Below, one piece after another: positions 1 to 64,000 of a stretch of 64,000 bases of DNA. The DNA lies in assembly GCA_027475525.1 (NCBI GenBank), contig JAMWFC010000011.1, forward strand, positions 1,183 through 65,182. The letters are read 5' to 3'. A program made the position numbers and the translations under genes. How positions within the stretch are numbered: position 1 is the stretch's first letter; each line of letters starts with the position of its first letter. The notes beneath the pieces are model-generated. The model searched no databases. It worked only from the letters and a program-made list of their open reading frames with translations, and had not been told where the DNA came from. The DNA is from Macrolepiota albuminosa (taxonomy: Eukaryota > Basidiomycota > Agaricomycetes > Agaricales > Agaricaceae).

Positions 1-734
1 AACAACCCATTTTATTACCGGGGTACTTGTCACAGATTTAAGGTTTGCGTGAGAGAGTTGTTCTATTTTTATTTAAATAAATTTAAAAAAATCTGAAAAT
101 ATTATTTTTGAATAGCCCTCTGGAAATACATGCCCTTTGCACTCAAAAACCCCCTATATACCTCACTGGTTCATGAGAAAAATATTGTTTTCCTCAAAAA
201 AAATTATATTCAAGATGAAATATAGTGAAATTTCTACTGGTCAATGCTCAATCTACAGGTTACCACTAGGGTTAGTTAGGGTATTCCACCTCTATTTTTC
301 ATCCATCACCAACCTCTTCCAATCCTATTCAAATCCAGGGTGTCAGGTGTCAGTAATGCTGGCAAGGTTTGCCTGGGAAAGTCTTTCTTAATCTGGTAAC
401 AACTATATTTTCTTTCATAATACAAACTAATACAAACTATTCATTCAGGCATTTCTATGCATGTTAACAAGGCTTTTTTGAAGATTATCAGGGAGGAAAT
501 GTCTAGAGACATAAGATATGTGGCTAAACACGATCACATGGAGCGTGTTTTGTACTAACTCTAGACACGTGTTATTATTTGTGCATATTGAATAGCACTC
601 TTTCTTCAACTTGGCAGTACCACGCAGCCTTGATATGTGTTCCGTGTTCAGTGCATGTATAATGTCCTTCTTTCATGGTGAGCCTTTTGTTTTTACGAAA
701 AACAAAAGTACCTTGAGACTCATAATTCATTTTT
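1..734. other. AT-rich sequence, no gene seen
   Basis: AT-rich sequence with short open frames of low coding character. I see no conserved domain, RNA gene or repeat here. Confidence 0.4.
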
Positions 735-775
735 CTTGTCAGTCCTGTGGTTGGTTCGAGTCCTTCCCGGGACAT
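735..775 (+). pseudogene. tRNA 3'-half-like fragment (B box, T arm, acceptor)
   Basis: The segment contains GGTTCGAGTCC, an exact RNA polymerase III B-box / T-loop match, followed by a run ending CCGGGACA that looks like an acceptor 3' strand with discriminator base. It resembles the 3' half of a lysine-type tRNA. No matching 5' acceptor strand or A box lies at the right distance upstream and the T stem has mismatches, so I treat it as a fragment. Related pieces lie at about 7205 and 28565 on the opposite strand. Confidence 0.35.
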
Positions 776-1399
776 TTCGATGTGTCATACTTTTTCAGTC
801 CTTTCAACGCACAACATATGACTCTCTACATCTGCGGTCCCATCATTTATTCTATCATCAAGTGGTCCATGTGTTCGACTTATACAGCATCTCTTCCACT
901 CTTCTTTGCAAAGTCAATAACATCCCACACTCCAACTCGTCGCTTTTATCTCATCAATCCCAGAAAGACCGTGTCGAAAACTGCCCTCTCTTCCTCGCTC
1001 TCCATTGACAAATCACGTATGTATTTCCCGAGACAACGTTGCACTGACTTACCAACAGTAATCTGCAGCGCCGAGGATGTACCCGCACCGCCTTCGAGTC
1101 CTCCCGACTCCTGTACGTGCTCGACCCACACTCTGACCCACATGGTGCAGTTTTTTCATCTTGATCTATTAGCAGTGAAAGGTGGGATGAGGAAGTGGCT
1201 TGTCGATGTATTTGACTATTTTGATTGAGTATGTGAGGGGAGCGGAAAGAACAGGATGAGCAGAGGGAGGGAAGGAGCGGAGCGTGGATGGTGTGGGGAA
1301 GGGGAACAGACAAGGATTATGATAGGAAGAGGATGGATACGAGCTTGCTTCCTGGATGGGCGTATGCAAAGGCATTGGTGTTGAGGATTGCGGAGGGGG
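776..1399. other. No supported gene
   Basis: Open frames exist on both strands, including one of about 200 codons on +, but none shows a recognisable domain. A stretch near 1030-1140 is GC-richer on the minus strand and could be an exon scrap. Confidence 0.3.
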
Positions 1400-3640
1400 T
1401 GAGTATTCAGTTTCCCTCATATTATCTTCCCTCCTCTTTGCTTTCTCTGGGATGTGGGACATTGATGTGTATATATTTACAGGATAAAGCAAACTCTACA
1501 TCTGTACGCAGGGGATACTTGGCGCGCAGGCTAGGGTATACAAGGCCCATGGGCCGACCTCACTCGGAACGTCAACGTATGTCTCTTGTGTGTCTCCACT
1601 TGTTTTTAATCAACACAGCTGACAGAAAATGGCGTCGAATTTGACGGACCAGGTGCACTCGATCTCCGAAGTGACCAAGGCCGTTGCGCAGGGCGACCTG
1701 GGGAAGCTGGTAAACATCGACGGACGTGCAGGGTGAGATGCTCGATTTGAAGATGACGGTCAATTCTATGGTTGCGCAGCTTAATACGCTCGCTAATGAG
1801 GTCATGAGGGTGTCGCTTGAGGTTTGGACCGAGGGGATACTGGGCGGGCAGGCGTATGTCCCTGATGTGCAGGGTATGTGGAAGGTGCGTGCGTTGCTTG
1901 CAGGACAACGTTTTTTTTTCTTATGTGTGTTTCTTTTATCCTCTCTTTTCTTCCTTCCCCCGTGGCACCCTCGTGTCCCGCGTCGCTTGGCTTCCTCGCA
2001 CCCCCAGTTGAAGCAGGCCGCATGACGATGGAAGCCGTGTTGTACTCACTCCGGCAAACTGTCTTTGGGATCCTAAAAGCGCTCGTCGTGTGCGCGTCGC
2101 AGAACAATCTCGACCTCACGTACGACGTTGAGCCAGACATCCCTGACCAGCTCATCGGCGACTCGCTCCGCCTCCAGCAGGTCATCACGAACCTCTTCGG
2201 CAACGCGATCAAGTTCACGCCGAGCAAGATGTCCAGAAAGGGCCACGTCGCGCTCAGCACGTGCTTGTTTGCCCTCGACGACCAGAGCTGGATACCGGCA
2301 TTGGCATCGTCAAGGATAAGTTGCATTTGATTTTTAATACATTTTGTCAGGCCGATGGGTCAACGACTAGGGTGCGTTGTGATTTTGTCCTTGGTAGGGG
2401 AGGCTGATCTGATTCGCATAGGAGTATGGTGGGACGGGGCTTGGGCTTTCGATATCGAAGCGGCTGGTCAATCTCATGCAGGGGAGCATGTGGGTGGAGA
2501 GCCAGGTGTCCAAGGGATCCAAGTTCTTCTTCACCATCACCTCGCAGATCAGCCATTCCTCGATCGAGAGCACGCTTTCGAAGATGTTGCCGTTTGTGAA
2601 ACGCATGATTTTGTTCGTGGATTCGTTGTTTGATGATACGGGCATCGTTGAGCGCATCAAGGAGCTGTGTTTGCGTCCACATCTCGTGCATCATGTCGCG
2701 GAGGTCGCGGATAAGGAAAAGTGTCCCCATATTGATACCATTGTCATCGATTCGTTGTTTCCCCTCCCTTGCTTTGCTTTGCAGTGACAAGAGCGTGTGT
2801 TTAGACTGAATCTATTTGTGAGTACGAGCACCTCCGCTATATACCCATCGTGCTCCTAGCCCCTCCAATGCCCCACCTTAATCGTACGCTACCTGTTGAT
2901 CTCATGTTTAATGTCGTGTGACGGCTCGGTACAGTGAAATGGTGTCTCGACAACAGCATAAGCACGCAACTCACGACGCCCGTCACCGCGCAGGACCTGG
3001 CGTCTGCGCTCATCTCTGCGCTAGAATCAAACACTGTCAGCCCCGTCGCAGTCCCCAACGACGTCACGTTCGATATCCTCCTCGCGGAAGACAACCTCAT
3101 CAACCAGAAACTTGCGGTCAAGATCCTGGCAAAGTACGGGCATACGGTCGAGATTGCGAGAATGGGAGTTTGGCGGTTGATGCGTTCAAGAGCAGGGTTG
3201 CGCAGAATAAGCAGTTTGATATTATCCTTGTGAGTTGCCGGCGGGTGTAGCTGCGTTCGTGCCCATTGATCGATTGATTGGTTTCGGGCAGGGTAGATGG
3301 ATGTGTCGATGCCGTTTATGGGTGGTATGGAGGCGACGGAACTTATATGTTCGTATGAGATGCGTCGTGGGCTTACGCCTACTCCGATTATTGCTCTTAC
3401 GCCCCATGCTAGCGAGTCCCCAATCTTTTCGCCAGATGTTTTCTAATCCTTGATGTTTGATAGTGATTGGCGATCGCGAGCGCTGCATTCAGGCTGGTAT
3501 GGACGACCATATCACTAGTGCGTGGACCCTTGTTCCTTACTTTTCTTCACGTTTGATGTGCTGTAGAACCTCTCCGTCGTGGTGATCTCCTCAACGCGAT
3601 TGGAAAGCTCGCTGGCGAGAGGCGCTGCGAAACACCACCG
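1400..3640 (+). pseudogene. Broken Nik1-type hybrid histidine kinase
   Basis: Group III (Nik1/Os-1-like) cytosolic osmosensing kinases have tandem HAMP repeats, HisKA, HATPase and a receiver. Seen here in order: HAMP pieces (about 1500-1870, including [20 protein letters not shown] at 1629 and [14 protein letters not shown]), an ATPase N-box ([20 protein letters not shown], about 2160-2220), a G-box piece ([15 protein letters not shown]), a [20 protein letters not shown] segment near 2480, and a receiver (DILLAEDNLINQKLAVKIL near 3075, MDVSMPFMGGMEATEL near 3300, IGDRERCIQAGMDDHIT near 3470). The HisKA domain with the phospho-acceptor His is absent between about 1910 and 2005. A 4-bp insertion near 1722, an approximately 30-bp deletion near 2290 and further frameshifts break it. 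An apparent intron remains at about 2884-2935. It cannot make a working kinase. Confidence 0.85.
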
Positions 3641-4446
3641 TCGTGCGCCTCCTGGATTGGAGGCTCTTTGGCTCCAGGATATACCTCGTTGATTGATCCG
3701 CTTGTCCTGTGCATCTCGTCTCATCTCAGGATTTCTTTTCTTTTCTTGAACGATATCCAGATATCCCACCACAACCCTGACTGATTGGACATTCGTGTCA
3801 GCTTTCTGTGCTCTTGGTTTTTTGTTTTTTTGAGTTTGTTTTTTTTTCAGATTTTTGTGATTATATTTTTCTTGGCGTTTTTTGTACACATACATTTTAT
3901 TCCCTGCTTTTTTTTCGCATATCTCCCCCCGGTCCCAGCCCTCGTAGTATTACTCTTGTTAATAACCAATGTTGGTGTTTACGTTGAGTGGTACTGTCGC
4001 CCCTCCCCTCTTATGCTGAATTGTATGTCGTTTGCATTTTCCCATGCGAGCAAGGGATGCTGTGCATGCGGAAATCGTACATTGGTAAGGGTACTGGGTG
4101 TTGGTCTCGTGATAGCATTTCGTTATCCGAGTCGTGGTTGGGGGTTTTGTGTACAGACCGTTCGTTGAGATGGCTTTCGACGAGTGTCTTCCAAGGCCTG
4201 ACGCCCCTGGGCAAAAGTGCAAAAAAACTGTTCAGTTTTTCATCACAGCTTTGTTCTTTGAGTGAGAGAATTGCTTTTGGGCAGACGCCCCGTGAGGATG
4301 ATTCGTCTGTGTCAGGAGGGGTCGGGTGCATACTATGATCTATTATTGCGAGTACAGTGATCTCTCGACGCTCGGAAAACCGCATCGATGGTCTACATGC
4401 AATTCAAGAAGCGTTTACTTGGTGGAAAGAAGGAAAACGTTAAAAG
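3641..4446. other. Intergenic, no gene seen
   Basis: T-rich and mixed-composition sequence between the kinase relic and the minus-strand unknown gene. No conserved feature was recognised. Confidence 0.35.
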
Positions 4447-4654
4447 TTAATCGTCTAATATCGGAAAGGGAGTCGCAATAGTAAGAAACCTCTCACCCTC
4501 ACACGCAGCACTGCAAGCTCTAGCGCGCATGTACACTACCCACTCCTCCGCACCTTGGAAGGATCCCTCATCCTCTTTCCTCCCTTCTTGGTTCCTCTCC
4601 ACAACTACCGACCTCTTTCCCTCTCTACCTACATGTTCTCTTCCCATCCCCACC

Positions 4655-5530
4655 TTACTCCCAGCCGCCAAACGGTCCTCCAGCGTTCCTATGCCTCCTC
4701 CTCCCTCTTTCCCCCTCCCCCTCTGCGAAACCCTCACTCCCGCCCTCAAGCTCCGGCGATTTAGACCCAACACTCCCCGTCTCCTCTACACCACTCCCAC
4801 TCCCTCTCGGCTCCACAGCGCCCATGCCCGTCCCAATCCCAACCCCAGTCCCAGTCCCAGCGCCGAGCCCATTACCCACAGCAGCCGCAAGCATAGACGC
4901 AAAAATCATCGAATACAACCCTTGCGGCGACTGCATCGGGGACGCAGGATACCCGCCTGGTACTGCATAAAACGACGACGGGTGCGGGCTGTGGCCGTGG
5001 CCGTGGAACGGCATCGTCGGTGAGGGCAGGATTGTGTTGAGGAGCATCTGTGCCTGCGCTGACGGGATGTGCAGATACAGGCGGGAGTGCGGGCTTGAGG
5101 TCGGCGGCGAAAAGGTCGCGTCTCTGTTCAACCAGGGGCCAGGTGTGGGAGAGGCGCCGTGGGTCCTGTTTGCGCTGGATGGGGAGGCTATGTGATGGGA
5201 GGCATGGGGGGAAAGAGGGTGAGGCGAGACTTGACCTGACAGCATCGCGCTGTATGCTTGTACTTTGTTAGCACAGCCCGTACCTCTACACTGAAACTTA
5301 CGTGTCGAATTCATCGAGCTGGGCAAAAATATAGTATTTGAGGTCATTGGCTTGAGCTTCGGTCATGTAATTGACAGGAGTCGGACTCATGTGCGGTGCC
5401 CTCTGCTGTTTCCGAGGCGAGAATGGCGGCAGCTTGAGCCCGCCAAAAACCAGTGTCAGAGGCTAGAAGGGCGGTGGCAGTGGAGGCGGTGAAGATTTCT
5501 CTTTCAAAAAAGCAGTCACATTCTGTGTTT
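4655..5530 (-). pseudogene. Low-complexity unknown protein gene, probably disrupted
   Basis: A long minus-strand frame (5347 to 4655) encodes a Ser/Pro/Gly-rich protein with a Gly-Thr repeat and a highly charged C-terminus; I recognise no domain. A coding-looking stretch continues upstream (about 5490-5300, with MTEAQANDLKYYIFAQLDEF) in another frame. A canonical intron (GTAAGT...GCTAAC...AG, about 5258-5303) lies between them, but splicing leaves the upstream frame out of phase, so either a frameshift exists or the start is at 5347. An upstream acceptor near 5520 suggests a further exon. A decayed 313-bp copy of its middle lies at 27468-27780, so the family has moved in this genome. Function unknown. 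Confidence 0.5.
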
Positions 5531-5559
5531 GTCTTGTTAGTAGCATCACAGCATTATAA

Positions 5560-7040
5560 TTAGAAAAGAGATACGTGCCCAAGGAAATTGGCGAGACGTC
5601 GAGGCAAATAGATTATGACAAAGAGAAGAGAATAATGTACCTTGGTCGCAGGAAGGAGATACGTCGCAATTACTTCGGGAACAACGAAGAGACTGACGAG
5701 CCAAACCCACGCAAGGAGCCGGAACGTGGGGTCGTGCCAGAGCGCAACAAAAGTGAACACCCGAAGCATGTTCAGCAGCACGCGTTTGGAGTCGCTGAGG
5801 GGTATGTATGAGCAGTGCCAGGATCTCCAAAAGCCGAGGGTAGAATAGTTGTTCGCCATACATCGAACCATGTTTTCTGGTGCCTCGATACCATCTATCA
5901 ACGCCCAGAGTTGGAAAAAGCGCCATGGGATGAGTAACTGTCAGATTTGACTCTAGTTAAATCTCCCACCTTTGAGACCAGTACCTCGTATGCAAAGAAA
6001 CTCACTTTTAGCCACACAATAATCAAATTCCAAAACTCAATCATGCTGATCTGCGCCGGCGTGGCACCGTTCCAAGCTCTCGTGTCTTTGGTGGCCACGA
6101 CATACATGAAATGGAGTATTAACTCCATGGTCAGAATTGATGTGACGAGGCGGATCCAGTACAGAGGCTTAGATCGCCCAGATATGAGCATAGGTTGGCA
6201 ATGCTGCCAGAGGTAGTCATTGAAGGTCATGATTGGACCCGCAAGATAGAGTGGAGGGTATAGAGCGTAAGAGAGGTAGCCAAGAAAAGTATATATTTGT
6301 GGCGGATGCGGAATCAATCATTCTCCGTGGCTCATATTATGGTTCTGATTGTGCTTGATGGATATGGCACAAAATGAGCAAAGGTTACAAGAGGGTAAGA
6401 GGACATTACTGTTACCTCTTGGAATTTAGACGTGTTGCAAGCCCAGTAATAGTCGGCGTTGAAGGACACCAAACGAAGCATGGTGAGGTTTCCTAAGTGC
6501 CACCGTGAGTGCATGCCTTGATAACCATCCTAGCAAAAGGTTGGCAAGGTGTTACGTATTCTACGAACATCAGAACGACTTACCAACACTCCAAATGATT
6601 GTAAAATATCCCCGTATTGATATCCATTGAATCGATTGTTCGCAAAAAGAACGATCACATTGAAGATCCAGGTCAACACTGGACCAACCTTTTTTTGAAG
6701 TGCGCAATAGAATAATTCAAGGATAGTATTATAAGTATCTTGAAGAAACTTGTCCCATGCAGTCTCAAGAGAAAAAGAACAGAGAAAAAGAGATTATAGC
6801 TGAGAAGGTATCTATTATCCTGCGGCAGTGCTGTCCCTAGACGTTGCCAAAGATATTTGATAGAGAGGTGTGCAGCTGCGAGAGTCGTCAACAACCAAAA
6901 ATTATTGCAGAAGCTGCGGTACTGCGCGTCGCTGTTGTCCTGAGGGTATTCAACGCATCATACAGATCTTTGCAAAGACTTTACACATTATTTTGCGGAA
7001 TGGAATCCACCCAGGAAAAAGTCGGTGCTTGTAGAATTTG
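5560..7040 (-). pseudogene. Broken GUP1-like MBOAT acyltransferase
   Basis: GUP1 is a multi-pass membrane-bound O-acyltransferase of the ER that remodels GPI anchors. Segments seen in order on the minus strand: GWIPFRK and DNSDAQYRSF (about 7000-6910), membrane segments (6890-6680), FNVIVLFANN and GNLTMLRLVSFNADYYWAC (about 6650-6430), YALYPPLYLAGPIMTFNDYL (about 6270-6215), [16 protein letters not shown] (about 5930-5890), [20 protein letters not shown], and [18 protein letters not shown] with the MBOAT active-site His (about 5750). Lesions: a frameshift in an A-run near 6690, an in-frame TGA just before 6317, loss of about nine residues after WRSWH, and no C-terminal third past a splice donor near 5640. 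The chain runs directly into the unknown gene downstream. Confidence 0.8.
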
Positions 7041-7200
7041 TAATTAGGATTAGATTCTGTTTAGTAGATGCTTCTAGTATGCGAGGGATCAGGTTGGTTA
7101 GGCTGGACCCAATGTGGAGAGGCAGGACTACGCCGCCTTGAGTGCTGGCACCCTCGACTGCAGGTGTTGGGGACATTGGAAATGATGATGATATTCAAAA

Positions 7201-7245
7201 CGTCCCTGGAAGGAGTCGAACCTTCCAGAGGACTACTGATATAGT
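7201..7245 (-). pseudogene. tRNA 3'-half-like fragment
   Basis: On the minus strand a T arm folds as GAAGG-TTCGACT-CCTTC with an exact B box (GGTTCGACTCC), followed by CAGGGACG like an acceptor 3' strand. No partner acceptor strand is visible within tRNA length. It sits about 100 bp from repeat family A, as does a mutated copy at about 28565. Confidence 0.4.
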
Positions 7246-7307
7246 TGTGATTTGTGAATGCCAGAGAGCTTGTGGCTGTGCTTGACTTAAAGAGCCCTCG
7301 TCAAAAG

Positions 7308-7497
7308 TGATCAAGTTCCCCACGCTAATTAATTTGTTTAAAAAAATAAATATATATTTCAATGTGAGGTTAATCCTATCTAAATTAAATAGATATCAAG
7401 AAAAGTGTCGGTGCACCTGCAAGTCATGTGCTTTAATGCTGACAAATAAATATAGATAATTTATTATGTATAATTTTTACACCCTGTGATATCATGG
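7308..7497. repeat. Repeat family A, copy 1
   Basis: This AT-rich block starts at GATCAAGTTCCCCA and includes GTGCACCTGCAAGTCATGTG. Diverged copies lie at about 28758-28915 and 34083-34211. In copies 1 and 3 it runs straight into the GGCACTC palindrome. Confidence 0.7.
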
Positions 7498-8935
7498 GGC
7501 ACTCACAATGTGAGTGCCGACTAAGTAAACTGATTTAAAAAAAAACTGTATAAAAGCCACTATTTAAATAAAGATATCTGACTTGATTACATAGCTTATT
7601 GGCTGCCAGTAAGTTAAATATAAACTTGCTGGGCGATAAATCACAAATTTAAAGAGATAGCTAAGCAAAATCTAATAGTAGCAGATGTTTGCATAGTTAT
7701 ATGAGCAGCTTCAGAGTAAATATACATGTATAAAATACAAATAGAAAGCTGATGACTAGTAGAATGCTATAGTGTATGAAAATATAGCATATATGCATAC
7801 TAAATGTAAGTTTTTACAGAGATAGTTAGTAGTTTTGACGAATATGTCAAAACTGATGATATATGCTTAAATTTAAGAAATCAGAACCCTCTGTGAAGGA
7901 AATATAATGATTGACTAATTAAATAAAGCAGATTCTGACTTTGAGCAGAGAGGACAACCTGGAACATAATGATCGACTAGTCAAAAAATGCTCAAAATCA
8001 AATGCAGAATATCACAGAATTAAGGGCTTGTACTATCAAAGTAGAAGTTGTCAGTCCTAGCCAAGGTATTTTGGAAGATATTTCACAGTGAGATCTAAAG
8101 GATTACAGTAGAATCTGAATCTAGACAGAGGGGACAACTTGAAACATGATGATTGACCGATCAGGAAAGGCTCAAAATCAAATGTGAAATATCACAGGAT
8201 CAAGAGCTCATACTACCAATCTGAAAGTTGTTAGGCCTAGCCAAGATAATTTGAAATATATTTCACACTGAGACCTAAGGGATTAGAGTAGAATCTGAAT
8301 CTAGAAAAAGGGGACAACTTAGAATATAATAATCGACCAATTAGGAAAGGCTCAAAATCAAATGTGAAATATCACAGGATCAAGGCCTCATGCTCCCAAT
8401 GTTAAAGTTGTCAGTCCTAGCCAAGGTACTTTGGAATATATTTTATACTAAGACCTAAGAGATTAGAGTAGAATCTGGATCTAGATAAAGGGGACAACTT
8501 AGAACATAATGATTAACCGATCAGAAAAGGCTCAAAATCAAATGTGAAATATCACAAGATCAAAAGCTTATACTACCAATATAGAAGTTGTTAGCCCTAG
8601 CCAAGGTAGTTTAAAAGATATTTCACACTGAGACCTAAGAAATTAGAGTAGAATCTGGATCTAGACAGAGGGGAAAACTTAGAACATAATGATTGACTGA
8701 TCAGGAAAGGCTCAAAATCAAATGTGAAATATCACAAGATCAAGGGCTCATACCACCAATATGAAAGTTATCAGTCCTAACCAAGGTAATTTGGAATATA
8801 TTTCACACTGAGATCTAAGAGATTGGAGTAAAATCTGACTCTACACAGAGGGGACAATTTCGATGCCAATATCTGTGTGATTCTTGTGTGACAGTCACAC
8901 TGATAACGGCCATTATCTGATCCCTTGCATACTAG
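7498..8935 (+). mobile_element. AT-rich element, palindrome to hairpin-CTAG (family B)
   Basis: It starts with the perfect palindrome GGCACTC-ACAATGT-GAGTGCC (7498-7518). Its body ends in a 180-bp tandem array, and its right end has a near-palindrome GATAACGGCCATTATC (8902-8917) followed by ATACTAG ending at 8935, exactly where recognisable Gypsy gag sequence starts. No protein is encoded. A terminal hairpin a dozen bases before CTRR is the known signature of Helitron 3' ends, and internal tandem arrays are known in non-autonomous Helitron/HINE elements; classification here is inference. A second, truncated copy lies at 34212-35231. Confidence 0.5.
7927..8870. repeat. 180-bp tandem repeat array, about 5 copies
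   Basis: The anchor TCAGTCCTAG (or a variant) recurs at 8051, 8231, 8411, 8591 and 8771, a period of exactly 180 bp. Monomers share CTCAAAATCAAATG and GGGGACAACTT blocks and differ by scattered, mostly transition changes. Confidence 0.9.
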
Positions 8936-9495
8936 ATGGCCTCCTTCCCTCTCTCATGGACCGGATTGACAGCATGGCTGAGGGACAATCTGATGACACA
9001 AGTATTGAGACCTGGTATCAGGTAGCATGTAATCAGTGGCAGCTCATGGAGTTACAACGTGAGCTCCACCGTGAAACTGCCCCTCGCTCCACCTTACAGG
9101 CATCGTTTTCTGCTTGTCATCCCATCCAGCCCTCCCTTCCATTTTGCGCTCCACCCCCAGCTCAGGTATCTGCAGCACATCCTCTTCCTTTTGGAGTACC
9201 TATGGATGTCAATGCCTCTCGTCAACGTTCCTCCCTTCCTCTCCTCTGCTGTTGCTGTGGAAAGCCTGGTCACTTTGCTTGATATTGTCCCCAGGGGTTA
9301 GAGGTGCGCTATCTCTCAGCTTTAGAGCAGGAGGAGCTCCTTCTCCAGCTCCTTGCTGCCCGAGATATTCAAGAAAACCCCTCCTCAGATGTACAGACTG
9401 AAGCAGAACCTTTGGAGGAGTCCTTGGGTCCTGTGGAAGCTGTAGCAGAACTATCGGATGTGTCCTTTGGTTCTGCAGAGGAGGGTTTTCAATAG
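8936..9495 (+). pseudogene. Gypsy 1 gag C-terminal fragment
   Basis: The frame reads DGLLPSLMDRIDSMAEGQ, then WYQVACNQWQLMELQREL, a Pro-rich linker, and a CCHC zinc knuckle (CCCCGKPGHFA, stop, YC) near 9247-9290. A TGA replaces a codon inside the knuckle (Arg in homologues). The N-terminal part of gag is missing. An acidic tail ends at a TAG at 9493-9495. Confidence 0.8.
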
Positions 9496-9504
9496 AGCGA
9501 CGGA

Positions 9505-9658
9505 TGAGTTGTACGCCTCCGCCGCCTGGTGCTAATCAGTTTACATGTCAATCAGTAGAGTCTTCTAATGTATCGCTCTCTTGAGTTGTACGTCTCCACC
9601 GCCTGGTGCTAATCAGTTTACATGTCAATCAGTAGAGTCTTCTAATGTATCGCTCTCT
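9505..9658. repeat. 77-bp head-to-tail duplication (in Gypsy 1)
   Basis: 9505-9581 is repeated at 9582-9658 with two transition differences (C/T, G/A), as if two alleles had been joined. Confidence 0.9.
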
Positions 9659-9880
9659 GTTCCTGATTCTCTGACTGAAACTTTAAGCATCCCCTCTGAC
9701 GTACAAAATACCCCCTTGGTCCAAGCCTCAGCTAAGACCTCCTCTCCTCCTTCCCCTGTCCGATGACCACGTGTTTCAGCTTGGAAACGACACCTTCCTC
9801 GTTGCTATGTTGTTGCCTCTACTCCCTCTCCCAACTCTCTGCGTCTGAATGTGGAGATTGAGACAACTGACACTCAGCAG

Positions 9881-10034
9881 ACTCGAAGCGTCATAGCTCT
9901 CTTGGACAGTGGCGCTACTGGACTCTTTCTAGACACCCATTATGTGGAACAACACCAACTCAAAGCGTCATAGCTCTCTTGGACAGTGGCGCTACTGGAC
10001 TCTTTCTAGACACCCATTATGTGGAACAACACCA
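9881..10034. repeat. 77-bp duplication (Gypsy 1 protease)
   Basis: 9881-9957 and 9958-10034 match with one G/A difference. The duplicate repeats the protease DSG motif and shifts the frame. Confidence 0.9.
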
Positions 10035-11714
10035 GCTCACTACTCATCCCCTCCCTCACCCTATTCCAGTCTATAACATTGACGGTACGCTCAATGAAGC
10101 TGGATCCATCCGCTCAGTGGTGGATTTAGTCCTTTGTTATCAGACTCATTCAGAGCATGCAGTCTTTGCAGTTACCAGCCTAGGAAAGCAGGACATGATA
10201 CTTGGGTTCTCCTGGCTGTGTAATCACAATCCTGAGATTGACTGGGCCAAGGGTAAGATGAGCATGAGCCGCTGCCCTCGACGGTGTTCTACATGTGCCA
10301 AGGAAGTTATAGAGGAGCACAGAGAATCAGTCTGTGAGCGTGCTGCTATCCAGGCTTGCCAAGTTGGACACCTCCCCTTTGCAGACCTCGACCTACTGGA
10401 TTCTCCTCCCTTGGCATTCCCTTATAGAGAGGCCCTCTATGAGGACGTTCGAGGTGTAGTGAGTGAAGCTCAGATGAAAGATGGACGTGAGGGTGAATTT
10501 GGGTGTGCTCACGACCCAGAGTCTCCAAATGAGGCTATTGAGACAGGTGATAGGATTTATGCAACTATGTTACGACCTCCACCAACTGTAGCAGAGATTA
10601 GAGCTAGCCAAACTACCTCCCAGCAGCTAGCTCAGGCATTTGCTGCCAACTCTGCTCCTAAGTCGTTCCGAGATGCGGTTCCTCATCACCTGCAAGACTT
10701 TGAGGATGTTTTCTCTAAGGCATCATTTGACTCCCTGCCAGAGCGTAAGCAGTGGGACCATGCAATTGAGCTTACGCCCAACGCTGAGCCCTCTAGCTGC
10801 AAGGTCTACCCACTCTCTCCCAGAGAATAGGATGAGCTTGATGCCTTTTTGCAAGAGAATTTAGACTCTGGTCGCATCCGTCCCTCAAAGTCTCCGATGG
10901 CCTCTCCAGTCTTCTTCATTAAGAAGAAGGATGGATCTCTACGTCTGGTTCAGGACTATTGAGTCTTGAATGTGATGACTGTGAAGAATCGCTACCCCTT
11001 ACCACTCATTTCAGAGCTTGTCAACAACCTCCGAGGTGCACGCTACTTTACCAAGTTGAATGTCTGCTGGGGCTACAACAATATGTGCATCAAAGAAGGA
11101 GATGAGTAGAAGGGAGCATTCTGAACAAATCGTGGACTCTTTGAACCTCTGGTAATGTTCTTTGGCCTTACTAATAGCCCTGCCACCTTCCAGACTATGA
11201 TGAACGACATTTTCCGAGACCTCATAGCAGAAGGTGTTGTGTGCATATACCTTGACGATATTCTCATCTATACCAAGACTCTAGAGGAGCATTGTCGGAT
11301 TATGCAGGAACGTCTTCGCCAGCACCAGCTCTATCTTAAGCCAGAGAAGTGCGAGTTTGAGCAGACTAAGGTTGAATATCTTGGACTGATCATCTCTCAT
11401 GGAATGGCTGAGATGGACCCAGTCAAGGTGGCTGGTGTAGCGGAGTGGCCAGAGCCTAAGAACAAGAAGGAGGTTCAGGCCTTCCTGGGTTTCACCAACT
11501 TCTACTGGAGGTTTATTCAGGATTTCTCACACCATGCCCGGCCCCTCTTCAATCTCACCACTAAGGACACTCCTTGGCACTGGGATGCAGCACAGCAGAC
11601 AGCCTTTGATGCCCTCAAACAGGCAGTCACTTCAAAGCCTGTCCTTATATTCTCAGATGATGACTCTCCCTTCCGTGTCGAAGCTGATAGCTCAGATTTT
11701 GCTACTGGGGCCGT

Positions 11715-11868
11715 TCTCTCTCAACAGTCAAGGGAGGATGGTAAGTGGCATCCTGTGGCTTTCTACTCCAAGAGTCTCAATGCTGTGGAGCTCTCTCTCA
11801 ATAGTCAAGGGAGGATGGTAAGTGGCATCCTGTGGCTTTCTACTCCAAGAGTCTCAATGCTGTGGAGC
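11715..11868. repeat. 77-bp duplication (Gypsy 1 RNase H)
   Basis: 11715-11791 and 11792-11868 match with one C/T difference and break the pol frame inside RNase H. Confidence 0.9.
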
Positions 11869-13700
11869 AAAATTATGAGATCTATGACAAGGAGATGCTA
11901 GCTATCATTCGGTCATTTGAAGAGTGGTGACATTTCCTTGAGGGTGCCAGGCATAAATTTGAGGTGTGGACTGATCACAAAAACTTAGAGTACTTTTGGA
12001 CGGCCAAGAAACTTAACCACTGACAGGCTTGATGGTCCTTGTATCTGGCCAACTTTGACTTCTCTCTGCATCACAAACCTGGACAGAGCATGGGCAAGCC
12101 AGACACACTTTCTAGGTGAGCAGACCATGGTTCAGGAGCTAGTGACAATAACAATATTGTACTCCTAAAGCCAGAACTATTTGCTATCCGTGCTCTAGAA
12201 GGTGTGGTTGGCCAGGGAGAAGAAGTGAGCATCCTTTGAGACATCCGACGAGGTAACCGGGAGGGCGCTCAAGAAGATCTGGTAGCTAAGGCTGCCATGG
12301 CCTTGCATGCTCGAGAGAAAACTGGAGTGAAGTCCGTCCGCACCGACGAGTGGTCTCTGGAGAATGGTCTTCTCACCTTTCGAGGACGCATTTATGTTCC
12401 CAACCTGCCAGATCTCTGGAGGCGGATTGTGGAGCAGCATCATGACTCTCGAGTTGCAGGACATCCTGGCAGATGGAAGACACTGGAGCTGGTCTCACAG
12501 AATTACTGGTGGCCTCAAATGTCACGGTATATTGGCTCTTACACCTCTACCTGCGATTTTTGCCTTTGGACTAAGCCTTGTCATCAGCCTCCTATGGGAC
12601 AACTTTATTCATTGCCTATCTCAGCTGAGCGTTGGAGTGTGGCCTCGGTAGACTTCATTGTTGAGTTATCTGATTCTCATGGATATAATGCGATCATGGT
12701 GGTAGTGGATTTCTGTGGCAAGCATGCTCATATTATTCCAACACACACTACTTGCTCAGCCATGGGCACTGCCAATCTGTACCGGAAGCATGTCTGGAAG
12801 CTCCATGAGTTGTCAGATGCTTACATCTCGGACCATGGACCTCAGTTTGTGGCAGAGTTTACTAGAGAACTGTATCGCCTCCTTCATGTCAAACTCCACA
12901 CTTTCACAGCCTACCACCCCCAATCTGATGGCCAGACTGAGATTGTCAACCAGGAGCTAGAACAGTATCTCTGGCTCTTCTGCAATGAACGACAGGATGA
13001 CTGGGACAATCTATTACCAGAGGCAGAGTTCCAGTACAACAACCGTGTACATGCTGCCACCCAGATGTCTCCTTTCCTTCTAGATACTGGTCGACATCCT
13101 CAGATGGGATTTGAGCCTCGTGGACGACCTTCAGAGAATGAAGCTGTCAACGAGTTCATAGATCGGATGAAGGCAGCCCAGGAGGAAGCCAAGGCAGCTT
13201 TAGCTAAGGCAAAGGATGACATGGTCCGCTACTATGATTGTGGACGAACTCCAGCCCCCAAGTACAAGCCTGGAAATAGAGTCTATCTGGATGCCTCTAA
13301 CATTGCTACCACCCGACCTTCTCAGAAGCTCTCTCACCGTCGTCTAGGACCCTTTCCTATAGTATGGCAAGTAGGCCCACTTGCCTATCAACTCAAGCTG
13401 CCTAGTTGAATGAGTCGACTCCATCCAGTCTTCAATGTGGTGAAGCTTTCTCCAGCCCCAGAGGATCCAATCCCAGGTCGACATCCACAGCCACCTCCAC
13501 CACCAGTTCTGGTAAACAACCAAGAAGAGTACGAAGTGGAATGGATCCTAGACAGCCGACTCTTTAGGAATAAGCTTCAGTTCAAGGTCAAGTGGAAGGG
13601 CTATGGAATCGAGGACATCTCCTGGGAGCCACAAGAGAATGTCCATGCCCCTGCTTTGGTCCAGGTTCTAATGAAGAGGAGTATTGGCATATTATGCTAT

Positions 13701-15940
13701 TATATTAATAATACACTATCATCCACAACACTACTGTCACCTCTTTCACTCATTACACTCATCATCCGCTTTGTCTAATAAGTGGCTACTGTCTTGTCTA
13801 AAGACATAACTTTATCCATTGTTACTCACATAAATATGAACACTTGCAGTAGCACACTCTCAGTCAATTATATTGAACTAAGAGTGAGTAGCATATAACA
13901 TTGTAAATACTAGTCTTGAACTGACAATTACCTACCTAGACAATAGATTATTTATGTCTGTATCAGCTTTTAACACTTAGAGGCCTGTAATATTGTATGA
14001 TTGAGAAAATACTGTGGCTTTTCAGGCCATCAATAACTATATGTTTCTTTTATACAAGCTCTGTGGAGCCTGCATAGTCATAAAACTTTGGCCAAAGTAA
14101 TGTGCTCTGGCATCTTTTAGCTAATCCTCAGATCTGGATATACTATGCATATATCCATAATATATGTTATCTGAATTATTATTGGTCTAGAAGCAGTCTC
14201 CACACCAATGTTTTTGTCATCTCAAGAAGTTCCATCAGTATCTCTAGATTCTTCTGCTCTGGATAGCAAACTTGCTTCTAGAGTGGCCATTTCTGAACTA
14301 GCTGGTAAAATAAGATCAGGTGAGGCTGTGGCCAATGCTCCAGTCTCCAAAACCTTAGCTGCTGAGATAGTCCTACCTATCAAAGCTGCCTCTGCTACTG
14401 TGGCCAGCACTATAGTGGAAAGGTGAGATAATATAGTAGCAAAAAATGATTTCTCAAGATCAAATAAATATAGAGGGCTTATAAAATTCTCTTTGCAATG
14501 TATGTTAAGCAAACATCATGCATGATGTGTAAACAATGGCCTAGTGAGTAGCTTTGTGGATCAAAAGTTCAAACCAATACTAGTCTCTCCCTAGTATTTG
14601 CATTGCACTTGTCATTGAGTAGCCTGTTGTATCATGCTTCTAGAGGTTGGCTCCTACTAGGACTTATTTGTCTGCAAGGCTTGCCAGGCCAATCATAAGC
14701 ACTATTTAGTGTTGGCTTTTTGAAAGGCATGCTGTATTTTTTAAGAGCAGGGATGCAGTCTAAAGTGAGTTACTTGATAAATAGAGATTAAGAGAAATTG
14801 GTTGGTAGAGTTGGAGAGGGAGTTCTTGAGAGGAGCCAAGGAGCCAGGAAGTGGAGAGATGCAGGCAAGTCTCCCAAAAGAGTCTGGAAGAGATCAGGCT
14901 AGAAGGATGCAGGTAATTCAAGTAGGAGTCAAAGACATCTGGTAGTGTTAATCACTTGGCTATTGATGTGATCAGGAACAAGTCAGGAGAGGCACCATGA
15001 TGGGAAGAAATAGCAGGCCTTATCTGCTCCTACTCATATGCCAAAAAGGGCATGTAAAGCACATTTTCAGCTCTCTCTGGCAGTGTTCTCATCAATTTTT
15101 GATTGCCTGATGTTCCTTGATATAGAGGTACTGTAGAAGAAGTTAGAGCAGATGGAGCAAGAGGCCTAGGGGCTGGCTAACCAACATCAGATGATAGCAG
15201 GTTACTTCTGAAAGGTGCAGTCAAGTCTGAGGAGGAATAGCAGAGTGCAATGCTTGCTTTATGAGAGGAGCTACATGCTGAGTTGGATGCATTGAAGACA
15301 AGGCTAAGTCAGGAGAATGGAGGCTGAAGTGTCAGGCTGTGCTGCTAGGAAATTGAAGGGTGCTAGTATGAGTTTGGTTACACAGTTACTGCAGGACTTG
15401 ATAATTATGTAGTTGACATCTTGAAGTGAGTTTCCTCCCAATCTCCTACTACTGTCTTCTGTGATTTTGACACTCAGAAGTCATTGTTCTGAGATGTTGT
15501 TGTTGGAATTCCTGAAATTTGTCAAGAGCTTCTTCAACATTACAGCTAACCTTCCACTCTAAGATCTACTCTAAGACATTTTTGAAGCCTTTCTCAGACC
15601 CCTGCACCAACCTCCAGCCAATGCACCTTACCCAACACTTGCTATCATGCCTATCATCACTATTATTACACACAACAATGTCATTATCACATATATTACT
15701 CCAACTACTCCATACATCACAAACCCTGAAAACATCTGCTATCACTGGCACCACCCTCACAATTGGCATCTCAGATCACACCCACTATTATGTGCATCCC
15801 CAATCACTTTACTACTACTCAGCTATCATGCATCACACCATCACTCTCACATTATTAATTGCATGTCCTGCAGGTATAATCTAGAATATACAGTCAATCC
15901 CCTGTTCTACTGCTGCTCATAAATTTTTTAGCAGTTATTG
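13701..15940. other. Decayed repeat-like sequence, no gene
   Basis: AT-rich with several stops in all frames. Part (about 14.2-15.4 kb) has gag-like charged composition but no motif I can name. An imperfect inverted repeat around 13853-13890 recalls the CACTC/GAGTG arms of the palindrome sites elsewhere. Confidence 0.3.
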
Positions 15941-18900
15941 TAGACATCTCAGAAACCTCTCAAATTGCTGAAATATGCATCTGCATATGCTCTTAGTCAC
16001 CATCTTGTAGTCTTTAGTCTTACAAACTTTGCTTGTATCTCTTTCTTTTGCATGCCTCATAAATTTCTGACTGGCACATGCTTGGCTGGCATCTACTTTA
16101 ACTGGCAAATGTACTTAAGATTAGTATGTATTTTGTGGCTTTGACTCATCTAATCTCAGTCTCATCTTAGAACCTCCAATTCTTAAATAAATTTTATTGC
16201 CTCATTCACCCTATTCACTCCAACTCCTAGATCAAGTCTATCAACTCCAGACTTATTCTCTTTTGATATCTTAGATCCTGTAACATGTCTTAAAGCACCA
16301 GACACTTTAAGCACATGTAGTTTGGCATATAAGTCTGTTTTGTAAGGGTGTTGCTTTACTTGAAAGGCTTCCAAGTTAGTAGTACCTAACAGCAATAGAG
16401 TTTCCAAGTGTTGTCCTCTGGTCTATATCTTTTTTATTATATGAAAAAGTTGGGCTATCCACAGATGTTCCAGGTATTGAGGATATCTTTGACTTTGTAG
16501 TGATACTTGTCATCAACCTTGATTAGGGAGGGTCTGGAACATTGTTTGGAGAAGAGATTCAGAGGGTGCCATTTAAAAAGGTGCATGTGAAAGATTAGAT
16601 AGAGGCCTTTGAGTTCTGGAAGAAGGTCAATCTGATAAATATAGAATAAGACCTTCCTGAGGATTTTAAACAAGCTAAGTTACTTGTGATTGAGCTTTAG
16701 AGAGGGCTGGCAGATGCAGAGGTAATGTTGATAGCCATACCTTAATTCTAGAGTCCTTGTATTTCTGTTTAGTGTATTTCATATAGGCCAAATTCACAAT
16801 GTCAATTTCTTCCCAAAGAAGCTCATAGAAGGACTACAGGTTCTGGGTGGTTTCATGAATAGTGTGCAATAGTATATTTCAGAGTAAGGGAGTCAGTTAA
16901 GAGTAGTATTCTTTATTGACAAAGAAAAGCAATATGTCAGTAGCAGAAGTATATTTCAGAGTAAGGGAGTCAGTTAAGAGTAGTATTCTTTATTGACAAA
17001 GAAAAGCAATATGTCAGTAGCAGAGTAGAGCATGTTGTTGTATATAAACTCAGCAAAAGGAAGTTTGGCATGCTAGTTGTTCTGTAGATAGTTGATGTAA
17101 AGCTGGAGATACTTATTGTTTGAGAGAATAGTTGACTTATTTAGTTTGGCCATCAGTTTCTGGTCATAGACAGTAGAAAGGTTAGTTTTTATCTCAAGCA
17201 CCTTATACAGGGAAATCCAAAACTTAGACATAAAGAGGGAGATGCAGTCAGATATGATGTGATCTGGAAGTTTGTGCTTGGCAAAAATATCCTCAAGAAA
17301 AAGCTGAGTAAATTTTAAGGCAGTGTCTGTTATGTGGCAGGATAGAAAAATGCCTAGTTTGGTTAGCCTGTACAGAATAACAAGAATAGCATCAATTCTT
17401 CTGATTCTGGAAGCTTAATACTGTAGTCCATACAGATCAAGAACCAGAGTTGTTATTCTATTAGCAGTAGTTTTAGCAGTCTATAAAGTCAGTGCTAAAG
17501 AACTTTGGTTTAAAGACAAGATTCACAAGATTTAATGTAATAGGTGACATGCTTCTTTAGTCCTGGCTAGAACTAAGTCTGCAAGATGAGCTAGAGGGTT
17601 TTATATATTTTCAGATGTCTCTGAAGCTTGTGATTATAATGCTGGTGAAAGACATCAAATCAAAGTTTGGCATGGTCCAGAATGTAGATGTGGCCATTTT
17701 AGAGAAAGAGTTTATCACAGGAGATAGGGAGAAGATGAGGTTGGGCTTAGTTTTATCTGTAAGATTGCAAGAATTGTAGTGGGTGAGGTACTTGCCTTAA
17801 TGGTAGCAGCAACTCTGACTCAAAATCCCTTCACTATTCAAGATCAGTACAGTATGCAAATGTTCAGAAGAAATCACCATGCAATAATTGAATGCATTAT
17901 GTTCTGCCTCAAATGATGTTTTGTGGTAAACATCTAGTCATTAAATAGGGGCATTGGGATTGCCACAAGTCATCTCAGACAGTACTAGATCATGAAAGCA
18001 TATTCCAAGAGAGTTTCTGACTAGCAGGCTTGCCAATTGCTGAGCTGTTTGGTTGTTATAAAATACTGAACATTGTTGTGAACTAAGTAGACCTATATTT
18101 AGTGCTGGGCTCCCTCAAATAGGTGTGCTACTGTTTGAAGACTTCAACAATAATAAAGAGCTTGTTGTAGATATTATAGTTGAGCTCTATATTGATTATG
18201 AACCGGGTGTAGAAGGTAACAGGCTAGAGCTTTCTGTTATTGAGCTCTATCTGCATGAGGATTCCAGTGATGATATAGTTGGAGGCAATGTATTTAAAGA
18301 TAATCAAAAGAGTGGAATTGTAATGCTGGAGTATAGGAGCAGTAGTTAAAGCCTCCTTGATTAAATTTAAGATGCTCTGATACTTACCATCCCAGTGGAT
18401 TTTGTAATGCCAAAGTAATTGTCTATGAATCTCTGATAGAAGTTAACAAAATCCAGAAAAGACTGTATTTCCTTGATGTTCTAGAGTTGCAGCCACTTAA
18501 TGATAGCTTCAACCTTATAAAATTCTATGCAAATGCCATACAGAGATATTCAATCTCTGTGATGTGAAAAAAAAACATTTTTTGGGCTTGGCATAAATAT
18601 TGTGCTCTTAGAACCATTCCAGAATGTGTCAGACATACCTGTGATGATCTTCTGTTGAGTTGAAGTAGATGAAGATGTTTTCTAAGTAAACAATGACAAA
18701 GATGTTGCTCAGTATTATAGAAGATATTGTTTATAAAGTATTGAAATGTGGCATTCTAAAAGACATTATAAAGTATTCAAACAGATTATACTGCATATAG
18801 AATACAGTTTTTTATTCATGTCTTAGAGCAATGCAAATGTTATTGTAGCCAGAGCAGAGATTAATTTTTATATAGAACTTGGCACTGTAGAGTCAATCAA

Positions 18901-20640
18901 TCAGATTATCAATGAGCAAGAGCAGATAACAGTTCTTCTTAGTAATATTATTAAGTTTGCAATAATTGATGCAAAGGCAGAGCAAGTCATTTTTCTTCTT
19001 AGCAAGGGTTCTGGCTGCAGAGACTAACAGGTAAATAAATTCTTTTCCAAGCATTTTGTCAAGATAGTCCTTGAGGATGCAGAGTTTGACTTTGGACATG
19101 TTGTAGATCTTGCTAAAGAGGAGAGCTGTTCTGTTCTTGAAATTGATTGTATAGTCATAGAAGTAGTGAGAAAAAATCTCCTTGGCATCTCTTTTGAACA
19201 ATATGTTAGCAAATTCATGATACTCTGAAAAAACTACTTTTTACAAAATCTGCTCCTCAGTTTTCTTCTCTAGAAGAATAGTGTCTGTCTACAAGTATTT
19301 TTCCAAAAGAAAGGCTAAGATATGCAACTAAAAGGTAAGTGTCCCTTCTTGCATGATGCATTTCAAAGAGATGGCACCATTAATTTTGATGTTGAGTGTC
19401 TTAGTATTATTCAGAGCTAGCAAACCACCAAGTTGCAAGAGTACAAGATTGTGATGGATAGTCCAGGCATTTATACTTGTTCTGAGAAATATTAGAGAAA
19501 TGTTCAGAGAACTTATAGACTGAGGTGAGTATTGAGGTCAAAGTCATGGCTAGAAAAAATAAGAAACTTACTATATGTACTAGAAGTTTAGGTGCTAGGT
19601 CTATACTAATGAATAGCAGCTGGAAAATAGGCTTAGAGGCTGGGGTTCATGTTTTGTAGTTATAGTAGTTCTAGCACAATGAGGTCAATTTATAAAGTCG
19701 TATAACTAAGAAGTTTGCCATGAACTTGAAATTGTTGTTCAGAGTTATGCAACTAGCATGGGATCTTTCAATAAAACTAAAGGAAGAGGAAGTGCTGTCA
19801 AGCAGCTATAGGCTCAGAGGCTGGTCAAGAGTATAGAAAAGGAGATCAAAAGTATGTTAGTCATTAGTTGTTGATTTCTAATCTAGTCAGAGGATAAGGT
19901 TTTGCTAGTTGATGCAGGGGTTGATGTCTTGGAGCTAGAGAAGTTTCAATATTAGAGGTATGAAGAAATAGAGTTTGATCATTAGCGTCCAGAGTTTCTG
20001 GGTTTGTCTATTGGTAAAAATAATAGGTGTATATACAAAGTAAGTAATATCTCCTGCCAAGAAAATATTCCCATTGAAGAAGCAGAGTTGAATAGAGATG
20101 GGGAGCTATTGTGCTAGCTGCAGAGTAGAGGTGGACCAAGCTTTGTCAATGAAGTTGTTGATGGTGCCAATATTGACCAAGATATTGAGAAAGTCTCGAA
20201 AGAGGTAATATGGGTCTTTAGAAGGAGAGAGTGTAAGGAATGAGAGGGGAGACAAGCTGTGAGGATGTCCTGTGTAAATGCCATTGCATAGAGATGAGAT
20301 ACAGAGGCAGAAAAGACATCAGAGTTAATTTTGCAATTTAGTGCATTCTTTAAATTTAAATTGCTAAGTTATTTCTAAGTACTCATAGGTGGCATCTTCT
20401 TCTTTAAAAATCCAGGGTGGCACATCCAATCATTTGTCATTTAGAGTACTTTAAAATGTAATGGTCTTTTTCTCCACAAAGTTGATTAGGGCCTCCTCAT
20501 TATAGTTGTCAAGATGCTTGCTATTAGTGAGGTTTTCTGAGACATCATCAGAAGTGTCAGAGGCCATGGATGTGTTGAGGTGGGCCTGAAAATAAGCTTT
20601 ACTGAAGGTCAACTTCCAGAAAAAGGAGGAGCACTAGAGT
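15941..20640 (-). mobile_element. Ty3/Gypsy remnant 2 (heavily decayed)
   Basis: Read on the minus strand from high to low coordinate: protease (INNFIDKAWS and FNGNIFLAGDITY, about 20.15-20.0 kb), reverse transcriptase 5' part (LCILKDYLDKMLGKEFIYLL, then LAKKKNDLLCLCINYCKLN, 19201-18893), an integrase zinc-finger stretch (about 17.7-17.5 kb), an integrase core tail (LPFAEFIYNNML, about 17.06 kb) and a chromodomain start (YHYKVKDILNTW, about 16.5 kb). Nearly every domain has stops and the changes are biased towards A and T. It belongs to a different lineage from Gypsy 1. Boundaries are approximate. Confidence 0.75.
16871..17024. repeat. 77-bp duplication (Gypsy 2 integrase)
   Basis: 16871-16947 is repeated exactly at 16948-17024. 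Confidence 0.9.
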
Positions 20641-20994
20641 TTTAGTTCCACTAATTGGAGAAAGTGCCAGACCTCTTTACAAATTTTAGGAGGACCAAGA
20701 GTTTAAGTATTTGCTGCAGTCTTCTCAGGGCCTTGTATTTATTATACCAGGATTGCTTCTAAGAGGCTAGTTTGGATAGTGTTAAAGAAGTTGAAATAGC
20801 TACTTCTGAAGAGGCTGAGAATTTGAGTAATCAATCACTGTTGTCCTGAATTAACTCATGTCAGCATTGTTCTTTCATTCTCATCTCTTAATCAGCAGTG
20901 TCTGTGTCTCTCTAAGTATCAGTGATATGTGTGGTTTTTTTGTTCTTTTATCCTTGTGTTCCTGAAAAACAAAAATCAACAGTTGATTTTCTAT

Positions 20995-23010
20995 ATCATA
21001 CTAATAGGGCACTCTAGCTGCTAGAAGACATTAGAACTGGTCTTCTAAAGCTACTGGTAGTCATAGATGTCTTGCTATATTGGATCTTACATCAGCATCT
21101 GCAATCTCTGTCTCTGGACAAAGCCACAATGTTGCCTCTTCACTAGGCAACTGCATACTCTCTTGATGCTTGCTAAGTGCTAAAGCATAGTTTTGATAGA
21201 CTTTATTGTGGAACTCTCAGATGTCCATAGATATGACACTATCATGGTGGTTGTAAACCTTTATGATAAGCATGCCCACTTCAATATGATGCACACTACC
21301 TGCTCTGCAATTGGTGCAGCTAACCTCTACTAGAAAAATGTCAAAAAACTCTACAGCCTCTTAGATGCCTACATATCTGACTAAGGCCTACAGTTCATAG
21401 TAGAGCTTATTTGGGAGCTCTACCACCTCCTTTAATTCTTCAAATGAAGCCCTTCACCTCTACCATCTACTATTTATAGTTTGACAGCCAGACTAAACAG
21501 ATAAATCAGGAGCTAAAATAGTATTTCTAGCTCTTTTGTATTAAGTGACAGGATGACTAGAATAAGCTCCTTTCTGAAGTCAATGTCAGGTTCTGCTGAG
21601 TCAGAAACTTTTCAGGAAAGCAATGCCCTTATAAGGTGGACTTGATCTACAAACACTCAGGTGTCTGAAACTCTGGACTAAGCTCTAGAGTTCAAAACGG
21701 GGACAGGAAGACTCCCAGGATAAGGGACTTAGTCCAGGAAATTGGGTAAAGTTGAAAGAATTAAGAGGATAGAGTTGAGTTAAGAACTGGAGGTTCTAGG
21801 ATGAGACCCAGTTAGTGAAGTTTAAGTTGCGAAGAGCATACCAATCTTAGGAGCACATGAACAAGTTGAGTGTGCCAGTCAAGCATGCCAGTCAGTGCGT
21901 ACTAGTCAATTAAAAAGGCACGCAAGCAATCAAATATAATATCAAGACTAGCGAATACAATGGGAAACTACGCTATAAGTACTATGAGGCTGGGTCTGGG
22001 TCTCTGAGTTCTGGGGTGTCTGGGATAAGTTTCAGGAGGCATTGAGTAGCGAGAAGGGGACTGTATACCAGGATCACATGTGTGGGGTGCGCAATCAATT
22101 GGCATGGAGGGAGTCATGATGTGCAATGCATGATGGCCAGGAGTGAGTAGCATGATCTGATTGTTGATTGCGGTTTGATGAGGGTTGATCTTGGAGTCTG
22201 TGATGTGGGGTTGCCGGAGGTGCTGGGTGATAGTGGTGTCAGTAGTCATGATGGTGTTGTGATAGTGGGATTGTGTCGTGGGGTCAGAGGAGGGGTCCCA
22301 GATGGAGCTCTGGTGGTATTCCAGGATGGTTCTGGGTGGGAGGGGTCATAACAGCCAAGTTCTAGTACAACAACCATGCTCACTCTTCTATTCAAACATT
22401 TTCATTCTTTTTAGACATGGCTGGCACCCCAAGATAAAATTTGAACTGCATGTGCAACAATTAGAAAACAAGTCTATCAATAAGTTTGTTAACTAGATAT
22501 AGAAAATGCAGAAAGAGGCAGAGGCAGCTCTGGCCAGGACAAAAAACAACATGACAGTACTACAATCATAAACAGATTTCCACTCTTAAATACAAGCCCA
22601 GAGACTATGTCTATTTAGATGTCTTAGATATCTCAACCACTCATCTCTCAAAGAAGCTCTCTTAGTGTCAACTTGGGCCTTATATAATTAAACGCTAAAT
22701 AGAGCCCTTGCTTACTGACTCTAGCTACCAATTAAAATGTGCCAGCTCTACCTTGTCTTGAATACAGTCAAGCTTTTATTTGCTTTAGAAAATCACATCT
22801 CTGGCTGCTAAGCCCCATCACTTCTACTGCCAGTTCTTACAGATGCAAAGTTGGAGTACAAAGTCAAGAGAATCCTGGATAGCTACTTATTTTGCTGCAA
22901 GCTGCAGCACAAGATAAAGTGGAAGAACTATAATATAGAAGATATCTCTTAGAAACTTATTATAAATATCAATGTCTCTGCCCTTATCCAGAAATTCTAC
23001 TGCAGATATC
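20995..23010 (+). mobile_element. Ty3/Gypsy remnant 3 (integrase to chromodomain)
   Basis: This matches the integrase and chromodomain of Gypsy 1 codon for codon but is far more decayed: the zinc-finger region (about 21.0-21.17 kb), VDFIVELSDVHRYDTIMVVV (about 21.2 kb), CSAIGAANLY, DAYISD, then after a 770-bp insertion the tail AKFxYNN (22.36 kb), SKKLS and a chromodomain (LEYKVKRILDSYLFCCKL, KIKWKNYNIEDIS, about 22.85-22.96 kb). Protease and RT are missing. Many stops come from C-to-T or G-to-A changes. Confidence 0.8.
21584..22353. mobile_element. Solo-LTR-like insertion in Gypsy 3
   Basis: A 770-bp GC-richer block interrupts the Gypsy 3 integrase between the codons for GAAGTCAA and GCCAAGTTC. 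It begins TGTCAGG and ends CATAACA (TG...CA form) and is flanked by GTCAA (21579-21583) and GCCAA (22354-22358), a 5-bp target duplication differing by one transition. This is the expected structure of a solo LTR; the family is unknown. Confidence 0.65.
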
Positions 23011-23049
23011 TTGACATTTCCATGCCATCTAAAGTATTTATCCTATTTC

Positions 23050-23430
23050 TCTAGCTGATTGAGCCATTCATAAAGTGTTCTATTTTACTTTTTTTTTCAG
23101 CACTGAACACTTTTTTCAGCACTTCTGAAGTACTCAAAACTGGCCTGAAGTCATCTGAGCTGCTCTCCAGAGTTCTTCAATCTGCTTTCATGCCTACTTA
23201 AAATCTATTGTACAGTTTCTTCCATGCTCCCATCTTGTGCTGATGTACTATGCTATGACAAAAAAATTTTTAGACTTGTTCTTTTCAGATTTCTCTCTGT
23301 CAAATAATTAGTTACATTTTTGTTATTTGTATGGTATCTATCTCTAATAAACTTTGAATTTCTTTCTGCCAGTTGTGTGATTAGCTGCAATCTTCAGAGG
23401 TCATTTTTACAGTAATAAAGCAATATAACT
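23050..23430. repeat. Possible Gypsy 3' LTR/UTR relic
   Basis: This follows Gypsy 3 directly. About 200 bp (23230-23430) is similar to 24620-24835 (shared CTTGTTCTTTT, TCTGCCAG and TTCAGAGGT-like blocks), as expected for an LTR and a scattered copy. There is no clear boundary. Confidence 0.35.
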
Positions 23431-23734
23431 ATTATACTTATATTTAAACAGAAAACAGAAAAGTTTCTTAGTGTAATAAATTTGAAAGAGTCTAAGCTTG
23501 CTAATTAAGCATATTATAGTATGAGTAGGCTGTAACACAACTCAATGCAAGTGTATTTTAACTTCTAATATAAGTTTCAAAAAGTCTGATTCAATACTAA
23601 TAATTTATTTGAAATAGCAAAATCTTTGAAATTATTTTCAATAAAATTATAACCAGGCACTATTTCAGAGTCTGCATAGCTCAAAGTATAGATATAAAAC
23701 AAAAAATTCACAGCTTATAACAAAATTTATAAAT

Positions 23735-24335
23735 GGCACTCCAATTGTGAGTGCCAATCTGTATGTCAGCTTTTTTGTTGCGGCTCTTAATTATTTTTCT
23801 TGAGTTATAACAAAGAATTCAGAAATCATGTGACTTCTTTGTTGCTTAGTAAAAAAGAGCAATAAGTCTAGATACATATTTTTCTTTTAGATTAATATGA
23901 TCTGCTCAAATCCTAGACTGCTAGTCTAAGAATAAGAAGTATATTATTTTGAAAATACATGATATTGGAAAACTTGCAATGTTCCTAGATTATGTCATAT
24001 GAACCACTAGGCAAAATCTGATAATCAGTATATTCCTCAATAGCTCTCAAAAAACTGGTTGTCAACCAACCTACAAGTCTGGCATATACTATGGTAGTTA
24101 CTAAGATAATTACAATTTATTGCTTAAAGAATTGACTTTTAGACCTCCTTGTTTATTGGGCCATAGCAAAGGATCAAGAGGTCATGTGACTTGTTAGCTA
24201 GTTAGTTAGCAAGTAAAATAGGTTTAGGAACAAATTTTTCTGTTGGACTTAAATAATTTGCTCAAATTTTAGACTGCTAGCTTGAGAACAAGGAGTGACA
24301 GGATAAAGGGCCTTATTCCAGGTCTTTGTCAGGGG
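23735..24335 (+). mobile_element. AT-rich element with about 355-bp repeats, short copy
   Basis: It begins with GGCACTC-CAATTGT-GAGTGCC (23735-23755), contains two monomers of the 354-bp family (TCATGTGA anchors at 23826 and 24182), and ends in a decayed form of the right-end hairpin (GGATAAAGGGCCTTATTCC, near 24302-24320) followed by AGGTCTTTGTCAGG. The same organisation with seven anchors lies at 41994-44448. Confidence 0.6.
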
Positions 24336-24619
24336 ACTCCTCATTTCTTCCTTCTTTTACTCCTTACTTATTCTGCTCTCCTTTCATTCATTCTTTTATT
24401 TCTTCTGACATTATTTCATTTTACTATTTCTATTCTTTCAACACTATTTGTTAATACTATTCTCAGCCCTTTAGGTGCTCTGGTTCTTTAGCTACCATTC
24501 AGACAAGTGTGGGCCCTTCAGCACCGCTTCCAAACCTCTTACATAAGCCAGAGTTTGCCAGAGTTTGCCCCTTATTTGTGCAATTGTTTGTGTAGGCAAT
24601 TTTTGAGTTTTTAAGGTTT

Positions 24620-24835
24620 TGTTGTACTGTACAGTTGTTTCCCATGCTTCAGAGGCTCCAGAAGCATCCAACCTGGCATAGGAAATCTCTATACTTGTTC
24701 TTTTTGAATCTCCCTCTGCCAGATGAGTAGTTATTATGATATTGCCAGTACATACTCTAATACACTTTGGATCTCCCTTTGCCAGCTATATGACTGAGCT
24801 ACAGCCTCTAGAGGTTGCCCTTACAGCCTTGCTTA
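24620..24835. repeat. Diverged copy of the 23.23-23.43 kb sequence
   Basis: Similar in order and wording to 23230-23430, including CCTCTGCCAG, CTTTGGATCTCC and TAGAGGTTGCCCTTACAG; probably a solo LTR relic. Confidence 0.4.
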
Positions 24836-24847
24836 CTATTCAAAAGA

Positions 24848-24868
24848 GGCACTCTGATTATGAGTGCT
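24848..24868. repeat. GGCACTC-N7-GAGTGCT palindrome site
   Basis: The spacer is TGATTAT and the last base of the right arm is mutated. It is preceded by TATTCAAAAGAG, as at 26306. Confidence 0.6.
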
Positions 24869-26305
24869 AGCTATCTTGTGGCTATGCTTGTTATCAATCT
24901 TTTTTAATTATACTTACTTACATAGTTCAGGTGTGATATATATGTGATTGACAATTCATAAAACTAGCCCTAATGCCTTGGCAATTATTTGATTTTATCA
25001 GCAGCACATTTAAAAAATGTGTTCACTGTTTTGGGCGCATCTTCAATAGAGATGTGCCTCTGGCTTGTCAATACTTAAAAGGCAACAACACTTTGAAAGC
25101 TGTAAAAAAACATTGATAGTAATATGACTGCATATTTTAAAACTCATGAAATGTATATTAGTCAGAATTAAACAAATTTATGAGCAGGTATAAATAAAGA
25201 GGTCTAGCAATTGTCTATAGATAATCTTGATCAAAGCATGAGGCCAAATAAGCCAGCCCTGACTAACCCAACAATGCTGACCTTGTTGCTCCTGCCTATT
25301 GCCACATTTGAAGTCTGAGTAGGCATACTGCCAGTGGTGCTTGCCACTCCAAAAGAACTGTTGACAGGTGCAGTGGAAGTTGAGCAAGTGCTTGAGGCCA
25401 GAGAGACACTCAAAGCATGCGAGAGAAAAGCGGGCATGCTGGCAGAGGATGAGCTAACCTCAGTAGTAGGAGAGCCTGTGGCAGAGGCTGACACTATAGC
25501 AGACTAGAATCCTGAGGGGCTAGCTCTGGCTGTTAGGCCAAGAGGCGCTAGCTCAGATGCAAATACAAGAAATATGTGGACCTACAAGCACTGTATTCTT
25601 AGGCCTGGAGAGTAAGAGCAGCCTGGGGCTTATCTGCTGTGCACTGTTATTGGAGGCACTAGGTGGCTTTTTGCTGGAAGTTGGTCAATGTACATATGCA
25701 CTTGATGTTGGTCCTGTGTTATAGTCAGCCACAAAAAGTAATAAACAATGACAGGAGATGTACATGTCACATCCAATAGCCTGGGTGGCAGATGCAATGC
25801 AGCTAAGGATGCAGAGCATAATGCCTGCTGAAAAAGAGGTAGAGGAATCAGTAGTGGACTCAGTAGAGGTCTGGGCAAGGACATAGAAAGCAAGAAATGG
25901 CAGAAATGAAGGCTTTGGAGAACATTTTTATAACAAATCATAAGGTTGCCAGTCAGCCATCTGATTTATCTTTTATATCTGCTTATTAGCTATGTAGTTG
26001 CTATTTGTTAGTATTAAAGCACATGACTTATTGGTGCACCAACACCTTTGTTGATATTTATTTAATTAGAGCACTTATTAGCCTCATTAAATTTTCTGTC
26101 CAAAGATTGCTATAATTAGATTAAGTCTATCATATAGAACTCACATTCTCCTTGCTAAAACTCATTGTGGACTATACATGTAAAGAGTTAGTTTTGAGTC
26201 TATTTTAACATAAAGATGATTGAGTATACATTTATTTAACAGCTGGCTAAGCATATGAGCATAGTACTACATATATAAAGCAAGCTGATGCAGTATTCAA
26301 AAGAG
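24869..26305. other. AT-rich repeats; Ser/Ala-rich minus-strand frame
   Basis: Mostly AT-rich sequence with stops. A GC-richer part (about 25.2-25.9 kb) has an open minus-strand frame (25494-25231) rich in Ser, Thr and Ala. No domain is recognised; it may be a captured gene scrap. Confidence 0.3.
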
Positions 26306-27222
26306 GGCACTCTGATTGTGAGTGCCAGCTATTTTGTAGATGTGTTTGACTAAAATAGCTCTTATCAAAAGTTATGACTTTTAAAAATATCTCTACATGA
26401 AAACAGTAGTTATAGAGAAAAAGGCCAGGTTGAAACTTTAAGTTTACTTTAAAATAGCTACACTTTGCTTATAAAACTAAGCTATATACTTATAGATCAT
26501 TCTATAAATTAAAAAGAAAAATTATTGTTATTAAATATTATAATTTTTTTCTTTCTAAATTTAACAAAATTTTGCTAAGTCACCTAAAATAGTATGAGTA
26601 CCAATGTGGAGATATGGTAAAGAGATTCTAGTTTTCATATTAATATGTAGCATATGGCAATGTTATTACTATTCTATAAGCTATATAGTAAAATACTTAT
26701 ATTAATAATATATATGGAAGACAAAATGAGAATGAGACATTATGTGACCAAGATGACAGCTGAAACCTCTGAAGGGGTTAAAAAACACTTAGTTACATAA
26801 ATATCATGCAAAGCCTGGCTCACAATTTAGAGAGAAAGATGGAGTACTTTAACATTTTACTGAATTACACTTCCAACACATCTCTCTACATATCTTGGCA
26901 ACCAGGGCACTAAATGGCATAATTCCGGTATCAGCAGGTAGCCTCAGGGTACTCCTAGAGGTTTTATCAGTAATACCTATAAAAAGTTACATTTTATGCA
27001 TAGCTACAGCTGAATTACTATTTTTACCACCTTTTGATAAAATGAGGGATTGCACAAGAAGAAGCAGGTTATATGACTTATATCAAAACTGGAACCCCAA
27101 GATAAAAGATCTAGAAACATACTTTACTAAGGTAGTGAAAAAATCTAATCAGACCTTGGCTTAGAATCCAAGGAGAAAGTTTGAACTGCCTTTTACATAA
27201 AAGGGCAAGAATCTAATACTAG
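26306..27222 (+). mobile_element. AT-rich element, family C copy 1
   Basis: Left end GGCACTC-TGATTGT-GAGTGCC (26306-26326). Right end is a hairpin CCTTTTA-CA-TAAAAGG (about 27189-27204), then GCAAGAATCTAATACTAG ending at 27222. No coding capacity. Copies: 30143-31030 (right end lost) and 35232-36502 (both ends present). Confidence 0.55.
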
Positions 27223-27467
27223 TTTGCAACATCTAATTTTATCTAAGTAGATATCAAAATAACCGGGAAGTCTCTATAATTATGGGCTGAAGATACAGCC
27301 TGCCCTATATCACTTCAGAGGTAGGATCTACCCTCTGTTTTTATGCTTACTAATACTCTTATGCACTATAGCTCAACTAAGACAAACCATACAATACTGA
27401 ACCAATTGACGTATGGGGCATTGGCGTCATCTTGTATGCCATGCTTGCAGGCAGTACGAACACAAGG

Positions 27468-27780
27468 TACTCACCTGGCACTGCATAAAACAACGATGGG
27501 TCCATGGAACCGCATTGTTGGTGAGGGCAAGATCATGTTGAGGAGCATCTGTGCCTGCACTGACTGGATGTGTAGATGCGGGGGTGGAGGCAGAGAGTGT
27601 GAGCTTGAGGTCTGCAGTGAAAAGGTCACGTATCTGTTCAACAAAGGGCCAGGTGTGAGAGAGGCACTATGGGTCCCATTTGCACTGGACAGAGAATGTA
27701 TGTAATGAGAGATATGGAAGGAGAGAGGGTGAGGCAAGACTGTAACAGCATTGTGCTTTACACTTGTACTTTGTTCATTA
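27468..27780 (-). pseudogene. Decayed copy of the 4.95-5.27 kb unknown gene
   Basis: 313 bp align with 4953-5266 in the same orientation (shared anchors CTGCATAAAAC, GTTGAGGAGCATCTGTGCCTG, CTTGTACTTTGTT, first eleven and last thirteen bases intact). Differences are strongly biased to C-to-T and G-to-A, many at CpG. No promoter or other exon accompanies it, so it is a transposed fragment. Confidence 0.8.
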
Positions 27781-27809
27781 GATAGTGTAGCTAACAATAT
27801 ACCATATTA

Positions 27810-28562
27810 GTGAAACATTCAAAGTACATGTCATCTTCACAATCACTGTTCTTGCGTGAGCTAACTCGTCATCATGCAAATTGCTCCACATATTCAAGGC
27901 AGATCAGAAAAGAAGTGGGAGCGCACAAGTATATGAAGGCGGTCAGGGCTTGGGTTGAAGAACTTCAGGTCGAGCAACAGGCTGAAGGAAGATATTTACA
28001 TATTGCATAAGAAATCTGAAAAAAAGAAGACATAACGGGCCTTGGAAACACTTCCATCCCTCATAAGCACATACATGAAGAAGACTGACGAAACAGGCTG
28101 ACCCAAGCCCCAGTATTTGATCTTGCACAACAATCATGAACCACGCATCCTTCAGAGTTCATATACAACCGAATTACAACTTCATCCCACATTATCAGCA
28201 GAACCAACGGTATTCTCATCCTGTGTGGTCTGCTTGCATTGGGCAATTACAGTCATCATTGTACCTGCTAGAACCTAATAAAAAATGTTGATCTGACTAG
28301 AAAGCATGCATCCAAATTTGTCAAGTGTACAGACTACATAGGAGTCTGTCATTAAAAGGTAGGTAGATTGTTGGGTGGTCACAGATGACAAGAGATTGCC
28401 CAATGTTTACCAAGGTTGACAAGTAACGGTGTCTAGTAAAAGTAATAAAAAAAAAGTTTTCATGTGTACTGTATGAATAGCGAGAAAATTTGAGAACAAA
28501 GTGCTGAGCCTATGAAAGCGGAGCAACATTAAGGCTGTTGGGGTTGTGTAATGCAGACGACA
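27810..28562. other. Unassigned sequence with one open frame
   Basis: A plus-strand frame 27810-28010 reads RKEVGAHKYMKAVRAWVEEL with gene-like composition but no recognised domain. The rest is stop-rich. Confidence 0.25.
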
Positions 28563-28600
28563 TTGATTAAGGTCCACGGAAGGAGTCAAACCTTCTGTGG
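28563..28600 (-). pseudogene. tRNA 3'-half-like fragment, mutated
   Basis: T arm GAAGG-TTTGACT-CCTTC on the minus strand; the B box has lost its CpG (GGTTTGACTCC). Like the 7205 copy it lies shortly before a family A repeat. Confidence 0.35.
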
Positions 28601-28757
28601 GCATAAAAATAGAGGGTAGTATTGTGAAGGTTGCACAGTCCTTACACGAGAAACAACATGTAAGGAAAAATATATATATAACGGTAGTAAAGGTAATAAT
28701 AAAAGTTTGCACACATACTATTTGGGCAGGGAGGGCAGCAGTCACATTGTTATAAGG

Positions 28758-28915
28758 GTGATCAAGTTCCCCATGCTAACTAATTTGCTTAAAATAAATA
28801 AATATATATTTGAATGCGAAATTATAAGATCTAATCTTATCTCAATAGATATCAACATGAAGTGTTGGTGCACTGGTAAGTCATGTGCTTTAATGCTTGC
28901 AAGTTTGTAAAATAG
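28758..28915. repeat. Repeat family A, copy 2
   Basis: GATCAAGTTCCCCATGCTAA to GTGCTTTAATGCTTGC matches 7308-7440. It diverges before the palindrome position, which is absent here. Confidence 0.65.
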
Positions 28916-29186
28916 ATATATAATGGATACATCAACCACTACATACTACTCATCCTGCAAGACAGGCCCGTTGTTGACACCTTCATGGGCTATGACCAGA
29001 AATCCAATGTTGTCCTTGCAAACTCCAAGAATCTCTGGCATGATAGTGTACCTTGATGTAACATGAGCACCAGAACAAAAATCACAATATAATGACGTAC
29101 ATCTCTAGAACATAGAATAGCTGACATTCTTTTTTGGTCACTGCACACCTTATCTCATCCTAACTTTTCAACATTGCGCTGCTCCC

Positions 29187-29483
29187 ATGCCCAAGGAAAG
29201 TAAACATTTCTTGTTGGTCAGTAATGTTATAGCTCCTAGAGTTGAAGTACATGCTCGCTACATTCTGAAAAGAGGCCATGTAGAGCAACAGGAAACCAGA
29301 CAAATGATGAAGAACATGTATTTACTTGTTTGTTCCATGGTGAGGGTCCACTACCCAACCTTTGTACGCAGTATCACCTTCTCTCCTAGTAATTGGCAAC
29401 CTCTTCATGCCATTGTTGAACTTGACAATGGTAGGATATATTGGTGGGATCTCAAAATGAGTCAGCAGGGCTTAAAAGATTGA
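29187..29483 (+). pseudogene. WD40-like gene fragment
   Basis: The frame contains VRSITFSPSNWQPLHAIVEL, then DNGRIYWWDLKMSQQG, which reads like one WD40 blade (FSP...DNG.I..WDL) of the Rtc1/WDR24 type. The remaining blades and any exon structure are not recognisable. I infer a captured fragment rather than a gene. Confidence 0.35.
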
Positions 29484-30142
29484 TTATCAGTCGTGCACAT
29501 AGTGTAGGTTACAAGCCTTCATTAATACAATTGTAATTTACAGACCATTGCAAGCTTGACTATAGTTTCAATAAGTAATTCAGTTGCTAATGAAATGGCA
29601 TGGCTTGTAAACTAGGCTTGATCATTGCATCAAGGTTTGGAACCTCACTGCCTCAAATGGCATGTAAAAGTTTGATACAATTGCGTAAATTGATTTGTAT
29701 AAAGGTCCTAGATGAACTCTGTGTCCAAATCGCATTGGCAATGCAGAAAGTGAGGTCTTACAAGGCTATTAGAATGAACCTCTGGCTCTATGGCTGAACC
29801 AGTCACATAGCACTTAGTATATAACATCTTTGTACATCCCAAATTTCTACTGCATCTCCACCGACTGAGAATTTCTTTTTAATCAATAGCTGTAAATATT
29901 TATATCTATATTTATGCTTGATTCAAAGCAAAGACTGGAAAGTTGTCTATTAGCTTCATCAAATGTTTTGTTTAAAAGATTAATTCTATTATATGAGACT
30001 TACATTTTACTTGTCAAAACTTATTGTGAATTATATATATAAAGACTTCATTTTGATTTGTTTTAACATTAGCTAGAATATTGAAATATAACTGTGAAAT
30101 ATTTACACAATATTCTATTTCAAAATACAGTATTCAAAAGGC

Positions 30143-31030
30143 AGCACTCTGATTGTGAGTGCCGCATCAAAAGTTATGACTTTTAAAAATTTTCTGCATA
30201 AAAACAAGTTGTTGTAAAGAGATAAACTAAGCTAAAACTCTAAGTTTACAATAGCTATACTCTGATTGTGAGCTATGCTGTACACTTCTTCATAAATTGA
30301 AGAGAAAAACTATTGTTATTAAATATTGTACATTTCTTTTTTGAAATTTATATGCTGTACACTTCTTCATAAATTGAAGAGAAAAACTATTGTTATTAAA
30401 TATTGTACATTTCTTTTTTGAAATTTAACAAAATTTACTGAGTCTGCTGGCATAATATAAGTACCAATGTGGAGATATAGTGAAGAAGTTCTAGTTTCAA
30501 TATTAATATGTAGCATATAGACACATTATTGCTATGCTATAAGTTATATAGTGAAATACTTATATCAATAATGTATATGCAAGACAAAATGAGAATGAGG
30601 CATTATGTGACCAAGATAACAGCTGGAACCTCTGAAGAGGTCAAATGAAACCTTAGTTACATGTTGAGGTAAGAAATATGATGCAAAGCCTGGCTCACAA
30701 TTTAGGGGAGAAAGATGGGGTATTTTAAAATTACCTTCAATTACACTTCCAACACATCTCCCTGTATATCTCAGCAGCCAGAGAACCAAATGACATGATT
30801 TTGGTATCAGCAGGTAGCCCTAGAGTACCCCTAGAGGTTTCAGCAGTAATACCTGTAAAAAGTTACATTTGATGCATAGCTACAGCTAAATTACTATCTT
30901 TAATACTCTTTGATCAAATGTAGAATTAAAAGGGAATGAGTAGGTCATGTGACTTATATCAAAGCTGGAACCCCAAGATAGAGGGTCTAGAAACATACTT
31001 TATTAAGACAGCTAAATAATCTGCTCATAT
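30143..31030 (+). mobile_element. Family C copy 2, right end missing
   Basis: Left palindrome AGCACTC-TGATTGT-GAGTGCC (30143-30163). The body follows 26327 onward to about 31030, then switches abruptly to Copia pol sequence, so the hairpin-CTAG end is absent. Confidence 0.55.
30274..30427. repeat. 77-bp duplication (family C copy 2)
   Basis: 30274-30350 is repeated exactly at 30351-30427. The single-copy form is seen at 26490-26570 and 35430-35500. Confidence 0.9.
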
Positions 31031-33900
31031 TCTCATTCACAGTTTTGTTCTAAATCTGCCCTACCTGCTTCATGCTGTAGAGTCCTCTCACCAGTATCCA
31101 GACCCAGTTCTCCTTCCCTTTCTCCTTGAATCCTTCAGGCTGTTGCATGTATTGTGTCTTGTCATCCAGAAAAACGCCATACAAAAAGGCTGTCTTGACA
31201 TTGATTTGAGTCATATCTCAGCCCTTGGATGCTGCAAGGTGTAATAAAATGTGCCATGATTCCATTTGTGCTATTGGTGAGGTAGTTTTAGTGTAGTCAC
31301 ACTCTTGTATCTGCTTGTATTTCCAAAAGATGAGTCTCATCTTGAAACGGACCACATTCTCATGCTTATCCTGCTTGATCTTGAACATGGGTCTATTAAA
31401 TTTGATTTTTTGTGCTGCAGAGATTTCAATTCATCCTGGTAAGCTGCCTCCTACTTTTCAGAGTCACTAGAGCTCTTTGCTTCTTGCCATATATGAGGCT
31501 TGTCACAGAGGCCTGATGGGGTGGAGTGATTGCTGTTGATTTAGTCAGCGACAATAAGTAACTGATCAAGATCATCAGATGATGCAACATCAGTCAGGTC
31601 AGGAATAGCAGGGTCTAAATCAGAGTCCTCAGTCCCCTGATCCACCACACCTGCATCATTTATAAGCTGGACTAGATCAACTACCGCACCCTCTTGTCCT
31701 GTGACCTTTCAAAGTGCTTGGGCCATTCGCACATGTTCACCTGCCTTGATCAATCCTTGAACTGTCTTCTGTGTCTGAGACGATGTGCTCTTTGAGTTGG
31801 CTCTGATTGTAGGGATCAAAATACAGTTGGATCTGCATAGCTGTGGCTGCAGCTGTTCATGAAGATTGAGCTGTGGTTGGAGCAGCTGTGACTGGAGGTT
31901 TGGCATGTAAACAGGCATGAGGTCATTGTCAAGCACATCTGGCTGTATATTGTGATTGGTGGTCTCGTCAGAAGTGGGTGGAGGATTTTTGGATTGAGTC
32001 AGAGTGGGAGGTAGAGGCTGGGGGTGACTGTTGTGGCTTTCACAGAATTTTACATGGTATGTTTCATATATCTTTTCTGTGCTCCGTTTATAGCATCTAT
32101 ATGCTTTAGAGTTTAGTCCATACCTGACAAGAATGCATTTAATAGATCGAGCATAAATCTTTGGATTATGTGAGTTTATAGCATCTATATGCTTTAGAGT
32201 TTAGTCCATACCTGACAAGAATGCATTTAATAGATCGAGCATAAATCTTTGGATTATGTGAGTTCAGTCAGTATCAGTGCAAAAGCTTTGCATCCAATTT
32301 CCTTCATATAGGAGTAATCAGGTCTGCACCCAGTCCAGGCCTCATATGGAAGTGATTTCTTGAAGAAATTTGGTGAGCCTTTTTTTATGTAGATGCAAAG
32401 CCATAAGATAAAACTCATCTCACATGTTTGCCAGACACCCCACTGCCAGGCGCATAGATTGGGCCTTGCCCATCAATGTTCTGTGCATGCGCTCAACCTG
32501 TCCAATGTGCACAGATGTGTACTTAGACTCTCTAGACTTGAGCCATGACTCTATTTTGTGCCTAATAAGCTTTCTGTCATGCCCAGTGCGGTACACACCT
32601 AGCTTTCCTTGGATCTCATTGTCCCTGACTATCTGCCAGGATTTGAGATGCGCAAGTGCATTGACCTTTTGCTTAGAAGAATAGTCCAATGTTTACTTGT
32701 AAAGTCGTCGACTAAGTTCATTATATAAGAGTAGCCATTACGGAATACTACTGCCTGTGGCTCTGTCAAATTTACTCAGATGATTTCTAATCTATGCATC
32801 GCCTTATGCTCCTCCCCCCACATTTTTGGCACAGCATTGCGAGTCTGTTTGGCAATGATGCATGAGTCACATTTGAGCAGTCTGGAGGAGAACATAGAGA
32901 GTATACCTGGAACTAGTCCAGTCTTTGTCATCTCCATGATAGTTTGATAATTGGCATGTTCAAGTCAGCAATGCCAAGTTTCCAATCCAGCAGCATGCAT
33001 AGACGTAAACATGTGATGTTGGGTAAGCACATTGTTGAGCTTTAGCATGTAGAGACATTGATTAAGGATGAGTAGACCTTAGGCTACAAGAGCACAAGTT
33101 GATTAGTCTATGATTTGGACAAATTTGTCACTGAAGATAAAATCTAGGCCTGACTGCAAGGTCAGTGAACTGACAGATATAAGTCTAATGCTGGCATTAA
33201 GAATATAGAGCATGTCCTTGAGAAGAATATTGGTGCCTTTTGCTATGTGAAGGTGGATAGTACCCATGCCAATTGCTGCCACCAAAAAGCCTCCTAGACC
33301 TTTTACAATGCAAGGTGCAATATGATGGAGGGTAGATTAATCATTTTGGCATGGAGATATATGCACTATGGCATCTAAATTGACTAGGAATAGGATACTC
33401 TCAATAGACATGAGTTGACTGTGCTTCTGTTGACTTACCAGAACAATGTTAGCAGCTGGAACAATTTTGCTAATTTTTGTGGAGTACTTGTTCCAGTCAA
33501 TGTTGGTAACTGCTCTGTCTATGACTATGAAGCCAGTAAGTTCCCAGTCCTCTGTACTATGACTTTGTTCAAATATTGCAATGCTGGCAATTGCTGCTGT
33601 CTTGAAGGATGCAGGGAGCTGGCCTAGCTGTGTCTGATCCACATATTACAGCTTTCCATCTATCCTGGTTACTGCCACAAATGTCCTATCAGAATTTGCC
33701 TGTTTGTTCCCTTTAGAGGCCTTTTGAGCAGCATGAGCATCAGCCACTGAAGGTCTGATTTCAATAAGTTGACAATGTTCAGCAGTATTATCAAGCACTG
33801 CCCATAATCTGTTAGAAAGCAGACCATGTATAAGAAAACCCTAAGTAGATCAAGTAAGCTTAAATCTACTTGAACAGTAAGTATCAGAACTCACCTTCAG
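31031..33900 (-). mobile_element. Ty1/Copia retrotransposon remnant
   Basis: Minus strand, high to low: protease-like DSG region (FLVNLDAIVHISPC, about 33.37 kb), GAG-pre-integrase (GMGTIHLHIAKGTNILLKDM, about 33.25 kb), integrase end (QVERMHRTLMGKAQSMRLAV, about 32.45 kb), and Copia-type reverse transcriptase (VVRFKMRL, DMTQINVKTAFLYG, QQPEGFKEKG, NWVWIL, GLYSMKQ, about 31.4-31.06 kb). The RT is cut before its catalytic YVDD motif at the junction with family C. Frames are broken by stops and an 88-bp duplication. Confidence 0.8.
32086..32261. repeat. 88-bp head-to-tail duplication (in Copia)
   Basis: 32086-32173 is repeated at 32174-32261 with no difference I can see. It differs from the other short duplications in period (88, not 77). 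Confidence 0.85.
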
Positions 33901-34082
33901 TCTCATATAATCAACTGAGATTTCAGTCTATCTAGAGTACATATATATAAGTGTCTGTGAAACAATGGTCATTGTCAAAGCTTTCAGTGCAGTGGCCATG
34001 CCCAAGCTTTTTACATAGTGGCCATTCAACAAAGGGAGTATATGTGGTGGCACTTTACTCATTCATCATTTGTCCAACAGAA

Positions 34083-34211
34083 GTTAATCCTATCTAATTA
34101 AATAGATATGAACAAAAAGTATCAGTGCACTGGCAAGTCATGTGCTTCAATGCTGACAAATAAATATGAATAATTTATTATGTATAATTTTTACAATCTG
34201 TAATATTTTAG
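34083..34211. repeat. Repeat family A, copy 3
   Basis: GTTAATCCTATCTAATTAAA to ATTTTTACAATCTGTAAT matches 7366-7497 and runs into the palindrome at 34212. Confidence 0.7.
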
Positions 34212-34326
34212 GGCACTCACAATGTGAGTGCCAACTAAGTGAACTGATTTTATGAAAACTGTATAAAAGCCACTATTTAAATAAAGATATCTGACTTGAT
34301 TACATAGCTTTTTTAGCTGCCAGTAA

Positions 34327-34480
34327 TTTAAATATAAACTTGCTAGGCTATGAATCACAAATTTAAAAAGATAGCTATCCAAAATCTAATAGTAGCAGAT
34401 GTTTTTAAATATAAACTTGCTAGGCTATGAATCACAAATTTAAAAAGATAGCTATCCAAAATCTAATAGTAGCAGATGTT
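34327..34480. repeat. 77-bp duplication (family B copy 2)
   Basis: 34327-34403 is repeated at 34404-34480. The corresponding place in copy 1 (about 7616-7690) is single. Confidence 0.9.
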
Positions 34481-34654
34481 TACATAGTTATATGAGCAGC
34501 TTCAAAGTAAATCTACATGTATAAAATACTGATAGAAAGCTGATAATTAGTAGAATGCTATAGTATATAAAAATATAGCATATATACATACTAAATATGA
34601 GTTTTTAAAGAGATAGTTGGTAGTTGTGAAGAATATTTCAAGACTAATGCTATA

Positions 34655-35231
34655 TGAATATCACAGAATCAAGGGCTTGTACTATTGAAGTAGAAGGTGT
34701 CAGTCCTAGCCAAGGTATTTTGAAAGATATTTTACACTGAGACCTAAGGGATTAGAGTAGAATCTGGATCTAGAAAGAGGAGACAACTTAAAACATAATG
34801 ATTCACCGATCAGAAAAGGCTTAAAATCAAATGTGAAATATCACAAGATCAAGAGCTCATACTACAAATATGGAAGTTGTTAGTCCTAGCCGAGGTATTT
34901 TGAAATATATTTTATATCAAGATCCAAGGAATTAAAGTAGAATCTGAATTTAGAAGGAGGTGACAACTTGGAACATAATAATTGACCAATAAGGAAAGGC
35001 TTAAAATCAAATGTAAAATATTACAAGATCAAGGCCTCATATCCCCAATGTTAAATTTGTCAGTCCTAGGCAAGGTATATTAGAAAATATTTCACAGTGA
35101 GATCTAAGGAATTAGAGTAGAATCTGAATCTAAATAGAGAGGACAATTTAGAACATGATGATTGACCGATCAAGAAAGGCTCAAAATCAAATGTGAAATA
35201 TAACACAATCAAGGGCTCAAATCACCAATAA
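34655..35231. repeat. 180-bp tandem array, about 3 copies
   Basis: Anchor spacing 34701/34881/35061 is 180 bp, the same monomer as at 7.9-8.9 kb. Confidence 0.85.
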
Positions 35232-36502
35232 AGCACTCCAATTGTGAGTGCCAGCTATTTTGTGGATGTGTTTGATTAAAGTAGCTCTTATCAAAAGTTA
35301 TGACTTTTAAAAATATCTCTACATAGAAAACAGTAGTTGTAGAGATGAAGGCCAAATTGAAACTTTAAGCTTACTTTAAACTAGCTATACTTTGCTTATA
35401 GAACTAAGCTGTATACTCATAGATTATTCTATAAATCAAAGAGAAAAATTATTGTTATTAAATATTATAACTTTTTTCTTTCTAAATTTAACAAAATTTA
35501 CTGAGTCAGCTGAGATAGTTTGAGTACTAATATGGAGATATAGTGAAGAGATTCTAGTTTCCATATTAATATATAGCATATAGCAACATTATAACTATTT
35601 TATAGGCTATATAGTGAAATACTTATGTTAATAATATATATGCAAGACAAACTGAGAATGAGACATCATGTGATTAAGATGACAGCTAGAACCTCTGAAG
35701 GGATCAAAGAAAAGCTTAGTTACATGTTGAAGTAAGAAATATTATACAAAGCCTGGCTCACAATTTAGGCAGAAAGATGGAGTACTTTAATATTTGACTA
35801 AATTACACTTTCAACATATCTTCCTACATATTTCAGCAACCAGGGCACAAGATGACATGATTATGGTATCAGCAGGTAGCCCCAGGGCACCCCCAGAGGT
35901 TTCAGCAGTAATACCTGTAAAAAGTTACATTTGATGCATAGCTACAGCTGAATTACTATTTTTACTACCCCTTGATCAAATGAGGAATTTTAAAGAAGAA
36001 GAAGCAGGTCATGTGACTTATATTAAAGCTGGACCCCAAGATAAAGTGTCTAGAAGCATACTTTATTGAGACAGCTAAAGGATCTGCTCAGATTCTGGCT
36101 TAAAATCTAGGGAGAGAGGTGGAGTACTTTAAAATTACCTTCAATTACGCTTCCAACATATCTCCCTAAATATCTCAGCAGCCAGAGCACCAAATGCCAT
36201 GATTTCAATATTGGCAGGTAGCTCTAGAGTGCCCCTAGAGGTTCCAGTAGCATTATTTGTAGAAGGTTGTATTTTATGCATAGCTAAAGCTAAATTACTA
36301 TTTTTACCACCCCTTGATCAAATGAGGAATTAAAGAAGAAGAAGCAGGTCATGTGACTTATATTAAAGCTAGAACGCCAGGATAAAAGGTCTAGAAACAT
36401 ACCTTACTGAGGTAGTGAAAAAATCTAATCAGGTTCTGGCTCAGAATCTAGGGAGAAAGTCTGAGCAGCCTTTCATATAAAAAGGCAAGAATCTAATACT
36501 AG
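35232..36502 (+). mobile_element. Family C copy 3 with internal repeat
   Basis: Left palindrome AGCACTC-CAATTGT-GAGTGCC (35232-35252). About 340 bp is internally duplicated (AGGTCATGTGACTTAT at about 36005 and 36345). Right end is a hairpin GCCTTT...AAAGGC then AAGAATCTAATACTAG, ending at 36502. Confidence 0.55.
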
Positions 36503-37978
36503 AACATTATTTACTTGACCAAAACTCATAATTTAAATAGATTTGAGTAGCTACAAGCTATGGTAAAAATAACTAGCCTATTGATATAGCATATAATAAT
36601 GCAATAAACACAGTAAGTATTGACATTTTAATTGTAGCATAGATGTTTGTGCAGTTTTCTAGTCATAAAATGGGAACAACTGCATCAAATAACATGATCA
36701 AGATAGTTTTGAGTAGCTAAGGACTATATTGAGAGGTCACAACAAACAAATGGGGTGTATCTCTATGTAGACAATCAGCAAAGTGGCATGGAGTATAATA
36801 AAGTACTAAAAATAGTCCCCATTTTGATTGTGGCACAGAAGGGCAGCCAGAGGTCATGTGACTCTGAATCTTGTTGTTACCTCTATACCTGATGGCAAAA
36901 AGCATATTACTCTTTTACACCTTGTAGATCTGACCATTTTCTAGCTCACAATCTAGGGGTGAAGTTGATGAAATCTTAATGCAAAGTTTTGGTCCTCACA
37001 TACTAGCCCAGTGAATTTATAAAGAAAAGGCAGGTCACATGACTTAGTGAGCATTTGCAACCTCAAAAATAGGGCTTAAAAAACATATGTTATTCAGATA
37101 TCCAAGAAATCTGCTGACGTTTGAGCTCAGGAATTAGGGAGGAAGCTAAAAATCGATAGTAGATTTAAAAAGTGACTAGTGGTCACATGACTTATTGAAG
37201 GTTTGCAACTTCAAGTAGACATGTTTAGAAAGATGGTTTGCTGAGAAAGCTAAGAAATCTGTTCAGAATTGAGTCCAGGAATTAGGGAGAAAGCTTAGGT
37301 ATCAGTTTATTTTAATAGTAGATTTATAGAGAAAGAGCAAGTCACATGACCTAGTGGGTACTTGCAACCTCAGTAATAGAGCTTAGAAACATATTTCACT
37401 GAGGTACCAAAAAAATCTGGTGAGGTTTGAGCTAAGGAATTAAAGAGGAAGCTAAAAATAGATAGTGGATTTAAAAAGTGACTAGTGGTCACATGACTTA
37501 TTGAAGGTTTGCAACTTCAAGTAGACATGTTTAGAAAGATGGTTTGCTGAGACAGCTAAGAAATCTGTTCAGAATTGAGTCCAGGAATTAGGGAGAAAGC
37601 TTAGGTATCAGTTTATTTTAATAGTAGATTTATAGAGAAAGAGCAAGTCACATGACCTAGTGGGTACTTGCAACCTCAGGAATAGAGCTTAGAAAACATA
37701 TTTCACTGAGGTACCAAAGAAATCTGGTGAGGTTTGAGCTCAGGAATTAGGGAGGAAGCCAAAAATAGATAGTGGATTTAAAAAGTGACTAGTGGTCACA
37801 TGACTTATTGAAGGTTTGCAACTTCAAGTAGACATGTTTAGAAACATGGTTTGCTGAGACAGCTAAGAAATCCGTTTAGAATTGAGTCCAGGAATTAGGG
37901 AGAAAGATCTAGCAAAATTTGCATGGGAATTTTACATGAAATTCCAGGAATCACTTACTAGTTCGCTGGCTATGTAGA
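36503..37978 (+). repeat. Family D array (about 150-bp dimers) ending in hairpin-CTAG
   Basis: From about 37.0 kb two related monomers alternate; GTCACATGAC anchors are 158, 149, 157, 149 and 148 bp apart, so the higher-order unit is about 306 bp. Each monomer has GGAATTAGGGAG near its end. The array closes with GGAATTT-tacatg-AAATTCC, AGGAATCACTTACTAG at 37978. The same closing block ends the second array at 45304. Confidence 0.8.
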
Positions 37979-39050
37979 CTACGCCCTATCCATGACTCTC
38001 ACCTTCCGAATGCCCCCACAACCCAATCCTCGCAGACCTCGCACCAGTCCCTTCGATCCCCAGGGCCACCACTGTCCTCTGTCCTGCCCACGACAAGCGT
38101 ATCATCTGCATCCGCGCGCACAATAGGTATATTTCCATCTGTATCGACGCCTATCAATATGTTCAATTTCGACGTGCATGAAGTATTTGCGTGTACTCGG
38201 AGGTCCGCTATATCTTTATGGTGTTCCTGTAAACATAGTCCATTGTATTTTGATTAGACTGTGGGCCTGTGGAATTGAACTAGTATGGCTGGCATGGGGA
38301 CTGCTGCTCTAACACCACAACCGCCTCCTCTAGCGGCGCAGGCGACATCAAGCCCCGTCTCGAGCTCGTAGGAATCACAGACCACTACAAGAATTCCAGT
38401 CATGGGCCGGTAGATTTGAGACTTGGGGAGCCTGAGCCAGAGTCGGAGCGGGAGGTGGGGATGCGCCAGCGTCAGGGGGAAGAGGGGGGGCGACAATGCG
38501 TGGGGATATATATGAAGCATAGGGTGACCTACCATTGGGTTTTGAATTGCAAAGGAGCTTGTATTCCTGGCCATGAATCGGCCTCTTAGATACCACTATA
38601 AATCTGAAGCAATAGGTATCAATCGGTATCTTCATTGTAGTCATAAATACATCAAGGTGTCGTAGTACAAACAGGAATCAAAACATCAATCTCGTACCGA
38701 GAAAAAGCAGGTCGTGAAGCGAGGTACAAGTAAAAGCGTCTCAGAAAAGATGAGCAGAAGGGGAAACGGCTAAGTAGCTGATAATTCAACAGGCATCCGC
38801 AAAGCAAGAAACATTATCCGATTGGTAATTGCAATTACTGGCCTCGGGTATTCGTTATACAGCGTCGAATTGGTTGTCGAGTCAAAAAGGCCATATATTC
38901 CGTCAAGCAAACAAGAAAAGAACAAAAAAATAAACGGTCTTCCGCAGAGATCTTCCATCCAGTCTTTATAAATACGACGTCGGCGCACCTTCTTGAGCGT
39001 TCATGAATTTCATATGGAGGGCAATGACTGTCGTCCCGCTAGGCAGCCTC
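37979..39050. other. GC-richer gene-like scraps
   Basis: Composition rises abruptly after the array. 38.0-38.12 kb has a coding-looking stretch (LAPVPSIPRATTVLCPAHDK) ending at a splice-donor-like GTATAT, and 38.39 kb carries PVDLRLGEPEPESE, echoing VDLRLGEPGKVYE of the minus-strand gene at 39.7 kb. No complete gene. Confidence 0.3.
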
Positions 39051-39399
39051 GCCTTTAAAAATCAGCCCATCACATCGCACACCTCCATCTCCAGAAGCTC
39101 CACACACACCCTCACCTCACTCGTACTGGAACCGGCACCCACGCCAGTAGCTGTATCATCCCACCTCCCGCCGTCATGGAATCCAACACTTTGGATAGTC
39201 CCCCAGCCATACCACGACCTCAGTCCTTGTCCCTGCGCTTCTTCTCCTCCACAAACGTCAAGACCAGCACATCCCGCAGAACCCGCATCTCTCGAATCTC
39301 CTTCGGCGCCCTCCTCACTCTTGCTCCCATCGCAACCGGTCAAGCTCGAGAACTTGTATGAAGGAACAGAAATCCGACAAGGCACAAGCAGGCAGAAGA

Positions 39400-40515
39400 A
39401 CCCACCGGCATCTGTGCCTGTGTTTACGGTTTTGTCTGTGCTCGTAGTGATTTTGTGCGCTGTGGGGTCAAAGCCAAGCTTGACCTGGAGGGAGAGGAAG
39501 CGTCGACGAAGCTCTTAGACTTTGTCGAGCTCGTGCTCCATTGCTCGTGTTCGTGTTCGTGCTCCAACTCCCCCTGCATGACAGCCGTATACTCATTCCT
39601 TCCCCGTTCTGCCTCCAAAGGAAAACAAACTCTAGGGAAAAAGTAAAACTCGACGACAATTATTCACAGGGTAAGATCCCTACCTGAAAATACCTTCTCT
39701 CAGTGTCCTCATAAACCTTGCCAGGCTCTCCAAGTCTCAGATCCACCAGCCCATAATCCTGCATGTACAGTTCCCACCGCAAACTGTGCATCCGTCTCCT
39801 CATCCACATAAAATTCTTTCTCTGGCCCAACCCTGCCTCACTCTCCAGACCCAAGCGTCGACGCACGTGCTTAACTATACCCACCTTCCTTCTCCGTTGC
39901 CCTGCTGACACCCACAAGAACAGCTAGCTGCACACCCTGCGGTTGACATGTTGCTCGCTCATCGGAACCTCTGATGGGTAAGCCACCGACGCACACGAAA
40001 CAGATCAAGACACAACGCAAAGAACCCGACAAGCAAAGTGAGCAGGATCACGCCTGCAGAGAGATGTCTGCCAAGGCTGGATGTCACATGCGCCGGAAGA
40101 GTCGGTTGTCCGTGGTGATGGTGTCTTGATTTGTTTGGTGGCTCGCAGGCTATCACTGTGTATGCATTGTGGGGGAACGGGGCACCGATAATGATGTCGG
40201 TAGGTGCGTCGTGTTGAGTGAATACATAATCGAAGGATTGAAATATGCTAGTACAGTATAAAAGCTGGCGGTATTGTCGTTCAAGGGTGGCGTAGTGAGC
40301 TACATTTGAAAACAATGTTCCTTGTCTCCCGCTCTCCAGAACTGTGTATTAGACTGTAGATGGGTTAGTAACAAAGCTAGGATGTTGAGCAATTCCGAGC
40401 TACGCAGAGACTGTCTCTGAGCCTGAGCGTGAGAGAAGGAAAGATAAGAAGCGACGACACTGGTGTGATTGAAAAGATATGTGTGCTGCGATGATTGAGT
40501 TGAGAAGCAGGCCAA
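39400..40515 (-). pseudogene. Unknown membrane-protein gene, multi-exon, frame broken
   Basis: Minus-strand open stretches follow one another: TYLFNHTSVVASYLSFSHAQ to LQSNTQFWRAGD (40515-40320), NVAHYATLERQYRQLLYCTS to a hydrophobic membrane segment SAGVILLTLLVGFFALCLDL and basic VRRWL (40315-39959), KVGIVKHVRRRLGLESEAGL to DLRLGEPGKVYEDTERRYFQ (39900-39690), then FPLEAERGRNEYTAVMQGEL (about 39620). Splice-like sites lie between them (for example GTAGGG...CCCTAG at about 39634-39685) but phases do not match, so it is probably disrupted. I do not recognise the family. Confidence 0.4.
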
Positions 40516-41791
40516 GGCCGAGGATGCCGCTATACAAAAGCAGGCTCTCCAGGATTTATATAAGTCAGATTAAGGTTCCAAGTTCACACAAAGATAATTG
40601 ATAGCATAAAAACTCGTACAAAATCCGAAAGTATACGAGCAGAGTAACGTATTGTTATGCAGAAGCAATTGAATGATGTCCATAGTCAGTTCAATTTGAT
40701 TTAATAAAAAAAGAGGAGATGTCTCAATCTTACCATCAAGATGTGATCAGCAGGTACTTATCCATGGCAAATTTTATGGTTGAGTAGCTTTTTTTTTTCT
40801 CTTTCACGAGCATGGGGCTGACATAAGCAGGTGGATATCCAGTCGACCCGGCACCTCAAGCCGCGTTCGCACGCTTGCAGCTGGTGCATGACTTTTCATC
40901 TTTCATGAGCAGGTGGATATGCAATCTATCCAGTCTTTCCTCAAAGTGCCTCATTCCATGTTGGGAAATGATTTATGGCATGCTCATGCAGTTTTGGTTT
41001 GTATCACAAGCAATTGACTTGTACTTTACTGATCACTATAGTGAATTCAGTTCTAACTTTGTTGTCATTGCTTTCAGCCAGTTCACATTCTCATTTTGCA
41101 TGCCAATCAAACACATGCTTACTGCTTATATTTTGGTTGCTCTCAGTCTGCACAGCTACTCACAATCTCATTTTGCATGCCAATCAAACACATGCTTACT
41201 GCTTATATTTTGGTTGCTCTCAGTCTGCACAGCTACTCACAAAGCAGTTGACATTCTGTTCTCAGCCAGTTCTGGTTCTCTGCACTGGCCCATCTATCAG
41301 GCACTAGTTAGGGTTGATCAGATTTCTAATATGAAAGACTCTATGGTATATTGCCAGATTCTATTAAGAGCAGGCACTAGACTTACAAATGGGCATTTGT
41401 TCTGGAAACTAGCAGCAATGTAGCCACTTCAACAAAATTTACTGCAAAAACATGTGCTCAAATGCCCTCAAATGTGCACAGTGTATTGCTTTGATAAGAT
41501 GAGCTAATATTAAGGTCACTGAAAGAAGGGTAGAGAGGCAAGACTTTTTTATGTATTTTGCATATACTCATATAGTAAATGTGACCTTTGTGCATTTTAA
41601 GGCTGTAGATAGTTCAACTCCTTCTCAGGCCTAATTTTTGGTACTGTAATGCTTGCTTATTTTGTACTACAATAATTGTACATTCTGTTAAAAGAGCTCT
41701 ATCTATCTTGCTTTTTAGTTTACTATCTATATTTAAGTTGTGAATTTTAAAAATAATAAGTAAAAAATTAAATTTATAATATAATACAAGT
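40516..41791. other. No gene; AT-rich from 41.4 kb
   Basis: The open frame at 40875-41423 is lengthened by a 77-bp duplication and has no domain. The sequence becomes AT-rich towards the next palindrome. Confidence 0.3.
41089..41242. repeat. 77-bp duplication
   Basis: 41089-41165 is repeated exactly at 41166-41242. Confidence 0.9.
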
Positions 41792-41993
41792 GGCACTCTA
41801 AATATGAGTGCCGATTTGCTTATCTAATAATTTTAATTTGCTAATCAAAATAAAACAAAGAGAAAACACAAAAATTATTAATTAACAAAATGGACTTTAA
41901 TATACTAAATAGACTTTACAAAACTAGTCAGATAAAAATGCTTCTAGAATATTTATAGAGTGGAAAAATACTAAAAAAACATTGCAGAATATA
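41792..41993. repeat. Palindrome-headed fragment
   Basis: GGCACTC-TAAATAT-GAGTGCC at 41792-41812, followed by about 180 bp of unique AT-rich DNA before the next palindrome. Possibly an element truncated by its neighbour. Confidence 0.45.
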
Positions 41994-43079
41994 TTCACTC
42001 ACATTGTGAGTGCCAATGAATACCAGCTTTCTTATTGCTGCTCTTAATTATATTTATTGAGTCATAGCAAAAGATTCAGAAATCATGTGACTTATTTGTT
42101 GATTGATAGAAATAAGAATAGGTCTAGAAATATATTTTTCTCTTTGATCTATAGAATCTGCCCAATTCACAGACTGCTAACCTAGGAACAAGATGTATAT
42201 TATATTAAAAATATAATACATCAGAAAATTTGCAATGTTCCTGGATTATCTTATGAACTACTAGAGCAAATCTAATAATAAAAGAATATATCTGGATAGC
42301 CCATGAAAAACCAGTTTTCTATTAGCTCACAGGTACAGCATATACTGTAGTAGTTCCTGAGATATTTACAACTTATTGCTTAAAAAACCAACTTTTAGAC
42401 ATGACTATTGATTGAACTATGGCCAAGAATCCAGAGGTCATGTGACTTATTGGCTGATTGGTAGAAAAGATAAATAGTTTTAAAAACATATTTTTTTGTT
42501 GGACCTAAATGATCTGCTCAAATCCTAGACTTCTAATCTAGGAACAATGAGTATACTATTTTAAAAATATTAGACATCAAATAATTTGCAATATTCCTGG
42601 ATTATCTCATGAACTACTAGGCTGAATATAATAATCAGTATATTTCTAGATAGTCCTTAAAAAACTAGTTTTCAACCAACCTACAGATCTGGCATATACC
42701 ATGATTGTTGCTGAGATATTCACAATTTATTGATTAAAAAATCAACTTTTAGACCCCCTTATTGATAGGGCCATAGCAAAGGACCCAGAGGTCATGTAAG
42801 TTGTTGGCTGGTTGGTTGACAAGCAAAATAGGTTTAGAAAAGCAGAATTTCTTAATCAAAGTATCTCTAAATAGCTTTTGGAGATTTTTATTAGCTTACA
42901 GGTCTGGCATATACTAGGGTAGATCTAAAATATGTACAATTTACTTCTAAACAAATCAACTGCCAGACTCCCATATTGATAGAGCTGTAGCAAAGGATAC
43001 AGAAGTCATATGTCTTGATAATTGGTTGGTTAGCAAGCAAAGTAGGTCTAGAAACATATTTTCTTCTTAGAGCTAAGTG

Positions 43080-43233
43080 ATCTGCTCAAATCTGAGTCTT
43101 CTAGCCCAGAAACAAAGAGTATACTATTTTGAAAATATAAAATGTTATAAATTTGCATCTGCTCAAATCTGAGTCTTCTAGCCCAGAAACAAAGAGTATA
43201 CTATTTTGAAAATATAAAATGTTATAAATTTGC
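43080..43233. repeat. 77-bp duplication (354-bp array)
   Basis: 43080-43156 is repeated exactly at 43157-43233. Confidence 0.9.
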
Positions 43234-43385
43234 AATGTTCCTGGATTATCTCATGAACTACTGGGCAGAATGGTAAAATCAGGATACCATTGGATAGCCC
43301 TTGAAAAACTGGACTTCTATCATTCCACAGGTCTAGCATATGTTATGATAGCCACTGTGATATTTTCAATTTATTATTTGGAAAA

Positions 43386-43539
43386 TCAACTTTTACACCT
43401 CCTTATTGATTGGGCCATAGCAAAGGATCCAGAGGTCATGTGACTTGATGGCTGGTTGGTTGTCAACTTTTACACCTCCTTATTGATTGGGCCATAGCAA
43501 AGGATCCAGAGGTCATGTGACTTGATGGCTGGTTGGTTG
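43386..43539. repeat. 77-bp duplication (354-bp array)
   Basis: 43386-43462 is repeated at 43463-43539 and doubles the GTCATGTGAC anchor. Confidence 0.9.
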
Positions 43540-43623
43540 CCCTGCAGAATAGGTCTAGGAACATATTTCCTTGTTGGACCAAAGTGATCCGCTCAAATCT
43601 TAGTCTTTTATCCCAGGAACAAG

Positions 43624-43777
43624 GGTGTGCTATTTTAATAATATAAAACATTATAAATTTGCAATGTTCCTGGATTATCTCATGAACTACTGGGCAGAAT
43701 GGTGTGCTATTTTAATAATATAAAACATTATAAATTTGCAATGTTCCTGGATTATCTCATGAACTACTGGGCAGAAT
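43624..43777. repeat. 77-bp duplication (354-bp array)
   Basis: 43624-43700 is repeated at 43701-43777. Confidence 0.85.
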
Positions 43778-44413
43778 GGTGAGATCGGGATACCATTGGA
43801 TAGCCCTTGAAAAACTGAGTTTCTACAAACTCACAGGTCTAGCATATGCTATGGTAGCCACTGTGATATTTTCAATTTATTATTTGGAAAATCAACTTTT
43901 ACACCTCCTTATTGACTGGGCTATAGCAAAGGATCCAGAGGTCATGTGACTTAATGGCTGGTTGGTTGCCCAGCGGAATAGGTCTAGGAACATATTTTTC
44001 TGTTGGACCAAAGTGATCTGCTCAAATTCTAGTCTTTTATCCCAGGAACAAGGAGTATGCTATTTTAATAACATACAGCAGCAAAAAAATTCATTGTTCC
44101 TGGATTTTCTCATGAACTACTGGGCAGAATTAAAAAATCAGGATATCATTGGATAGCCCTTGAAAAACTGGTTGGCAACCAACCTACAGGTCCAGCATAT
44201 ACCTTAGTGGTTCTTGAAATATTCATAATTTAGTGCTGCAAAAAAACAACTGTTAAGCCCCTGTATTGATGGGGCCATAAAGAGAGATCCAGAGATCATG
44301 TGACTTAGTGGTAGGTTGGTTGCCCTGCAAAATAGGTCTAGGAACATATTTCCCTTTTGGACCAAAGTAATCCGCTCAAATCCTGGTCTTCTAGCTCAAG
44401 AACAAGGAGTGAC

Positions 44414-44433
44414 GGGATAACGGCCGTTATCCC
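44414..44433. repeat. 20-bp perfect palindrome, right-end hairpin
   Basis: GGGATAACGG-CCGTTATCCC. Counterparts before CTAG: GATAACGGCCATTATC (8902), GGAATTT-tacatg-AAATTCC (about 37943 and 45269), CCTTTTA-CA-TAAAAGG (27189). Stems are kept while bases change. Confidence 0.75.
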
Positions 44434-44687
44434 AGGCCTCGCTTACTAGGGATTCCCCAGGGATTCCCCTGCCATGAAGTCGTGTCACCGTTATTTCGGT
44501 GTGGGAAAAGAAGAGAAGTTGCAGGGCACAGGGCTCAGTGTTCCATCAGAAATTCTTCTGAGGGACTTTTGCTACTCGTCCACATGGACCAATAGCAAAA
44601 ACTGAGCACCCTAGGCTTACTCAGATGACGGTCAGGTGCCCTCCCAAATACAGTAGTATTCCGGAAGGTTCTGGAACATTGCAAACA

Positions 44688-44760
44688 GTTGCAAACGGGC
44701 CTGATGAGGCATATAAGCCGAAACAGGGAGGTGGGATTTCCCCCACTGTTGCCCTGCAAC
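44688..44760 (+). ncRNA. Hammerhead ribozyme, type I
   Basis: The complete conserved core is present. Stem I is GTTGCA (44688-44693) and GGGC (44697-44700) pairing with GCCC (44751-44754) and TGCAAC (44755-44760), with an AAC bulge. Then come CTGATGA (44701-44707), stem II GGC/GCC with loop ATATAA (44708-44719), GAAA (44720-44723), stem III ACAG/CTGT (44723-44726 with 44746-44749) and an inner TGGG/CCCA. The cleavage triplet is GTT (44748-44750), so cleavage is predicted after 44750. All invariant core bases are there and stem I has ten Watson-Crick pairs. Both ends open at stem I, hence type I. Confidence 0.88.
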
Positions 44761-44790
44761 GTACTTCGCCAACTCGGTGTATAGTAACTC

Positions 44791-44815
44791 CACTACCTCG
44801 CTTCGCTCGGTAGTG
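44791..44815 (+). other. Hairpin just before the telomeric repeats
   Basis: CACTACC (44791-44797) pairs with GGTAGTG (44809-44815), with an inner CG-CTT-CG. It lies 7 nt before the first CCCTAA and may be a 3'-end recognition structure for reverse transcription (inference). Confidence 0.5.
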
Positions 44816-44822
44816 TCGCGCT

Positions 44823-44841
44823 CCCTAACCCTAACCCTAAC
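44823..44841. repeat. Interstitial telomeric repeat, 3 x CCCTAA
   Basis: Three perfect CCCTAA units plus C. On the + strand, CCCTAA reading rightwards into subtelomeric DNA is the orientation of a left chromosome end. Confidence 0.9.
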
Positions 44842-45304
44842 TTATTGAAGGTTTGCAACTTTATGTAGACATGTTTGAGAACATGGTTTGCTGAGACAGC
44901 TAAGAAATCTGTTTAGAATTGAGTCCAGGAATTAGGGAGAAAGCTTACATATCAGTTTATTTTAATAGTAGATTTATAAAGAAAGAGCAGGTCACATGAC
45001 TTAGTTGGTACTTGCAACCTCAGGAATAGAGCATATAGAACATATTTTACTGAGGTACCAAAGAAATCTGGTGAGGTTTGAGCTCAGGAATTAGGGAGGA
45101 AGCTAAAAATAGATAGTGGATTTCAAAAGTGACTAGTGGTCACATGACTTATTGAAGGTTTGCAACTTCAAGTAGACATGTGTAGAAACATGGTTTGCTG
45201 AGGTAGCTAAGACATTTGTTTAGAATTGAGCCCAGAAATTAGGGAGAAAGATCTAGCAAAATTTGCATGGGAATTTTACATGAAATTCCAGGAATCACTT
45301 ACTA
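44842..45304 (+). repeat. Family D array next to the telomeric repeat
   Basis: It starts inside a monomer (TTATTGAAGG, normally preceded by GTCACATGAC), runs through an A-B-A monomer order (anchors at about 44993 and 45141), and closes with the same hairpin and AGGAATCACTTACTAG as 37978. Confidence 0.85.
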
Positions 45305-46976
45305 GGACATGAAAAATCTTGTTGGATGGAAGATGTTGAATCGGAGACCCATAGGGGATGAACCAAAGCAGATTGACTATGCGAGGATGACGTTACCTGC
45401 CGTATTTAGTGAGCCAACGTTAATTGCAGTGTGTACCGTGGTCCTAACCTACATGCCAATTCGCACCATTGGTATGCATGAAATTGTAATAAGTCGAAAG
45501 TCACTGCCTCAATTTGGCAACTCCTGTACGTGCATGTGCTGTCAATTAAGAAAGGCACCGATTTGGCCTTGAACGACCCTCAAAGCTGGTGAATACATCG
45601 CAACAGAGAAATCGAGACAATTAGAGAAGTCTATCGTCCTATAGTTATTGAAAGGCTGTCGCTCACCGACTTTCAGCCTTTCGAGTCTCTGCTATATTGC
45701 AAGTCACGGTTTATCTCCCATTGTCTGACCATCTAGTGTACACCATGCTATCGAATACAGTACCCAACCGATAAAACTCCAGGTAACTGAAGTCAGTTAC
45801 GTTTTACCTCGTTTGAAAGGTTGTAAGTCAGCCCTAATATATCCACGGTATCACGTCGGTCTCCCTCAGAGTGAGGCGCCCTGACCCCTTCATCCAACTG
45901 AATTAGCCTAGCTCCTTCGGAAAGCCTCACACTCGATCAACCTGCCACTGGAGCATTTGCATGGTACAACTTGTGACAAGGAGTACAGAGAGTGACTCGA
46001 AATTACTTCGCCTGAAAACAGAGTTATATGGATTATATCTGTCTGGAGGTTGTTAATTACGTCAATGAAGCATAATACGCTCCCACTCCATGCTGGTATA
46101 TTAATGCGTAAAATCGTGTCAGTTAGTTTTTTTGACCGAGTCAAACGCACGAAAGGTAGCTACAGTGACAAGGATAGGGAGGACATAGCAGGTCCTGCTT
46201 TCTGTGTCATTTGAATTCTAGGTACATTCATAGTGCAAAGGTGGCCGAAGCTTCTATGTTGAGACAATAGAGTTTCACAAAACCGCCGCACAGACGAGAA
46301 GAACTTGTCAGATCACTGGTACCTTGGACAGGGAGCAAAAAGCGGCAAGCATGTATGGATTCACGAGCTCCAGACTCTAGTTAAAGTACGCTTTCGCTGA
46401 ACTGATCCGTAAGAAAAAGTCCATGTCTGATGTTGAGTAAGGTATTAATGCAGCTCAAATATTGAACCGCTTTTGGTAGGAGGGCAAAATGACAAAGGTG
46501 CAGGATTCCAAATACGTTACACTAGCTTGATCTGCGACGTCTCGAGGTTTCAACAGAAGTTACTATATGCCAAAGCCGACGGAAGTAATATCAGACGAAT
46601 ACGAAGCGCAGGAAAAGTAGGAGCGTTGTCTTGTTGCCGGTTCGAAGCAAGTGTCTCAGGTATGGGTCAGAGGATGGGTATCCTATGGGAAGCTCGAATA
46701 TGGATGTTCGCCAATTGCAGGGCAAGAGGCAATATTTACTGTACTGTAGGATTACGTACAAGCTCGACGTTGGCATTGCGGTCATTGATATCCACTTGTC
46801 GGACTCCTGTATCACAATGCGAGTGTTGTATGGGCGCTTGTCACTTGGAATGGATGTCAGCATGACGACTACCGTGAGAATTGGTCGTTTGCTAGTCGCC
46901 ATGAATATTCTTCTCATCACCCTGCGGTCGAGGGCAGCGGCACTCAAGACGGCGTCATCCTTTGAGTCCTAGCGTG
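45305..46976. other. Unique-looking DNA, no gene recognised
   Basis: Mixed composition with short frames on both strands (for example 46473-46865 +) but no domain, no convincing splice pattern and no repeat. It forms the left flank of the transposon. Confidence 0.35.
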
Positions 46977-46978
46977 TA

Positions 46979-47004
46979 AGGTAGGGGACGTGAGGTACTC
47001 GCAC
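46979..47004 (+). repeat. Left terminal inverted repeat
   Basis: AGGTAGGGGACGTGAGGTAC then TCGCAC; pairs with 50202-50227. Confidence 0.88.
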
Positions 47005-47091
47005 GCTTAGTCAGAATGCTTAGTAAGTGCCAAGAGCGGCAAAAAAGCCAAGTTTCGAACACCAAAAAAATTATATAGAGGATAGGAAAGA

Positions 47092-49847
47092 CTAGACAGC
47101 TCCAGATGACAGATAATAAAAAGCAATTTTCTTTTCATATTCCTCCTTCAGTTCCCTTGCAATTTCTGGAGGCAATGTACGATGTCCATGATATTTCCGA
47201 TTAGCCCAGGCTGCTTGTGGTCCTGTCAAACCCTGACAATATGCATCAATAAATCGTGCAGCTCGATTTGCATATCTGAGTTATAGAAGCAATGAAAAGA
47301 GGACCCAAAGCATCAAATAGGTAACATACCTCTGGATTTGAATTAAAGGAATTGAGTCTAGACATTCCCACACATTCTGCTCCATATCATCAATGCCTGA
47401 GGTTGCAGTTGTGTTTCGATACAGGAGTTTGGCAGCACCCCAGTACTGCTCTATAAAGTTGAGCTCACAGTGGTACTTGGGGTAAAAATCGCAAAGGTGC
47501 CCTCTAGCAGTGATGATTTCTTCAAGATGGGATTTTTGATTGACAAAATCGGGCTGATTGAATAAAAGACGTCGACAACAGCAATTGGTCTTCCCAGGCT
47601 CACATTTGAAGCCTTCACATTGAGCGTTCAGTTCATGAACTGGCCAAAGTCCATGCTCATGAATGATAATTTCCATCCCTTTAAACCATTCTGGCACGGT
47701 GGGATGGTCATCTGGAAAATAGAAATCCTGGTAATGAATTTCATTATTATGCTCATACCAACCTTGCCTCATTTTAGGACCATCCTTCTTGTACCGCCAT
47801 GTTTCATGGGGATTTTTAGGCATGTACCGTGCTGAAAGAGCATTAGGTGCACGCTTTTGGTGGCTAGGTGCATTGTCAAACATCATCAATGCAGTTGCAA
47901 ACCCATTAGTCTTGTCTTCAAAAATATCAAGAGCAAGTTCAACTTGCTCTATCAAGTGTTCATTCTTGAACCACTCTTCACGATTTTTTCCAGCCTTGAA
48001 AAACAACCTCGCCTCTCTGAAATTTGATTTTATTGAGCTGCAAGTCATATTATTAATAGAAGCAAAAACGCACTGTCCATTGTGAGTTAACCGGCCCCAA
48101 TCTGGTGTTACAAAGTCAGAGACCATGATTGATTGTCCTTCACCTTTCTTCTCTGTTGATGCCTTTTGAGTTGGATGGATCCATTTAGTTTTCCTGCGAT
48201 CATTCTTATAAAATGTTGATTCATCATGCATGACGAGAACAATCCTAAATGGCTGTCCATTTGTGATTGGAAAGCCGGCAGGTGTGATCTTCTTGTTGTC
48301 ATGGGTATAATGGACAAATCTCTTCTCATAATCCTTCCAGCGTGCCACAAACATCTTTCGATATTGCACAACATCCTCCTTTTCATGCCCATCAATATAC
48401 ATTCCATTTTTTTTCGAGCATAGCGCCAGCTAAACTGATCAAGCCATCAACGAGCACTTTGTACAGAAATAGTGCATGATTTCCCATCAGGTGAGCCACC
48501 CAGTCGTTTTTGATTTTCTGGCAAGGCAATGTAGTCTACAATGTCCTGAGCTCGAATATAGCCCCCTTTAGCCTTTTCTATCAGGTGCAACTGCAAGTCC
48601 TGGGAGAAATCTTTGTCATCAAGAATTGAAATGTTTGCATTGCAGTATCGGTGTAAAGGCAGGGCTTCAGTACATAAAAATTGGCGGATCCAAATTCTGA
48701 GTTGACGAGCATAACTAACATGCCTTCCTGCAGCATGCGCAGCCAGCGATGAAGCCTGCCGCCAGGTGTATGAGAGGTTTGGCTCCAAATATAAATTGAG
48801 AGTTCCGATCATGGCAGACAAATGAGCACGAATAACAAGATCAAGCTTTTTATTTTTGCTGTGCAGTACCAGCCTGTTCTGAGCACAATGCAAGGCTGGG
48901 AAGTTTTTCCAGCAAAGCTTGTCAAGAAGCTGGTCAGTTCTTGTTTCGGGACTGTCATCTTGTGGTGGTGAATGATCTTTGAGTTTGCTTAAAAGGCTTC
49001 GAACATGTTCTCGCACTGTCATCACTGCCTTATCTCCCTCTTTTAATGCTTGCTCTGCAGCTGTCCAGGACTGGAGGCCCTATAAAACATATCAGAGTGT
49101 TATATTGGTGAGTTATTTTGACTTTTCTTACTTCATTTTGATCAAAAATATTGTTCAGGTGCGTAACCATGATCTGCTCTTTTTCCTTGCTGCTCTCTTC
49201 TTTTTCTACATCTCTATCCTCATTTCCAGCTCTTTTCATGCCATTTCCATTATCTCTTCTTCCTTGCTGCTCTCTTCTTTTTCTACATCTCTATCCTCAT
49301 TTCCAGCTCTTTTCATGCCATTTCCATTATCTCCTGAATTACCGATACTTGTATAAGTGTGTGCCTTTCAATTTTCAATGTAGAAGATTTGCTTACCTTT
49401 AAAGTAGTCAAACATAAACTTCTGGCCTGTTTTTGCCAGTTCTCGGCGCTTTGCTGCATAGTATCGCTTTGTTCGAGCTGAATTTCCGAGATAGTGGTGA
49501 GGCCGATTAGGTTTTTCACCTTTTGCAGCTCTCTCAGCCTCGATAGCAACTTTCTGTGCCTCGTGAAGGATCCTTGAAAATTGCAGAATCTCCTTCTCCT
49601 GGACCTTCTCTAGCTCATCGTCATCTTCTTCAAGGTCAGAGTCTTCATCTCCGTTACTCTGTACATCATTTTCATCATCATCTTTCCAGAAAACAAGCTC
49701 AAGAGGTTTATCATCTTCGATTTGAGGCTGGGGAGAAGGGTCGATATCCTCAGAGTCAGAACTAGAAAATGTGTCCGATTTCTTGGTGGATTTTGCTTGG
49801 GAAAGGTTCTCCAGACGTGCCTGCTTTGCTTTCAATCGTCTTCCCAT
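47092..49847 (-). pseudogene. DDE transposase, two inactivating lesions
   Basis: Exons (minus): 49847-49397, 49333-49132, 49079-47330, 47275-47092, joined by short GT-AG introns. The N-terminus is basic then acidic (EEDDDELEKVQEKE); the middle is helical (MTVREHVRSLLSKL). The catalytic part shows VMHDESTF, MMFDNAPSH and ELNFIEQYWG, the D, D and E positions of the Tc1/mariner DDE fold. The tail reads QAAWANRKYHGHRTLP. About 141 residues separate the second D and the E, far more than the usual 34-39, with a Cys-rich insert (CEGFKCEPGKTNCCCRR). A TGA at 48447-48449 replaces a conserved Arg and a one-base loss in an A-run near 48405 breaks the frame, so this copy is not autonomous as sequenced. 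Confidence 0.85.
49180..49333. repeat. About 77-bp duplication (transposase exon 2)
   Basis: A 77-bp period with copies starting near 49180 and 49257. It repeats the Glu/Lys-rich segment and part of the exon 2 acceptor region; one T/C difference. Confidence 0.85.
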
Positions 49848-50201
49848 TGTTTTGGGCGTGCTTTAGCTTAAATTCCACTCGCAAATTCACCCCCTCTCTC
49901 CTTGAACCTCGCTCCGATGGATCACGTGATTGCTTAGTAAGTGGCCAAATTCTGGTCGTCCCCTTCTCCTGATTTTCTGTTTTCTGTCTCAAACGCATCG
50001 AAAGGTGATATTTTCAAGTTTTTCATGAATTGTTTAAAGTTACTATATCTCACCCATATGTATCATATTTTAAAAATTGAAAGCTACGAATTCCGCCAAA
50101 CCCTCAACACAATGTTTTCTAGGACCAATTTATCTGCTATTCGACGTGTGGTTGAAGAATTTGAGCTCGTTGTCAACACCCGTTCAAGCTTATGTAAGGG
50201 G

Positions 50202-50227
50202 GTGCGGGTACCTCGCGTCCCCTACCT
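50202..50227 (-). repeat. Right terminal inverted repeat
   Basis: Ends CGTCCCCTACCT before TA; complement of 46979-47004 with two C/T differences. Confidence 0.88.
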
Positions 50228-50304
50228 TAGTGGAATTGCTACGGCGCTTACACGACTCAATTTTGCCTGTGCGATCTACACCCGGCACTTTCCGTGATGC
50301 TGCA

Positions 50305-50382
50305 CTTATCCACACAGTCTTATCACACGCGTCCAACAAACTTCTGTGTCTTATCTACTCGTTGACACCAGGTTGCGATAAG
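50305..50382. promoter_or_regulatory. Cluster of four GATA-factor boxes
   Basis: CTTATC at 50305-50310, 50319-50324 and 50350-50355, and GATAAG at 50377-50382, all exact hexamers, 69-146 bp upstream of the DUR3 start. GATAAG/HGATAR is the known target of AreA/NIT2-type nitrogen regulators, which activate fungal urea transporters when preferred nitrogen is scarce. The cluster begins 78 bp from the transposon end. Confidence 0.65.
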
Positions 50383-50450
50383 CTGACTTTTACCATATTC
50401 AGAGATGTTTTTGCGTTGTCCCTTTCCGTAGTTTTTTTCCGTCTCCCTTG

Positions 50451-53434
50451 ATGTCTTCAACTGCTTCACCCGTCCTCCCTCAGGGTGCGGGGTATGGTGT
50501 TGGTACGTTCTCTCCCCACAACTTCTTCATATATTCACTTCCTTTTTCATTAGTTATTGGTTGGTGATTTCATTTCAACTTACGAAGTTACCAACTAAAA
50601 TTGATTGGGTGGGTATGCAGGCATTGGCCTTTTCTTTAGCGGGCTTATGCTTGGGCTGACCGCCCTTCAAAAACGTTACACCGCATACAATCCCTCCAAC
50701 TCGGAGGAGTTCAGCAGCGCTTCGAGGAGCATCAGACCTGGTCTTATTGCTAGCGGTATCGTGTCGGCGTGGACGTGGGCTGCAACCTTGGTGAGCATCT
50801 AGTTTCATTGTTTTCTACATTATTCACTGGAACTGTGTACGTGTAGCTGCAGTCGAGTGCAGTGGCATATAAGTATGGGATCTCAGGCCCATGGTGGTAT
50901 GGTGCTGGTGCAATGGTTCAGATTTTGCTCTTTGCTCAGGTATGTGTACAAAGGCCGGTTATCAGTTGTAAGATTTATCTTTCTAAGCTTGCGGCAAAAC
51001 TTAAACTCAATGCTCCGAATGCCCACACATGGCTTGAAATTGTCGGTACAAGATGGGGAACGTTTGCGCACTGTGTCTTTTTGTTCTTCGGGTTCGTTCA
51101 TCTCAACAATCAACATCCTTCACTGACATCGCGCCAGACTCGCGACAAATATCATTGTCTCATCCATGCTCATTCTTGGTGGCTCCGCTACTGTCACTGA
51201 TCTCACAGGGATGGACACCATTGCCGTAAGCCATCCTTCTCTCTTTTTCTCTCCCTCGATGGATCAATCCATTGCAGGCAATCTTCCTGATTCCTCTTGG
51301 TGTTACAATCTATGTCATTGTTGGCGGCATGCGTGCCACTCTTCTCTGCGATTAGTATGCCCTTCTCTTCTCACATGATGTCATTCTCACTATCCACAGC
51401 ACGCACACCACTGTCCTCCTCACGATTATCCTTATATTTACACTCGCAGTCTATGCTACCTCGCCTAAAATCGGGAGCATCTCCGCAATGCATGCGCTCC
51501 TCACCAACGCATCACGTGTCTCCCCCGTTCCAGGTAACAAAGATGGCTCCTACCTTACTATGCGTTCTAAGAATGGGCTCATTTTTGGCGTCATCAACAT
51601 TGTGGGTAACTTTGCAACAGTGTTCAATGACCAGGCATATTGGCAGCGTGCAATCGCAAGTCGGCCTGCGACCTGTGTGAAGGCTTATCTTCTTGGTGGA
51701 CTTGCATGGTTTGCCATCCCTTTTACATTTGCTACGACACTCGGCCTTGCAGCTGTTGCCCTCCACGCTCTAAATGACCCTGCCATGCGCAATCTCACAC
51801 CTGCTGACGTCTCAGCGGGTCTCCCAGCTCCTTCTGCGGCTGCAGCACTCTTTGGTCAACCAGGCGCAGCTGCAATGCTTGTCTTGCTATTTTTGGCAGT
51901 GACATCTGCGACATCTGCTGAGCTTATCGCAGTTTCGTCGATTTTGACATATGATGTTTATAAGGTATGTTGTTCACGTCTTGTATGTGTTGCATGAAGT
52001 GTATTCCATGCAGAGGTATATCAACCCACTTGCGAGTGAAAAACAGATCTTACGCGTCTCACATTACATGGTGCGTTTCTTTGTTTTCTTTGCCCGCAAG
52101 TAATAAAATGCCAAGGTCGCAACCTACGCTCTGATCATGAGTCTTGCTGGCCTCATATTCTTCTACATTGGTGTATCTATGGGCTGGCTCTACGTCCGTA
52201 TACTCTTTTCCACTCCCCTGTCTCCTCTGACAAACCTCATGCACATAGACATTCATGGGTGTTGTACTCGGCTCCTCTGTTGTCCCCATTGCACTTTGTA
52301 CAACTGACAAACCTCATGCACATAGACATTCATGGGTGTTGTACTCGGCTCCTCTGTTGTCCCCATTGCACTTTGTACAACTGGCACAAGGCAAGCAAAA
52401 TGGGGTGTATAGCTGGCGCAGTCATGGGGTTTGCTATGGGTCTCGTCGCATGGCTCGTGACGACTGCGAAGTTGAATGGAGGTGTCATTAATGTTACTGT
52501 GCGTGAATTTTGTTATTTCTTCCTTTGAGCAGTGATTCAATAAGGTACTTACACTGGATCACAGACCACCGGAGGGGATTTGGAGATGTTGGCAGGGAAC
52601 CTGGCATCAATTGGTGTGGGTGCGATCGTTGCACTGGCTTGGTCATATTTTGTGCGTATGCGTGCATTGAGTAATGATATGTGACCTGAACTCATTGTTC
52701 TTGTTGGTAGTTCCCAGACAACTTTGATTTTTCTGTGACACGTGCAATCAATGTCCGCGACCCGAGAAGCTCTCAAACTGAGAAGATCGTAGGCAGCGAC
52801 GACATTGGCAACAAGGAGGAATCCTCCTCCACTAACCTCTCATTCATCAACACCAGCACCGATGTACCTCCCCTCGACCTCGGACTATCTACTGATGCTG
52901 ACCTCGACCCAATCCTCCTGAACAAATCATTCAAATTTGCCCTTTACTCCTCTCTCGCTCTAGTACGTGTCCTTTCTTTCTTGACCCAATCCTCCTGAAC
53001 AAATCATTCAAATTTGCCCTTTACTCCTCTCTCGCTCTAGTACGTGTCCTTTCTTTCTTCCTCCCCATACTACACACCTCGTATTATTTCATGAGTCTAA
53101 CATCACACCACACAGCTAGTAACGACTCTTATTCTCATCCCCCTTCCGCTATTTTTTGCACAGACTGTATATGGCGTGCGTGGATTCGGCGCGTGGGTCG
53201 GCATTGGTATTGCGTGGGCATTCGTATCGTGCGGTGTTGTAGTTGTCTTTCCGGTTTGGGAGGCACGGGAGGGATTATGGGCGGTCGTAAAAGGGTTGTG
53301 GGAGGTTTGTGTTCTTTTTCACCTTTTTATAATTAGGGTGGACTGATTATACGTTGATTCGATAGGATATATATGGTGGGCGGAATAGAGAGATGTGTGA
53401 AGTGCATAAGGAAAGGAAGAGTGAGGTGGTTTGA
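50451..53434 (+). CDS. DUR3: Urea (polyamine) active transporter, SSS family
   Basis: Plasma-membrane sodium:solute-symporter-family permease that imports urea. Exons: 50451-50502, 50621-50790, 50847-50939, 50988-51091, 51138-51225, 51278-51354, 51400-51964, 52014-52070, 52116-52193, 52326-52498 (or from 52249 in the duplicate), 52565-52651, 52711-52962, 53116-53304, 53366-53434, all GT-AG in phase. Total about 684 residues, normal for DUR3. Visible: SEEFSSASRSIRPGLIASGI, YGISGPWWYGAG, NAHTWLEIVGTRWG, NKDGSYLTMRSKNGLIFGVI, NFATVFNDQAYWQRAIAS, and about 15 hydrophobic segments. One base is missing near 52381 (after IALCTT), right at the edge of a 77-bp duplication; one added base gives an exact open frame, so a sequence error is likely. 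Start chosen at the first ATG in phase with exon 2. Confidence 0.9.
52227..52380. repeat. 77-bp duplication (DUR3 intron/exon 10)
   Basis: 52227-52303 is repeated at 52304-52380, duplicating the acceptor and the start of exon 10; a one-base frameshift sits at its right edge. Confidence 0.9.
52906..53059. repeat. 77-bp duplication (DUR3 exon 12/intron)
   Basis: 52906-52982 is repeated exactly at 52983-53059, duplicating the end of exon 12 and its donor; splicing from the first donor still works. Confidence 0.9.
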
Positions 53435-55269
53435 CTTGTGCGTCGGTGTTTAGTTCGGTGCTGCATTTTGGTAGATAAGCAGATAACAAGAGAGGCGGAT
53501 TATCATATACAGATCATATCTCAAGCTATGATACCTTTTCCAACGATCCATTCCAGTCTCCACCTTCTACCATCGACATTGTATTGCCTCTTCCTGATAT
53601 TGGACTAGAACAACTGGGCCCAACGTCAAGTCCAACATTATGCATGAGTCGTTGCAGAAAGTGTTGCTTGCAATGGTCGAACTGGGTCGAGAGGGGGAAT
53701 GTGCCGGGAATTCGTTAGTCCTCGAGGTAAGACAAATGTTCAATGTCTCGCATGGAGATGAGCTCCGTATAGAACGCTGGAAAATGGTATTTACGAGATG
53801 GTCAACTTATTTTTGTGATGTGGGTATCTTATGGTTTTGTCATTGATTTTCTTCATAGGATCGTTGTCGACCTCGTTAACCGTAATCTATTTTTCGTGTC
53901 CTGTAAATCGAACGTCGGGAAATGATTTTGAGAAGGTTTACTCCTGCCTCTCAAATAATAATCATTGTTACATACTGCGTACGTGCTTAACATCCTAGAC
54001 GGCTGCAATTCCCTGCCAATCATTCTACTCCTTGGATACTTTGTAAATTCTCCATTGCGTAGGTAACCCTAGTACCGTTCGGTAGGTTCCTGTAGATTAG
54101 GATTGTCAGTGTCCGGACAGTCCATCAAGGTTCGATGGGTATACCTTGTTTTTGTAACATGCTCTTGTTTCATTTGCGTGTTTTGTGTCGCTAGTATTTT
54201 CTACAGGAACAACTTCAACCACCTTGTAACAAAACCGAGCAAACACTACTTTCACGATTTATAGAGGAAAAACGACGAACTCACTGGTTGCTTTTCCTTC
54301 CTATCTGCATGGTCCGATTGATCTTTCACATTGGTTGAAGAGAGCAACCCATCAATCAGCTCAAAAACACGACGGTTGCTAGCAGAACGTAGAAGGCGAC
54401 GAATGAGAAACATAGTGTTGTATAATCTGGGGGTACTGACCGACAATTCGTATTTTCATTATATAGGACTTTTTTTGGTCCCGGACATTACCGCGACTTC
54501 AAAGGAAGAAGACTGATCATAAAGGGTATCGTTTAAAGTTTGTCATAAGAAGCCCGCACACGGCGTTCACAACATCAAAAAAAGATATTTCAGAACATAT
54601 TCTTTGACCAAGAGGATACCCGATTGCCTTTTGACAGAAAATAGTTCGACGTTATTCACCAGCAACGTTTAGTAGTTTTAGGCCATCCATCGCCCCAGTT
54701 AATGGAGCTTACGGATGGTGAATGTAGAAATGTTCACACGGGTGTGATGAAAGATACAGGGACATCACATCTCGGGAGAAGCAGTGGAGCTCAAATATCG
54801 AACAATTGTTGTCAGATACTTTGAGGATGTCACTGTGCCGCTAGCGACACGAACTTTGTACGATGACGTTCTTCCCAGTCCATTCGTAGTAAGTTCATGC
54901 CGACAATCTGCATCGAGTCAGGGAGCATCCAAGCACGCACAAGTTACAGCAGACGAAAAATTGTGAAACCAAGAAATTAAACATTCCTGACGTAGGATTC
55001 GACATTGGTATCATGAGACCAAACTAGCAGTGACCGATAGGATTATTGGCATCCATGGAGTCATTTTCAAAGGATAAATATAGACAGGTTAAACGTCAGC
55101 CGATGAACGGTAAACTCAGTGTTCCTTCCACCACAAAAGGAGTAAAAGACATCGAAAGCGACATACCTCTCTAAGGAGTAAAACTATTCCAGAAGACTTC
55201 TCGGCCCAGCGCATGCAGTTTCTGGGGTGAAGGATGGAGGCATCATCATTATAATAGGTTACAGTGGTA

Positions 55270-55423
55270 TCAGAGGGATATTTTCAAGTTCAGTGCTTCA
55301 CCTCCCTGCGTGAACTAGATCAGGAATGATTTTTGGCTCGACTAATTCAGAGGGATATTTTCAAGTTCAGTGCTTCACCTCCCTGCGTGAACTAGATCAG
55401 GAATGATTTTTGGCTCGACTAAT
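55270..55423. repeat. 77-bp duplication
   Basis: 55270-55346 is repeated at 55347-55423 in noncoding DNA. Confidence 0.9.
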
Positions 55424-55971
55424 GATTTTAATCGATTAATCAAATGGGTGAAAATGCCAAGCACGTGGCCGCATTCATGGAGGTCAGTTATTGCATCGGC
55501 CTGGTTTCTTGTCGACACTCACAACTTGATGAGCCAGTATTGATACCATTGGATTTGTCCGCTTCAAATTCAATCCGCAGACTAGAGTTGAAAAGAACGT
55601 CAGGCTGCGTAGACTTAACCATCTTTAGAGAACGCAAGAGCATGCCGAGGTTATAGGGTCCTTAGCTTATATATGGCTTTGATATCATGCCCTTTCTGTC
55701 TTTCTTGATCCATGCATCGTACATAATTCTTTGCATCCATATATTTGTGCTGGAGTTACAGAGTTTGATTCTGAACCATTTATTTTTCATACTACTTAAA
55801 CACATCACATCTGGATATTAGAGCTCGCGAACATGCTAACTGTCTCACAGTTACAATTCTCTATTTTCTATGAAATCGTTTATGTTTTGAAAACCATGAG
55901 GATTGACTTAACGCATTGGAATTCTGCATCTTTTTTGAGAGAAAAAAAAGGATTTTCGTTAACGTTTTCCG

Positions 55972-56125
55972 CCTAGGATAGTTCACATGTAGCCAGAGAA
56001 ATGTCAGCCTGTTAGAACTTCATGCCGTAATTGGAAAGGAGCACATATCCTAGGATAGTTCACATGTAGCCAGAGAAATGTCAGCCTGTTAGAACTTCAT
56101 GCCGTAATTGGAAAGGAGCACATAT
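55972..56125. repeat. 77-bp duplication
   Basis: 55972-56048 is repeated exactly at 56049-56125. Confidence 0.9.
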
Positions 56126-56278
56126 GTGTCTAGTAACTCTCGATGGAAAAACTTCGGATATCCGAGGTTTTCCCTTCATTCTCAGCTACCATCTGCGTGT
56201 AAACTGCGAAAGGGCAATATGGTTCGTAGAATCGAATAGCAAGTAAATCAGGACCTGCAGGATGATAAAACTAGTCAA

Positions 56279-56432
56279 ACTTCCCTCAAACACCTGACTA
56301 TTGGCTTGTGATTCAAGTCGTGAGCAAAAGCCGGGAAAATCAAACACGTGCGTTGACTTCCCTCAAACACCTGACTATTGGCTTGTGATTCAAGTCGTGA
56401 GCAAAAGCCGGGAAAATCAAACACGTGCGTTG
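56279..56432. repeat. 77-bp duplication
   Basis: 56279-56355 is repeated exactly at 56356-56432. Confidence 0.9.
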
Positions 56433-56708
56433 ACTCACCACACCGTTTGTCGGGATGCGGACACATGTCGACAAGCCATGATCTCACACCATCGTTCGTC
56501 TATTTAAATAAATCATGTTTGATCCAAAATCTAGATCTACTTATCTACTTACATAGTACCTCCTCAACCTCCGTCAACTCTCCGAATACATGCTTGCCCA
56601 GACTAGACCACGAGGAACCGTCAGGGTCTTGCATCACGTACACCTTATTTCAAGACAATTATTACATATAAAGATGTCCATAAAGCCGGTAGCATTCTCG
56701 ATCACAGC

Positions 56709-57912
56709 ATGTCTCTATCAACCGCCCTTCATAAGAATCCTTTGGCGGTATCTCCTGCTACGATCAGGAACGGGGTCGTAACTCATCCATATCTTCGTGC
56801 GCGTTTCTTTCGTCGTCATCTGCCTGTGATCAATAACGGCTTTCCAGATGTTCGTGATGCCCATGACGCTCATGTCGTCTTTGAAGCCGTTCGGTTAAAC
56901 ATCCTCCCGATCATCCGTCGGCGCCTCCTAACATCTGAACGTGACGAACTTCGAAGTGGGAACGTCTACGTCTGGGAGGAAGCTCAGGACGATGGTGGGC
57001 TATTAAGATGGACAGACGGTAGACGATGGTAAATAATATCGTCTGCTCATTCAACTTAAATCCCTGCTTATCTCTTGTAACTTACACTTTAGGTCCCAGA
57101 GTAGAATGCGCGGCGATTACCTCTTCTATGAAGAGAAAGTTGAAACCACGCAAGAAGAGAGGGATGCCAAGGCTGCCAGGCGGTCAGATTTCTTAACACT
57201 TGTGCCATGGTGACACTTACCGAAAAATATTTCCCAGTGCCAAGAGAGCATCAGACCCAAATGCAATTTTGCCTGTGCCCACGAGACGAAAGGACAGGCC
57301 ATCCAAGCCCGATGGCCTTACGAAACAAACCTACTCGGTCTCGGTCCATCTTCCGGGGTCAAGTGAGAGCCGGAAATGGCATCTAGTCGCTTATTTTTCG
57401 GTATGGCTACAACAGGCTTTAGGCTTCTACTTTTCATTCTGACATCCTTGTATGCTTCTGACCACAAGGGTAGTGACTATCAGGGTTTACCTGTCATAGA
57501 AAATTATGACTATCTCCGAAACGTTCACGTCCCGCATGCGATTTTCATGAACAGCAAGCTACACAATTCGCGAATCGATCGTTCTTCTCATTTCTCGGAC
57601 GAAAGCGATATCTTAGAGGAACAGGCACAGACCAATTCCAATTCCCTGCCCTTGTATAATTATTCTTCCAGTCCCGTCTCACCTGACTCGCCGCTTCAAC
57701 GTTCCCCGTCAGCGATACAATGTCGTTTTCCCAGACCGCTACCTGGGTCAAACCCACTGCGAGACCGTGATTCATCGTTGCGACTCCCGCCATTACTGTT
57801 GGATGGTCATGCGCCGTCGCTTCCACATTCACAGCGCAGTGAGATAGGGAAAACGATGACTTACACATCAGAGGATCGCAAAATTCTAGATAGTTTCCGC
57901 GTTGTGCTATAG
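56709..57912 (+). CDS. WOPR-domain transcription regulator (Gti1/Pac2 family)
   Basis: WOPR proteins (Wor1, Gti1/Pac2, Ryp1) are fungal DNA-binding regulators of morphology and development. Exons 56709-57028, 57093-57182, 57238-57400, 57484-57912 join in phase to 333 residues. The first WOPR half is residues about 45-135: VRDAHDAHVVFEAVRLNILP, SGNVYVWEEAQDDGGLLRWT, DGRRW, SQSRMRGDYLFYEEK. The second half follows a basic linker (RRKDRPSKPDGLTKQTYSVS, RKWHLVAYFS). Then GLPVIENYDYLRNVHVP and a Ser/Pro-rich tail. The PVIENYDYLRNV segment after the WOPR domain fits the family. Start is the ATG preceding SLSTALHKNP. Confidence 0.87.
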
Positions 57913-57993
57913 AAACTGAGATAGGGAAAACGATGACTTACACATCAGAGGATCGCAAAATTCTAGATAGTTTCCGCGTTGTGCTATAGAAAC
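57840..57993. repeat. 77-bp duplication (3' end of WOPR gene)
   Basis: 57840-57916 is repeated at 57917-57993, duplicating the last codons and stop; the protein is unaffected. Confidence 0.9.
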
Positions 57994-59024
57994 TTGACAA
58001 TGAGACTAGATGGACTCTGTATACTCACAATATTTCTGTATTAAGTATTGACCGTCGTACAAATACTTTTTCTCCCCTTGTATGAATAAAATTCAGTTAT
58101 AAATAGTCAGTTGTCGAAGTTCAATGTCATGTCTAACTTTGACATGGTACTTATCATCGGCAAATCTAATCCATGAGGTCCATATCCATGGAATTACATC
58201 GCTGATTTGTCGGGTCGCTCCTCGACGTGGAAATCCCGTTGGAAGCAACAAAACCGTTTTTAAAATCAAAAAAAAAGAAAAACCTTTCAGACTATCTAAC
58301 TTTAAGCCTGACAGACTCAGGATGGTATTCAGCAGACGTATTAGTCGAGGCATGCGTAACTTTACAATCCAATGCCTGCGGCTCCAACACTGGTTAAAGG
58401 AGTAAAATCAGGTTTTAAGACTCAATATTGGGCCGACAAACTGCCGAAACAGGAGACATTAATGGTTTATCGCGATCAGAAAGGCAAAATAGCTTATTTC
58501 GAACCTCCTCGATCAATCAAAGGTATCGGAGACACATGATGTGATGTGGGTTTGGCGGGCCACGAGCGGCCCGGGTCATACAGATTGGAATGGAAGTAGG
58601 AATATGATACCGTCCCGGGCCTCCACAAGGACTAAGCGCTATGTGTCTAAGTACTATCGGCATTGTGCAAACACCCCAGGGGCAAGCGGACCAGAGGCGG
58701 AGCCCACGGCTATAAAAAGCCTATATTGAAGCAATAATAAAATTGTAGCTGTAAGGAGCTCCTGAGCCCATTCAAGTACCAGGGCTTAGTCAACGTAGAT
58801 TACCGGTGAGTGAATAAAATTGTAGCTGTAAGGAGCTCCTGAGCCCATTCAAGTACCAGGGCTTAGTCAACGTAGATTACCGGTGAGTGAGTGGCGCAAG
58901 ACAGACTTCGTCGTTCGCGCGATAAGGGTTAACCGTGATGTGACAGGTGACGTGACAATCACCCGAAAATAAACCGCCATCCTTACCATTCTTCACAGCC
59001 GTTATTCGGACTTTGACCATCCTA
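57994..59024. other. Intergenic; possible LTR-like piece
   Basis: 58.53-58.75 kb is GC-rich and contains GGCTATAAAAAGCC and AATAAAATTG close together, like an LTR promoter/poly(A) block, but no paired copy or target duplication was found. No gene. Confidence 0.3.
58736..58889. repeat. 77-bp duplication
   Basis: 58736-58812 is repeated exactly at 58813-58889. Confidence 0.9.
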
Positions 59025-61171
59025 ATGAGAGAGATCGTCTACATACAGGCTGGAGAACTATCGAACTACACCGGGACTCATTTTTGGAACACCCAAAAGA
59101 GCTATTTCGCCGCAGATTCTGCGGAAACTATCTACGACTCTGATCTATCGTTTCGAGAGGGTCTTGGCCCGACAGTATGTCGTTGAAGCTCAGCAATGAG
59201 TGCTTGACCGATCTCGTATAGGGAGACTCGACGTACTGTCCAAGACTTCTCGTCTTCGACTATAAGAGTGCGCCTTGAGCAGCGGAAGACGACACTTTTT
59301 TCACGACTTCTTAACGACAGGTAAATTTGGAGCACTTTCCAAATACAATACTCTCGACTGCGCAAACGAGGACCAACTGCTGGATGCGGACTCTCCGGCG
59401 ATATGGTACGATAATCCCGATCATTCGCTATCGCTTCCTATTTTGACGCTTCGCAGGAACGGACATATCGCAGAATATAGACAAGATCTCATTCCCAAGA
59501 GCGCCTACCAGTCGATTCTCAGCCCGTCAGATGACAATGAACACACATATCAATCAAGAGATAAGAAATCCCCACAGGAAGACATCCGATACTGGTCCGA
59601 TTTCAATCATGTCAACTACCTTCCTAGAACGGTACAAAAACTTCCGGACCCTGCGGAATGGGAGGACATAGACGGAGACTGGCATTGCGGACAATATGCA
59701 TTTACTCGGCACGATGAGGTGAGCATCGCGTTTGCTGCCCTGTCCTCGCGGCTCTCCCACGGCAAGTACGGCAGGATCAGACATTGATGGATGGTGCTTT
59801 CCGATTATTCCTTGAGGAATGTGATGCTCCCCAGGTTGTCTTTATCTTGATTCTTCCCTCATGCAACTCATGACACTCGTTTTTAGGGACTCCATATTAT
59901 GAATGATTCCACGAGCTTCGGTGGTTTTATCAGCTCCTTTTTGACAGCTGTCCGTGACCAACATACGAAACTTCCATGTTTTGTGGTTCCGTTTTTGTCT
60001 ACCGGGCTTTCAAAGCAACTTCGTAGTGGTGATGTAAGTCGCTGTCTGGCGTATGTTTGTTCGACGCTCAAGCTATTTCAGTCGGCAGAAATGAGGAATG
60101 TCATCAACGATGCATTGTACCTATGCAGCCTCAATGACAACGCCTCATTGAGTGTTCCAGTTCAACCGACCCTCATTTGGCCGACGAGTCTGTGGAATGA
60201 ATGGCGTGGTACAAAGGTCGGTCGTTCTAAAATCGCTGCCTCTTGCAAACTGATTGTGGGGATGTCAAGCCTGAGGATATCTATCGTAACTCCGCAATTG
60301 TTTCTGCCATGCTCGAAAGTGTTACAGTCCCTCTGCGGTAAGGTGGAATATTGCTTGCTGGTAGGATGGGTACTGACTCGGTTATCTGAAGGATACAGAA
60401 AAGTCAAGTTGATCTCTCGTCGTTGTCAGGCAGGTTAAACTGGCGGGGAAATACTCCTTTCAGTGAACTAACCGGTATCTTCCCGTTCAAGTCTGCTACG
60501 GATTTTGATTCAAGACTGGCCAATTTGTCGGCCAATTCTGTCGTCCACGTAAGTCAATTCGACTGAGTCGAATTTTTGCCGCTTCAAAGCCTCTAGACTT
60601 CTTCCAATCGCTCTCAACTCGCGCGTTTCGACGTCTCTAGAGGGTTTACTTCTGCCAACAAGTCAGCTTATGATAATTGGTCTTCTCGACATCTATTGGA
60701 CGGCGCCTTTCTTTCGAGGTAAGACGATCATCAGACTTCACTACGAGGCAATTAGACTCTTCTCGACATCTATTGGACGGCGCCTTTCTTTCGAGGTAAG
60801 ACGATCATCAGACTTCACTACGAGGCAATTAGACTGATATTCACGACGCCACTGGGAAGTGTTCACACTGAACCGTATCCAATACCCACAACATACCCAG
60901 AATTCTCAGCAAGATTGGAGTCCCATCGTCGCTTCGCAGAGGAATTTCCATCCATCCAGAGTATTGCTCTGTATTTTCCTCTCTTGTCACGAGCAGTCAA
61001 ACAGCAAACTTGTTTTCCTCGCACGCCTCCGCTATTCACAACTATCTCAAGAGGAAACCATCTGTGGAAGCACTCGGATTTGATGGCGATGATCTTAGAG
61101 GTCTTGTTAATGACTTGTGGACTCTTCATGATAATTTTGATGGTAGTTTCGTTGACGAAGAAGCACTATGA
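59025..61171 (+). CDS. DML1: Misato/DML1 (tubulin-like mitochondrial inheritance protein)
   Basis: DML1/Misato is a tubulin/FtsZ-fold protein needed for mitochondrial distribution and mtDNA inheritance. Exons 59025-59174, 59222-59267, 59321-59718, 59775-59834, 59887-60033, 60082-60216, 60270-60337, 60392-60548, 60597-60718 and 60860-61171 use GT-AG sites in phase. The N-terminus MREIVYIQAGELSNYTGTHF and FREGLGPTGDSTYCPRLLVF are diagnostic; later NDSTSFGGFISSFLTAVRDQ, IWPTSLWNEW, RLNWRGNTPFSEL and the C-terminal GLVNDLWTLHDNFDG. About 531 residues if one base is added near 60905 (the frame changes between YPEF and KIGVPSSLR), so either a recent frameshift or a sequence error exists in the last exon. 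Confidence 0.88.
60681..60834. repeat. 77-bp duplication (DML1 exon 9/intron)
   Basis: 60681-60757 is repeated at 60758-60834, duplicating the end of exon 9 with its donor. Confidence 0.9.
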
Positions 61172-61712
61172 TTCACTGCGAAAGTATTAAAAATCTTGCA
61201 GGGAGAAGCAACTGAGCATGACTTGGACTAATACGAGGCACATTCTCACGTAATTTCTTGTCGTATATTAGGTGGGACTATACTGACTTGTCAATCGAAG
61301 AGCATGGTCAACCTCAGGTTATAATCAGTGACTGACTCAGACGTTCGTACTATTTTATGTCTCGTGATTGGAAACTAAGGTGCGACGCCAATTCAAGGAG
61401 GCATACTTTTTCGAAATTGATATCAAGGATCTTCTACTAAGCCTATATGTTGACTGTGAAATTGGAAGAAGGAAAGTGCAGGGTCTAATGTAATATATCG
61501 AGGCTCCTTTACGTATGTGCTGTGACTAAGGGCGAGTAAGCTTCATGGTTCTCATGGATATCTCCGTCGCTAATGCGTAATGCATAGAAAAACATTGACC
61601 GAGATTGAGACTATCTGAGATGACATCATTGGATATAATGTGACGTCTCGAACGGAACAAATATAATAGGTCTCACAATTTCCATTTCTTCCCGATTCCG
61701 ACTACGACTCCA
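61172..61712. other. Intergenic
   Basis: No gene or repeat recognised between DML1 and the next plus-strand gene. Confidence 0.4.
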
Positions 61713-63483
61713 ATGCTTTTCAGTCCCTCCGCACGCTCAGTGTCTCTTGCACCAAGGATTGGAGATGATGTATTGCCTACTCCAGCAGAAGAATGGGCTC
61801 AAAACACGGTCACATCCATCAAGCATTCTGCGGACTTGAATTCTCTTGTTTTACCTTCAAGAACAACTACACCAGGTCCACGTGTACCGGGCGCGTATCC
61901 ATTTGAAGGCGAAGCTGATTATTCAAGAGGTGTCGCGTTGCACCATGGGTATATTCGCACTCAGAAAAATGTCATGGATGCTGTTATGGGAGCAAGAGCA
62001 ACGGCAAAACGATATCTACCCGGAAATTTGGCTGCATATCTGCGTGAGTCAGGAGTTTTCTGTCTTGGATTATCACACTTAATTTAATTTAAGCCCCTTC
62101 GACAGAAAGAAGTCCTAACTTACCCAAAGACATTTCTTTCGCAGAACCTGGACAAGCCTCAGGAGCTGGTATGTACCTTCTACCGGCGTAGGATCATCCT
62201 CATTAATGGGTTCTCAATTACAACTTCTGGTGCAGCGAATAGCAGTGAACCCGCGCCGGATCATCTGTCATCTGTGGCCGTGGATAGTTCAGGTGGAGTG
62301 AATAGCATGGTTTTCCTCGTTGTGATCCTAACAGTTCGATACTTAGTTCCTTCTCGGCACAACAGCAATGAGGTCGAGGCATCCTATCCAACGTCACACA
62401 CCAATCCGGAGACGGAACCCAGGCCAAGCCTTCTCTCTAATATTAGCACAAGATCAACCGATGGGTCAGTGTTGTCGAGCCCAAGCCGATATAGTTCACA
62501 GTCGAGCCTCGTAAAACCGGAGATTAAGGTATTGCACTCTAGCTCGGAGACTGCAAATACGACTCATCATAGTTCTGAACCTGTGGAGACGAATCATGGT
62601 GATGGGGAGGGAAAATTGAATGCAGACACTAACGAAGGCATCGTTGAACCTTCAGGCTTTCGAAATGAACAGAAGCCAGATCAACGTTCACCTAGTTTGA
62701 AAGATGACGCGACAGGGCCGCGCGGTGCTCTGCATGATACCCCTATTGGAAGCCCATATCCGGCATTTCTCGGACCAGTTGATTTTGGAAGTGATAAGTT
62801 CCTCGCGAGAGTTGAAGAACCCATGGGCGTTGACATTGGCTCGTCACAGGCAGAAGAAATTGGAAAGGTTCCTCACATGGAATCAGCGATCGAGGGATCG
62901 CATGTGAGAAGACATCTGAAACTCTGTCCCTACTTCTTTAATCATTGATCTGTAGCTTGTCCAGCAGCCAACCGTCAACACTCAAGCCCGTACCCACCCA
63001 CTTGCTGGTTCAAATGCCAAGTGGAATGGTGTCCTTCTGGAAGAGCCGTATCAGAAGGCTTTGGATGACGACTCAGATCGCCAACTTAATCTAGGTACTG
63101 GAGAGGGTAACCCAGTAGCGAAGTCAGCGTACGAGGAAAGAAGGACCCAGGAGAGTGAACAGGGGGTACAGAGGTTGAAGTCTGACGTGAGTCGCACGTC
63201 GAATGACAATAAGGGTGCACCACGTTCAAGGACTACGAGCGTTATCCTTGACAAGCCAAGTGAGATTCGCCAAAAGAGTCAACGGCCAGCATCGGAGGGA
63301 TATACGCCAGGGGGATTGGCTGTCAATGGACACACTACGTCTCATACTAAGCAGTCTAGCAAGGGCTCGCGCGCGAGCTTCTTGAATAGACTCAAAGGCG
63401 AGATGAAAGTCATTTCGGGTAAGTTGTCCAATGATGGAGCAAAGGTGGAAGAGGGACGACGCCTGATGGGGAGGTTTGCTTGA
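61713..63483 (+). CDS. Unknown protein with one predicted membrane segment
   Basis: Exons 61713-62043, 62145-62168, 62236-62903 and 62956-63483 (GT-AG, in phase) give 516 residues. The N-terminus has PTPAEEWAQNTVTSIKHSAD and a Pro-rich stretch; a hydrophobic segment (NSMVFLVVILTVRYLVP) lies near residue 140; the rest is hydrophilic, Ser/Glu-rich and probably disordered, with a basic C-terminus (SFLNRLKGEMKVISGKL). No catalytic domain is recognised. The 24-nt second exon is very small but needed for the frame. It looks like an intact fungal single-pass membrane protein of unknown role. Confidence 0.7.
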
Positions 63484-64000
63484 AGTTGCTTGTCGTGTGT
63501 GATCTATTCGTCTTTTGGACCATATATTGGCTTTTTATTAACGTGTTGGAATAATATAAATATCGGCGTTGTTGTAAAAAAAGATTTGTAATAGCCTTGA
63601 TCTTCTATACACTCGAGTGGTGGAATTTTGAGATGCTCAGGATAACGACGAGGAGGTATAAAAAGTGGGAAAGTGTATCTGGTGTATTTTGACGTGTGAC
63701 CATAGCGTGACCGCAAGTCGTTTGACTCTCTCCCTCTAACTAGTCGTTCGAGCAGAATACCTTTAGCAGTTTACTCTGCGAGACAGATTCCAAGTTTCTG
63801 CTTTCGGAGTCGCAGTTTATTCGCCCACCCACCCGCTACCTTTGAATTGTTTTGTGCATCTAATTGTAAAGTCTACTACTTTCAGAACATTCTGTCCTCA
63901 CATTCGGGGGTCAGTTTTCTTTGCACTGACTCGCGGATGTATCCCAGTATCCTTCTGCCTGATGTTGACCCCTATTCTAGGTGGAATACCTTCCACAAAC
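63484..64000. other. Downstream region, no gene seen
   Basis: AT-rich 3' flank of the previous gene, then mixed sequence that may be the promoter of a gene beyond the window. Confidence 0.35.

Follow-up and report, generated by a model that had tools for sequence, protein, structure and literature searches.

A probable 3' end of an endonuclease-lacking Penelope-like element with a hammerhead motif and telomere repeats in a mushroom, and a group I intron in its ORF-bearing copies

When a 64-kb stretch of Macrolepiota albuminosa DNA (the whole of which is referred to as the window) was analysed, the sequence at 44449..44841 on the plus strand was identified as probably the 3' end of an endonuclease-lacking, telomere-attaching agaricomycete Penelope-like element (PLE). 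Genome matches indicate a 5'-truncated 3' terminal unit (pseudo-LTR) of the element's family 1, and in ORF-bearing copies elsewhere in the genome a group I intron was found between the hammerhead and CCCTAA. A bolder reading that builds on this identification is tentative, and its chances are put a little short of even: the RNA of a telomere-targeted retrotransposon would be matured by two ribozymes in series, exon joining would build a 3' stem-loop and set the hammerhead beside CCCUAA, only spliced RNA would be copied onto chromosome ends and unspliced RNA would be otherwise used, and the intron would be the first nuclear self-splicing group I intron outside rDNA.

The window copy is short, lacks a long open frame and starts at GGGATTCCCC; several other copies extend further upstream, into the body of the element. 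The window contains no group I intron. The copy now lies approximately 46 kb from the contig start, flanked by diverged repeats and not at a telomere, and would be a truncated product that was afterwards stranded this far inside a subtelomere-like region. The element is flanked by diverged direct repeats of two distinct families, at 42051-44429 on the left and 44840-45250 on the right, and no obvious target-site duplication was seen at its flanks. Adjoining the truncated 5' end is a distal junction (44414..44449, plus strand) consisting of a 20-nt palindrome, 12 nt and then CTAG, which does not belong to the PLE and resembles what we take to be the signature of a Helitron 3' end. Ends of this palindrome-CTAG type also adjoin other PLE units (L011, L016), at different places, and the exact palindrome core was found at 10 genomic places, several of them near contig ends. 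Elsewhere in the window, open frames at 9979-13409 read like pol pieces of a Gypsy-type LTR retrotransposon and a 373-aa minus-strand frame at 47281-48402 resembles a DDE-type transposase, both being impressions from the reading frames.

The type I hammerhead ribozyme motif was located at 44688..44760 on the plus strand. Stem I is formed by 44688-44693 and 44697-44700 paired with 44751-44760, giving 10 pairs (6+4) and a 3-nt AAC bulge, and is followed by the CTGATGA core at 44701-44707. Stem II has 3 pairs (44708-44710/44717-44719) and the loop ATATAA, GAAA occupies 44720-44723, and stem III pairs 44723-44726 with 44746-44749, contains an extra inner hairpin and is followed by U at 44750. By this anatomy, cleavage is predicted at GUU^G (44750..44751, plus strand), position 17 of the hammerhead core. 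The three helices around CUGAUGA, GAAA and NUH that define a type I hammerhead were found in the window sequence, by the descriptor and in the relatives. A strict descriptor gave one match on the plus strand and none on the minus strand of the window, and when 300 Markov-1 sequences as long as the window were searched on one strand each, none was matched. In 18 units (10 of family 1 and 8 of family 2, of which 8 are distinct in their pairs), 325 of 330 hammerhead pairs were kept, and two-sided changes across units affect four pairs, two in distal stem I and one each in stems II and III; these counts rest on a structural mapping between units that was set by hand because the MAFFT alignment shifted the cleavage site by one column between the families. 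The anatomy, the descriptor and the cross-family changes together confirm the full type I hammerhead with a ten-pair stem I, CTGATGA, GAAA and a GTT site that had been described in the initial annotation.

When the genome (100 Mb, 129 contigs) was searched with 44449-44841, 16 matches were obtained, namely the sequence itself, 9 covering at least 355 nt at 92-98% identity, and 6 shorter ones (three tail pieces of 109 nt and three that are shorter still). The longer genomic copies and the linked Penelope reverse transcriptase (RT) that the initial annotation had asked for were both found: RT-bearing longer copies terminate in the same unit, with a PLE-type RT without GIY-YIG upstream of the tail, which supports the placing of hammerhead and CCCTAA in a Penelope-like remnant. 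The full-length order was pseudo-LTR with hammerhead, group I intron, CCCTAACCCTAAC, start codon and one long ORF, followed by the 3' UTR, a second hammerhead and CCCTAAC. The ORF encodes a telomerase-like RT without GIY-YIG. A PLE/TERT-type RT is indicated by RT motifs seen in 11 proteins and by homologues labelled as RT; Pfam RVT_1 matched only 1 of the 11 proteins and not the element's own protein, and a PDB sequence search with the RT protein gave no match. For the predicted structure (AlphaFold) of the homologue P0003, telomerase was the best match, in a model of middling confidence with pLDDT below 50 at residues 371-404, 413-437 and 466-549. No Pfam match to GIY-YIG was found in P0001, P0002 or the 11 members of A1, as expected of an endonuclease-lacking element, and the reverse-complement telomere repeats at the 3' end are those of an endonuclease-deficient telomere-associated PLE. 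Among 120 homologous proteins, a telomere-like peptide upstream of the ORF was found in one (P0020), three further pattern matches inside the ORF being left out of this count.

Three CCCTAA units, the reverse complement of the telomere repeat, are located at 44823..44840 on the plus strand, and the succession of a hammerhead and three same-strand CCCTAA units that had been noted initially was borne out, with 62 nt between stem I and the first unit. There were 2 overlapping matches to CCCTAACCCTAA in the window compared to 0 expected (100 shuffles). In all six ORF-bearing 5' units (L011, L034, L035, L037, L038 and L039), CCCTAACCCTA stands directly before the ORF start. Fourteen unit 3' ends (9 of family 1 and 5 of family 2, leaving out the near-identical partial tails L017-L019) stop in or after the telomere repeat, and none of the 14 runs on into ORF-side sequence; the 3' breaks of copies fall in or after CCCTAACCCTAAC, within differing flanks. 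CCCTAAC and more of the repeat were present at 9/9 unit ends in family 1 and at 2/5 in family 2, whose 3' ends are less telomere-like (CCC is all that remains in L034 and L035, and L036 has a degenerate run). Telomere repeats beyond the element-encoded number were seen in 5/14 (the window copy, L011, L012, the proximal unit of L016, and L040), and of the three CCCTAA units in the window about two are probably element-encoded and the third telomere-derived. The stopping of 3' ends in the encoded repeat fits priming by a TTAGGG end on internal CCCUAA. Irregular telomere-like repeats with CCCTAACTAACCC follow the 3' ends of L011, L012, L016 (proximal) and L040, a hint that the telomere repeat may vary in this fungus.

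The 3' end pointed inward, relative to the nearer contig end, at 8/8 family-1 loci with a full unit, which lie 3.5-122 kb from that end, at 2/7 family-2 loci, and at 0/3 of the partial tails L017-L019, all of which face outward. The 5' pieces on contigs C86 and C119 lack a 3' end from which an orientation could be read. The initial expectation of copies next to telomeres held in part, in that copies were found near contig ends facing inward, but a telomere array was found at none of the 11 contig end pieces examined. L017-L019 are near-identical tail copies that start within the stem III part and are fused to other DNA; L017 and L018 share 6.7 kb at 100% identity and therefore look like passengers of a larger duplication. 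At L012 (C119:292300-295993), a full unit is immediately preceded by 78 nt from the 5' end of the unit, an arrangement that a template jump would leave. L038 and L039 match at 100% over 850 nt, and a duplication appears to have given rise to the pair L034 and L035. Searches for relatives in viral_contigs and genome_contigs gave 11 and 81 pattern matches, respectively, none of which was confirmed.

The hammerhead could be a decayed, inactive relic, with only the telomere repeats being of consequence, and this is considered quite unlikely. It would explain why no Rfam hammerhead model reached its gathering score in the window or E<=10 in 44000-45400, and why Hammerhead_3 on the 80 nt alone scored 13.9 bits (E 1.1) compared to a gathering score of 48.5. 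It would also agree with the folding of 44688-44761, for which the unconstrained structure (ViennaRNA, -29.4 kcal/mol) pairs the core otherwise and the most stable structure in which the hammerhead core is kept open (-26.7 kcal/mol) is 2.7 kcal/mol less stable; with the family-2 unit, which unaided folds into a structure that is not a hammerhead (-29.8) and with the core held open (-26.0) does not draw hammerhead stem III by itself; and with the strict descriptor, which is passed by 15/18 units and broken in both units of L016 and the one of L036. Against a relic stand the two-sided changes between units, which affect four pairs spread over three helices. A plain hammerhead pattern gave 180 genome matches compared to 150 for a reversed control, and the core letters alone therefore mean little. 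No Rfam model gave the score above noise that had been called for initially, and the strict descriptor and the two-sided cross-family changes are judged to outweigh this. A non-autonomous, retrozyme-like element that uses a hammerhead and is unrelated to PLEs would account for a short window copy without a long open frame and for a hammerhead inside a repeated terminal unit. It is very improbable, as RT-bearing copies are terminated by the same unit and this unit is present in both pseudo-LTRs; retrozyme identity (non-coding, no RT of its own) was largely refuted by the RT linkage. Hardly credible is the reading of the CCCTAA run as chance or as a purely telomerase-made scar beside an unrelated repeat: extra telomere repeats do occur on some 3' ends, but none would be expected by chance in the window and CCCTAACCCTA is encoded at the matching place in 6/6 ORF-bearing 5' units.

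In L011, the 5' pseudo-LTR is interrupted by 932 nt between the hammerhead and CCCTAACCCTAAC, the 3' repeat is uninterrupted, and the two pseudo-LTRs are 99.7% identical apart from the intron. The catalytic core of a group I intron was recognised by cmscan with Intron_gpI (RF00028, gathering 50) at 4 loci, with 82.8 bits for L011, 71.8 for L037 and 59.5 each for L038 and L039. In the whole genome, RF00028 gave 4 matches, all in this element, with only that of L011 above the cut-off; the other three covered shorter stretches and scored 46.4, 43.1 and 43.1 bits. This search scored 26 of its 3545 first-look candidates and may therefore have missed further introns. The intron DNA matches only these loci genome-wide, and the loci are taken as nuclear because their contigs are 1.8-3.3 Mb. 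Among the three distinct intron cores, 24 of 120 pairs drawn by RNAalifold, which cannot draw the pseudoknotted parts of the group I core, had two-sided changes. The distance from hammerhead core to tail-hairpin end was 123-127 nt in 16/18 units, and 1055 nt (L011) and 1081 nt (L037) in the two with the intron. The intron was present in 4/6 5' units compared to 0/14 3' units; since L038 and L039 are identical and L034 and L035 are likely a duplicated pair, the independent 5' units with an intron number 3/4. Full-length L034 and L035 lack the intron in both repeats.

The place of the 932-nt intron corresponds to a joined-exon site at 44798..44799 on the plus strand, between CCACTACCT and CGCTTCGC, where the window sequence equals the L011 exon ends read in succession. 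The L011 border is ambiguous by one base (C), and the placing was chosen to fit group I rules. With this placing, an unconstrained fold pairs CUACCU of the 5' exon with GGGUAG, located 71 nt into the intron, with U.G at the splice site, and G is the last intron base; these are group I borders for family 1. In family 2, comparison of L037 with its own 3' repeat gives a 5' border that has no U before it, and L038 and L039 lack the intron 5' part and the hammerhead side; the intron position differs between the two families, also relative to the hairpin. A spliceosomal intron was ruled out, as the ends read CACTTC...GCATG and not GT-AG.

Just before the telomere repeats, a 3' hairpin (CACTACC-TCGCTTCGCTC-GGTAGTG) was located at 44791..44815 on the plus strand by folding prediction and in aligned units. 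In family 1, the intron site separates its arms CACTACC and GGTAGTG, so that each exon contributes one. In the 12 family-1 units found without the intron, all 7 pairs were present each time, one A-U pair being replaced by G-C in two of them; the search pattern had fixed all but three left-arm letters and one right-arm letter. The same exon stretch is predicted to pair with the intron guide in the unspliced sequence. These findings suggest that splicing may build a structure next to the primer site.

The group I intron could instead be a mobile newcomer brought into the 5' repeats by homing or reverse splicing; the intron-free 3' repeats would then be the original state, and splicing would play no part in them. 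This is unlikely, though it retains a real chance of being right: the insertion places differ between the two families and the 3' repeats are empty in 14/14. However, the intron is 74.8% identical between the families over 753 nt and 85.7% over another 63, compared to 72.6% over 1981 nt and 64.3% over another 583 for the ORF, and, having diverged about as much as the ORF, the intron seems long established in the element, though the L011 repeats are 99.7% alike. Moreover, no close second copy that could serve as donor was found in the genome (the others being 71-75% identical), L034 and L035 are full-length without an intron in either repeat, and no homing-endonuclease gene was apparent in the intron from frame lengths. 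The longest frame, of 184 aa, had one database match, a 99% identical protein on a 991-nt contig.

In the preferred explanation, which is judged likely, the hammerhead would probably trim tandem transcripts, and reverse transcription would start where element RNA CCCUAACCCUAA pairs with a TTAGGG-ended chromosome 3' end. New copies would thus finish in CCCTAAC, their 3' end directed towards the interior of the chromosome; this anatomy is seen, and the priming would account for it. The copied 3' ends have no intron, and therefore the template there would most likely have been RNA already spliced. In family 1, exon joining completes in the sequence the hairpin directly before the priming repeats, where it may have a role, and the exons of the 5' repeat would join as CCACUACCU-CGCUUCGC. 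An intron kept at the 5' repeat and lost at the 3' repeat could reflect either the copying of tandem RNA that was partly spliced or fresh insertion of the intron. We infer splicing, cleavage and telomere priming from the sequences.

Coprina elements are endonuclease-deficient telomere-associated PLEs of basidiomycetes, and we know of no report of a group I intron in the 5' pseudo-LTR of such a PLE. More stable fungal hammerhead variants have reportedly been described by Cervera & de la Pena. The mushroom element differs from Athena and Coprina in having a group I intron in its 5' pseudo-LTR, a comparison that leaves aside the fungal elements of Gladyshev & Arkhipova (2007). The rotifer element Athena (PMC5537684) and the mushroom element share a PLE-type RT that lacks GIY-YIG and a 3' end with reverse-complement telomere repeats, and PLEs at chromosome ends are noted for the mushroom Agaricus bisporus in a portion of PMC7473861. 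Hammerheads combined with reverse-complement telomere repeats have already been published for the giant rotifer PLEs named Terminons (PMC6431247, in excerpt), so that what is new here is the group I intron in ORF-bearing copies. Compared to Terminons as portrayed in that excerpt, the mushroom element is small (hammerheads 4.4-5.7 kb apart in full copies), its repeat is of the TTAGGG type, its hammerhead has a full stem III, and it carries a group I intron. PLE hammerheads are usually minimal, without helix III or tertiary contacts, in the sections seen of PMC6155905 and PMC7761336, and the mushroom hammerhead differs from these in its helix III.

The lizard PLE PAc and the mushroom element are alike in their hammerhead-bearing pseudo-LTRs and in an RT start inside the RNA near the ORF start (PMC11167929). 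In PAc, GIY-YIG is present and the RT start, shown in vitro, lies 111-118 bp inside the ORF, whereas in the mushroom element the start would lie in the telomere-like repeats before the ORF; the hammerhead of the lizard PLE was not needed for insertion in vitro (PMC11167929). Nuclear group I introns are placed in rDNA only in excerpts of a 2013 review (PMC3679873) and a 2021 article (PMC8395846). The mushroom introns share with them the Rfam group I core and, in family 1, the U.G pair at the 5' splice site, and differ in lying in a retrotransposon. By title or abstract start, no report of a group I intron in a PLE or other retrotransposon was found among the matches listed, a comparison without the key PLE papers. 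Literature naming both PLEs and group I introns did so, in the excerpts at hand, in general remarks or for the shared GIY-YIG nuclease only, and by word search the words transpos- or retro- are absent from a 2025 group I intron database paper (PMC11835236).

Group I introns in a retrotransposon would have a non-ribosomal host and a possible route of spreading by reverse transcription, for which experimental evidence is described as lacking in the excerpt of PMC3679873. Hammerhead, splicing and telomere priming would be tied together in one small element, and the long-open question of the role of the PLE hammerhead becomes testable in a fungus. Moreover, CCCTAACCCTA encoded before the ORF offers a simple account of how an endonuclease-lacking element could pick chromosome ends.
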